Assembly: GCF_004360155.1 (NCBI RefSeq)
Contig: NZ_SAIS01000034.1
Span: 1-42,881 of the forward strand
From: Paraglaciecola marina
GTDB taxonomy: Bacteria > Pseudomonadota > Gammaproteobacteria > Enterobacterales > Alteromonadaceae
Direction: 5' to 3'
Length of the DNA stretch: 42,881 nucleotides
Shown: in pieces, positions 1-42,881 of the stretch
Layout: each line of letters starts with the position of its first letter
Position numbering within the stretch: position 1 is the stretch's first letter
Made by a program: the position numbers and the translations under genes
The notes under the pieces: model-generated
What the model saw: the letters and a program-made list of their open reading frames with translations, nothing else
What the model was told of the DNA's origin: nothing
The model's database searches: none

Positions 1-380
1 AGTGTGCACATCCCTGATGATATTCACCCAAATATGACATCTCGGCAAATTGCTCCTGCATTGCTCTACCTTCCGCCATCCATGGCGGTCGCATGTCATA
101 TTGAAAATGCCTTGCCAAGCAGTGCTCGTCTCAAGACGGCATTTCCCCCTGATGATGCTCACCCAAACTCGCCATCCTTGGCTCGTTGAAAAATGGAGCG
201 GAACGGTGTTCCTAAAAAGACCATTTTTCCCCCATGCGAGAGTAGACAGAAAATGTTCCAGACACTTTTCTGCACTTCCACCATCCATATAGGTCGCACG
301 GGGTGCCCCGCACACTGCTGGAAGGCCAGCCCAGCAGGGTCCTATTTAGAAGAAGGGCTATCCGAAAGAGTAGCCTTTTG
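1..380. repeat. Non-coding, hairpin-rich repeat-like region
   Basis: No credible gene is visible, although several frames stay open for 60-80 codons, which fits the visibly higher GC here. An imperfect direct repeat is present: bases 12-32 and 147-167 match at 19 of 21 positions, 135 bases apart. A run of perfect inverted repeats follows: 73-79/82-88, 105-111/138-144, 188-196/221-229 (enclosing 200-204/208-212), 247-253/266-272, 299-303/306-310 and 315-321/331-337. The last is a stem at about 354-360/371-377 followed by four T. This suggests an intergenic repeat family or a structured transcript. The left border may lie outside the window. Confidence 0.5.
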
Positions 381-411
381 CATTCAGGTGTTGGGTAAAT
401 TAAAGTAGTCA

Positions 412-649
412 ACTGTAAATTTTTGTTAGGAAGTTGATAGAGTTAGAATATCTGTCTAGAAGCGCCTAGGTTATCCTTAGATAACCTAGGCCAGTACTTA
501 AATACCATCAATTAGATAACTGCAAATGAGTACTGGTAGTGTTTAATGAGGGGGGCCGTGGATGAGTTGTAATTGGTCAGGGGCTTCGTATTATTTGAAG
601 TGTTATGCTAACTCAAGGAGTATCTTGCAATAGGCTAGGTGTAACTAAG
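412..649. other. Intergenic region with two adjacent dyads, no gene seen
   Basis: This stretch lies downstream of gpsA, which is read toward it. It holds a perfect 12-bp inverted repeat at 464-475/480-491 with a 4-base loop. An 8-bp inverted repeat at 491-498/529-536 begins where the first ends. Neither strand has a T-run after the strong stem, so it is not a typical intrinsic terminator. No open frame with a ribosome binding site was found. Confidence 0.5.
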
Positions 650-1645
650 TTACTCTGTTGTTTTATCTCTTGCTAGGAGTGTAATTGCCGCTTCCTTGAC
701 TGATTTATTATGATATAGAACTAAATATATTTGTTCACATATAGGCATTTCAACACCAATTCGCCCACTTAAAATATGTACTTCTTTAGTGTTTTTATAT
801 CCTTCTACAACTTGGCCGATTTCAGATATAGCCTCGTCAATGGATGCGCCCTTCCCTAAAGCTAAGCCAAATCTTCGATTTCGAGACTGATTGTCGGTAC
901 AAGTTAATACCAAATCACCTAAGCCTGCCATGCCTGTAAAGGTTTCGGGTTTTGCACCCATTTTGATACCTAGTCTGGTAAGCTCAGCTAACCCTCTAGT
1001 AATCAGTGCTGTTCTAGCATTAGAACCAAAACCTAAACCATCAGCTAAACCTGCGCCAATAGCAATGACATTTTTAACGGCTCCACCTAACTGAATGCCA
1101 ATGAAGTCATTATTTTTATAAACTCTAAATGTACTAGAGCAATGTAGTTTGTTTGAAAACTCAGTCGCTAGGGTCTCATCAGTAGAGCTTAAAGAAATCG
1201 CTGTAGGGAGGCCTGCGGCCATTTCTTTGGCGAATGTCGGGCCAGAAAGAGCTGCAAAAGGTAGATCTTTACCTAATATTTCAACTGCTACTTCATGTAG
1301 TAGTCTTCCTGTTTCAGGCTCTAATCCTTTCGTTGCCCAAATAATTCGATGCTCTGGGGTTAAATAAGGCTGTATGTTTTTTAATGTTTCTGCAAATGCA
1401 CTGCTTGGAACTACAACTAAAATATCATGACTGGATGCTACTGCTTTTTGTAAGTTAGGCTCTAATGATAATGAGTCAGGGAATGTAAAACCAGATAGGT
1501 ATTTTTCATTTGTTCTAGTTCTAGACATAGAATCAATATGGTTTTTATTTCGCCCCCATAAAGTTGTTGTTACTTTATTTCTAGAAAGGCAAAACGCTAG
1601 AGCGGTACCGTAAGATCCCGCTCCTAAAACGCATACAGAGTTCAA
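650..1645 (-). CDS. gpsA: Glycerol-3-phosphate dehydrogenase [NAD(P)+]
   Basis: This cytosolic enzyme reduces dihydroxyacetone phosphate to sn-glycerol 3-phosphate, the backbone for phospholipids. The 331 residues match the family length. The N-terminal dinucleotide-binding loop GAGSYG is at residues 8-13. The middle carries [14 protein letters not shown] with the catalytic lysine, then the [12 protein letters not shown] segment. The start is a TTG 15 bases after the secB stop and in the same frame as secB; no ATG or GTG lies between. The gene is last in the rhodanese-grxC-secB-gpsA run, the usual gammaproteobacterial order. No cysE follows in the window, unlike E. coli. Function is near certain; the TTG start is inferred. 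Confidence 0.96.
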
Positions 1646-1660
1646 TGCGTCGGTATCCGT

Positions 1661-2161
1661 TTACGCATCAAGCTTCTGAGGAGCTTGGTCTTGTTGAGCA
1701 CGCTTTTGCATATATGCTGCAAATACCTGATTGAAATCTACAGGCGCTAAATTTAGTGGAGGAAAAGTTCCTCTATTAACTAAATTTGAGATTGCTTCGC
1801 GGGCATATGGAAACAATGTATTTGGACAAAATGCACCAATCATTTGCGCAATATTTTGCTCAGGCATTTGACCTATGCTGAATATACCTGCTTGCTGAAC
1901 TTCACACAGGAAAGCAGTTTCATCACCAATTGATGCTGTTACGGTAACAGATAAAACAACTTCATATAGACCTTCACTGATTGGGTTACTTTTTGTGTCT
2001 AAGTCTAATTTTACTTCTGGTTTCCATTCTTTTTGGAACATAGCTGGTGAATTAGGTGCTTCAAATGAAATATCTTTAGTATAAATTCTTTGAATTGCGA
2101 ATTGAGGGCCTTGAGCCGCTGGCTGCTCTGCAGCTTCGTTAGGTTGATTTTCGTCAGCCAT
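1661..2161 (-). CDS. secB: Protein-export chaperone SecB
   Basis: SecB is a cytosolic tetrameric chaperone that holds precursor proteins unfolded and hands them to SecA for Sec-dependent export. The 166 residues contain the typical core [16 protein letters not shown] at about residues 24-39. They also have the conserved QAGIF segment and [14 protein letters not shown] near residues 112-125, plus the [11 protein letters not shown] segment before an acidic, Gln-rich tail. An alanine- and glutamine-rich start precedes the core. It lies 25 bases after grxC and 15 before gpsA, so the three are probably co-transcribed. Confidence 0.97.
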
Positions 2162-2186
2162 TGTAATGTCCTTCCACTTTAGTTGA

Positions 2187-2444
2187 TTAGTTAGCTAATA
2201 GGCTATCTAGTTTATTTTTCGCTTCTAATGCAAACAAGTCATCACAACCGCCTACATGCTTATTGTTAATAAATATTTGAGGTACAGTAGAGCGACCTTC
2301 CGCAAGACTTATCATCTCACCACGTAACTCGGGCTGTACTTCAATATCAATTTCTTTGAAATTCACTTGTTTGTCAGTCAATAGAGCTTTTGCCTTATGA
2401 CAATAGGGACAGTATCCTTTTGTATATATAATTACGTTACTCAT
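2187..2444 (-). CDS. grxC: Glutaredoxin 3
   Basis: This small cytosolic dithiol glutaredoxin of 85 residues reduces protein disulfides and glutathione mixed disulfides. The redox motif CPYC is at residues 12-15. The TVPQIFI segment with its cis-proline and the glutathione-binding GGCDDL are also present. The length is close to that of E. coli GrxC. It lies 14 bases after the rhodanese gene and 25 before secB, the standard operon order in gammaproteobacteria. Confidence 0.96.
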
Positions 2445-2458
2445 TGCTGTTCTCGATA

Positions 2459-2884
2459 CTACTTAGTAATTGGTAAGTTGGCACTTTGCCAAGCGTTAAA
2501 GCCACCTTTTAATGTTACAACATTCTCAAACCCTGCTTTCAACATTTGTGCAGCCGTTCGTTTTGATGTCATGCCCATGGCACAGATAACAATTATGGGT
2601 TTGTCTTTTAATTTTTCAAGGGGGCTAAAGTCTGCCTTATTTACCAAATCAGCTTTGATTTGTTTAGAGCCCAACACATGGCCTTTCTTAAATTCAGCTA
2701 CAGGGCGAATATCTAAAATATATGCGTCCTCTTTATTCATAAGTAAAGTAGCTTCGTGAGTACCTAAATCTTTTACTGAAGAGAGTTGCCCAGCAACGAT
2801 TGAATAAACTAATGCCACTGAAATGGCAGCAAACAAACCAGACAATATGTAGTGGTTAGTAACAAATTCTATTAATTGATCCAT
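2459..2884 (-). CDS. Membrane-anchored rhodanese-like protein (YibN type)
   Basis: This 141-residue protein has one hydrophobic helix at about residues 11-31, then a single rhodanese domain. The catalytic-loop cysteine is C101 in CAMGMTSKR. The domain also shows the ILDIRPVAEFKKGHV and GGFNAW signatures. Rhodaneses carry sulfur as a persulfide; the physiological acceptor of the YibN group is not settled. It is first in the grxC-secB-gpsA run and diverges from gpmI over about 260 bases, so the promoters of both transcripts should lie in that gap. Confidence 0.9.
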   Translation of the reverse strand: MDQLIEFVTNHYILSGLFAAISVALVYSIVAGQLSSVKDLGTHEATLLMNKEDAYILDIRPVAEFKKGHVLGSKQIKADLVNKADFSPLEKLKDKPIIVICAMGMTSKRTAAQMLKAGFENVVTLKGGFNAWQSANLPITK

Positions 2885-3143
2885 ATGGATTGAGTCTCTT
2901 TACGTAATTACTTAAAAAAATGAGGCCAAAGTATATAGAATTTGTTGATAGAAACTAGCCCCCAAATACTTTGATATTATAAGCGATGAATAACTTATTG
3001 TTATCCATTTAGTTTTTTAGGTGAAATGGTCGTGACGAGCACCGCCAGTAAAGATACCATTAGTGTTATTCAAGTAAACGTTGAAATTAGGGTTTAAGCA
3101 CCAATCAACTTTAAATGCATAGTTCATTCAAGAGGATTAGATA

Positions 3144-4676
3144 ATGACCGAGAAAAAAAAGACCACAGCGTTAATTATATTAGACGGCTGGGGCCATCGT
3201 GAAGACTTAACTAGCAATGCAATTGCACATGCTAACACCCCTGTATTAGATGGTTTATGTGATTCTTACACTAATACCTTGATTTCAGGCTCTGGTATGG
3301 ATGTTGGTTTACCGCCAGGTCAAATGGGAAATTCTGAAGTAGGCCACGTAAATTTAGGTGCTGGAAGAGTGGTTTATCAAGACTTTACGCGTGTGACTAA
3401 AGCAATAGATGATGGTGATTTTTATGAAAATCCAATCTTAACTAGCAACCTTGATAAAGCGATTACTCAAGATAAAGCTATTCACGTAATGGGGTTATTG
3501 TCTGCAGGTGGAGTCCATAGCCATCAAGACCATATTTTTGCTTTGTTAACAATGGCGGCGAAACGTGGTGCTAAGAAGTTATATCTTCACGCTTTCTTAG
3601 ATGGGAGAGACACTCCGCCAAGAAGCGCTAAAAAGCCACTTGAAGCGGCAGATGCCTTGTTTAAAGATCTAGGTGTCGGTAAAACTGCAACATTAGTTGG
3701 CCGTTATTATGCGATGGACCGTGACGCTCGTTGGGATCGCGTAGAGAAAGCTTATAACCTCATAGCAAATGCAACAGGTAGTTGTGCTGCTGAGAATGCA
3801 ATTGAAGCCTTAGATGCATCTTATGCTAGAGATGAGAATGACGAGTTTATGCAAGCCACCGTTATTGGTGACGCTTGCCCTGTTGAAGAAGGCGATTCAG
3901 TCTTTTTTATGAACTTCAGGGCAGATAGAGCTCGTGAAATTAGTCGTCCGTTTGTTGAAGTAGACTTCAATGAGTTTCCTAAAAGTAAACATATTAATGT
4001 AAGTGCTTTTGTTACGTTGACACAATACGCAGAGAGCATCGATGCCCCTTCAGCATATCCACCTGTACCACTCGTTAATGTTATGGGGGATTGGCTTGCA
4101 CAAAATCATAAAACTCAGTTGCGCATTTCAGAAACAGAAAAATACGCTCATGTAACATTTTTCTATAGTGGTGGGCGTGAGGAGCTTTATGAAGGTGAAG
4201 AACGTATTTTGATCCCTTCACCTAAAGTAGCAACTTACGACTTGCAACCAGAAATGAACTCTGAAGAACTCACCGATAAATTGGTCGAGGCAATAAAATC
4301 TGGTAAGTTTGATGCCATCATATGCAATTATCCTAATGGTGACATGGTAGGTCATACTGGTAACTTTGACGCCGCAGTAAAAGCTTGTGAAGCTGTTGAT
4401 TCATGTATTGCAAGAATTGTAGAAGCGATTAAAGAAAATGGTGGGGACTGTTTAATTACGGCTGATCACGGTAATGCAGAAAAAATGCAAGATGAACAAA
4501 CAGGACAAGCACATACCGCACATACTAGTGAATTGGTTCCTTTCATTCATGTTGGAAAAAAATCAATTGCTAGAGAAGGCGGAACATTGAGTGATGTAGC
4601 CCCTACTATGTTGCATTTGATGGGGATGCCACAACCTAGCGAAATGACAGGAACACCTATTGTGACCTTGGCTTAG
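3144..4676 (+). CDS. gpmI: 2,3-bisphosphoglycerate-independent phosphoglycerate mutase
   Basis: This cytosolic Mn-dependent glycolytic enzyme interconverts 3- and 2-phosphoglycerate through a phosphoserine intermediate. At 510 residues it is the usual length. The phosphatase-like metal site begins with LDGWG (D14). The catalytic serine is S64 in [10 protein letters not shown]. The substrate-binding [11 protein letters not shown] segment and the C-terminal metal ligands in ADHGNAEKM are present. The ATG has a good ribosome binding site (AGAGG). It heads the gpmI-envC-yibQ block and diverges from the rhodanese operon. Confidence 0.98.
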
Positions 4677-4680
4677 GCTT

Positions 4681-5841
4681 TTGAAACCGTTTGTCATTAA
4701 ACAACCATCGAAACTAAGCCGTTTATTTCGCAGCTTAGTTTCGATAGTGTTTTTATTGCTAGCAACGACTCCCCAACTTTTGGCTCAAGAAAAAAGTGAT
4801 TTAGAGTTAATTCAAAAACAAATTGAAGATAAAAAGAAACAAATAGCAAAACAGCTAAACGAAGCCAAAAAGCTTCAAGAGAATTTAAAAAAAATAGAAC
4901 TAAATGTTGCTCAAACCGCTAAAAGTTTAAATCATACAGATAACCAAATAGCTAATAATCAAAAAGAGCAAGCAAAGTTACTGAAGCAGCAAGAAGAATA
5001 TCAAGATGCATTAAATCAACAAAAATCTGAATTAGCTAAGCAGATTCGAAGCGCTTATATGACAGGTAATTATGATTTTGCAAAAATGCTGCTAAACCAA
5101 GAAGATGCAGCTAATTTTGAACGAAGTATTACTTATTACCAGTATTTAAATAAAGCCAGAAAAGAGCAAATTGACAGTTTTAATGTCTTAGTCAAAGATT
5201 TAAAATTAGTTAGAGAAAAATTAATAGAAGGGCAGTCAGAACTGGAACGCCTCAAATACCAGCAAGTATCAGAGCAAAACGTTTTGAAAAAACAATTAGC
5301 GAGTAGGCAAGTCACAATGACTAAACTACAAGCTTCTATAGAGTCTGATGAAGCTAAAATAGCCCAATTACAAGTCAATGAAAAAAATCTAACGGAGGCA
5401 TTAGCTAGAGCCCAGCAAAGGGTTGCCCAGCAAAGTGTCAGCTTAAATGGTTTAAGTAAACAAAAAGGCAGTTTGTTGATACCCGCTAAGGGCACCTTAC
5501 GTAAAATGTTTGGTCGATTTAGGCAGGGGCAAATAAAGTGGAAGGGTATCGTTATTTACGGTAACTCTGGCGATGACGTAATTGCTATACATGATGGAAA
5601 AGTATTATACGCAGATTGGTTAAGAGGCTTTGGATTAGTCACTGTCTTAGATCATGGAGATGGTTTTATGAGCTTGTATGGGCATAACCAAGCGCTACTA
5701 AAGCAAGTTGGTGATTCGGTAACTGCTGGTGAATCTGTTGCTCTTTTAGGCCAAAGTGGTGGTCAGAGTCGACCTAATTTATATTTTGAAATTCGCCATA
5801 AAGGCAAACCTGTCAATCCAGTTTCTTGGTTGAAACTTTAA
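4681..5841 (+). CDS. envC: Murein hydrolase activator EnvC
   Basis: EnvC is a periplasmic activator of cell-wall amidases at the division septum, recruited through FtsEX in studied bacteria. Residues 1-36 form a signal peptide with a basic start, a hydrophobic core around 20-33 and LLAQ at the end. Residues 38 to about 245 are a long charged coiled coil. Residues 268-386 are a LytM (M23-like) domain. Zinc-binding residues of active M23 enzymes look lost: the usual LHFEIR reads LYFEIR, and the first histidine-aspartate motif is absent. It is therefore probably a non-catalytic activator. The start is a TTG 4 bases after the gpmI stop, which is needed to include the signal peptide. Confidence 0.93.
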   Translation: MKPFVIKQPSKLSRLFRSLVSIVFLLLATTPQLLAQEKSDLELIQKQIEDKKKQIAKQLNEAKKLQENLKKIELNVAQTAKSLNHTDNQIANNQKEQAKLLKQQEEYQDALNQQKSELAKQIRSAYMTGNYDFAKMLLNQEDAANFERSITYYQYLNKARKEQIDSFNVLVKDLKLVREKLIEGQSELERLKYQQVSEQNVLKKQLASRQVTMTKLQASIESDEAKIAQLQVNEKNLTEALARAQQRVAQQSVSLNGLSKQKGSLLIPAKGTLRKMFGRFRQGQIKWKGIVIYGNSGDDVIAIHDGKVLYADWLRGFGLVTVLDHGDGFMSLYGHNQALLKQVGDSVTAGESVALLGQSGGQSRPNLYFEIRHKGKPVNPVSWLKL

Positions 5842-5938
5842 AGGCTTTAATCACTCATAATTAATAAGTCTATGAATTACTTAGTTTTTTGTGATTTTAA
5901 ATTAGCCCCTAATTAAAGAAGAGATTAATCATTATTCA

Positions 5939-6679
5939 ATGCGTTTCCTTATAAGCTTTTTATTATTGACCATCACCGTTTCAGTGCAATCATCACAAAT
6001 TGTTTTGATTATTGATGATATGGGAAACAAATCACAAGATGCAGAAGCGTTTTCATTACCTGAAAATATTGCCTTTGCTATCCTTCCCAATAAGGCACTA
6101 ACTAAAAGCTTTTCCGAAAAAGCTGCGATACAGCACAGAGAAGTGATTCTGCATATGCCTATGGAATCTTTGGGTGGCGTGAAACAAGAACAAGGTGTTT
6201 TATTGTCTAATATGTCTGCCACAGATATTCTGAGTAGCCTACAAAATGCATTAGACAGTGTTCCTAATGCTATTGGATTAAATAATCATATGGGAAGCAA
6301 GTTTACGCAACTATCATTTCCCTTATCTGTGACAATGGAGTTTTTATTAGATAAAGGCTTGTTTTTTGTTGATAGTCGAACTACTCGATACAGTAAAGCT
6401 CAACGCATAGCTGAGCAGGTTGGTGTACCAAATATTATGAGGCATGTATTTCTAGATCATGTAGTTGAGTTAAAAGAAATTGAAATCCAATTTAACCGGT
6501 TAATTGAACTATCAAAAAAGAATGGGTATGCAGTAGGAATCGCACATCCTCATCCAGAAACTTTAAATTTTCTGAAAGGGCATTTACCTGAACTTAAGAA
6601 ACAACAGATAACATTGTCTAAGCTGAGTGATATTTTGCCAAAGTACACTGCTTCATTACCACTTTCATTTAAGGATTAA
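5939..6679 (+). CDS. Divergent polysaccharide deacetylase family protein (YibQ type)
   Basis: The 246 residues start with a signal peptide (about 1-19). A divergent polysaccharide deacetylase (NodB-like) domain follows. It begins IVLIIDDMG, carrying the paired aspartates, and continues with the HMPMES segment, the NNHMGS motif with a metal-type histidine, DSRTT, and GIAHPHPET near the end. It is probably periplasmic and acts on or binds cell-envelope glycans; its substrate is unknown. It follows envC after 97 bases, as in many relatives, which suggests an envelope role. Confidence 0.88.
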   Translation: MRFLISFLLLTITVSVQSSQIVLIIDDMGNKSQDAEAFSLPENIAFAILPNKALTKSFSEKAAIQHREVILHMPMESLGGVKQEQGVLLSNMSATDILSSLQNALDSVPNAIGLNNHMGSKFTQLSFPLSVTMEFLLDKGLFFVDSRTTRYSKAQRIAEQVGVPNIMRHVFLDHVVELKEIEIQFNRLIELSKKNGYAVGIAHPHPETLNFLKGHLPELKKQQITLSKLSDILPKYTASLPLSFKD

Positions 6680-6682
6680 TCT

Positions 6683-7609
6683 ATGGCTGCTGCAAACTTA
6701 CTTGCTTTAATTGATGATATCGCGACTATTTTAGATGATGTCGCTGTGCTTTCAAAGGTTGCAGCTAAAAAAACGGCTGGAGTACTAGGCGATGATTTAG
6801 CGTTGAATGCGGAGCAGGTTTCCGGTGTCAAAGCTGAGAGAGAATTACCGGTCGTGTGGGCCGTGGCAAAGGGCTCATTTTTAAATAAACTGATTTTAGT
6901 GCCTTCAGCTCTTTTAATTAGCGCATTTTTACCTTGGCTAATTACCGTACTCTTAATACTCGGTGGTTTATATTTATGTTTTGAAGGAGTCGAAAAGCTT
7001 GCTCACAAATTTTTGCATTCAAAAGAAGAGCGAGATGAAGAACATAAACAAAAGTTACAGGCCGTTGCTGATCCTCAAGCGGACTTGGTGGCATTAGAAA
7101 GAAATAAAATAAAAGGAGCAATTCGTACCGATTTTATTTTATCAGCAGAAATTGTAGTGATTGTATTAGGTACGGTACAAGCCGAACCCTTTATGACTCA
7201 AGTTGCAGTGGTTTCACTACTGGCCATTGCAATAACAGTTGGAGTATACGGGTTGGTAGCAGGTATTGTTAAACTAGACGATGCAGGTTTATATTTGCTA
7301 AGAAAGTCGGTTACTGGTGGCTTTAATACTTTTCAGAGAGCCTGCGGTCGTGCTTTATTAATAGTGGCTCCGCTGTTGATGAAGACACTATCTGTAGTGG
7401 GGACCGCTGCTATGTTTTTAGTCGGCGGGGGAATTTTGGTTCACAGTATTTCAATTATTCATCATTTGTTAGAACCTATGCTCCTTACCTTCGAAGGCAT
7501 ACAGTTTATTTCTATATTAGCCCCAATTTTACTTGAAGGTTTAGTTGGTGTAATAGCTGGTGCTATCGTATTAATTGTTTTTACCGTTATAAAAAGAATA
7601 AAGCGCTAA
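6683..7609 (+). CDS. DUF808 family inner-membrane protein (YedI-like)
   Basis: This 308-residue protein begins with the family signature LLALIDDIATILDDVAVLSKVAAKKTAGVLGDDLA. Hydrophobic segments follow at about 72-100, 150-200 and 225-300, so it is polytopic. A charged loop (HSKEERDEEHKQK) lies near residues 112-124. The ATG follows the previous stop by three bases and is preceded by AAGGA, so it is probably co-transcribed with the deacetylase. The family is widespread but of unknown function. Confidence 0.85.
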   Translation: MAAANLLALIDDIATILDDVAVLSKVAAKKTAGVLGDDLALNAEQVSGVKAERELPVVWAVAKGSFLNKLILVPSALLISAFLPWLITVLLILGGLYLCFEGVEKLAHKFLHSKEERDEEHKQKLQAVADPQADLVALERNKIKGAIRTDFILSAEIVVIVLGTVQAEPFMTQVAVVSLLAIAITVGVYGLVAGIVKLDDAGLYLLRKSVTGGFNTFQRACGRALLIVAPLLMKTLSVVGTAAMFLVGGGILVHSISIIHHLLEPMLLTFEGIQFISILAPILLEGLVGVIAGAIVLIVFTVIKRIKR

Positions 7610-7669
7610 CTTTAGTTAACGATTGAAATTTGTTCGTCTTAACTGGATATGACCTCTTGTATATTTTTT

Positions 7670-7692
7670 GAAATGTTATACTATAACGCCCC
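7670..7692 (+). promoter_or_regulatory. Zur (zinc uptake regulator) operator candidate
   Basis: The 23-base site has perfect GTTATA / TATAAC arms around a central C at 7681, and a complete left half GAAATGTTATA. It resembles the gammaproteobacterial Zur consensus (GAAATGTTATA-N-TATAACATTTC); the right outer arm is degenerate (CGCCCC). It contains a possible -10 hexamer TATACT at 7677-7682 and lies 21 bases before the merC-like start. Bound repressor would therefore block transcription directly. Confidence 0.72.
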
Positions 7693-7713
7693 GAAAATTG
7701 GAGTGGTATCTTA

Positions 7714-8118
7714 ATGCAAGTTAATAATGATAGAAGCTTACTAGACAGACTAGGTATATGGGCCTCAAGTTTGTGTGCACTACATTGCTTGTTGTTACCT
7801 GTGCTTATTCCTATTATTCCTTTTATAGGTGCGTCATTTTTTGCCCAAGGGTGGTTTGAGAGAACTATTTTATCTATCTCAATGGTAGTTGGTTTTTGGG
7901 CTTTGTTTTCAGGTTTTTACCGTTATCATAGACAGCTCTACCCTTTATACAGTTTAGCTTTAGGTGGTGTAATTTACTGGAATAAAGATATGTTTGGTGA
8001 GTCTTACGAACCTTTTACAGTGGCTATAGGTGCAATATTAATTGTAGGGGCGCACATTGTTAACCTGAAACTTTGCCAAAGCTGTCAGGACTGCAACTCT
8101 GGGTGTGCAAGCTCCTAA
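7714..8118 (+). CDS. MerC-domain membrane protein, probably Zur-regulated
   Basis: The 134 residues form four hydrophobic segments (about 15-35, 45-70, 75-92 and 98-118). A conserved cysteine pair lies in the first helix (SLCALHCLLLP). The cysteine-rich tail LCQSCQDCNSGC could bind metal. This matches the MerC family, first known from mercury-uptake operons. No other mer gene is present, and the promoter overlaps a Zur-type operator, so a role in zinc acquisition is the better inference. The ATG is preceded by GGAG ten bases upstream. The gene converges with the antiporter. Confidence 0.85.
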   Translation: MQVNNDRSLLDRLGIWASSLCALHCLLLPVLIPIIPFIGASFFAQGWFERTILSISMVVGFWALFSGFYRYHRQLYPLYSLALGGVIYWNKDMFGESYEPFTVAIGAILIVGAHIVNLKLCQSCQDCNSGCASS

Positions 8119-8151
8119 CTAACCTTGATAAATTAGGTTAACAAGCAGGCT

Positions 8152-9984
8152 TTAGGTTTCATTATTTTTACAGGTTCCTAATTTTTTTTGTGCCTCTTTA
8201 TCTTTGCTCAATACCTGCTTTAAATCCTCAGTGCGTTGCTTGATTGCCACGCCGTAACTATGATCGTCCCCCCACAATTCAGCTAACGTCGTTAAGGATT
8301 CGATATCGTGTTCTGCAAATAGTTTACCCGCTCTTTGTGACTCAGTTTCGTTATTTCCTAACAGTGTTAAGGCTTGTACTCCTAAGTTGAGCGCTGAGTC
8401 GAAGGTTTCACGTTTAAATGTTGTAATGCCTAGATTCATTAATTGATATGCGTGGCGACGGTCAATAGCTCGTGCAGCAATTTTTAAACTTGGATAATAC
8501 TTTTGGGCAATTTTTACTATCTCTAGTATTTTGTCAGCATCGTCAATTGCAATTACCAATAATTGTGCATCGCTTGCCCCCGAAGCTTCTAGCAAGTCTC
8601 CCCGAGCTGCATCTCCGTAGTAAACTTTACTACCAAAACGTCTTAATAGATCTATTTGGTTGGGGCTATGGTCCAAAATAGACAAGTGATAACCCTGTGC
8701 TGTTAGTAAACGGCCAATTACTTGACCAAAACGCCCATAGCCAGCAATGATTACATTTTTAGTCGCTTCAATTTTCTCTGGGGAGTCGAATTTCGGTTGC
8801 TTACTATTTCCATTATTGATGATTTTCTCGCAGAGCATCATTAACATTGGGGCCATTAGCATGGAAATAGCTACGACAAGAGTCGTCAGTTTAGTTTGTT
8901 CTGTAGTTAAAATTTCTAAGGAGCTGGTAAGTGAAAGTAGTACAAAAGCAAATTCTCCACCTTGCGCTAAGGCAACCGTAAATAGTAATTGCTGCTTACT
9001 TTTAATTTTAAACAACCATGCCAGAGCCCATAAAACTAGTGCTTTAATTGTAATAAGTGCGATCACAAACAAGCTTACATTGTAAAACTCAGAGACAAAC
9101 AATGGGAAGTCTATTGATGCACCAACTGTGATAAAAAACAATCCTAAAAGCAAGCCTTTGAATGGTTCAATGTCTACTTCTAACTCACGTCTAAATTCAC
9201 TCTCTGCCAAGACCACTCCAGCCAAAAATGTTCCTAGAGCAGGTGATAAGCCAATTTTTTGCATCAAAACAGCAATAGCAATAACTAAAAATAATGCAAA
9301 CATTGTAAACACTTCACGTATCCGTGTTTCTGCAATATAACGGAATACGGGAGCTGCAATGTATTTTCCAGCAAATACAATTGCCGCGATGATTGCCAAA
9401 GAAACAATCACCTGTATGGAAGCTGAATAATGTTCAATTAGATTAGTATGGTTAGGTGTAGCGTTGGTCAAGTCCGAAAAGGCAACTAAGGGCAACAAAG
9501 CTAAAATCGGAATGACGGCAATATCTTGGAATAAAAGTACAGAAAAGGCGTTTTGCCCAGCTTCTTGCTTAATCCAACCTTTTTCTGTCAAGGTTTGCAC
9601 TGCAATAGCTGTAGACGATAGAGATAACATTAGCCCTATTGCTAGCGCAGTCTCCCACCTTAGCTTTAAAACTAAGTGAACAGCTATAAAAAACAAAGCA
9701 CTGGTTAGTAAAACTTGTAAACCTCCTAACCCCACAATTGAGTGACGTAACTTCCATAATCGGGCTGGCTGTAACTCTAAACCGACTAAAAACAGCATCA
9801 TGACTACCCCAAACTCCGCAAAATGCATTGCATCAGTCTGGTCACCAACTAGCCCTAAAACAAAAGGACCTATGAGTATTCCTGCAATTAAATAACCAAG
9901 TACAGAGCCCAACCCTAAACGTTTGGCGATTGGCACAGCTACAATAGCTGCTACTAAGTAAATAAGTGCCATTTCTAACATCAT
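8152..9984 (-). CDS. CPA2 family monovalent cation:proton antiporter (KefB/KefC-like)
   Basis: This 610-residue inner-membrane protein has about twelve transmembrane helices in residues 1-380. They form a Na+/H+ exchanger-type domain with the GLGSVLGYLIAGILIGP opening and the FLVGLEL motif. A cytosolic TrkA-N (RCK) domain follows from about residue 405 with the nucleotide-binding loop GYGRFGQVIG, then a charged tail. Kef systems export K+ in exchange for H+ under glutathione-adduct control; whether this protein is a true Kef or another CPA2 exchanger cannot be told. No KefF/KefG ancillary gene is adjacent. The ATG is preceded by AAGGG. Confidence 0.9.
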   Translation of the reverse strand: MMLEMALIYLVAAIVAVPIAKRLGLGSVLGYLIAGILIGPFVLGLVGDQTDAMHFAEFGVVMMLFLVGLELQPARLWKLRHSIVGLGGLQVLLTSALFFIAVHLVLKLRWETALAIGLMLSLSSTAIAVQTLTEKGWIKQEAGQNAFSVLLFQDIAVIPILALLPLVAFSDLTNATPNHTNLIEHYSASIQVIVSLAIIAAIVFAGKYIAAPVFRYIAETRIREVFTMFALFLVIAIAVLMQKIGLSPALGTFLAGVVLAESEFRRELEVDIEPFKGLLLGLFFITVGASIDFPLFVSEFYNVSLFVIALITIKALVLWALAWLFKIKSKQQLLFTVALAQGGEFAFVLLSLTSSLEILTTEQTKLTTLVVAISMLMAPMLMMLCEKIINNGNSKQPKFDSPEKIEATKNVIIAGYGRFGQVIGRLLTAQGYHLSILDHSPNQIDLLRRFGSKVYYGDAARGDLLEASGASDAQLLVIAIDDADKILEIVKIAQKYYPSLKIAARAIDRRHAYQLMNLGITTFKRETFDSALNLGVQALTLLGNNETESQRAGKLFAEHDIESLTTLAELWGDDHSYGVAIKQRTEDLKQVLSKDKEAQKKLGTCKNNET

Positions 9985-10146
9985 TTTCCCTTGTCATTAG
10001 TGTTGTGGTATTGAGTGTATTACAAGCTGTGCTACGTTATTTATAACATGGTTAGTTGAATTGAGCTTCTCCTCTTGGGAGAGTGAGAATAGGAGTGTTG
10101 CCAATTTTAATCGGGTTGTAGAATATCAGTATTTCTATTTGTAGGG

Positions 10147-11013
10147 TTATTTCCCGTGAAGTTTTTGAGCACTAATTGTTTCATATATGGCAGCTGATAT
10201 AACTAATACACCCCCTAAAAATGTTTGCCAATTGGGCTGCTCATTCAAAATGACTATGGCCATGATCGTCCCCCAAAATGGCTGCATGCAGGCTACTAGA
10301 GAAAAGGTTTTTGCGCGTAAATGCCGTAAACTGGCTGCTATAAGGGCATGGGGTAACGCAGTTAAAAAAGTACCTAAAACTAAAAGCCAAATATAAGTAT
10401 GCTTATCAGCTGTGAACAATTGCTCTGAAGAAAAAAAGCTCAGGCATACAAATATAACAAGTGTTTGGTAAGCCATTGCGTGAGCACCAGAATAATGGGA
10501 AAAATGTTTCCTATGGATTAGATTTCTAAGTGCGTATAACAGAGCTGAAACCACCCCGATTAAAATGCCTAAGGTGACGTCATTATCTAAAGAAATCTCT
10601 GGAACAATTAGACAAATTCCAAACAATACAATCAAAGCACTAAATAGGTCTTGCCAAACTAAGCGTATTTTTTCAAAAAAAGGTTCAAGCAATACGGTAA
10701 TGACGGGGAAAGTAAACAAGGCTATCATTCCTACAGATACAGAAGAGTATTGCATCGCTGCGAAATAAGTAACCCAATGAGCAGCCATTAGAAGGCCAAG
10801 AATTAGAGCTACTCCATAATCTTTCTTACTATGTAGCCTTATTTTATGTTTCGTGAGTTTTAGAATAACCACTAACATCAGGCACGCAACAATTGAACGT
10901 CCAAAGGTAATATCAATGGCCGATAACGGTATTATTTTCGAGAAAAGCGCTGTGGCCCCTAATAAAACTACAGTGAAGTGCAGAGAAATTAAGCTTTTTT
11001 TAACGGGATCCAC
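10147..11013 (-). CDS. EamA/DMT family transporter
   Basis: The 288-residue polytopic protein has ten predicted helices in two homologous EamA halves (about 8-140 and 150-282), as in drug/metabolite transporters. A typical signature is the end of the first half (LFSALIVLFGICLIV) mirrored by TFLGGVLVISAAIY at the C terminus. The substrate is unknown; relatives export amino acids, nucleosides or other small metabolites. The start is a GTG four bases after the psd stop, so the two genes are probably co-transcribed. The pairing gives no clear functional hint. Confidence 0.87.
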   Translation of the reverse strand: MDPVKKSLISLHFTVVLLGATALFSKIIPLSAIDITFGRSIVACLMLVVILKLTKHKIRLHSKKDYGVALILGLLMAAHWVTYFAAMQYSSVSVGMIALFTFPVITVLLEPFFEKIRLVWQDLFSALIVLFGICLIVPEISLDNDVTLGILIGVVSALLYALRNLIHRKHFSHYSGAHAMAYQTLVIFVCLSFFSSEQLFTADKHTYIWLLVLGTFLTALPHALIAASLRHLRAKTFSLVACMQPFWGTIMAIVILNEQPNWQTFLGGVLVISAAIYETISAQKLHGK

Positions 11014-11017
11014 TTAG

Positions 11018-11878
11018 TTATTTCTTAATTGTTGCAAAAACGTCGCCGAGGCGCGTAACGTCTCCCGCTACTAATTCTGCGAAATCTATCGTGTTAGCTT
11101 CAAAGCAAGCAACAATAGTTGAGCCCAACTTAAAGAGGCCCATTTCTTCACCTTTTTTGATGGTTACAGCGTTTTCACCTTGGTCGGGATATTTCCAATG
11201 CTGTACGGTTTTCCCTGTTGGTGGTGAGATTGTACCGGCCCATTTAGTTTCTATGCTAGCAACAATCGTTGCCCCTACTAAAACCATGGCCACTTTTCCA
11301 ATTTCGGTATCAAAAATAGCGACTACACGTTCGTTTCTAGCGAACAAGCCTGGTACTCGTTCTGCAGTTAGCGGGCTAACTGAAAATAACTCACCAGGAA
11401 CATATATCATATCGGTTAGTTGGCCATCAATAGGCATGTGAATGCGGTGATAGTCTTTTGGTGATAGGTATATCGTGGCAAATTTCCCCCCTAAGAAAGG
11501 TTGGGCTATTTCAGGCTTGCCTCCTAGTAAAGTGGTTAAACTATAATCGTGGCCTTTTGCTTGAAAAATAGAGTCAAAGTTTATATCGCCTAATTGGCTC
11601 ACTGCTCCATCTACCGGAAGGGCCAATTGATTTTCATCGGCACAAATAGTTCTAGCATCGGCTTTTAATAATCGTGTAAAAAAAGCATTAAAAGATGGAT
11701 AAGACCCTGGATCTGATTCTAACGCCTCAGCCATATCAACTTTGTATTGCTTGATAAAAAGCTTAATGATAGCCGTAGTAAGAGCTCCGGCCTCAGCAGC
11801 TGCGAGTTTCCCAATCAATCTAGATAGTAGGTGCTTAGGGGTAATGTACTGCAGTGCAATTTTTAATGAATCCAACAA
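11018..11878 (-). CDS. psd: Phosphatidylserine decarboxylase proenzyme
   Basis: This inner-membrane enzyme makes phosphatidylethanolamine from phosphatidylserine. The 286-residue proenzyme carries the self-cleavage motif LGST at 251-254; cleavage before S253 creates the pyruvoyl cofactor. Other family blocks are the FNAFFTR segment, the [11 protein letters not shown] segment and the [12 protein letters not shown] catalytic region. It follows rsgA after about 120 bases, the common gammaproteobacterial order orn // rsgA-psd. Confidence 0.97.
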
Positions 11879-11996
11879 AATTAAAATCCTAGCTTATAAT
11901 CCATCTAAAATTGTACCTGAATATTTTAGTAGGTGTATTTTTCACTAAGTTCAATAGGCTATATGCTAGTAGAATTTAAAGTTCTAATGCTCTGGG

Positions 11997-13028
11997 TTAT
12001 TTGGCGTGAGATGGGCGAAGTTCGTCCATATTTGCCAGTATTTTATGATAACTGAGATATCGCTGTTGACTTATATTGCCATCATTTACTGCTTTTTTTA
12101 TTAGGCAGCCTGGGTCGTCACCATGTTTACAGTCTCTGAATTTACAGCCTCCTAAATAGTCTCTAAATTCTTTAAAACCATAGGTCAAACGCTCAGATGG
12201 CAGATGCCAAAGTGCGAACTCTCGAACACCAGGAGAATCTATTAAGTCACCACCCGCTGGGAAGTGCAGAAGCTTTGCCGTGGTGGTTGTGTGTTGGCCT
12301 AAACCTGAGTTGTCCGAAATGTCACCAATTACTTCGTCGGCATCGGGTAATAGGGCATTAATCAAACTAGACTTCCCAACACCTGATTGACCCACAAAAA
12401 CACTCACTTTATCTTTTAAACAAGCTGCTAATTGCTCAATTCCTGCTTGTGTTTTACAGCTGGTATAGACAATTTGATAACCTATATCTCGATAGGTGTT
12501 GAGTTGCTCTTCGACTTCACTTTTTTGCTGTTCGTTAAGTAATTCAACTTTATTCAGCAAGATAACAGGGGTAATTTCAACATCCTCAGAAGCCACCAAG
12601 TACCTATCGATTATATTCAAAGACAAGGTTGGCAGTACCGAGCTGACAATAATAATTTGATCGATATTTGCAGCAATAGGTTTAACACCGTCGTAAAAGT
12701 CTGGTCGTGTAAGTACCGATTTTCTATCCAGAACCGCTTCAATAATACCGCTAATGGTGAGTGTCTGATCTTTTCCTGGACGAAATAACACTTCATCTCC
12801 GCAGACTACACTACCTATGGTCCGTCTCATATGGCATCTATGAGTTATGCCAGCAGTATCTTCAACATCAGCGTGTTTTCCAAACCGACCAATAACACGT
12901 CCAGTTTGTTGTTCACCTAACTGGCTATCTTCAAGTTCTGACTTTTTGGAGGGCTCAGATAGACGTTTAGAACGGTTTACTGAAACTTGACGTTTTTGAC
13001 GATGAGTAAGTTTTGGTTTTTTTGCCAC
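11997..13028 (-). CDS. rsgA: Small ribosomal subunit biogenesis GTPase RsgA
   Basis: This circularly permuted GTPase helps late maturation of the 30S subunit. An N-terminal OB-fold follows a basic leader ([11 protein letters not shown]). The permuted G motifs are LLNKVELL (G4), then [12 protein letters not shown] (G1) and DSPGVREF (G3). The C-terminal zinc knuckle is [15 protein letters not shown] place the start at the GTG giving MAKKPKLTH, 343 residues, because family members begin there; an in-frame ATG at 13067 would add 13 residues unlike the family. Neither start has a strong ribosome binding site. It diverges from orn, as in E. coli. Confidence 0.94.
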
Positions 13029-13131
13029 GTTAATCTTTGCTGTATTTAATACTATTTCTAGTATCATGTTACCGTTTGGTTGGCTTTAAACCAAACACTA
13101 TCAAGCATTCTTCTTAAACTCAGGAGCGACA

Positions 13132-13677
13132 ATGTCAGTAAATAATGAAAATTTGGTTTGGATTGATATGGAAATGACCGGACTTGAGCCTGAAACTGAT
13201 GTTGTACTAGAAATAGCTACAATAGTGACAGACAAAAATCTAAACATCCTAGCAGAAGGTCCAGTGTTGGCGATCCATCAGCCAGACAGCATATTAAATG
13301 GTATGGATGAGTGGTGTACCAATACCCATGGAAAGTCTGGATTAACAACTAGGTGTCAGCAGAGCACTATTACTGTAGAACAGGCTGTTGCACAAACGAT
13401 TCAATTTTTAGAGCTTTACGTTCCTAAAGGTGTATCCCCTTTGTGTGGAAATACTATTGGGCAAGACCGCCGTTTTTTAGTCAAGTACATGGCAGAGTTG
13501 GAAGCATACTTTCATTACAGAAGTGTAGATGTGAGCACAATTAAAGAATTGGTTCGCCGTTGGAAACCCGAGTTGTTAGATGGTTTTCACAAAAAAGGAG
13601 TGCATTTAGCACTAGACGATATTCGTGAGTCTATCGCCGAAATGGCTTATTACCGCCAACATGTTTTTAATATTTAA
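13132..13677 (+). CDS. orn: Oligoribonuclease
   Basis: This cytosolic 3'-to-5' exoribonuclease of the DEDDh family degrades RNA fragments of two to five nucleotides, including pGpG left from cyclic di-GMP. The 181 residues begin with ExoI motif [20 protein letters not shown] is ExoII. The C-terminal [18 protein letters not shown] carries the histidine and last aspartate. The ATG has a strong CAGGAG site six bases upstream. It diverges from rsgA, and a tRNA-Gly gene follows. A GGDEF-EAL protein at 27534-29492 would produce its pGpG substrate precursor. Confidence 0.97.
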
Positions 13678-13768
13678 GTCTTACTTTGCTGTAGTTGTAT
13701 AATTCTTGAATCATTTGCTGAGTATTTATGCAAATGATAAGAAAAATGAAAAAAACTCCTTTTTAGAC

Positions 13769-13796
13769 TTGCATCAGAATTTAATTTTTGTAAAAT
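13769..13796 (+). promoter_or_regulatory. Promoter of the tRNA-Gly gene
   Basis: A -35 box TTGCAT (13769-13774), a 16-base spacer and a -10 box TAAAAT (13791-13796) are followed by a GC-rich discriminator (GCGCCTCCG). Such discriminators are typical of stringently controlled stable-RNA promoters. The tRNA begins about 40 bases after the predicted start point. Confidence 0.75.
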
Positions 13797-13846
13797 GCGC
13801 CTCCGTTTTGGGTAACCACAATCTGGAACGGGCGCAAGAAAATTAA

Positions 13847-13921
13847 GCGGGAATAGCTCAGTGGTAGAGCACAACCTTGCCAAGGTTGGGGTCGCGAGTT
13901 CGAATCTCGTTTCCCGCTCCA
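13847..13921 (+). tRNA. tRNA-Gly (anticodon GCC)
   Basis: The acceptor arms are GCGGGAA (13847-13853) and TTCCCGC (13911-13917), followed by discriminator T and an encoded CCA. The anticodon stem CAACC/GGTTG encloses TTGCCAA, with anticodon GCC at 13879-13881. The T arm carries GTTCGAATC. The D arm (GCTCAGTGGTAGAGC) is complete. One copy is present, with its own promoter, downstream of orn. It is followed by a T-rich stretch with no clear hairpin. Confidence 0.98.
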
Positions 13922-14251
13922 ATTTTTGTAAAGCTACTTTTGATTTTTTATCTCTTCTCTATTTTTTACAGACTATGTAAACCACTATAGTTCCAAGCTA
14001 TTTTACTTCAGTTAAATATATTTACCTTGCTTCAATTAAGTGAAATTAAACACCCGTTAATTTTCAAAAAATGCATAAATATTAAATCTACATTGCACTT
14101 TTATGGTGTTTTGGTGTTTTTTGTTGGTGCGAAAGGGGAATTTATTGAATATTTTGCACTGTATTTGTGAGATTATTCGTTTCGCTAATATTTGTTTTTA
14201 AAAAACCTAAAGAAGAAGTGAATAAGTATTCAGCAACTAGCATTAAAAAAG
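13922..14251. other. AT-rich intergenic region, no gene seen
   Basis: This is the first part of the 460-base gap between the tRNA and the TonB-dependent receptor. It is strongly AT-rich with short T runs. I find no open frame with a ribosome binding site and no second tRNA. The distal part of the gap holds the structured element described separately. Confidence 0.5.
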
Positions 14252-14303
14252 CCCCTTTAACTCTTCAGGTTAAGTAATGTCGGCACAGTATGTGCTGAAG
14301 GGG
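14252..14303 (+). promoter_or_regulatory. Structured upstream element with sigma54-like match before the receptor gene
   Basis: CCCCTT (14252-14257) pairs with AAGGGG (14298-14303). Inside lie a small AAC/GTT stem and a GCACA-GTA-TGTGC hairpin. Alternatively CTTCAG (14263-14268) pairs with CTGAAG (14295-14300), which excludes the outer stem. The same stretch contains CGGCACA-N4-GTGCT (14281-14296), with the sigma54 core GG-N10-GC (14282-14283 and 14294-14295). A sigma54 start would lie near 14307, about 75 bases before the receptor ATG. The two readings are alternatives. On the minus strand the outer stem is followed by six T. Confidence 0.4.
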
Positions 14304-14381
14304 AATTGAACCGCATCGGATCGCGCAACATAACTACAAAGATTAACCCAACTTCTTATTTTTACAAAAAACGAGACTTAA

Positions 14382-16862
14382 ATGACCAACAAATCACACA
14401 GAAAAGCATTTAGCTATTCAGCTATTGCGTTAGCAGTATCTGTTAACTTTTTACCAAATGTCGCTATTGCCCAAGACCAAGAAGCTCAAATCGAAACCAT
14501 TCAAATTACAGCCACCAGAAGAACAGGGACTGTTCAGGATGCCCCTTTAAATATCACAGCTTTAACTTCTGATACCTTAGCAGAACAGAATATTTCTGAT
14601 TTGGATGATGTTGCTCGCTGGGTACCAGGTTTGACAGTAACTGACCAGGGTGGTCGTAGTGATTCTCCTATTATTGTTCGTGGATTGAATACCAATTCAT
14701 CTGGTCCATCATCAGATGGTGGAACTGTGGCAACTTATGTGGGTGAAATCCCTCTATTCATTAATTTACGCCTAAATGATATTGAGAGAGTAGAAGTGTT
14801 AATTGGTCCACAAGGGACATTGTATGGTGCCGGAACATTAGGTGGGGCTATTCGTTACATCCCAAAACAAGTGGAGCTGGACGTAACTGAAGGGCAAGTA
14901 TATGGAGATTTATTCTCACAATCAGAAAGCGCCAGTTTAGGTGGTGAAGCTGGTTTTATTTTTAATACGCCCTTAATTGAAGATGAGCTAGGTGTCAGAG
15001 TTTCTGTTAATAGATACCATAATCCAGGCTTTATTGATTATAACTATGTTGTAAAAGACGGTGGTGTATCCCTGCCTGATCCAGATTGGACTGATCAATC
15101 GTCGATTGATGAAAACCTTAAGCAGGTTGAAGACGCAAACGGCGAAGATACTTTGTCGGCTAAGGTTGCATTACGTTGGCAGCCAAATGAAAAATTTGAT
15201 GCTACTTTATCTTATTTTTATCAAAACCAAGAAGTAGAAGGGCGCTCGATTACCCATTACAATGCCTTGTCAGATGATAATCCTCTTGCTGATCTAGTTG
15301 GAAAATATGAGTCAGCGTACCGCTATGTAGAGCCAAGAGAAAAAGAAGATTCTCTATTAAGTTTAGAAATGAAAGTCGATTTAGGCTTCGCTGAGCTCGT
15401 TTCTGCAACGGGTAAGTCTGAATACAATGCTGTGGGCCAGCGAGATCAAACTGACTTACTTATCCGCTTAGATTATAGCTATGAAGAGTTTCCTGCGTTT
15501 TCTGCTTATACTCGCGAAGTTGATGAAGTCGAAATCTTAACTCAAGAACTTCGATTGGTTTCAACTAATGATTCTGCACTCTCTTGGATTGTTGGTGGGT
15601 TCTATAATAACATTGAAAGTTTTGGTGAAAGCAGTGAGTTTACTCCTGGCTTTGACGAATACGCCATTAATGTATGGGGAGTTGACGGTAATTTAAGACC
15701 AGACTCGTTAGAGTATTACTCAGTTGGTTATACTGAAGTGACAGAAAAAGCGTTATTTGGTGAGTTAAGTTATCAGATAAACGATAAGTGGGACGTAACC
15801 GTTGGACTTAGAAAGTACGAATACGACGTGACGTCATCATCAGCTGTTGACTTACCTTTATTCTACACAGTGTTTGATGGCCGAGATTCTGACTCTTTAG
15901 AGATCGACTTATCTACTGAAAATGCCAGTGACTCTGGTAATTTATTTAAATTCAATACCAGTTATCAATTTACTGATGACTTAATGGGCTACTTTACTGT
16001 TAGTGAAGGGTTCAGAATTGGTGGTTCAAATGGTGTGGCTGCATGCCCTGATAATATAGACGAAATAGCAACACAAATAGTCTGCGCCTTACCAAACGAA
16101 GTATTGTACACACCAGACACTACCACTAACTATGAGTTAGGTTTCAAGAGTACTTGGTTGAAAAATAAGTTTCACTTTAACGGAGCTCTATTCAACGTAG
16201 ACTGGGATAACGCTCAAGTATCTGGTGCTACGGTAAATGGTCAACAAACCATTACGTCTAATGCTGCAACTGCAAATTCTAAAGGTGTTGAAATTTCTAC
16301 TAGGGCAATTTTAAGCGATAGTTTGTCAGCCTATGCCACATACTCTTATACCCAAGCGGAGCTAACAGACGACGCGCTATTCTTGTTTGATATTTTTGTG
16401 GATGATGAAGGTGAAGCCATTTTACCTATTCAAGATTATTACGACGGTAAAGATGGTGATCGTCTACCAGGCTCTCCAAAACAACAATTTTCATTTGGTC
16501 TAAAATACACCCAAGATATTTTCAATGATAAATTGTTAGATGTTACCTATGGTTTAACCGCTCAAAGTAACGTGTTAACTAAAGTGGGGTCACGGGCTGA
16601 TGGTGAAGCATTACCAGGTTACGCATTGAGTAACTTGAGCGCTTCTATCTCAGATGATGATTGGGCCGTTACTCTATATATTGACAACATGTTCAATAAA
16701 TATGCGTATTCGTCTACTCGGAGTAATGTTTCTAGTATTGGCTTAGGGGCTTATCAAGAGGAAAACTATGTAAATGGAACTGACCTTTTGCGTAGTTATG
16801 GCCATTATGTGATAAATCCACGTAAAGTTGGTATCAAGTTTACCTATAACTTCGACATGTAA
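14382..16862 (+). CDS. TonB-dependent outer-membrane receptor
   Basis: This 826-residue outer-membrane protein imports a ligand using TonB/ExbBD energy. A signal peptide ends near AIAQ (about residue 30). A TonB-box-like stretch (IETIQITATRR) follows. The plug domain (about 50-165) includes PIIVRGLN and the IERVEVLIGPQGTLYGAGTLGGAIRYI signature. The rest is a 22-strand barrel ending GIKFTYNFDM rather than in phenylalanine. The plug style is of the Fe-siderophore/vitamin/carbohydrate general class; the ligand is unknown. A terminator and a TPR-sulfotransferase follow. No Fur-type box was seen upstream. Confidence 0.93.
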   Translation: MTNKSHRKAFSYSAIALAVSVNFLPNVAIAQDQEAQIETIQITATRRTGTVQDAPLNITALTSDTLAEQNISDLDDVARWVPGLTVTDQGGRSDSPIIVRGLNTNSSGPSSDGGTVATYVGEIPLFINLRLNDIERVEVLIGPQGTLYGAGTLGGAIRYIPKQVELDVTEGQVYGDLFSQSESASLGGEAGFIFNTPLIEDELGVRVSVNRYHNPGFIDYNYVVKDGGVSLPDPDWTDQSSIDENLKQVEDANGEDTLSAKVALRWQPNEKFDATLSYFYQNQEVEGRSITHYNALSDDNPLADLVGKYESAYRYVEPREKEDSLLSLEMKVDLGFAELVSATGKSEYNAVGQRDQTDLLIRLDYSYEEFPAFSAYTREVDEVEILTQELRLVSTNDSALSWIVGGFYNNIESFGESSEFTPGFDEYAINVWGVDGNLRPDSLEYYSVGYTEVTEKALFGELSYQINDKWDVTVGLRKYEYDVTSSSAVDLPLFYTVFDGRDSDSLEIDLSTENASDSGNLFKFNTSYQFTDDLMGYFTVSEGFRIGGSNGVAACPDNIDEIATQIVCALPNEVLYTPDTTTNYELGFKSTWLKNKFHFNGALFNVDWDNAQVSGATVNGQQTITSNAATANSKGVEISTRAILSDSLSAYATYSYTQAELTDDALFLFDIFVDDEGEAILPIQDYYDGKDGDRLPGSPKQQFSFGLKYTQDIFNDKLLDVTYGLTAQSNVLTKVGSRADGEALPGYALSNLSASISDDDWAVTLYIDNMFNKYAYSSTRSNVSSIGLGAYQEENYVNGTDLLRSYGHYVINPRKVGIKFTYNFDM

Positions 16863-16889
16863 GAAGTTATCTTACTTCAATACTAAATA

Positions 16890-16920
16890 GGGTACTTTGT
16901 GTACCCTTTTTTATTTTTTA
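16890..16920 (+). terminator. Intrinsic terminator after the TonB-dependent receptor
   Basis: A 7-bp stem AGGGTAC/GTACCCT (16890-16896/16902-16908) with loop TTTGT is followed by a long T-rich run to 16920. It separates the receptor from the sulfotransferase gene, which starts only 24 bases after the T run. The second gene would thus depend on read-through or on a promoter within or after this element. Confidence 0.85.
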
Positions 16921-16943
16921 GTTAACCATCGAAGCTTTTGCTC

Positions 16944-18518
16944 ATGAATACAAACACCATTCAAACATTACACCGCAATGCTCAGATTGCTCTGAATCAG
17001 CGAGACTATGTTAAGGCCCACAGTTATTGCGTAAAGATTATCGAGTTCCAGCCTAATCATGCCGATGCCTATTTTCTGTTAGGTATGATCCATTGCGAAA
17101 TTGGGCAAATCAAAAAAGCAATAAAGCTAATTCAAAAAGCGCTATCGTTCCAAGTGGTGCCAGAATACCTAGCACACCTAGCTAAGTGTTATTCGCTAAT
17201 GGGCGATATGGCATCAGTTTTAAATGTTGTGCAAGACATACCTTTAGATATTATTTCTAAACCTCTTACCTTAGACACTCTAGGAGTAGCACTTAGTCGT
17301 GTGGGTGATCACACAAAGGCACTAGTGTATTTTGAAAAAGCTTTACAGCTTGAAAAGCATAATCCAGGTTTTTATTACAATTTTGGGGTGTCCTCTAAGT
17401 TTGCTGGGTTATTTGAACAAGCTAAACGAGCCTTTAATCAAGCCATTGCATTAGAACCTAAATATTACCAATCACACTTTGCCTTATCTGATTTAGGTGG
17501 AATAACCCAATCCTCAAATCATATTGAAAGGCTGCAAGCTTTACTGGATGACAATATCCACCCCGACAATTTACTGCACCTTGGGCACGCCTTAGCCAAA
17601 GAGTACGAAGCATTAGGGGAGTATGGCCAAAGTATTGAGATGCTAAACCGGGTTAAAAATAATAAAGCTAGTACTATGAATTATCAGTTCTCTGATGATA
17701 AAGAGCTGTTTAGCTATTTAAAAAATGTTAATCAATCAAGCTCAAATACAGAGCAGGGTTGTGACTCTACACAACCTATTTTTATCGTAGGAATGCCGCG
17801 CTCAGGGACAACATTAGTGGAGCGAATATTGAGTAATCATAGCCAAGTTAACTCGTGTGGTGAATTACAAGATTTTGGCGTTGCGGTAAAAGAGCTTACT
17901 AACACACAGTCGAGAAAAGTGCTTGATGTGGAAACGTTAATGGCAGCGCAACAACTTGATTTTAAAGCTCTCGGTGAACGATACATAGAAACCACAAGTG
18001 CGGTGTCGGGTAATACAGCTCACTTTATTGATAAGCTTCCATTTAATTTTTTCTATATAGACCTCATTTCTAAAGCTTTACCCAATGCCAAGATTATTTG
18101 TTTGTTGCGGGATCCTATGGATACCTGTATCGGTAACTATAGGCAATTATTTTCAATCAATAGCCCTTATTACAGTTACGCATATAGCTTGAAAACTATT
18201 GGGCAGTTTTATTCTGAGTTTTTTGAGCTAGTGCATCAAAGAGTCCAACAAAATGTACCTAATCTTATGATGCTTAACTATCAAGAGCTGGTGGCTGAAC
18301 CAAGAGCTAAGGTAACTGAGTTACTAGGTTTTTGTGGGCTTGAGTGGCAAGAGCAATGTTTGCATGCTGAAACAAATACTGCGCCCGTTTCTACCGCTAG
18401 CAAGGTTCAAGTGCGAGAGCCTATAAATGCTAAGTCAATCGGCCGTTGGAAAAAATTCCGCCCTTATACTGATGAGTTAGAGGCGTTACTTAGAAATAAC
18501 AAAGTGCTAACAAGGTAA
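16944..18518 (+). CDS. TPR-containing sulfotransferase family protein
   Basis: The N-terminal half (about residues 5-250) is tetratricopeptide repeats, for example ADAYFLLGMIHCEIGQIKKA and HNPGFYYNFG. The C-terminal half is a P-loop sulfotransferase domain. The 5'-phosphosulfate loop VGMPRSGTTLVE lies near residue 284, and the 3'-phosphate segment CLLRDPMDTCIGNYRQ further on. It would transfer sulfate from PAPS to an unknown acceptor, perhaps a protein bound by the repeats. No signal peptide is seen, so it is probably cytosolic. The ATG at 16944 is chosen over a TTG two codons upstream; neither has a strong ribosome binding site. It converges with the Lrp-type regulator. Confidence 0.88.
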   Translation: MNTNTIQTLHRNAQIALNQRDYVKAHSYCVKIIEFQPNHADAYFLLGMIHCEIGQIKKAIKLIQKALSFQVVPEYLAHLAKCYSLMGDMASVLNVVQDIPLDIISKPLTLDTLGVALSRVGDHTKALVYFEKALQLEKHNPGFYYNFGVSSKFAGLFEQAKRAFNQAIALEPKYYQSHFALSDLGGITQSSNHIERLQALLDDNIHPDNLLHLGHALAKEYEALGEYGQSIEMLNRVKNNKASTMNYQFSDDKELFSYLKNVNQSSSNTEQGCDSTQPIFIVGMPRSGTTLVERILSNHSQVNSCGELQDFGVAVKELTNTQSRKVLDVETLMAAQQLDFKALGERYIETTSAVSGNTAHFIDKLPFNFFYIDLISKALPNAKIICLLRDPMDTCIGNYRQLFSINSPYYSYAYSLKTIGQFYSEFFELVHQRVQQNVPNLMMLNYQELVAEPRAKVTELLGFCGLEWQEQCLHAETNTAPVSTASKVQVREPINAKSIGRWKKFRPYTDELEALLRNNKVLTR

Positions 18519-18546
18519 TCTATTACTGGCGATAGTTTGAGTATGG

Positions 18547-19047
18547 CTATTCAATCCACTTCAGTTTTTCCAAAGGATAACCTAAACACCATTTAGCCCG
18601 TTCAAGAATAACTCGTGTTTTAATGCGTTCTATTCCCAGTTTTGGATTAGCACTAAGTTCATTACAAGCTTGATTCAAGGCTTTGATGTCTGGAAAGCAA
18701 GTGAAAGAAATATAGTCAATATCATCACTTACCCGAACACAATCCATAAATTCAGGGAGCTGGTTAATGGCTTCTTCAAATGCAGCTCTACCATTTACAG
18801 TATTGTTGTCTAACTTGAACTCAACGTAAGCCAAAACATGTTCGCATAGTCTGTCTAAATCCATTTCTGTTTGAAAATTGACGAAATATCCTGCTTCTTT
18901 TAAAGCTTTAGTTCTTTGAAAGCATGCGCTGGGTGATAAGGCCACTGCATCAGAAAGCTCTTGATTTGATAGGTCAGCGTTTTTATGCAGGGTTGCAAGT
19001 ATCTTTTTATTGATTGCGTCTAATTTTACTGTTTTATGTTTTTTCAT
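18547..19047 (-). CDS. Lrp/AsnC family transcriptional regulator
   Basis: The 166 residues carry an N-terminal helix-turn-helix (about 10-55, NADLSNQELSDAVALSPSAC) with the typical LSNQELS and LSPSAC segments. A C-terminal RAM effector-binding domain (about 70-150) follows. Lrp/AsnC proteins sense amino acids or related metabolites, and many control a neighbouring divergent operon. This one diverges from the NCS1-hydantoinase-DUF917 operon over 179 bases, so that operon is its likely target. A perfect 15-base dyad lies 19 bases upstream of its start, which fits self-repression. Confidence 0.92.
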   Translation of the reverse strand: MKKHKTVKLDAINKKILATLHKNADLSNQELSDAVALSPSACFQRTKALKEAGYFVNFQTEMDLDRLCEHVLAYVEFKLDNNTVNGRAAFEEAINQLPEFMDCVRVSDDIDYISFTCFPDIKALNQACNELSANPKLGIERIKTRVILERAKWCLGYPLEKLKWIE

Positions 19048-19065
19048 ACTGGCAACTGATTAATG

Positions 19066-19080
19066 CAAAATATCATTTTG
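19066..19080. promoter_or_regulatory. Candidate Lrp/AsnC operator
   Basis: CAAAAT-ATC-ATTTTG is a perfect 15-base dyad in the divergent intergenic region, 19 bases from the regulator's start codon. A-tract dyads of this size are typical of Lrp/AsnC operators. A direct repeat TTCAATAG at 19126-19133 and 19142-19149 (16-base spacing) closer to the operon may be a further contact site. The binding protein is inferred from position only. Confidence 0.45.
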
Positions 19081-19226
19081 ATACAAGTAGACCAATAAAT
19101 ACATTCTTTAAATAAAACGGTAATCTTCAATAGATTATTTTTTCAATAGTCCTTTAATATAAGCAAGTCCCGTTTCTTTAAATTGCTGCAAAACCACATA
19201 CTAAAAATTATAACAAAGGTGATATT

Positions 19227-20516
19227 TTGGATAATCAAAGCGAATACTCAAGTGTGGCTGTAACAGCTGAACAAATTGTGTCTTGGCCCAGGGTCGCAGC
19301 GGTTTCTGTAATGATTGCATTTTCATTACCGACTTTCATAACTGGGATTGAGATTTATCAAGGGTTAACTGTTCCTGATACGGTGTGGGCTTTGATTATC
19401 GGCTCAGTTTTGCTAACTATCATTGGTGGCACAATGGGCGCTATTGGCGCTAAAACCCGCTTAAGCTCTTATCTGTTGGTGAGAATAGCATTTGGAGATA
19501 GGGGAGCTGGTGTTGTTAATTTAGCTTTTGCTTTGTCACTTATAGGCTGGTTTGGCGTCAATATAGACCTTTTTTCTGGTGCAGTGAGCCGCTTGGCATT
19601 AGACGTTTTTGAGTTACATATTCCTGACTGGCCAATAGAAATGGCGGCTGGTATTTGCATGATAATTACCACTATTTTTGGATTTAAAGCAATCAATATA
19701 CTGGCTTCGATTATGGTTCCTGTGCTGGTAGTGGTAACGGCTATGATGTTTTGGGCTGCTTACAATCAATTAAGTTTAGAGCAGTTTTGGTATTTTGAAA
19801 AAAGCGCCACGCTAACATTAAGTGATGCCGTCAGTGCCATAGTAGGAGCGATTATTGTTGGCGCGATTATTCTTCCTGATATCACTCGCTTCACTAAGCA
19901 CTGGACCGGTGGAGTCTATACCGCTTTTTGGGCTTATATGGTGGTTGAACTGATCGTGTTATTTGTAGCTGCATTTGCCGCTGCTGCTATTGGGCAATCT
20001 GAAATTTTAAGTTTAATGTTAGCTTTAGGTTTGGGGTTAGCGGCTTTTGTGATTGTGATTGCAGGCAGTTGGTTACTTAATTCCTTAAATCTTTACAGCA
20101 CTATGCTGAGTGTTGAAGCTACCTGGCCAAAAATTACGGGTAAGCTGTATACCTGTTTATTCGGATTGGCTGGGATCATCGCGGCCTTCTTTAATATTCT
20201 AGATGTGTTTATTGCTTTCTTGTCTTTTTTAGCCGCGATATTTGTGCCCGTATCGGGTGTTATTATGGTTGATTTCTTATTTATAAGGCGAGAGTTTTAT
20301 AATCTTGATTCTCTTAAGAATAATGTAAAGTTTTCACCTGCTGCTTTTATTGCCTGGTTACTCGGTGCAGCCCTTGCAGTGTTTAGTGATGCGGCATTCA
20401 TGCCATCTTTTACCAGCATCACCGTGTTAGATGCTGTTTTAATTTCTGGCATTGTTTATGCGCTGCTTTGTCATGTTTGGTCTACCCCCGTTAAAAATGT
20501 CGAAGGAGAAATCTAA
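19227..20516 (+). CDS. NCS1 family permease (cytosine/hydantoin permease-like)
   Basis: This 429-residue inner-membrane protein has about twelve hydrophobic helices and the CodB-like NCS1 style. Examples are the SLPTFITGIEIYQGL segment in helix 1, the GAKTRLSSYLLVRIAFGDRG loop, and DITRFTKHW. NCS1 proteins import nucleobases, hydantoins or allantoin with Na+ or H+. The start is a TTG with a good AAAGGTG site six bases upstream; no ATG is near. The stop overlaps the next start by one base (TAATG), so it is translationally linked to the hydantoinase-like gene. That linkage suggests it imports that protein's substrate. Confidence 0.9.
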   Translation: MDNQSEYSSVAVTAEQIVSWPRVAAVSVMIAFSLPTFITGIEIYQGLTVPDTVWALIIGSVLLTIIGGTMGAIGAKTRLSSYLLVRIAFGDRGAGVVNLAFALSLIGWFGVNIDLFSGAVSRLALDVFELHIPDWPIEMAAGICMIITTIFGFKAINILASIMVPVLVVVTAMMFWAAYNQLSLEQFWYFEKSATLTLSDAVSAIVGAIIVGAIILPDITRFTKHWTGGVYTAFWAYMVVELIVLFVAAFAAAAIGQSEILSLMLALGLGLAAFVIVIAGSWLLNSLNLYSTMLSVEATWPKITGKLYTCLFGLAGIIAAFFNILDVFIAFLSFLAAIFVPVSGVIMVDFLFIRREFYNLDSLKNNVKFSPAAFIAWLLGAALAVFSDAAFMPSFTSITVLDAVLISGIVYALLCHVWSTPVKNVEGEI

Positions 20517-22096
20517 TGCATATAGGTATTGATGTTGGCGGCACACACACAGATGCTGTATTGATTAGTGGTGATGATATTTTAGCAAGTACCAAAGCAC
20601 TTACCTCTGCAGATATTGTTACTGGGGTCGTCAATGCATTGACCACTATTCTCACTGATGGTGTGGTATCTGGCACTCAAATAGATGCAATTATGATTGG
20701 CACCACACAGTTTACTAATGCTGTGGTAGAACGCAGGGAGTTGTCTGAAGTTGCGGCCATTCGTATTGGTTTACCTAGCGGTGAAGGGTTACCTCCTATG
20801 GTGGATTGGCCTGCTGATATTAAAGCTGCTGTAGGTAATCATGCATATATGATTAAAGGGGGCTACCTCTACGACAATTGGCCATTAGCCCAGTTTGATG
20901 AGGCGGAAATAAATGACGTATTGCATGATATAAAAAGAAAAGGCCTAACCAATATATCTATAGCGTCGGCTTTTTCTCCTATGAATCCAGAGCCAGAGTT
21001 ATTTCTTGCTGAAAAAGTAAAAGCGGTGATCCCAGAAGCTAAGATTACGTTGTCTCATAATATTGGGCGTTTAGGAATATTAGAAAGAGAGAATGCTTCC
21101 ATTTTAAATACCGCCCTTTTGGACTTTGCAGACAGAGTGGTTGACGCGTTTGGTATGGCTATTAATAAACTTGGTATTCAGTGCCCAGTATTTATTAGCC
21201 AGAATGATGGCACCTTAATGAATGCCAGTTACGTCAAAAAATTTCCTGCCTTAACCTTTGCATCTGGACCCACTAACTCATTAAGAGGCGCGTTCAAACT
21301 ATCCGGAGTAGCCAATGCCATAGTGGTAGATATTGGCGGCACCACATCAGATATTGGCGTATTGCAAAATGGCTTTCCTAGAGAGTCTAGCGCTATTGTT
21401 GATATAGGCGGAATACGCACTAATTTCAGAATGCCAGATATCAATGCAATAGGCTTGGGCGGGGGCAGTATGGTTACACCTGACGGCCTGCAAATTGGCC
21501 CGCAGTCCGTAGGCCATAGGTTAGTTGATGACGGGCTAGTGTTTGGTGGTGATATTTTAACGGCTACTGACCTTATAGTTGCCGCTGGTGGCGCTGAAAT
21601 TGGGGATAAAACTAAGTTACAGCAGTTATCGAAAGAGGTAGTTGCAAGTGGCATAAAGACGATTAACCAAATGCTTGATCGTGGCATTGATATGATGAAG
21701 CTCAATAGTGAACCTGTACCTGTAATTTTAGTTGGCGGCGGTGCTGTGTTAGTGAGTGGAGATTTGAAATCGGCATCACAGGTGTTACGTCCTAAACATG
21801 CTGAAGTTGCGAATGCCATAGGGGCATCTATCGCCAAGATCAGTGGTGAGAGTGAAAAAATGGTGTCCTATCAGAATATTCCCCGTGACAAAGCAATAGA
21901 AGAAGTGAAGCAAGAAGCCTTTAAACGTGCCATAGCCGCCGGCGCGTCTGAGGTATCATTAGAAATGGTTGATATCGAAGAAACCGCAATTCCCTATATG
22001 GATGGTGCCTGCACCAAATTAAGAATAAAAGTTATGGGTGATGTGAAAGCATTGGCTTCAACGACTCATAATAAGATAGAGGAAGCATCATCATGA
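20516..22096 (+). CDS. Hydantoinase/oxoprolinase family protein
   Basis: The 526 residues form an actin-like ATPase fold of the HyuA/oxoprolinase type. The N-terminal phosphate loop GIDVGGTHTDAVLI is at about residues 3-16. The second loop IVVDIGGTTSDIGVL lies near 270-285. The GLGGGSMV segment and a late VILVGGGAVL follow. Family members hydrolyse cyclic amides such as hydantoins or 5-oxoproline with ATP, often with a HyuB partner, which is absent here. It overlaps the permease by one base and the DUF917 gene by four (ATGA), so the three are one operon. The substrate is unknown. Confidence 0.9.
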   Translation: MHIGIDVGGTHTDAVLISGDDILASTKALTSADIVTGVVNALTTILTDGVVSGTQIDAIMIGTTQFTNAVVERRELSEVAAIRIGLPSGEGLPPMVDWPADIKAAVGNHAYMIKGGYLYDNWPLAQFDEAEINDVLHDIKRKGLTNISIASAFSPMNPEPELFLAEKVKAVIPEAKITLSHNIGRLGILERENASILNTALLDFADRVVDAFGMAINKLGIQCPVFISQNDGTLMNASYVKKFPALTFASGPTNSLRGAFKLSGVANAIVVDIGGTTSDIGVLQNGFPRESSAIVDIGGIRTNFRMPDINAIGLGGGSMVTPDGLQIGPQSVGHRLVDDGLVFGGDILTATDLIVAAGGAEIGDKTKLQQLSKEVVASGIKTINQMLDRGIDMMKLNSEPVPVILVGGGAVLVSGDLKSASQVLRPKHAEVANAIGASIAKISGESEKMVSYQNIPRDKAIEEVKQEAFKRAIAAGASEVSLEMVDIEETAIPYMDGACTKLRIKVMGDVKALASTTHNKIEEASS

Positions 22097-23178
22097 ATCT
22101 AGACGAATCACATTTAGAGGATTTAGCACTTGGTGCTGTCTTTTTGGCTACAGGTGGAGGTGGTGATCCTTATGTATCTAAATTACTCACGGCTTTGGCA
22201 TTCAAAAAATACGGCCCTGTGAACTTGATAGAAGTGAGTGAATTATCAGATGACGCCCATGTGGTGACTATTGGTGGCGTAGGCGCCCCCACTGTAGGGT
22301 TAGAGTTACTGCCATCACAAAATGAAAGTTTTGAAGCTTTGTTGGCTTACGAAAAGCACACTGGCAGAAAAGTTGATGCCCTTGTTTCTTTTGAAATAGG
22401 CGGTGGAAATTCATTAATACCTATAATGGCTGCTTTAGCTAAAGGTATTCCTGTGGTAGATGGTGACGGAATGGGGCGTGCCTTACCTGAGGCTCAAATG
22501 ATGACATATGCAATATGTGGTGCTTGCCCAACACCGGCAGTCGCTTTAGATTATGAAGGTAACGCTACGTTATTCTCTACCAAAGACACCCATACTTTCG
22601 AACGCCATATTAGAGGCTTAACTCAAGCCTCAGGTGGCATGATGTTATCTATTGACCACCCCATGACAGGTGCCTTTCTGAAAAAAGCCATTATACCTGG
22701 CACCGTGAGCTTCTCGGTTAAATTGGGTGCTTTGTTGCGTGAAAACAGAGGCAGTGCAGAACAATTATTATCGCCATTACAGGCTTTGTTTAAAGACTCT
22801 GTATACGGTGAGTGCCGTCTTTTATATACGGGGAAAGTCACCGATAAGCATAACTCAGTAGTAGGCGGCTTTGATGTTGGTGAAGTGACTATTGCTTCAT
22901 TTGAAGAACAAACACCACCTATGAGTATCTGTATTAAAAATGAATACTTAATTGCTAAATTAGATGGCAAGGTTGTGGCTAGCGTCCCAGATTTAATAGT
23001 AATAGTTGAATATGAAACCTCCAGCCCTATAAATGCCGAAAGATTAAGGTATGGGCAGAGGTTGGCTGTTTTTGCTATCGGTTGCCCTGAGTTTTATAGA
23101 ACACCCGAAGCGCTTAAAGCTGTGTCGCCAAGGTGTTTTGGTTTTGACCTTGATTATGTTCCTTTGGAAGCTATTTAA
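22093..23178 (+). CDS. DUF917 family protein (possible thiohydantoin-acting enzyme)
   Basis: The 361 residues carry the family hallmarks LATGGGGDPY near residue 19 and VVDGDGMGRALPEAQM near 118. Conserved SFEIGGGNSL lies between them. From memory, this Pfam family has been renamed after an S-methyl thiohydantoin desulfurase; I am not certain that activity applies here. Members commonly sit beside hydantoinase/oxoprolinase genes, as here, with a 4-base ATGA overlap. It is presumably cytosolic and acts on the same pathway. It is the last clear member of the operon. Confidence 0.87.
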   Translation: MNLDESHLEDLALGAVFLATGGGGDPYVSKLLTALAFKKYGPVNLIEVSELSDDAHVVTIGGVGAPTVGLELLPSQNESFEALLAYEKHTGRKVDALVSFEIGGGNSLIPIMAALAKGIPVVDGDGMGRALPEAQMMTYAICGACPTPAVALDYEGNATLFSTKDTHTFERHIRGLTQASGGMMLSIDHPMTGAFLKKAIIPGTVSFSVKLGALLRENRGSAEQLLSPLQALFKDSVYGECRLLYTGKVTDKHNSVVGGFDVGEVTIASFEEQTPPMSICIKNEYLIAKLDGKVVASVPDLIVIVEYETSSPINAERLRYGQRLAVFAIGCPEFYRTPEALKAVSPRCFGFDLDYVPLEAI

Positions 23179-23258
23179 TATATTTAAAGAACATGAAAAA
23201 ATTGCAATTAGGCTGTTAAGCTCTCATAATTCAACTGGTCAAACCAGAGGTGAGCGTC

Positions 23259-23747
23259 ATGACTAGCATTAATCCACTAAGAAAATTTGTTGATAAAGTA
23301 AATCAATACCCAATTTGGGTCAGTTCAAAACTCATGACCTGGGTATTCAGATATAAAGTTAAACTAGCAGGAACTACTGGGATTGAAGTTTTGCGCACCG
23401 ATGGTAAGTCAGCTACCTACAGGCAAAAAAATAAGAGTAAAGCACAAAACCATATTGGCAGCGTCCATGCCGCCGCCATGGCTTTGCTAGCAGAATCTTG
23501 TACTGGATTTATAGTGGGTATCAATCTACCCGCCGATAAATTACCACTCATAAAAACAATGAATCTGAATTATGTAAAGCGGGCCACGGGCGACATGACG
23601 GCCGTGGCAAGCCTCACAGATGAACAAATTAATTTGATGCAGACCACTGACAAAGGCGAGGTTAATGTGAAAGTAGTGGTTCAAGATGAGACAGGAATAG
23701 AGCCCTTGATTTGTGAAATGATTTGGGCATGGGTTCCTAAGCGCTAG
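23259..23747 (+). CDS. DUF4442 family hotdog-fold protein
   Basis: This 162-residue protein resembles the DUF4442 group of hotdog-fold (thioesterase-like) proteins. It shows the helix-bearing segment HIGSVHAAAMALLAESCTG, followed by strands with LNYVKRATGDMTAVASL. The substrate is unknown; acyl-CoA thioesters are typical of the fold. The ATG at 23259 is chosen over an in-frame GTG three codons upstream because AGAGG lies eight bases before it. A hairpin CTGGT-CAA-ACCAG (23235-23247) sits just before that site. It follows the DUF917 gene by 80 bases and may or may not belong to its operon. Confidence 0.8.
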   Translation: MTSINPLRKFVDKVNQYPIWVSSKLMTWVFRYKVKLAGTTGIEVLRTDGKSATYRQKNKSKAQNHIGSVHAAAMALLAESCTGFIVGINLPADKLPLIKTMNLNYVKRATGDMTAVASLTDEQINLMQTTDKGEVNVKVVVQDETGIEPLICEMIWAWVPKR

Positions 23748-23811
23748 TTAGAATTTGCTGTTAGATGATTCACATGTCATAAAAAATTAATCACAAAACT
23801 TAGAAAAATAG

Positions 23812-23839
23812 TTGACAGATTTTTGATTTAAATTATAAA
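23812..23839 (+). promoter_or_regulatory. Strong sigma70-type promoter upstream of maoP
   Basis: A consensus -35 box TTGACA (23812-23817), a 16-base spacer and a -10 box TATAAA (23834-23839) lie about 85 bases before the maoP start. The region is otherwise AT-rich and gene-free. The predicted leader contains competing hairpins. Confidence 0.75.
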
Positions 23840-23847
23840 GCAAGATA

Positions 23848-23888
23848 CAAGGTTCAGTGTTTTACCTTGGCTTAACCTTGTTTCTTTT
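23848..23888 (+). promoter_or_regulatory. Alternative-pairing leader of maoP
   Basis: CAAGGT (23848-23853) can pair with ACCTTG (23864-23869). With one more base, CAAGGTT (23848-23854) can pair with AACCTTG (23874-23880), which is followed by TTTCTTTT. The two pairings exclude each other, and the second looks like a weak terminator. This could be an attenuator, but it may also be chance in short repeats. Confidence 0.3.
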
Positions 23889-23924
23889 AAACCAATAATT
23901 TAAATGATTTTGATAGGTACTGCG

Positions 23925-24299
23925 ATGACAAAACTTACCAGAGAATCTTTAGTCAATCGATTATTCAACGATCCTAAAAACTATCCATATGGGTTTTCCC
24001 GTTCAGGTGATTTTTCAATAAATGAAAGCAAAGCTTTATCTCAATATGGGGCACTCATCGCTGCATTAGTTGATGGTGAAATTTCACCTTCAACACCCGA
24101 GGAAGAGAGTTTTTTGGCTTCGGCTTTTGGTAAACAAGACCCAAAAAGTATTGCTGAAAAAGCTTGGTTAAAATATCAAAAACGAATTAATCGCCCTAAA
24201 ATGGGAAGTATCTATGGTTCACACAAGGCTTCTGTTGATATTGACAATGAAAGTACCGATGAAGATGACGATATTCCCATAGAATTAGAAGATGAATAG
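23925..24299 (+). CDS. maoP: Macrodomain Ori organization protein MaoP (DUF413)
   Basis: The 124 residues match the DUF413/MaoP family: FNDPKNYPYGFSRSGDFSINES near the start, LSQYGALIAAL, and the C-terminal WLKYQKRINRP. In E. coli MaoP helps confine the Ori macrodomain through the maoS site; other lineages have been less studied. A short acidic tail (TDEDDDIPIELEDE) follows the domain. The ATG at 23925 is chosen over one seven codons upstream because AGG lies eight bases before it and the upstream ATG has none. A consensus promoter lies upstream. Confidence 0.9.
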   Translation: MTKLTRESLVNRLFNDPKNYPYGFSRSGDFSINESKALSQYGALIAALVDGEISPSTPEEESFLASAFGKQDPKSIAEKAWLKYQKRINRPKMGSIYGSHKASVDIDNESTDEDDDIPIELEDE

Positions 24300-24501
24300 G
24301 ATGCTTTAACTATTTATTTTGTTTTTTATGGTTTTTTATTCTAAAATTTAGGTCGTTTTATTTTTTATTGGTATATTTATCCTAATATTGCCGTATATAG
24401 GAATATGTATCTCACTTTTATGGTTCTAGCTGTTTATTCTTTCTAACTGCTCACGTATAGTGCCCGTCCTTATTTAATAACCTTCTTTGGGAGATTTCGT
24501 T

Positions 24502-26220
24502 ATGGAAATGATGTCAGGCGCTGCAATGGTTGTGCGAGCGCTTAAAGACGCTGGAGTTAAACATGTATTTGGTTACCCTGGTGGTTCTGTACTAGATATT
24601 TACGATGCTTTATACGTTCAAGATGACGTTGAACATATACTAGTCAGACATGAGCAAGCTGCTGCCCACATGGCAGACGGATATGCCAGAGCTACGGGTG
24701 AAACTGGAACTGTTTTAGTAACTTCTGGTCCAGGTGCAACCAATACCATTACAGGTATTGCAACTGCATATATGGACTCAATTCCACTAGTAGTACTTTC
24801 AGGTCAAGTCCCTACTATGCACATTGGCGAAGACGCATTCCAAGAAACGGATATGATTGGTTGTTCACGACCTATAGTGAAACATAGCTTTTTAGTTAAA
24901 CGCGCAGTGGATATTCCTGGAGCAATCGCTAAGGCCTACCATATTGCTAACACAGGGCGTCCCGGACCTGTGGTTGTGGATTTGCCAAAAGATATTGTGA
25001 ACCCACAAGAATCACACCCTTATGAATTTCCAAGTTCGGTAGAATTACGTTCATATAATCCTACATTGAAGGGGCATAATAAGCAGGTTAAGAAAGCCAT
25101 TGAAGTTATAAAAGCTGCCAAACGTCCTGTTATGTATGTCGGTGGTGGAGCGGTAGCGTGTGAAGCTACTGATTCAGTTACTAAACTGGCTGAAACCTTA
25201 GGCTGTCCGGTAACTTCTACTTTGATGGGCCTAGGTGCTTTCTCTGGTGTACATCAGCAATCTGTTGGCATGTTAGGAATGCACGGTACCTTTGAAGCGA
25301 ATAAGACTATGCATAATGCTGATTGTATTATCGCATTAGGCGCTCGCTTTGATGATAGGGTAACCAATAATGTTGCTAAGTTTTGTCCGAATGCAACCAT
25401 AGTACACGTGGATATTGATCCTACTTCTATATCTAAAACGGTTGCAGCCCATATTCCTGTCGTTGGCTCTATCGATAGAGTATTAGAGCAGTTTTTTGAA
25501 AAGTTAGAAGACTTCGATACCGAAGCTCAAGCTGAACGTTTAGCTGATTGGTGGCAAGAAATTAATCAATGGCGTGCTAAAAAATGCCTTGAATATAAAA
25601 CCAGTGACACTCAGATAAAACCTCAAGAAGTGGTGCAATCACTTTATAAGCATACAGGTGGCGATGCGTACATTACCTCTGATGTAGGTCAACATCAGAT
25701 GTTTGCTGCACTTTATTACCCATTCTCTAAACCTCGCCGCTGGATCAATTCAGGTGGCGCAGGAACCATGGGATTTGGTTTCCCAGCTGCGATGGGCGTG
25801 CAAATGGCTCACCCTGAAGCAGTTGTTGCTTGTGTGACAGGTGACGGCAGTATTCAAATGAATATTCAAGAGCTAGCGACCTGTTTGCAATACAATATTC
25901 CAGTGAAAATTATATCTATTAATAACCGTGCTCTAGGTATGGTTCGCCAATGGCAAGACATGATTTACAAAGGTCGTCATTCTCACTCATATATGGATTC
26001 ATTACCTGACTTTGTAAAACTGGCTGAAGCTTATGGTCATATCGGCATAAGGGTTGATAAGCCTGAAGAGTTAGATGATGCCATGAAACGCTGTTTTGCT
26101 GAGAAAGACAGATTAGTGTTTATGGACATCAGAGTAGATCAAAATGAGCACGTATATCCAATGCAAATTAAATACGGTGCTATGGATGATATGCGTTTAA
26201 GTAAGACGGAGCGTACCTAA
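24502..26220 (+). CDS. ilvI: Acetolactate synthase large (catalytic) subunit
   Basis: This cytosolic ThDP-dependent enzyme makes acetolactate or acetohydroxybutyrate in branched-chain amino-acid synthesis. The 572 residues contain the PYR-domain [15 protein letters not shown], the catalytic glutamate in [15 protein letters not shown], an FAD-binding middle domain, and the ThDP motif beginning GDGSIQMN and ending INN. The ATG is chosen over a TTG five codons earlier because GGGAGA lies just before it. The stop overlaps the small-subunit start by one base. Length and pairing with a 165-residue partner indicate the IlvIH isoenzyme. The 200-base T-rich leader holds no convincing leucine/valine leader peptide. 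Confidence 0.96.
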
Positions 26221-26717
26221 TGAGAAGAATTTTATCTGTATTGATGGAAAACGAACCAGGTGCTTTGTCTCGATTGGTTGGTGTTTTTTCGCAACGTGGC
26301 TATAACGTTGACTCATTGAGTGTTGCGCCAACAGATGATAAAAGTTTATCAAGGTTGACCATAGTGACTGAGGCTGATGACAAAGTAATTGAACAAATTA
26401 CTAAACAAGTCAACAAGCTAATTGATGTATTAAAAGTGTCTGATCTATCTGACGGCGTGCATATTGAGCGAGAGCTTATGTTGATTAAAGTCGCCACTCG
26501 CAGTGAGTCGATACGCGCTGAGATAAAACGTAATGTGGATATTTTTAGAGCTCAAGTTGTTGATGTAGATGCTCATAACTATACGATTCAAATTACAGGT
26601 ACTAGTGATAAGTTAGACGCATTTGCGTATACGCTAGGGCAAAGTACTGAAATTATCGAAGTATCAAGGTCAGGTGTATGTGGCTTGGCTAGAGGTGAAA
26701 AAGCACTTCGACCTTAG
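26220..26717 (+). CDS. ilvH: Acetolactate synthase regulatory subunit
   Basis: The 165-residue small subunit confers valine feedback sensitivity on the catalytic partner. The N-terminal ACT domain is typical: RILSVLMENEPGALSRLVGVFSQRGYNVDSL. A second ACT-like domain follows (about 80-160), ending SRSGVCGLARGEK. The length fits IlvH rather than the shorter E. coli IlvN. The TAATG overlap with ilvI implies translational coupling and balanced subunit amounts. A strong terminator follows. Confidence 0.96.
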   Translation: MRRILSVLMENEPGALSRLVGVFSQRGYNVDSLSVAPTDDKSLSRLTIVTEADDKVIEQITKQVNKLIDVLKVSDLSDGVHIERELMLIKVATRSESIRAEIKRNVDIFRAQVVDVDAHNYTIQITGTSDKLDAFAYTLGQSTEIIEVSRSGVCGLARGEKALRP

Positions 26718-26761
26718 TTATCACTGATAAAGCAGTCTTGATAATAGAGGATTAGATTTTT

Positions 26762-26795
26762 AAAAAGCAAACAGCGTAAGCTGTTTGCTTTTTTT
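26762..26795. terminator. Bidirectional terminator between ilvH and tdk
   Basis: A 14-bp stem AAAAAGCAAACAGC/GCTGTTTGCTTTTT with loop GTAA has T runs on both strands. It lies between the convergent ilvH and tdk genes and can end both transcripts. Confidence 0.9.
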
Positions 26796-26818
26796 GTATT
26801 AAAATTCAATACGATTGA

Positions 26819-27394
26819 TTACCAAACTAGCTCCGCAAAGTGTTTTCTACACATAGATTCATATCTATCATTGCCACCCACTTCTACTTGCTCTCCTTCT
26901 TTTACAGCATTGCCATGCTCATCAATCCTGACTACAAAGGCAGCCTTTCGTCCACAGTGGCAGATGGTTTTCAATTCAATTAGCTTGTCAGCCCAAGCCA
27001 GTAAATATCGGCTACCTTCAAAGGTTTCTGCTAAAAAGTCTGTTCGAAGACCATAGGCTAAAACCGGGATATTCATATTGTCTACTACATATATAAGTTG
27101 TTGGACTTGTTGTTTAGTTAAAAATTGTGCTTCATCGATAAAAAGACAATCAATCACTTTTTCTTTATTAAGAGTTTGAATAGTATCTTGTAGGTCAGTT
27201 TTAGGTGTAAAAAGGTTAGCACTAGATTCTAAGCCAATTCTTGAGGCAACTTTCCCTTTACCGAATCTATCATCTAAGGCTGCGGTGAATATTTCTGGAC
27301 GCATACCTCTTTCAGTGTAGTTGTAAGCGGATTGTAATAAGGACGTGGATTTACCAGCATTCATTGCTGAATAATAAAAATAAAGTTGTGCCAT
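26819..27394 (-). CDS. tdk: Thymidine kinase
   Basis: This cytosolic salvage enzyme phosphorylates thymidine with ATP. The 191 residues carry the P-loop in [13 protein letters not shown] (residues 9-21), the Walker-B/catalytic DEAQF, the lasso-type thymidine pocket near the C terminus ([14 protein letters not shown]), and a zinc site (CHCGRK with later cysteines). The ATG giving MAQLYF is chosen over a TTG six codons earlier; GAGAT lies just before it and family proteins begin this way. Confidence 0.96.
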
Positions 27395-27533
27395 AGGGTG
27401 ATCTCTTCGCAAGAAATTGTTGTGTTATTTACGACTGAAAAATAAAGTGGGATGTTTGCAGGCTAATAACAGATAATACTTAATATTACCTGTATGCAGT
27501 TGATATTGTTACTTTAATTGCAAGGCTTAGATG

Positions 27534-29492
27534 TTAGGTTTTTATTGTGGTTTTTTGCCAATCAGATAAATCTTTATTTTTCATAGGTTTAGCAAAGTAG
27601 TAACCTTGCAAATAATCTACACCCATTGCCGATAGGGCCATAGCTTGCTCTTTAGTTTCCACGCCTTCGGCTATGGTTTGACACCCTAGCTCCCTAGCAA
27701 TGAATAAGGTGGCTCTTATAATTGCTTCACCTTTACCTTCAATATTATCTACGAAGGTTTTATCAATCTTTACAAAATTAACGGGTAAAGCTTGTAATTG
27801 CGATAATGACGAATAACCTGTGCCAAAATCATCGATTGATACGGCTATATTGCGAGCTCGAATTTGTTCAAGTTGTTGCAAAATGAATGCTTGATTTTCG
27901 ACAAAGGTTGATTCGGTTACTTCTAGATGTAATCGTTCTGGCGGCAGTCCACTGCTTTGTAAGCATTTATCTAGAAGGCGTATAAATCCTTTATCCATAA
28001 GTTGGATAACAGATACATTCACTGATACCGCTACTTTTGGTGCGTCATGCCAATGGACCGCATCCATACAGGCTCGATTTAATACCCATGCGCCAATTTC
28101 TTTTATTAACCCAGACTTTTCTGCTAAGGGAATAAATACATCGGGGCCTATAAATTTACCATCAAAGTCCCACCTTAATAACGCTTCGTTAGCCCAACAA
28201 TTATAGCCTTTTGCTTTTTGTATAGGTTGGTAACATAAATATAATTGTTTGTTTTCGATAGCATGTTGTAGTCCTTCCAAAATGGCCTGTGAGGCTAAGA
28301 TCCTTTCTTTTACATCATTTGAAAATAATTGGGGCTTATTGTTACTAGATTGCTTTTGCTCACACATAGTGAGATCCGCTAGTTGAATTAACTCGGTTGC
28401 CGATTGGCTATCATTTGGGGCCATAGCAATGCCAATCGATGCCGTTAGGTGTATTTCATTTCCATGTACATAAATAGGTTGAGAAATACTATGGCTCATA
28501 GCTTGTGCGATTTCCAAAGCGGTATTAGAGTCACTATAGGGCAGGGCAATTAGAAACTCATCACCACTCCATCTTCCTGCTCTATGGTTTTCTGAAAATG
28601 CCGAGATTCTCTGGGTTACCTGCACTAAAACGCTATCACCTACTTTATGGCCCATAGTGTCATTAATATTTTTGAAACTAATTAAATCGATAAAAAGTAA
28701 TGCCAATGGCCTGTCTTTTTCTACTGCTTGTTTAACTAGTGTTTTTAGATTTGCAGTAAATGCTTTTCGGTTATCCAATTTTGTCAATGAATCTAGGTTA
28801 CTAAGGTTATATATTTCCTCTGTTCGCGCCTTAATCTGTTCTTCTAGGTTTTGGTTTACTTGATTGAGGGCTTCCGTAGTTGTAGTTAATTCGTGATTAA
28901 TAGTCGCAAATCGGTTTTTCTCTTCTATCGCTTTGGTAACCAATTTTTGGTTAACATTTTTGTTGTATATAGCCTGTTCAGTAAATCGCGAGTTCTTTAA
29001 ACTATAAATTATCATCAGTACGCAGTAAGAGAGGCTTAATATACCTAGGTGAACTCTTTCACTTTGATCAGCAAATATTCCCATAATAGCTGTGGGTGCT
29101 AGTATGATAATTGAATAGCTAATAGCTATAAAACTACTCGCAGAGAACATAGACGCAGAAGCTCCAGCTAATGAAGCCAGTATGACAATAAAGCAGGTAA
29201 ACTCGGAGACCTGCATAGCATCAAAAAATAAGAATGCGTACATAGACCACATAATTGAAGTTAAAATAGTACCTACTGCGTAACGCTGTATACCTAAAGG
29301 CCCGGAGTCAGCACTTACATTTTTTTTTGATTTCCATAAAGCTATATCTATTATGCGGCCCACTAAGATAAGGTTAATTGTACCCAACCAATAAGCCTTT
29401 TCGTCGAGAAGAGCACCATCTGCAAACAGTAATACAAGCATAACGGTGGCGACTATGTTGGTTAAAACACCAAGTACGCCATTACTGTACAA
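27534..29492 (-). CDS. Membrane GGDEF-EAL protein (cyclic di-GMP turnover)
   Basis: The N-terminal 160 residues form about five to six membrane helices, followed by a coiled coil (about 175-225). The GGDEF domain (about 230-385) has RWSGDEF; glycine 1 is serine and no clear RxxD inhibitory site precedes it. The EAL domain (about 400-645) is intact: NEALLRW, DDFGTGYSS, the KIDKTF lysine, EGVE and QGYYFAKP. It is probably an active phosphodiesterase with uncertain cyclase activity. The listed start is a TTG without a ribosome binding site. The frame stays open upstream to an ATT at 29546 preceded by AAGGG, which may be the true start. Confidence 0.9.
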   Translation of the reverse strand: MYSNGVLGVLTNIVATVMLVLLFADGALLDEKAYWLGTINLILVGRIIDIALWKSKKNVSADSGPLGIQRYAVGTILTSIMWSMYAFLFFDAMQVSEFTCFIVILASLAGASASMFSASSFIAISYSIIILAPTAIMGIFADQSERVHLGILSLSYCVLMIIYSLKNSRFTEQAIYNKNVNQKLVTKAIEEKNRFATINHELTTTTEALNQVNQNLEEQIKARTEEIYNLSNLDSLTKLDNRKAFTANLKTLVKQAVEKDRPLALLFIDLISFKNINDTMGHKVGDSVLVQVTQRISAFSENHRAGRWSGDEFLIALPYSDSNTALEIAQAMSHSISQPIYVHGNEIHLTASIGIAMAPNDSQSATELIQLADLTMCEQKQSSNNKPQLFSNDVKERILASQAILEGLQHAIENKQLYLCYQPIQKAKGYNCWANEALLRWDFDGKFIGPDVFIPLAEKSGLIKEIGAWVLNRACMDAVHWHDAPKVAVSVNVSVIQLMDKGFIRLLDKCLQSSGLPPERLHLEVTESTFVENQAFILQQLEQIRARNIAVSIDDFGTGYSSLSQLQALPVNFVKIDKTFVDNIEGKGEAIIRATLFIARELGCQTIAEGVETKEQAMALSAMGVDYLQGYYFAKPMKNKDLSDWQKTTIKT

Positions 29493-29546
29493 GCTATTTG
29501 CGGCATCAAGTTGCAGTCTTTGTTGAAGTGAAGTGTCTATGTTAAT

Positions 29547-29868
29547 GCCAAAGCCCTTTTAGAAACTGATGGGACTATCGAAACTCTTTTAATCATTAAG
29601 GTTAACCCGATAGCTTTATTATTTTTCTCTGTGATCTTAGCATACGACTTTAGTCCAATTAATATGAATTTAAATGTGTTTTAAAGCAGGTGGGTATTAA
29701 TCGGCATAACTAACACACTGTCGGCTTGCTGGCATAGTCTAGCTAAATTAATTTTGCCTATATTTGTATTGTGATTAGTTATTTTAGGTTAGGTAAATTA
29801 TCTGTTATTTGTTTTCACTAGGGCTTTAGAAGTAGGTTAAAATACTCCGATACGCCATTGAAAACTAT
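29547..29868. other. Intergenic region between divergent c-di-GMP and lpxL genes
   Basis: This AT-rich stretch carries the two divergent promoters. I see no gene in it. One promoter candidate for lpxL is listed separately; I could not settle the one for the GGDEF-EAL gene. Confidence 0.4.
29814..29843 (+). promoter_or_regulatory. Candidate promoter of lpxL
   Basis: A -10 box TAAAAT (29838-29843) lies 18 bases after a weak -35 TTCACT (29814-29819). It is about 40 bases before the lpxL start. The match is moderate. Confidence 0.4.
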
Positions 29869-29883
29869 ATGAAGAGGTTAGTT

Positions 29884-30816
29884 TTGCAGCAAAAAAAAGT
29901 CGTCGCCCCCAAATTTGAGTTGTCTTTTTTAGGGCCTAAATATTGGCCTACTTGGGTTAGTGTAATTTTTTTGTATAGTATTTCTTGGTTACCTTATTCT
30001 GTACAAAGCCCAATTGGGAAGTTGATTGGCAAAATATTAAAAGTGGTTGCCAAAAAACGTTACCTAGTCGCGAAGCGTAATATAGATTTGTGTTTTCCTA
30101 ATATAAGTACAGAGCAGCGTGCACAAATGCTTAAAGAAAACTTAGACAACGCAGGTATGGCGCTTCTTGAAACGGGTATGGGCTGGTGGTGGCCAGATTG
30201 GCGTGTTAAGAATATGGTTGAGTATGAAGGTTTGGAATTAATCGATGAAATCCAGGCCCAAGGTAAAGGTGTTCTTGGTTACGCTATTCATAATATGAAT
30301 ATTGAGTTTGGCTGTCGAATGTTAGGCATAAAAAAGCCATCAGTGGTTTTTTATCGTAAGCATAACAACCCTTTAATGGAATACATGCAATATCATGGTA
30401 GAAACCGTGCTAATAAGTACATGATCCACAAGCGTAATGTCAAAGGGTTGATACAGGCATTAGACGAAAAAGAGCTTTGTTTGTATTTACCTGATCAAGA
30501 TTATGGACGCAAAAAGTGTGAGTTCACGCCATTTTTTGCAGTTCCTGAAACTGCTACCACTACAGGGTCTTTATTGTTTGCAAAGCAAGCCGATTGTGAG
30601 ACTGTATTCTTTGTATCTTTAAAGACCAAGACCGGCTACAAAGTAAAAGTGTTACCCGGACTGGAGAATTTCCCTTCAGGTGACGATAAGTATGATGTTA
30701 CCCGTATCAATGAGATGGTTGAAAAAATGATTTTGTTAGCGCCAGAGCAGTACTTATGGATGCATAAACGTTTTAAAACACGTCCTAATAAAGAAGACCC
30801 ATCGTTATACGATTAA
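29884..30816 (+). CDS. lpxL: Lipid A late acyltransferase (LpxL/LpxP family)
   Basis: This inner-membrane enzyme adds a secondary acyl chain to Kdo2-lipid IVA. The 310 residues have one membrane anchor near 20-42 and the catalytic HX4E motif HNMNIE. They also have the family blocks LETGMGWWWPD, VVFYRKHNNPL, YLPDQDYG and YLWMHKRFKTRP. The sequence resembles LpxL more than LpxM. A TTG at 29884 (MQQKKVV) is chosen over an ATG five codons upstream because AAGAGG lies six bases before the TTG and nothing lies before the ATG. The TcpQ-like gene follows by 24 bases. Confidence 0.92.
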   Translation: MQQKKVVAPKFELSFLGPKYWPTWVSVIFLYSISWLPYSVQSPIGKLIGKILKVVAKKRYLVAKRNIDLCFPNISTEQRAQMLKENLDNAGMALLETGMGWWWPDWRVKNMVEYEGLELIDEIQAQGKGVLGYAIHNMNIEFGCRMLGIKKPSVVFYRKHNNPLMEYMQYHGRNRANKYMIHKRNVKGLIQALDEKELCLYLPDQDYGRKKCEFTPFFAVPETATTTGSLLFAKQADCETVFFVSLKTKTGYKVKVLPGLENFPSGDDKYDVTRINEMVEKMILLAPEQYLWMHKRFKTRPNKEDPSLYD

Positions 30817-30840
30817 GAAAATTAAGAGTTTGTAAGAGTC

Positions 30841-31458
30841 ATGAGTAAAACTAAAAAAGGTTCGAGTTCTTTATTTTGGCTTAAGCACTTAATGCTTGCT
30901 GTAAGTATTATAATCATTGCAGGCATAGTGCTGTATTTACAACAGACTAACTTGAATACGGTTAGGCCAGAAGGGGATACCGGTCATAAGTCCATTGAAA
31001 CTAACATGAGTAACTTTTATGCGGACTATCGTTTGTCATCACGTCACCCCAGAGAAGAAGATTTAGGGGACTTTGTTATTGAGGTCAATACGTCTGAAAC
31101 GCCACTAAGTGAACGTTTACAAAAAATGGAAAGCCTCCAAAAGCCTATTTCTGGACGCTGGGTTGGTGAACATAAACACCGTACTTTCAAAGTAGGAAGT
31201 ACACTTAGAAGTGCAATCACTAATTTTGCTGAGTCTGAAGGAATGCAGGTGATTTGGGAGTTAGAGCGGGACTTTATTGTTAAGCACCATTTTCAGTTAG
31301 ATGATTCGATTTTGGGCAGTTTGAACATGATTGCGACTGCAATTGATGCTGAGTTTGATGGTGAGGTAAAAGCCTATATGTGTCCCAAACAGCGATCACT
31401 AGTTATCACAGCTAAAGCCAATGACTACTTGACTCGCGAATGTACGCAGGCTAGATAG
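30841..31458 (+). CDS. TcpQ-like protein (toxin-coregulated-pilus Q C-terminal domain)
   Basis: The 205 residues have a membrane anchor at about 14-34. A low-complexity linker follows, then a C-terminal domain (about 105-200) resembling the TcpQ/PilL C-terminal secretin-pilotin type: FKVGSTLRSAITNFAESEGMQVIWEL and DSILGSLNMIATAIDAEF. Such domains work with pilus or secretin assemblies in the periplasm. No pilus genes are nearby. It follows lpxL closely and may be co-transcribed with it. It converges with glnE. The role here is unknown. Confidence 0.72.
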   Translation: MSKTKKGSSSLFWLKHLMLAVSIIIIAGIVLYLQQTNLNTVRPEGDTGHKSIETNMSNFYADYRLSSRHPREEDLGDFVIEVNTSETPLSERLQKMESLQKPISGRWVGEHKHRTFKVGSTLRSAITNFAESEGMQVIWELERDFIVKHHFQLDDSILGSLNMIATAIDAEFDGEVKAYMCPKQRSLVITAKANDYLTRECTQAR

Positions 31459-31464
31459 CCTCAG

Positions 31465-31486
31465 AAAACCTAAGCAATAAGGTTTT
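31465..31486. terminator. Weak hairpin at the convergent TcpQ-like/glnE ends
   Basis: AAAACCT/AGGTTTT (31465-31471/31480-31486) forms a 7-bp stem with an 8-base loop that overlaps the glnE stop codon. Both strands have only four T, so it would be a weak bidirectional terminator. Confidence 0.4.
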
Positions 31487-34388
31487 GTAGATATTTATCC
31501 CAAATAGTTTCTACATTAGCTTGGTGTTTAGTTAGCTCCTCAGTTGCCTCAGCCCATTTTTCGTTTTGTAACGCTAACCTATGCATTTTATTGCGAAATG
31601 TTAAATAAGCTTCTATCAGTAGTCTTGCTTCTTGATTAGTTAGCAATGCAAATTTGGCTAGGTCCTCAAGTATCCTGATGTTGTCTGTTCTCTTCGCTAG
31701 TGCGGGGTGCTGTTCTGTGTAGGCAAGTACCATAAATTGGGTAATAAACTCTATATCAGCAATGCCTCCTTTACGTTGTTTTAGATCTAATTGAGTTGAA
31801 TCACCTGTTGTTAAGTGTTTACGCATTTTCTCACGCATATCTACCACTTCACTGGCAAGCTCTTTTAGTACTCTAGGTTTTGAAAGCGTATCAAAGCGAA
31901 TTTTATCAAATTGTACTTTTAAAGGGGTATCCCCAGATATGAAGCGAGCTCGGCACAAAGCTTGATGTTCCCACGTCCAGGCATTGTCCATTTGATAACT
32001 CGCGAAACCATCAATATGGCACACTAAAAGCCCGGCATTGCCTGAAGGTCTTAAGCGCATATCCACTTCATAGAGCAAACCGAGTCCTGTTTTGATGGTG
32101 AGTATATGCATGATCCGTTGAGCTAGTTTTATATAGAATTTGATTGATTCAGTCGCTTTTGAGCCCAGAGTTTCTTGGTTACCAACGCAACTGTGTACAA
32201 ACACTAAATCTAAATCTGAGCCATAACCAAGTTCCCAACCGCCTAATTTTCCAAATCCTATGACTGCAAATCCTTTATTCTGAATACTCATAGGGCCGTG
32301 AGTTTCACAAACTGGTACACCAAATTTAGCTTCCATTTGCCCCCAAGCTAAGTCTACAGCCTGATGCAAAATAGACTCAGCTAACTGAGAGAGATGGTTA
32401 CTCACCTCTGTGATAGGTAATACCCCAGTAATGTCAGCTGCAGCAATTTTTAACTGTTGGCTAAGTTTAAATTGCCTAAGCGTCTCAAGTTGTAATTCCA
32501 AATCTTCTGGTTCAACTCTTAGTAATAGCTGTCTTAGCTGATCCTTATATTCGTTAAGTTGTATGGGTTGGTATAGTTCAGCAGGGTTAATGAGTTCATC
32601 AAGTAGTAATGGAAACCTAGCTATTTGTGCTGTCACCCAAGGGCTAGCGGCACATAATTTTATGAGGTGCTTTAATGCACCCAAATTTTCAGATAATAGT
32701 TGTAAGTAAGCTGTGCGCCCAAGTATAGAGGTGAAAACAATCAGCACCCGCTCTAGTAATTGTTCTGGGTCGGTACCTTCGCTTTTAGAAAGTACAAGAT
32801 TAATAACAGTGGGCATAAGGTTATTTAATGTGTCTAGGCCTCTTTGTCCAACCCGTTTCTTTATTAAATTCTGTTTAAATTCTGTCAGTTGTTTATGTAC
32901 TGATAAGCCAAGCTCTGCGTTAAAGAAATGAGCTTCAATATTTGCATTCCAATGAAGCAATAAACTTTGGGTTTCTTCGGCGCTGAGATCCAGTAACCAA
33001 AGGTCCTGGGCAGCTTGCTGGTGGTCGTCTACTAAGGCTTTTTCTGTATGATTGGTTTCTCTTATCAAAAGGGAAAACTGCCGATGAACTTGTTGACAAT
33101 GGTGCTGAACTTGCTTTTGAAACTTAGGATAGTTTTCAATATCCATTATCCAAAGTAAACGTTTTTGATCCAATGTATCTGTGGGTAATAGTTGAGTTTG
33201 TTTATCTGCAAATTGCTGTAAACAGTGCTCTACTTTTCGCAGCCATAAATAACTTTGTCTTAATTCTGCGGCGCTGTCTGTAGGGAGAAGTGACTCTTGG
33301 GTTAAGACTGTTAATGCCAATTGTAAGCTTTGCACTTGCAAGCTTTGCATTCGGCCACCATTAATTAACTGCATACTTTGTACAACGAATTCAGCCTCAC
33401 GAATTCCACCCTCACCGAGTTTTATATTGTTACTAAGGCCTCGTCTTCGTACCTCTTGTTCTATCATTGATTTCATCACTCTTAGCGAATCAATAGCGCT
33501 GTAGTCTAAATACCGGCGATAGATAAAAGGTTTTAGTATGGTCCTAAGCTCTTGGCTGTAATTTGATTCTGAGTTGAGTATACGAGCCTTAAGCATGGCA
33601 TAACGCTCCCATTCTCGGCCTTGTTCTTGGTAATAATCTTCTAACGCATCAAAATGCATAACCAGAGGGCCGCTATCTCCAAAAGGCCTCAAGCGCATGT
33701 CCACTCGATAAACTTGTCCATCAGCTGTTATCTGATCTAACGCCTTAATAAGTTTTTGAGCCAATTTTGTAAAAAATTGTTGATGCTCAATTGATTTTTG
33801 TCCGCCTTGGGTATTGCCTTGAGAGGGGTAGGTAAAAATCAAATCTATATCTGATGAAAAGTTGAGTTCATGGCCACCAAGTTTTCCCATACCTAGAATA
33901 AGCATAGGTTGGGGCCCTGAGTCACCATTGGGTACTCCAAAACGAGGTTGCAATGAATGATAAAGCCAATCGTTGGTTTGCACTATGAGTTGGTTTGCAA
34001 GCTCGGATACTTGGTGTAAAGAATCCTCAATGGTTTGTTGCTTTAGCAGGTCTTTCCAGGCAATGCACAGCATGTGGTAGTGACGAAAATCTCGTAAAGC
34101 TTTATGTAAACTTGATTCATCATTAATAATACTCAGTGTTTCATGCAACCGCTTTTTAAATTGGTTAGTATCAATTTCGCCTTTGTTTGCAATTAAAAAA
34201 GTTTCTAGCCATTCAGGATGAGAAAGGCTGTGCTTGTGAATAAAGTCACTTAAGGTCAATGCTGTTCTTATGTCGCTCTTGAGGGGCTCTAATGACTTAC
34301 AAAAATTAACATTGGCACTAAATTCTTGCCATCTTTGTTCGGCTAACAGGTTCAATTCGTTGGGTAAATTACTGAATACCGACTTCAT
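31470..34388 (-). CDS. glnE: Bifunctional glutamine synthetase adenylyltransferase/deadenylase
   Basis: This cytosolic enzyme adds and removes AMP on glutamine synthetase according to nitrogen status signalled by PII. The 972 residues contain two nucleotidyltransferase domains: an N-terminal deadenylase with GMGKLGGHELNFSSDIDLIF, and a C-terminal adenylyltransferase with GFGKLGGWELGYGSDLDLVF. Each is followed by helical regions. The ATG at 34388 is supported by a 4-base ATGA overlap with the upstream GIY-YIG gene; a TTG seven codons earlier lacks this logic. The pair is thus translationally coupled. Confidence 0.96.
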   Translation of the reverse strand: MKSVFSNLPNELNLLAEQRWQEFSANVNFCKSLEPLKSDIRTALTLSDFIHKHSLSHPEWLETFLIANKGEIDTNQFKKRLHETLSIINDESSLHKALRDFRHYHMLCIAWKDLLKQQTIEDSLHQVSELANQLIVQTNDWLYHSLQPRFGVPNGDSGPQPMLILGMGKLGGHELNFSSDIDLIFTYPSQGNTQGGQKSIEHQQFFTKLAQKLIKALDQITADGQVYRVDMRLRPFGDSGPLVMHFDALEDYYQEQGREWERYAMLKARILNSESNYSQELRTILKPFIYRRYLDYSAIDSLRVMKSMIEQEVRRRGLSNNIKLGEGGIREAEFVVQSMQLINGGRMQSLQVQSLQLALTVLTQESLLPTDSAAELRQSYLWLRKVEHCLQQFADKQTQLLPTDTLDQKRLLWIMDIENYPKFQKQVQHHCQQVHRQFSLLIRETNHTEKALVDDHQQAAQDLWLLDLSAEETQSLLLHWNANIEAHFFNAELGLSVHKQLTEFKQNLIKKRVGQRGLDTLNNLMPTVINLVLSKSEGTDPEQLLERVLIVFTSILGRTAYLQLLSENLGALKHLIKLCAASPWVTAQIARFPLLLDELINPAELYQPIQLNEYKDQLRQLLLRVEPEDLELQLETLRQFKLSQQLKIAAADITGVLPITEVSNHLSQLAESILHQAVDLAWGQMEAKFGVPVCETHGPMSIQNKGFAVIGFGKLGGWELGYGSDLDLVFVHSCVGNQETLGSKATESIKFYIKLAQRIMHILTIKTGLGLLYEVDMRLRPSGNAGLLVCHIDGFASYQMDNAWTWEHQALCRARFISGDTPLKVQFDKIRFDTLSKPRVLKELASEVVDMREKMRKHLTTGDSTQLDLKQRKGGIADIEFITQFMVLAYTEQHPALAKRTDNIRILEDLAKFALLTNQEARLLIEAYLTFRNKMHRLALQNEKWAEATEELTKHQANVETIWDKYLQNLIA

Positions 34389-34714
34389 ACGTTTGATACC
34401 TTGTTGCAAGGCTTTGGGCTTGACTCTAATCGTTTTATGTTTTTAATACTTGAGTCACTTAACTGATTATTAACCAATTTAATTTTATCTGCCTTGTTTA
34501 ACTTTTTAATCCAAATTTCAGTTTTTAACGCTTCAGAATGGGTTAGGGCCTTACTATAAAACTTTAGAGTGAGTGGGCCTTTACCTTTTAAGGCTTTGGC
34601 ACATTTAGGGCCGCTTTCTTGATGCTCATTGAAACGTCGCTGAATGTCTTTGGTTATTCCTGTGTAATATTGTTTGAGCTTGTTCTCAATAATATATACA
34701 TGCCAGTGTGTCAC
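34385..34714 (-). CDS. GIY-YIG nuclease domain protein (UPF0213/YhbQ-like)
   Basis: The 109 residues begin with the GIY-YIG fold: VYIIENKLKQYYTGITKDIQRRFNEHQ, showing the YII...YTG core and the catalytic arginine. The UPF0213 core ends near residue 85, and a polar C-terminal extension of about 25 residues follows. Relatives are small nuclease-like proteins of poorly known function. The start is a GTG with AAAGG six bases before it. Its stop overlaps the glnE start (ATGA), so the two share a transcript, an unusual partnership. Confidence 0.87.
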   Translation of the reverse strand: MTHWHVYIIENKLKQYYTGITKDIQRRFNEHQESGPKCAKALKGKGPLTLKFYSKALTHSEALKTEIWIKKLNKADKIKLVNNQLSDSSIKNIKRLESSPKPCNKVSNV

Positions 34715-34843
34715 TGAGTGCCTTTACCTTAAATACTTTTTGCCTAGTGTACTTTGTTCTTGTCTTTGATTTATATAAATATTTGGTGTGCAAATGGGTT
34801 AGCAAATATTATGATAAAGACCTACAAACTTTTAGTTAGTTAA

Positions 34844-35488
34844 ATGAACACGTCAGTTTCAAAAAACACCTCGACTTATTCAACTATAGAAGAAACTTTA
34901 AATGCGCTGACCCATGGTTTGGGGTTTCTTGCAGCATGCATTGGGTTGGCATTAATGCTACTCAAAGTCGATGGCTTAATGGCCCAGTTTGTATGTGTAA
35001 TCTATGGATTATCCATGATGTTAATGTTTTTATCATCAACTATGTACCACGGGGTAAGTCGCCCAGATCTTAAAGCAAAGTTAAAGCTGTTTGACCATGT
35101 TGCAATTTATTTGTTGATAGCGGGTACTTACACACCATATACAATTTTTGCTGTTGGGGGCCAATTAGGTATGTTGGCTATTTGCTTAATTTGGGCCTTG
35201 GCCGCAATTGGTATTTACTGTAAATGTTTTGTCAGTAGCCGTTTCCCAAAGTTGTCCTTAATTACCTATTTATTGATGGGTTGGCTGGCGGTGTTTTTTG
35301 CCTTCCCTTTATACAACTCTCTACAAGCAGAAGGGTTTTGGCTACTTCTGGCTGGTGGCTTATGCTATACCTTAGGTGCGGTATTTTATGCGGCTAAACA
35401 ATTTCAGTTTACTCATGTTGTTTGGCATTTATTTGTTATTGCAGGTTGCGTTTGCCATTTTTGGTCAATATACCAATACGTCATTTAA
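34844..35488 (+). CDS. trhA: Hemolysin III family membrane protein (TrhA/YqfA, PAQR type)
   Basis: The 214-residue protein has seven hydrophobic helices. It shows family signatures: EETLNALTHGLGFL before helix 1, SSTMYHGVSRP, the FDHVAIYLLIAGTYTPY segment, and the C-terminal HVVWHLFVIAGCVCHFW. The histidines in these motifs form the PAQR metal site. In E. coli the homologue has been linked to membrane-fluidity homeostasis; that role is inferred here. The ribosome binding site is weak. It stands alone between the GIY-YIG/glnE pair and the ATPase gene. Confidence 0.9.
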   Translation: MNTSVSKNTSTYSTIEETLNALTHGLGFLAACIGLALMLLKVDGLMAQFVCVIYGLSMMLMFLSSTMYHGVSRPDLKAKLKLFDHVAIYLLIAGTYTPYTIFAVGGQLGMLAICLIWALAAIGIYCKCFVSSRFPKLSLITYLLMGWLAVFFAFPLYNSLQAEGFWLLLAGGLCYTLGAVFYAAKQFQFTHVVWHLFVIAGCVCHFWSIYQYVI

Positions 35489-35625
35489 TCAGCTCATATT
35501 TATGTATACCTGATTGCAATCAAGGATAACATTTCTCTAGGTATTTAATTGCTATGCCTTAGTTACATCGCTTAAGCTAACAGTTAACTATCTTTTCCTT
35601 ATCTCGGATTGAGCGATTTTTATTT

Positions 35626-36669
35626 ATGTATGAGAGTTATTACGGGCTAAAGTCCAAACCGTTTCAATTGACACCTGACCCAAGTTTCTTTTTTGGGAGT
35701 AAGTGGCATAAGCGCGCCATGTCATACCTTCAATATGGTCTATCTCAAGCCGAGGGGTTTATAGTCATTACTGGTGATATAGGGACAGGTAAAACGACTA
35801 TTGCCAACAGTTTGTTAGACGATATGCAAGAAGATATCGTGGCTGCACAAATTGTATCTCCAAAACTGTCCCCCGACGAATTAGTAAAAATGGTAGCCAG
35901 TAAATTTAGTGTGCCAGTTAAGGGCAGTACTAAAACAGATATATTAAATGATCTCGAATTATTTTTGATGGATCTCCACAAACAGGGGAAACGAGCTTTA
36001 TTGCTAGTAGATGAGGCGCAAAACTTACCATTAGAGACCATTGAAGAGCTACGAATGCTGTCTAATTTTCAAGCGGCAGGTAAACCTTTGTTACAAAGCT
36101 TTTTACTAGGGCAAGAAGAGTTACAGCCCATTTTACGGGCGCCCAACATGGAGCAGTTTAGGCAGCGCATTGTTGCATCCTGTCATTTAGCGCCATTAAC
36201 GGATACAGAATGCCAAGCCTATATTGAGTATCGCATGCAGCATGCTGGCTGGTCTGGAGCGACTTTGTTTTCAGCAGAGGCATACGATCGAATTTATCAG
36301 TTTACCCATGGTGTACCTCGTAAAATTAATACCCTTATGGACAGAATACTTTTGTATGGTTTTCTTGAAGAGTTAGAAACCCTAGATGAAAATGCTGTTG
36401 AAAATGTAATAAAAGAAGTGTCAGTAGAAATGTTTCAGCCAGAAAACCAAGACGCAGCCCCACCAAAAATAAAAAGTGCTTCGGGAATTCTTGATGCAAC
36501 CACAGAAGACGGACAAATTAAGGACGTTGATTATTATAAAACTATGTTAACTGAGTTAGTTGACGCATTAGATAACGCCCTGAGTCAAAAGATAAAGCTT
36601 ACTCGATATATAGACCGTTTATTACAAAAAAAGTACAAGACCTACGTCAGAATGAAGTCTGATGATTAG
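35626..36669 (+). CDS. XrtA-associated (ExeA-like) AAA ATPase
   Basis: The 347 residues open with YYGLKSKPFQLTPDPSFFFGS. Walker A GDIGTGKTT is at residues 50-58, Walker B LLLVDE at 125-130, and the ELRMLSNF and GVPRKINTLMDR segments follow. The C terminus is a charged helical extension. This close pattern, including the first 45 residues, is that of the ATPase of exosortase/PEP-CTERM polysaccharide clusters (TIGR03015 type) and of ExeA/MshM. No exosortase, PEP-CTERM protein or glycosyltransferase is in the window, so it is an orphan. A 56-residue membrane protein follows. Confidence 0.85.
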   Translation: MYESYYGLKSKPFQLTPDPSFFFGSKWHKRAMSYLQYGLSQAEGFIVITGDIGTGKTTIANSLLDDMQEDIVAAQIVSPKLSPDELVKMVASKFSVPVKGSTKTDILNDLELFLMDLHKQGKRALLLVDEAQNLPLETIEELRMLSNFQAAGKPLLQSFLLGQEELQPILRAPNMEQFRQRIVASCHLAPLTDTECQAYIEYRMQHAGWSGATLFSAEAYDRIYQFTHGVPRKINTLMDRILLYGFLEELETLDENAVENVIKEVSVEMFQPENQDAAPPKIKSASGILDATTEDGQIKDVDYYKTMLTELVDALDNALSQKIKLTRYIDRLLQKKYKTYVRMKSDD

Positions 36670-36848
36670 TTTTAGAGGCTCCAGCTCATTAATTTAAATT
36701 AGGACACAAAATAATTAAGTTTTTATGACAAAAGTCGATGAATAAGTTTTATGAATGGGATAATATCTTATACGCAGGTATTTTCTATTCTGCTTAGGCT
36801 CAAAAAACTTTGATATTTGTGTCTTTACTTTAAGTTTGGGAGTGTTCT

Positions 36849-37019
36849 ATGAAAAACTTAATTGGGGATAGACGAAGGTCGTCTGAAGGAGATCCCAGTA
36901 ATTTTGTTATCAAGGAACGACGGAAAGCTTATTACCATGGCAAGTATCATAGAAGAGAGTTAGTTCTTTTAGTTTGCATAACATGTGTGTTGATATTTCT
37001 GCTGCAACATAATGGATAA
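36849..37019 (+). CDS. Small membrane protein, 56 residues, unknown function
   Basis: An ATG with a strong GGGAG site six bases upstream opens a 56-codon frame ending TAA. The first 37 residues are very basic, including GDRRRSS, KERRKAYYHGKYHRRE. A single helix (about residues 38-52, LVLLVCITCVLIFLL) follows, and the tail is QHNG. It is probably an inner-membrane protein with a cytosolic basic N terminus. It follows the AAA ATPase by 179 bases and ends just before a strong bidirectional terminator. I do not recognise the family. Confidence 0.7.
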   Translation: MKNLIGDRRRSSEGDPSNFVIKERRKAYYHGKYHRRELVLLVCITCVLIFLLQHNG

Positions 37020-37044
37020 TGTTCATTGTGTATAGAAATGAATT

Positions 37045-37083
37045 AAAAAAGCCGATTACTAAAATTTAGTAATCGGCTTTTTT
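37045..37083. terminator. Bidirectional terminator between the small protein and the LysR gene
   Basis: A perfect 13-bp stem GCCGATTACTAAA/TTTAGTAATCGGC (37051-37063/37065-37077), with only one unpaired base if fully closed, is flanked by six A and six T. It can end both the plus-strand small gene and the minus-strand LysR gene. Confidence 0.92.
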
Positions 37084-37108
37084 AGTTTTAGTAGACTAAT
37101 TGTGGCCT

Positions 37109-37957
37109 TTAGCGGGTCAACTTAGATTGAATAAACTCGGCAAGTTTAGCGCTGGCTTGTGGGTGCGCAGAATTACCACTAAATAAACAAATTTTGATCT
37201 TACCTAACTCAGGTAAGCTTTTATGTTTAATTATATCTAACTGCTCAGGAACACTGCTTTTAGCTAGAGCGGTAATACCAAGGCCCTGTTTTATTGCGGC
37301 AGTGATCCCAGTTAAGTCTGCATTGGTGTAGCTTATTTTCCATTTTTGAGTTTGTTGTTTTAGTTTACTGATTACTCTACTTCTGTATACACACCCGTTT
37401 GGAGCAAGTACTAAGGATAATGCTTGAGTTTGTAATCCTAATGCTTTGTCACCTACCCATACTAAATCATCGTGTAATAGTATTTGACCATCAAAGGATT
37501 CGTTTGGATCCACTAATGCCATAATTAAATCAAACGACTCAGAGGTATCTTTGGCTAACAAAGATTTGCTCAACGCTGACGTGACCTCAAGGGATACATC
37601 AGGGTAGAGTTTGCCAAATTCACCAATAATATTAGGTAATAAAGTTGTTGCAAACTCACTGGGTATACCCAAACGTAAACGCCCTTTTAAACCAGTAGGC
37701 TGAAACTGTTTAAATATATTATCGTTTAGAGCAAGCATGGTTCGTGCTTGTTGATATAAAGCAAGGCCATCTTGATTAACAACCTGCCGTTGACCTTGTT
37801 TATGAAAAAGGCGTTTTGTGAGTTGTTGCTCTAGGCGCTTAATTTGTAAGCTGATAGCGGGTTGAGAACGCCCTAGCATTTCACCCGCTTTAGCGTAACC
37901 ACCTAAATCTACTACTGTGACAAAAGTGCGTAAATTATCGAGTGATAGTTGTCTCAA
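37109..37957 (-). CDS. LysR family transcriptional regulator
   Basis: The 282 residues have an N-terminal winged helix-turn-helix (about 5-64, with GYAKAGEMLGRSQPAISLQIKRLEQQL) and a periplasmic-binding-type effector domain from about residue 92 (LRLGIPSEFATTLLP). The start is a TTG with AAGG seven bases upstream. It diverges from gcvTHP and is the natural candidate to regulate that operon, but it does not resemble E. coli GcvA in sequence as far as I can judge. Effector and target are unknown. Confidence 0.93.
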   Translation of the reverse strand: MRQLSLDNLRTFVTVVDLGGYAKAGEMLGRSQPAISLQIKRLEQQLTKRLFHKQGQRQVVNQDGLALYQQARTMLALNDNIFKQFQPTGLKGRLRLGIPSEFATTLLPNIIGEFGKLYPDVSLEVTSALSKSLLAKDTSESFDLIMALVDPNESFDGQILLHDDLVWVGDKALGLQTQALSLVLAPNGCVYRSRVISKLKQQTQKWKISYTNADLTGITAAIKQGLGITALAKSSVPEQLDIIKHKSLPELGKIKICLFSGNSAHPQASAKLAEFIQSKLTR

Positions 37958-38000
37958 AGTTAGGCCTTGATAAATAAGAGTTTTAAATGCTTATTTAATA

Positions 38001-38023
38001 ATACATTAAAAATATAAATGTAT
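38001..38023. promoter_or_regulatory. Candidate LysR operator between the regulator and gcvT
   Basis: ATACATT (38001-38007) and AATGTAT (38017-38023) form a 7-bp inverted repeat with a 9-base centre in the 146-base divergent gap. Its size and AT-rich arms fit a LysR-type site. It lies 44 bases from the regulator start and 81 bases from the gcvT start. Confidence 0.45.
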
Positions 38024-38103
38024 AGATTAAAACTTTCAATTTGTTGTGAATAATCTCAGTGCATATACTCAGCTCAATCTATTTTCAATGGACATTAAAT
38101 CAC

Positions 38104-39183
38104 ATGCCAAATAAAACAGCTTTACATGCTCTGCACTTAGCGTCTGGTGCTAAAATGGTGGATTTTCATGGTTGGGAAATGCCAATTAATTATGGCTCTC
38201 AAATTGAAGAGCATCACGCTGTAAGACAAGGCGCAGGCATGTTTGATGTGTCTCACATGACAATCGTTGATATTACTGGTAACCAAGCTCAAGCTTACTT
38301 ACGTTTTTTGTTGGCTAACGATGTGGCCAAGCTACAAGACAAAGGAAAAGCATTATACAGCGGTATGTTGAATGAAACTGGCGGTGTGGTAGATGATTTA
38401 ATTGTTTATTATTTTGACGTGACTAATTATCGCCTAGTGGTTAACTCTGCTACCCGTGAAAAAGACATGAACTGGTTGAATTCTCAAGCATCTGATTTTG
38501 ACGTCACTATTACCGAGCGCCCAGAGTTTGCAATGATTGCGGTTCAAGGCCCAGATGCTAAAGCTAAAGCAGCGAAGCTTTTTTCAGCCGCTCAAGTCGA
38601 GTCAGTTGCAGATATGAAGCCATTTTACGGTGTGCAAGCTGAAGACTTATTTATTGCCACCACCGGATACACAGGCGAGGCAGGCTACGAAATCATGGTG
38701 CCTGTTGATGATGCCGCAGACTTTTGGCAAAAGCTGTTAGACGCAGGCGTGGTACCTTGTGGGCTAGGAGCCAGAGATACTTTGCGATTAGAAGCGGGTA
38801 TGAATTTGTACGGTCAAGATATGGACGAAACCATATCACCTCTTGCCGCCAATATGGGCTGGACAATCACTTGGGAGCCAAGTGATAGAAACTTTGTTGG
38901 CCGTAGCGCACTTGAGCAGCAAAAAGCGCAAGGCACTGAAAAATTAGTAGGCTTAGTGATGACCGATAAAGGCGTATTACGAGCTGGCCAAAAAGTAAAA
39001 GTAGCAGGTGGCGAGGGGGTTATTACTTCGGGTAGCTTCTCACCAACATTAGGTCACAGCATTGCCATGGCCAGAGTTCCTGCGAGTGTCGAAGCTGACG
39101 CAGAAGTTGAAATCCGTAAAAAGTGGGTTACAGTGAAAGTGGTCAAACCCAGCTTTGTCAGAAATGGTAAAAGTGTCTTATAA
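38104..39183 (+). CDS. gcvT: Aminomethyltransferase, T-protein of the glycine cleavage system
   Basis: This cytosolic enzyme takes the aminomethyl group from the lipoyl arm of GcvH and gives methylene-tetrahydrofolate and ammonia. The 359 residues include [31 protein letters not shown], the [13 protein letters not shown] block and [18 protein letters not shown]. The ATG at 38104 ([11 protein letters not shown]) is chosen over an in-frame GTG at 38059 because it matches the family start. First of gcvT-gcvH-gcvP; no glycine riboswitch is visible upstream. Confidence 0.97.
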
Positions 39184-39238
39184 CTGTCATTAATAACAAG
39201 CAAAATTACATCAAACTAAATAAAAACTAGGAACTAAG

Positions 39239-39625
39239 ATGAGCAATATCCCAACAGAATTACGTTACGCAAGTACCCATGAATGGGTTCGTCCAGACGG
39301 CGATGGTGTATTTACCGTAGGTATTAGTGACCACGCCCAATCATTACTGGGTGATATGGTGTTTGTTGAATTACCAGAAATCGGCTCTGAAGTTGGTTCG
39401 GGTGACGATGTCGCTGTCGCTGAGTCTGTAAAAGCTGCGTCTGATGTATATGCACCGATCAGCGGTGAAATAGTTGCTGTGAATGAAGAGCTAGAAGATT
39501 CTCCTGAACTTGTAAACTCAGATGCTTACGGTGATGGTTGGCTGTTTAAAATCAAAGCTGAAGACCCAGAAGAAGTGAATGCCTTGTTAGACGCTGAAGC
39601 ATACGAAGGCAACATCGAAGAATAG
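39239..39625 (+). CDS. gcvH: Glycine cleavage system H protein (lipoyl carrier)
   Basis: The 128-residue lipoyl-domain protein shuttles the aminomethyl intermediate between the P, T and L proteins. The lipoylated lysine is K65 in [18 protein letters not shown]. Typical flanking motifs are the [10 protein letters not shown] start and the GDGWLFKI end. The ATG has AGGA upstream. It follows gcvT by 55 bases. Confidence 0.98.
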
Positions 39626-39712
39626 CAAGCCTAGGGCAAGTATTGCCCAATTGTTTGGTACTTCTTTTTAGCACCTAACGCTGCTGTTTTGTTTTACACA
39701 TTTTAGCCCTAA

Positions 39713-39736
39713 GGCCAAAGTGCATAAACTTTGGTC
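39713..39736 (+). promoter_or_regulatory. Hairpin in the gcvH-gcvP intergenic region
   Basis: A 9-bp stem (39713-39721/39728-39736, one G-T pair) with loop GCATAA lies 32 bases before the gcvP start. Another hairpin GGGCAA-GTA-TTGCCC (39634-39648) follows the gcvH stop. Neither has a T run, so they are more likely mRNA-stability or spacing elements than terminators. Confidence 0.35.
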
Positions 39737-39768
39737 TACTGCCTCTTATTAGGAATTATTAGTTAGCC

Positions 39769-42675
39769 ATGTCTGTCACTCACTCTCTATCTCAACTTGA
39801 ACAAACCCAAGATTTTGTCCGTCGTCACATAGGCCCAAGTGACACAGAAATGGCAGCTATGTTGTCTGACATCGGAGCCACATCACTAGATGACCTCATG
39901 CAGCAAACAGTACCTGAGGGGATCCGCTTAGCCGAATCTTTGAAAGTAGGCGAGGGTGAAACAGAAGCTAACGCATTAGCTTATTTAAAAAATGTCGCAA
40001 GCAAAAACAAAGTGATGCGCTCGTTTATTGGTATGGGTTACTACGACACCCTAACGCCTAACGTTATTCTGCGTAATGTTCTTGAAAACCCAGGCTGGTA
40101 CACAGCTTATACCCCTTATCAACCAGAGATTGCCCAAGGCAGATTAGAAGCCTTATTAAACTTTCAACAAGTGACTATTGATTTAACAGGCATGGAGCTC
40201 GCGTCTGCTTCATTACTAGATGAAGCCACCGCAGCTGCCGAAGCAATGGGCCTTGCCAAGCGTATGTCTAAAAACCGTAAAGCCAACAGTTTTTATGTGG
40301 CTGACGATGTACACCCACAAACCTTAGACGTAGTGCAAACCCGTGCCGATATGTTTGGCTTTAATATCATAGTAGGCCCAGCGGCTAAGGCCAGTGACAA
40401 CGATATATTTGGTGCCTTGTTGCAATACCCCGGCACATCTGGAGCAATTAACGATATTTCAGAGATTATCGCTGCAGTTCAAAGCAACAAAGGTATTGTT
40501 GCCGTTGCCGCTGATTTACTAAGCTTAACCTTGCTGACTCCTCCGGGTGAATTAGGGGCTGATGTTGTATTAGGTAGCGCCCAGCGTTTTGGTGTACCTA
40601 TGGGATATGGCGGGCCACATGCTGCATTTTTTGCTACCCGCGATAGCTACAAGCGCTCATTGCCCGGGCGTATTATTGGTGTATCTAAAGACACTCGAGG
40701 TCGCCCAGCGCTGCGCATGGCATTGCAAACCCGTGAGCAACATATTCGCCGCGAAAAAGCCAACTCAAACATATGTACCGCCCAAGTATTATTAGCCAAT
40801 ATGGCATCGTTTTATGCCGTGTATCATGGCCCAGTAGGCCTTAAAACTATTGCATCTCGGGTTCATAGATTTGCCGATATCCTAGCTGCGGGGCTGCAAA
40901 AGTCAGGCTTTGAACTGGTTAACAATACTTGGTTTGATACACTTTCAGTGAAAGTGAGTGCTAACAAAGATAAAATTTTGGCGGCAGCCTTAGCGAGTAA
41001 CTTAAACCTACGTAGCGACCTTGACGGAGCGTTAGGCATTAGCATTGACGAAACCACTAGTCGCGAAGACCTACAAGCCGTATACCAAGCCTTTGTAGGA
41101 GCAAATGTAGAGCTAGATATAGATGCCTTTGATAAAGACATAGTTGCCAATGGCAGCCAATCTATTCCTGCTAATTTGCTAAGAACATCTGACTTTATGA
41201 CGCACCCGGTATTTAACAGCTACCACAGCGAAACAGAAATGCTGCGTTATATCAAATCATTGGAAGACAAAGACCTAGCTCTAAACCACTCCATGATTTC
41301 ACTTGGCTCTTGCACCATGAAGCTAAACGCCACAGCAGAAATGCTACCGGTAACTTGGCCAGAGTTTGGGCAACTACACCCGTTTGCACCAATCGAGCAA
41401 GCTCAAGGCTACAAACAAATGATGGACGAGCTAAGCGAGTGGTTAATTGACATTACCGGTTACGATGCCTTATCAATGCAACCAAACTCAGGGGCACAAG
41501 GTGAATACGCAGGCCTCATCACCATTCAAAAATATCACGAAAGCCGCGGTGAAGGGCATCGTAATATTTGTTTAATCCCAAGCTCTGCCCATGGTACCAA
41601 CCCAGCATCTGCCCAAATGGTGAGTATGAAGGTAGTAGTGGTTGCCTGTGATAAAGACGGTAACGTTGATTTAGCTGATTTACGCACTAAAGCCGCAGAA
41701 GTGGCAGATAACCTGTCTTGCGCCATGATCACTTATCCGTCTACCCACGGTGTATACGAAGAAACCATCAAAGAAATGTGCGACATAGTGCACGAGTTTG
41801 GCGGCCAGGTGTATATGGATGGCGCAAACATGAACGCTCAAGTTGGGGTAACATCACCAGGCTTTATTGGTTCAGACGTGTCGCACCTTAACCTTCACAA
41901 AACCTTTTGTATTCCCCACGGTGGCGGTGGCCCAGGTATGGGACCAATAGGTGTAAAAGCCCATCTAGCGCCATTTTTACCAAACCATAAAGTGATAGGG
42001 GTCGAAAACGCAGGTGATGGCCAAGTACGTGAGCATGGAGCGGTATCGGCTGCGCCATGGGGTAGTGCGTCAATACTGCCAATTAGCTATATGTACATCA
42101 AAATGATGGGCAGCGCAGGCCTTAAAAAAGCCACCGAAGTTGCCATGCTAAATGCCAACTACGTAGCAGACAAACTATCAGCTCATTACCCTGTGTTATA
42201 CCGCGGCCGCAATAACCGCGTGGCGCACGAATGTATTATTGACCTGCGCCCACTTAAAGAAAGCTCTGGGGTAACCGAGATGGACGTAGCCAAGCGCCTC
42301 AACGACTACGGATTCCACGCGCCTACTATGAGCTTCCCTGTGGCAGGCACCTTAATGATTGAGCCTACTGAATCTGAAGCCAAAGCAGAGTTGGACAGGT
42401 TTATCGAAGCCATGGTGAATATTCGTTATGAAATCGCTAAAGTAGAAACAGGCGAATGGGACGTAATCGACAACCCATTACACAATGCCCCCCATACTTT
42501 AGATGATATTTGTGATAGCGAATGGACCCGCAGCTACGACAGGCAGTTAGCAGCCTATCCAGTAGAAGCGGTAAAACGTAATAAATTCTGGCCAAGTGTG
42601 AATCGTATTGATGATGTATACGGGGATAGAAATTTATTTTGTGAATGCCCAAGTATTGAGAGTTATCAAGATTAG
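39769..42675 (+). CDS. gcvP: Glycine dehydrogenase (decarboxylating), P-protein
   Basis: This PLP enzyme decarboxylates glycine and loads the aminomethyl group onto GcvH. At 968 residues it is the single-chain form with two homologous halves. The PLP lysine lies in [19 protein letters not shown]. The family start [20 protein letters not shown] is present, and the glycine-rich loop [10 protein letters not shown] follows further on. It is last of gcvTHP, before a terminator. By eye, its codons end in C or G more often than its neighbours' (13 of 20 in a sample at 42241-42300), which fits high expression. Confidence 0.98.
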
Positions 42676-42696
42676 GGATGTTTAAAAAATTGATTG

Positions 42697-42723
42697 AGGC
42701 GAGCAGGTAGCTCGCCTTTTTTT
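42697..42723 (+). terminator. Intrinsic terminator of gcvTHP
   Basis: AGGCGAGC/GCTCGCCT (42697-42704/42710-42717) with loop AGGTA is followed by a run of seven T. It lies 21 bases after the gcvP stop. Confidence 0.92.
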
Positions 42724-42873
42724 ATGGCTGCGCCATAGGGCATGCGCTACGCACACAGAGCATGCACTTCGTGCACTGGTTATGTGCTGCGCGCATTGAG
42801 ACTATTCACTTCGCTCATTAAGCATGCGCTACGCACACAAGGCATTCACTTCGTTCACCGCAATCCATTGCGG
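42723..42873. repeat. Tandem array of about 20-bp hairpin-prone units
   Basis: Seven copies of CTNCG recur at 42728, 42747, 42767, 42787, 42809, 42829 and 42849, with spacings 19, 20, 20, 22, 20 and 20. The unit reads roughly CAT-GCRCTNCGYKCAC. Units at 42723-42737, 42743-42753, 42763-42775, 42782-42796 and 42825-42835 each form a short stem with a 3-base loop, with changes on both arms that preserve pairing. The last is followed by a 7-bp dyad at 42858-42873. It is non-coding and may continue beyond the window. Confidence 0.7.
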
Positions 42874-42881
42874 GTTTCAAA

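Follow-up and report, generated by a model that had tools for sequence, protein, structure and literature searches.

In caprolactamase (CapAB), 5-oxoprolinase and N-methylhydantoinase, a HyuA component is proposed to activate a carbonyl with ATP, and a second component, HyuB, serves hydrolysis. DUF917 proteins have been named as desulfurases of S-methyl thiohydantoin and thiohydantoin, and they also occur beside HyuA. Specifically, passages of two papers list a cytosine permease, a DUF917 protein and a HyuA under consecutive accessions in L. rhamnosus (PMC7513527) and, in C. difficile, under locus tags that follow one another (PMC12915319), the adjacency being read from accession and tag order. 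Gene clusters resembling those for cyclodipeptide oxidases are described, in passages of PMC11055893, as containing DUF917 with racemases and peptide transporters. A 2013 paper that also cites earlier cyclo(Gly-Gly) hydrolases described the diketopiperazine-opening enzymes as unknown (PMC3852281). In the excerpts considered from the open-licence PMC literature (PMC11055893, PMC12915319, PMC8453981, PMC6061476, PMC3852281, PMC9503626 and PMC7513527), no reaction is assigned to HyuA–DUF917.

Here we describe an operon of Paraglaciecola marina, located within a 42,881-nucleotide stretch of DNA (the window, meaning the whole stretch analyzed), and propose, with a probability of about one half, that it provides locally regulated uptake and catabolism of a small amino-acid-derived cyclic amide through a HyuA–DUF917 pair.

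Results

Gene Order of the Locus

ORF calls place four genes at 18547–23178, with lrp on the reverse strand followed by the genes for an NCS1 permease, a short HyuA and a DUF917 protein (Table 1). The TAA of the permease gene and the ATG of the HyuA gene have one base in common (20516), and the HyuA/DUF917 junction is an ATGA overlap of four bases (22093–22096). The gene order, the one- and four-base overlaps and the divergent Lrp/AsnC gene had been described in the first-pass annotation, and ORF calls and Pfam confirmed them. Its remark that there is no HyuB partner also held for the stretch, which lacks a HyuB gene; two HyuB domains are encoded elsewhere in the genome.

Table 1. Features of the locus and its upstream neighbors
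Feature	Coordinates	Strand	Basis
TonB-dependent receptor, nonobligate neighbor	14382..16862	+	Plug + beta-barrel
TPR-sulfotransferase, paired with receptor, nonobligate	16938..18518	+	Sulfotransfer_3 + TPR
Lrp/AsnC-type local regulator	18547..19047	-	Pfam HTH_24, HTH_AsnC-type, AsnC_trans_reg; divergent from operon
15-bp palindrome, proposed Lrp operator	19066..19080	.	CAAAAT-ATC-ATTTTG, exact match to CAAAATNNNATTTTG
NCS1 permease, CodB-like, TTG start	19227..20516	+	Pfam Transp_cyt_pur
Short HyuA, 526 aa, predicted ATP-using activating component, ASKHA-fold	20516..22096	+	Hydant_A_N + Hydantoinase_A
DUF917 (S-Me-THD-like), 361 aa, predicted hydrolytic HyuA partner	22093..23178	+	S-Me-THD_N + S-Me-THD_C (former DUF917)

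Recurrence of the Module

We refer to HyuA-bearing modules as type A and to HyuA-less DUF917 modules as type B. The permease–HyuA–DUF917 order recurs in the family of the window, in Aliiglaciecola, Hyphomonadaceae and Caulobacterales, and in genomes of another class, and the arrangement is therefore more than chance. A Planococcus plasmid also carries genes for a cytosine permease, DUF917 and HyuA side by side. At least 8,000 clustered proteins matched the window HyuA at E ≤ 1e-20, a count of HyuA matches alone from a search that scored the 8,000 candidates with the most words in common. Among the fetched loci, the window HyuA is 63 to 66% identical to those of L175–L178, from another class, and 58 to 64% identical to those of its own family. 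The protein search gave closer matches in Paraglaciecola (83% and 70%), and, given these, we dropped horizontal transfer as a claim. On these sequence comparisons the distribution of the module is patchy, and patchiness is all that we claim. Three loci in which the short HyuA was not called (L010, L153 and L186) were left out of the collection; L066 overlaps L086, and L003/L091 and L004/L093 look like the same loci drawn from two collections, both members of each pair being counted in the totals of 82, 86 and 32 used below.

DUF917 Is the Regular Partner of a Short HyuA

DUF917 regularly partners the short HyuA: it was present in 55 of the 58 neighborhoods chosen through HyuA, and a short HyuA was found in 12/12 family genomes with this DUF917 subfamily vs. 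0/28 with other DUF917 proteins, the 28 including one genome (G577) without a seen DUF917 identity. HyuA and DUF917 are also naturally fused in proteins from fungi, snails and metagenomes, and the fusion matches from assemblies assigned to fungi and snails show 29 to 34% identity over 99 to 100% of the paired query. Of 13 genomes that encode the HyuA–DUF917 pair, six had no HyuB (PF02538) scoring over the cut-off, and ORF calls and Pfam revealed no HyuB, the partner with the Asp-His-Asp-His metal site, in the window operon. The first-pass annotation had left HyuA to act either alone or with DUF917; the 55 loci, the fusions and the HyuB-free genomes fit action with DUF917 and without HyuB. We interpret the pair as an ATP-dependent cyclic-amide hydrolase with DUF917 in the place of HyuB.

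By sequence, the window HyuA belongs to a distinct short clade. All 86 aligned HyuAs keep D6, G8, G9, T10, T12, D13, K27, D272, G274, G275, T276 and D279, and all carry the phosphate motifs DxGGTxTD (D6 to D13) and DxGGTxxD (D272 to D279). The PGP of the usual adenosine motif, GxxPGP, is absent from 86/86 sequences, and because this motif is lost, ATP use by HyuA is a prediction. Its PDB relatives include an N-methylhydantoinase whose title names dihydrouridine (9h03).

The window DUF917 protein scored 173.1 and 180.8 bits against PF06032 and PF20906, both above the gathering score of 27, vs. 109.7 bits against S-methyl thiohydantoin desulfurase (NF058532, cut-off 450) and 94.8 bits against thiohydantoin desulfurase (NF058529, cut-off 440). 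The scanned DUF917 proteins of HyuA-less type B modules (L068, L069, L100 and L103) also fell below both desulfurase cut-offs, at 75 to 107 bits. In the alignment of HyuA-linked DUF917s no His or Cys is conserved at ≥93%, and these proteins thus have no HyuB-like zinc site. In type B modules a similar permease and Lrp accompany DUF917 in the absence of HyuA, and some of these rings may thus be handled without HyuA.

The Permease Is Closest to CodB by Sequence

The permease matched PF02133 with 79.5 bits (gathering score 23.5) and the cytosine permease CodB model NF008241 with 177.9 bits, below the cut-off of 326. Cytosine permease 7qoa (E 5e-29) was the only solved relative listed in a sequence search at E ≤ 0.1, and the hydantoin carrier Mhp1 was not among the PDB matches of this sequence comparison at that threshold. 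The known substrates of NCS1 carriers are nucleobases and hydantoins; the carriers are not known to take up cyclic dipeptides.

A Palindrome Upstream of Lrp

Pfam found both an HTH and an AsnC ligand domain in the Lrp protein, which scored 78 bits against the Lrp equivalog model, below the cut-off of 233. Homologs with 51 to 78% identity are encoded divergently from the module at type A loci and at most type B loci. The gap between lrp and the permease gene contains a palindrome. Of 32 gaps upstream of Lrp, window included, 18 have it with zero or one mismatch, a post hoc count, as the motif was derived from the gaps that were scored; L103, with a gap over 400 bases, was left out. These matches comprise 15/15 type B gaps vs. 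only 3/17 type A gaps, and pair shuffles gave about 0.1 matches per set of 32. The 4.64-Mb genome contains three exact sites, and the reversed-pattern control none. We considered a wider Lrp regulon and rejected it, as both remaining exact sites fall inside ORFs, a result for exact sites only. We propose the palindrome as a candidate operator to which Lrp would bind.

The Receptor/Sulfotransferase Pair Is Inherited Separately

A TonB receptor gene and a TPR-sulfotransferase gene, neither of them noted in the first-pass annotation of the operon, end just before lrp. In 7/7 fetched loci a sulfotransferase accompanies this receptor group near a DUF917 module, and we at first favored the pair as an obligate module part. 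This was dropped because three genomes (G371, G592 and G629) have the pair without the module. In G371 and G592 it lies between an ORF like that at 13132 of the window, possibly encoding an oligoribonuclease, and DUF4442, without the four-gene module; in G629 it adjoins DUF4442 with the sulfotransferase gene turned round, on a contig that stops short of the other flank. DUF917 is missing from all three genomes. In G650, G546 and G562 the receptor/sulfotransferase site is empty. Among 118 family genomes, 34 encode a receptor of this clade (E ≤ 1e-180), and DUF917 carriage among these (4/34; G000, G450, G457 and G471) is no higher than the family rate (41/295). The pair is thus inherited separately from the module.

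Neighbors of Relatives

The partners that recur beside relatives are racemases, peptidases, including dipeptidases, and peptide transporters. The partner scan covered 77 of 107 partners. Fourteen of the 30 left out came from three apparent duplicates (L137, L182 and L188, of L136, L181 and L185, respectively); the remainder were chosen by eye, most of them short ORFs or additional subunits of transporters. PF01177 (Asp/Glu/hydantoin) racemases made up 16 of the 77 and were the commonest among the best 25 of 86 families listed. Partner counts are uneven, as 39 of the 58 HyuA-chosen loci belong to one order. Peptidase-like genes occurred at 11/82 loci (L142 and L204 weak) vs. 3/35 control loci (M14 only), after removal from an initial 12 of L202, whose query and match are an IS630 transposase. 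We set peptidase enrichment aside as a test because its queries were taken from the tested loci and the L202 query was a transposase. No peptidase lies beside the module in the window, and none was recognized in type A loci of the family except one in L086.

The N-carbamoylase-type model TIGR01879 matched a protein of the window's own genome with 418 bits (cut-off 204). Matches over this cut-off occurred in 10/13 module genomes (absent from G562, G639 and G601), 4/4 same-genus type B genomes and 6/8 same-genus genomes without DUF917, and show no association with the module. None of 16 neighbor proteins scanned with NCBIfam (14 of the 77 partners and two others) matched TIGR01879 at E ≤ 1e-10.

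Discussion

In the proposed pathway, the NCS1 permease would carry the ring into the cytoplasm, where the short HyuA, with its ASKHA fold, would spend ATP on activating, probably phosphorylating, a ring carbonyl. DUF917 would dock on HyuA, add water and complete ring opening, taking the job that HyuB has in 5-oxoprolinase, N-methylhydantoinase and caprolactamase. Lrp regulators respond to amino acid effectors, and the divergent Lrp may sense the amino acid product and act through the palindrome at 19066–19080. The sequences show the gene content, the regular HyuA–DUF917 partnership, the fusions, the conserved ATP-site motifs, the genomes without HyuB and the recurrent palindrome; from these we infer the chemistry, the contact of HyuA with DUF917 in P. 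marina, the effector of Lrp and Lrp–palindrome binding. The dipeptidases, peptide transporters and racemases near relatives weakly favor a ring derived from amino acids, possibly a cyclic dipeptide. For this subfamily we would, least certainly of all, name a cyclic dipeptide (2,5-diketopiperazine) first and hydantoins second.

The first-pass annotation had the operon import and open a hydantoin-like ring. Import and cyclic-amide opening agree with our results; a hydantoin is possible and finds no specific support. That the operon imports a 5-substituted hydantoin and opens it to an N-carbamoyl amino acid, cleaved by a carbamoylase encoded elsewhere in the genome, is an unlikely reading, although it fits the NCS1 and HyuA families and the TIGR01879 protein of the genome. 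The genes co-occurring with the trio, a check proposed in that annotation, speak on both sides, as the racemases, the commonest partners among the families listed, would fit hydantoins, but TIGR01879 is missing from 3/13 module genomes and all 16 neighbors and is not associated with the module. Moreover, the permease is closer to CodB by sequence, and Mhp1 was not listed at E ≤ 0.1.

We also doubt that the same ATP-dependent opener acts on a nucleobase-like or N-heteroaromatic ring (a dihydropyrimidine, imide or hydroxylated heterocycle) without a peptide link. The CodB-like permease and 9h03 would suit it, as would L185 and L188, which lie beside a molybdenum-hydroxylase set (xanthine-dehydrogenase-like subunits) and a luciferase-like monooxygenase, so that the HyuA–DUF917 family serves other rings too. 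However, L185 and L188 are less closely related to the window locus, the window genes have no recognized hydroxylase subunit beside them, the neighbors of close relatives being only partly annotated, and the peptidase and peptide-transport neighbors of relatives point elsewhere. It is very improbable that HyuA–DUF917 uses ATP for group transfer or carboxylation, in the manner of the carboxylases of acetone and acetophenone, rather than for hydrolysis, since the named DUF917 relatives are desulfurases, DUF917-type desulfurases are hydrolytic, and caprolactamase has the same fold. Least credible is the thiohydantoin or S-methyl-thiohydantoin desulfurization of ergothioneine-type catabolism, the thiohydantoin reading of the first-pass annotation: membership of DUF917 in the S-Me-THD Pfam families favors it, but scores of 110 vs. 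450 and 95 vs. 440 bits, far under both desulfurase cut-offs, led us to reject it, and the short HyuA of 12/12 family genomes should, judging by the enzyme's name, not be needed for that reaction.

Returning to a HyuA–DUF917 cyclic-amide hydrolase, a tentative extension, which we would not yet expect to hold, is that the pair is a widespread ATP-driven 2,5-diketopiperazine hydrolase, a missing enzyme of diketopiperazine breakdown in marine bacteria, rhizobia and probably lactobacilli and clostridia, and fused in fungi and snails. If so, the task of HyuB would have been solved a second time by an unrelated protein, DUF917. The pair offers a concrete candidate for diketopiperazine opening, and fungi and snails also have it in fused form. 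If the pair is an ATP-dependent opener without HyuB, many "hydantoinase/oxoprolinase family" and DUF917 annotations would gain a testable mechanism.

Comparison with Known Systems

The window permease resembles CodB (7qoa), its closest solved NCS1 relative by sequence, but stays under the NCBIfam cytosine permease cut-off and has other genomic partners. With the desulfurases of NF058532 and NF058529 the window DUF917 shares the same two Pfam domains; unlike them, it scores far under the cut-offs, and HyuA accompanies its subfamily. As in the clusters described in passages of PMC11055893, loci of relatives repeatedly feature DUF917, peptidases, PF01177 racemases and oligopeptide transporters; the one hint of the oxidase comes from the surroundings of L136, where a gene is annotated as belonging to the nitroreductase family. 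The window HyuA differs from CapA (696 aa) in being about 170 aa shorter, with the match of the fusion model to CapA extending to residue 614, and the window pair differs from CapAB and HyuA–HyuB in lacking GxxPGP, in having DUF917 for HyuB and in conserving no His that could bind zinc. Like CapAB, 5-oxoprolinase and N-methylhydantoinase, it has a HyuA ASKHA domain with two phosphate-binding motifs and a Lys, and a second component that would serve hydrolysis. Fungal and gastropod HyuA–DUF917 fusions have both domains of the window pair, joined there in a single chain.

The module and its neighborhood

The four genes and both gene overlaps described in the first-pass annotation were borne out, each assignment being backed by Pfam, as was its claim that HyuB is missing from the window. 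The module is real and widely conserved. DUF4442, DUF413, and ilvI-like genes lie downstream, and the closest fetched Alteromonadaceae locus (L097) has the identical four-gene set and identical downstream genes. As a gene neighborhood the module is ordinary; the mechanism of its core enzymes deserves testing, and no reaction assignment for the HyuA–DUF917 pair was found in the open-licence PMC passages covered.

Coordinates of the module and other features of the window
Feature	Position	Strand	Remark
TonB receptor	14382-16862	+
TPR-sulfotransferase	16938-18518	+
Lrp/AsnC regulator	18547-19047	-
Palindrome	19066-19080		Lrp–permease gap
NCS1 permease	19227-20516	+	TTG start codon
Short HyuA	20516-22096	+
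DUF917	22093-23178	+
GGDEF-EAL protein	27534-29492	-	No relation to the module

The nearest PDB relative of the NCS1 permease by sequence is the cytosine permease 7qoa. Occurrence of the module is patchy: DUF917 was found in 8 of 16 genus genomes, its own included (the HyuA-linked kind in 4 of those 8), and in 41 of 295 genomes across the family, i.e., 40 besides the window's. The receptor–sulfotransferase pair, upstream of the module, sits in a variable site between an ORF at 13132 and DUF4442. Such a pair also lies beside DUF4442 in L231, L232, and L233, and the site is empty in L234 to L236.

A short HyuA with DUF917 as its regular partner

Among 398 genomes of the phylum, HyuA matches split into two groups. 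The first comprises short proteins matched over their full length at E values of 8e-124 or lower, from 11 loci of 10 genomes, not counting the window; the second reaches 6e-40 at best, its matches lying in open frames of at least 669 aa and ending between residues 321 and 364. By these matches, the window HyuA is placed in a distinct short clade. In an alignment of 86 short HyuAs (85 from loci, plus the window's), D6, G8, G9, T10, T12, D13, K27, D272, G274, G275, T276, and D279 are invariant, and the GxxPGP adenosine motif is missing from all 86. Counterparts of conserved residues in the caprolactamase HyuA-type subunit CapA, D11 and D295, are essential by mutation, according to a passage of PMC8453981. 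Two genomes of another class, G1033 and G1039, hold six and five short-HyuA copies, respectively, several near a LuxR-type regulator, a TonB receptor, NCS1, and a racemase.

DUF917 is the regular partner of short HyuA. The gene caller placed it in 55 of 58 HyuA-chosen neighborhoods, adjoining HyuA or a few genes off; of the other three, L143 has DUF917 annotated in its record, L180 stops shortly past HyuA, and L200 has none in the fetched stretch. Within the family, short HyuA occurs in 12/12 genomes with a window-like DUF917 (35 to 69% identity) and in 0/28 with another DUF917 (25 to 30% identity in the 27 fetched). Both domains are joined in 26 of 31 long proteins from a joined-query search, the carriers including Penicillium, Fusarium, Coccidioides, Aureobasidium, and the snails Bulinus and Candidula; P0142 contains a permease domain as well, and in P0121 and P0151 the permease is fused to HyuA. 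The fungal and snail fusions (P0124, P0127, P0129, P0130, P0132 to P0136, P0138, P0140, and P0144) span 968 to 1248 aa. HyuA and DUF917 distances correlate with r = 0.92 over 74 loci (reached by 0/999 permutations), a value that linked inheritance by itself could produce.

HyuB (PF02538) is missing from 6 of 13 pair-bearing genomes (G562, G399, G441, G472, G553, and G601), and two HyuB domains occur elsewhere in the genome of the window, one within a 1216-aa open frame. Judged by gene content, pair-bearing genomes would not need HyuB.

Two module types and a putative Lrp site

Family modules with HyuA (type A) are laid out as Lrp divergent from NCS1–HyuA–DUF917, and those of type B have Lrp and DUF917, no HyuA, and usually the NCS1 permease; some HyuA-less DUF917 genes lie outside type B modules (e.g., L079 to L085). 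Common to both types are Lrp (51 to 78% identity to the window's) and the permease family (55 to 62% identical to the window's in HyuA-less L069, L073, L075, L078, L103, and L105). A TonB receptor of another group, absent from the window, occurs in many loci of both types. Some type B modules lie near an arginase-family gene (L069, L074, L098, and L101) or an M14 carboxypeptidase (L098, L101, and L103). Type B looks as if it were an ATP-free variant standing in for the HyuA pair.

With at most one mismatch, CAAAATNNNATTTTG was found in the Lrp-upstream gap of 15/15 type B and 3/17 type A modules, the window included. Exact copies occur in 14 of 32 gaps versus 0.01 per shuffled set, the motif having been derived from these same gaps. 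Because the palindrome in the Lrp–permease gap is the sole intergenic one of three exact sites in the window's genome, the regulator looks local and the palindrome is probably its own site. L068, L069, L071, L100, L103, and other type B modules have Lrp, the palindrome, and the permease family in common with the window.

The ring substrate

Operon partners of relatives were scanned for families in 77 of 107 cases. Asp/Glu/hydantoin racemase was commonest (16), followed by ABC ATPase (5), oligopeptide-binding SBP_bac_5 (4), M19 dipeptidase (3), oligo_HPY (3), M24 peptidase (2), and single M17 and asparaginase-2 members. Annotated plasmid loci are similar, with racemases, ABC transporters (those of L144 and L145 being of the peptide/nickel type), a dipeptidase and an isoaspartyl peptidase (L139), and an Xaa-Pro peptidase (L143). 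An Xaa-Pro dipeptidase scoring above its cut-off lies immediately downstream in L005, a locus with a DUF917 that shares 67% identity with that of the window. The M20 protein of L212 scores above the cut-off of the general model TIGR01891; its resemblance is to carboxypeptidase CpsA (338 bits, short of the cut-off of 500) rather than to a carbamoylase.

Against these partners must be weighed that peptidase genes occur in only a minority of loci, none adjoining the module in the window, and that a single order contributes 39 of the 58 HyuA-chosen loci. A further counterpoint is the HyuA–DUF917 loci L185 and L188, where molybdenum-hydroxylase (xanthine-dehydrogenase-like) subunits are encoded together with a TonB receptor and a luciferase-like monooxygenase; these genes may form a pathway acting on an N-heteroaromatic ring. 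On balance, the substrate is likely an amino-acid-derived cyclic amide, and our best single guess for the ring is a cyclic dipeptide.

According to excerpts of PMC3852281, the enzymes with which bacteria cleave diketopiperazines had yet to be identified at that time, and two recombinant D-hydantoinases cleaved 0/9 diketopiperazines. A passage of PMC6061476 suggests some 5-oxoprolinase-annotated genes as possible cyclic dipeptide hydrolases. Near cyclodipeptide-oxidase-like genes, DUF917, racemases, and peptide transporters are enriched, according to part of PMC11055893; the same text prefers hydantoin-like substrates for DUF917, which counts against a cyclic dipeptide as first choice.
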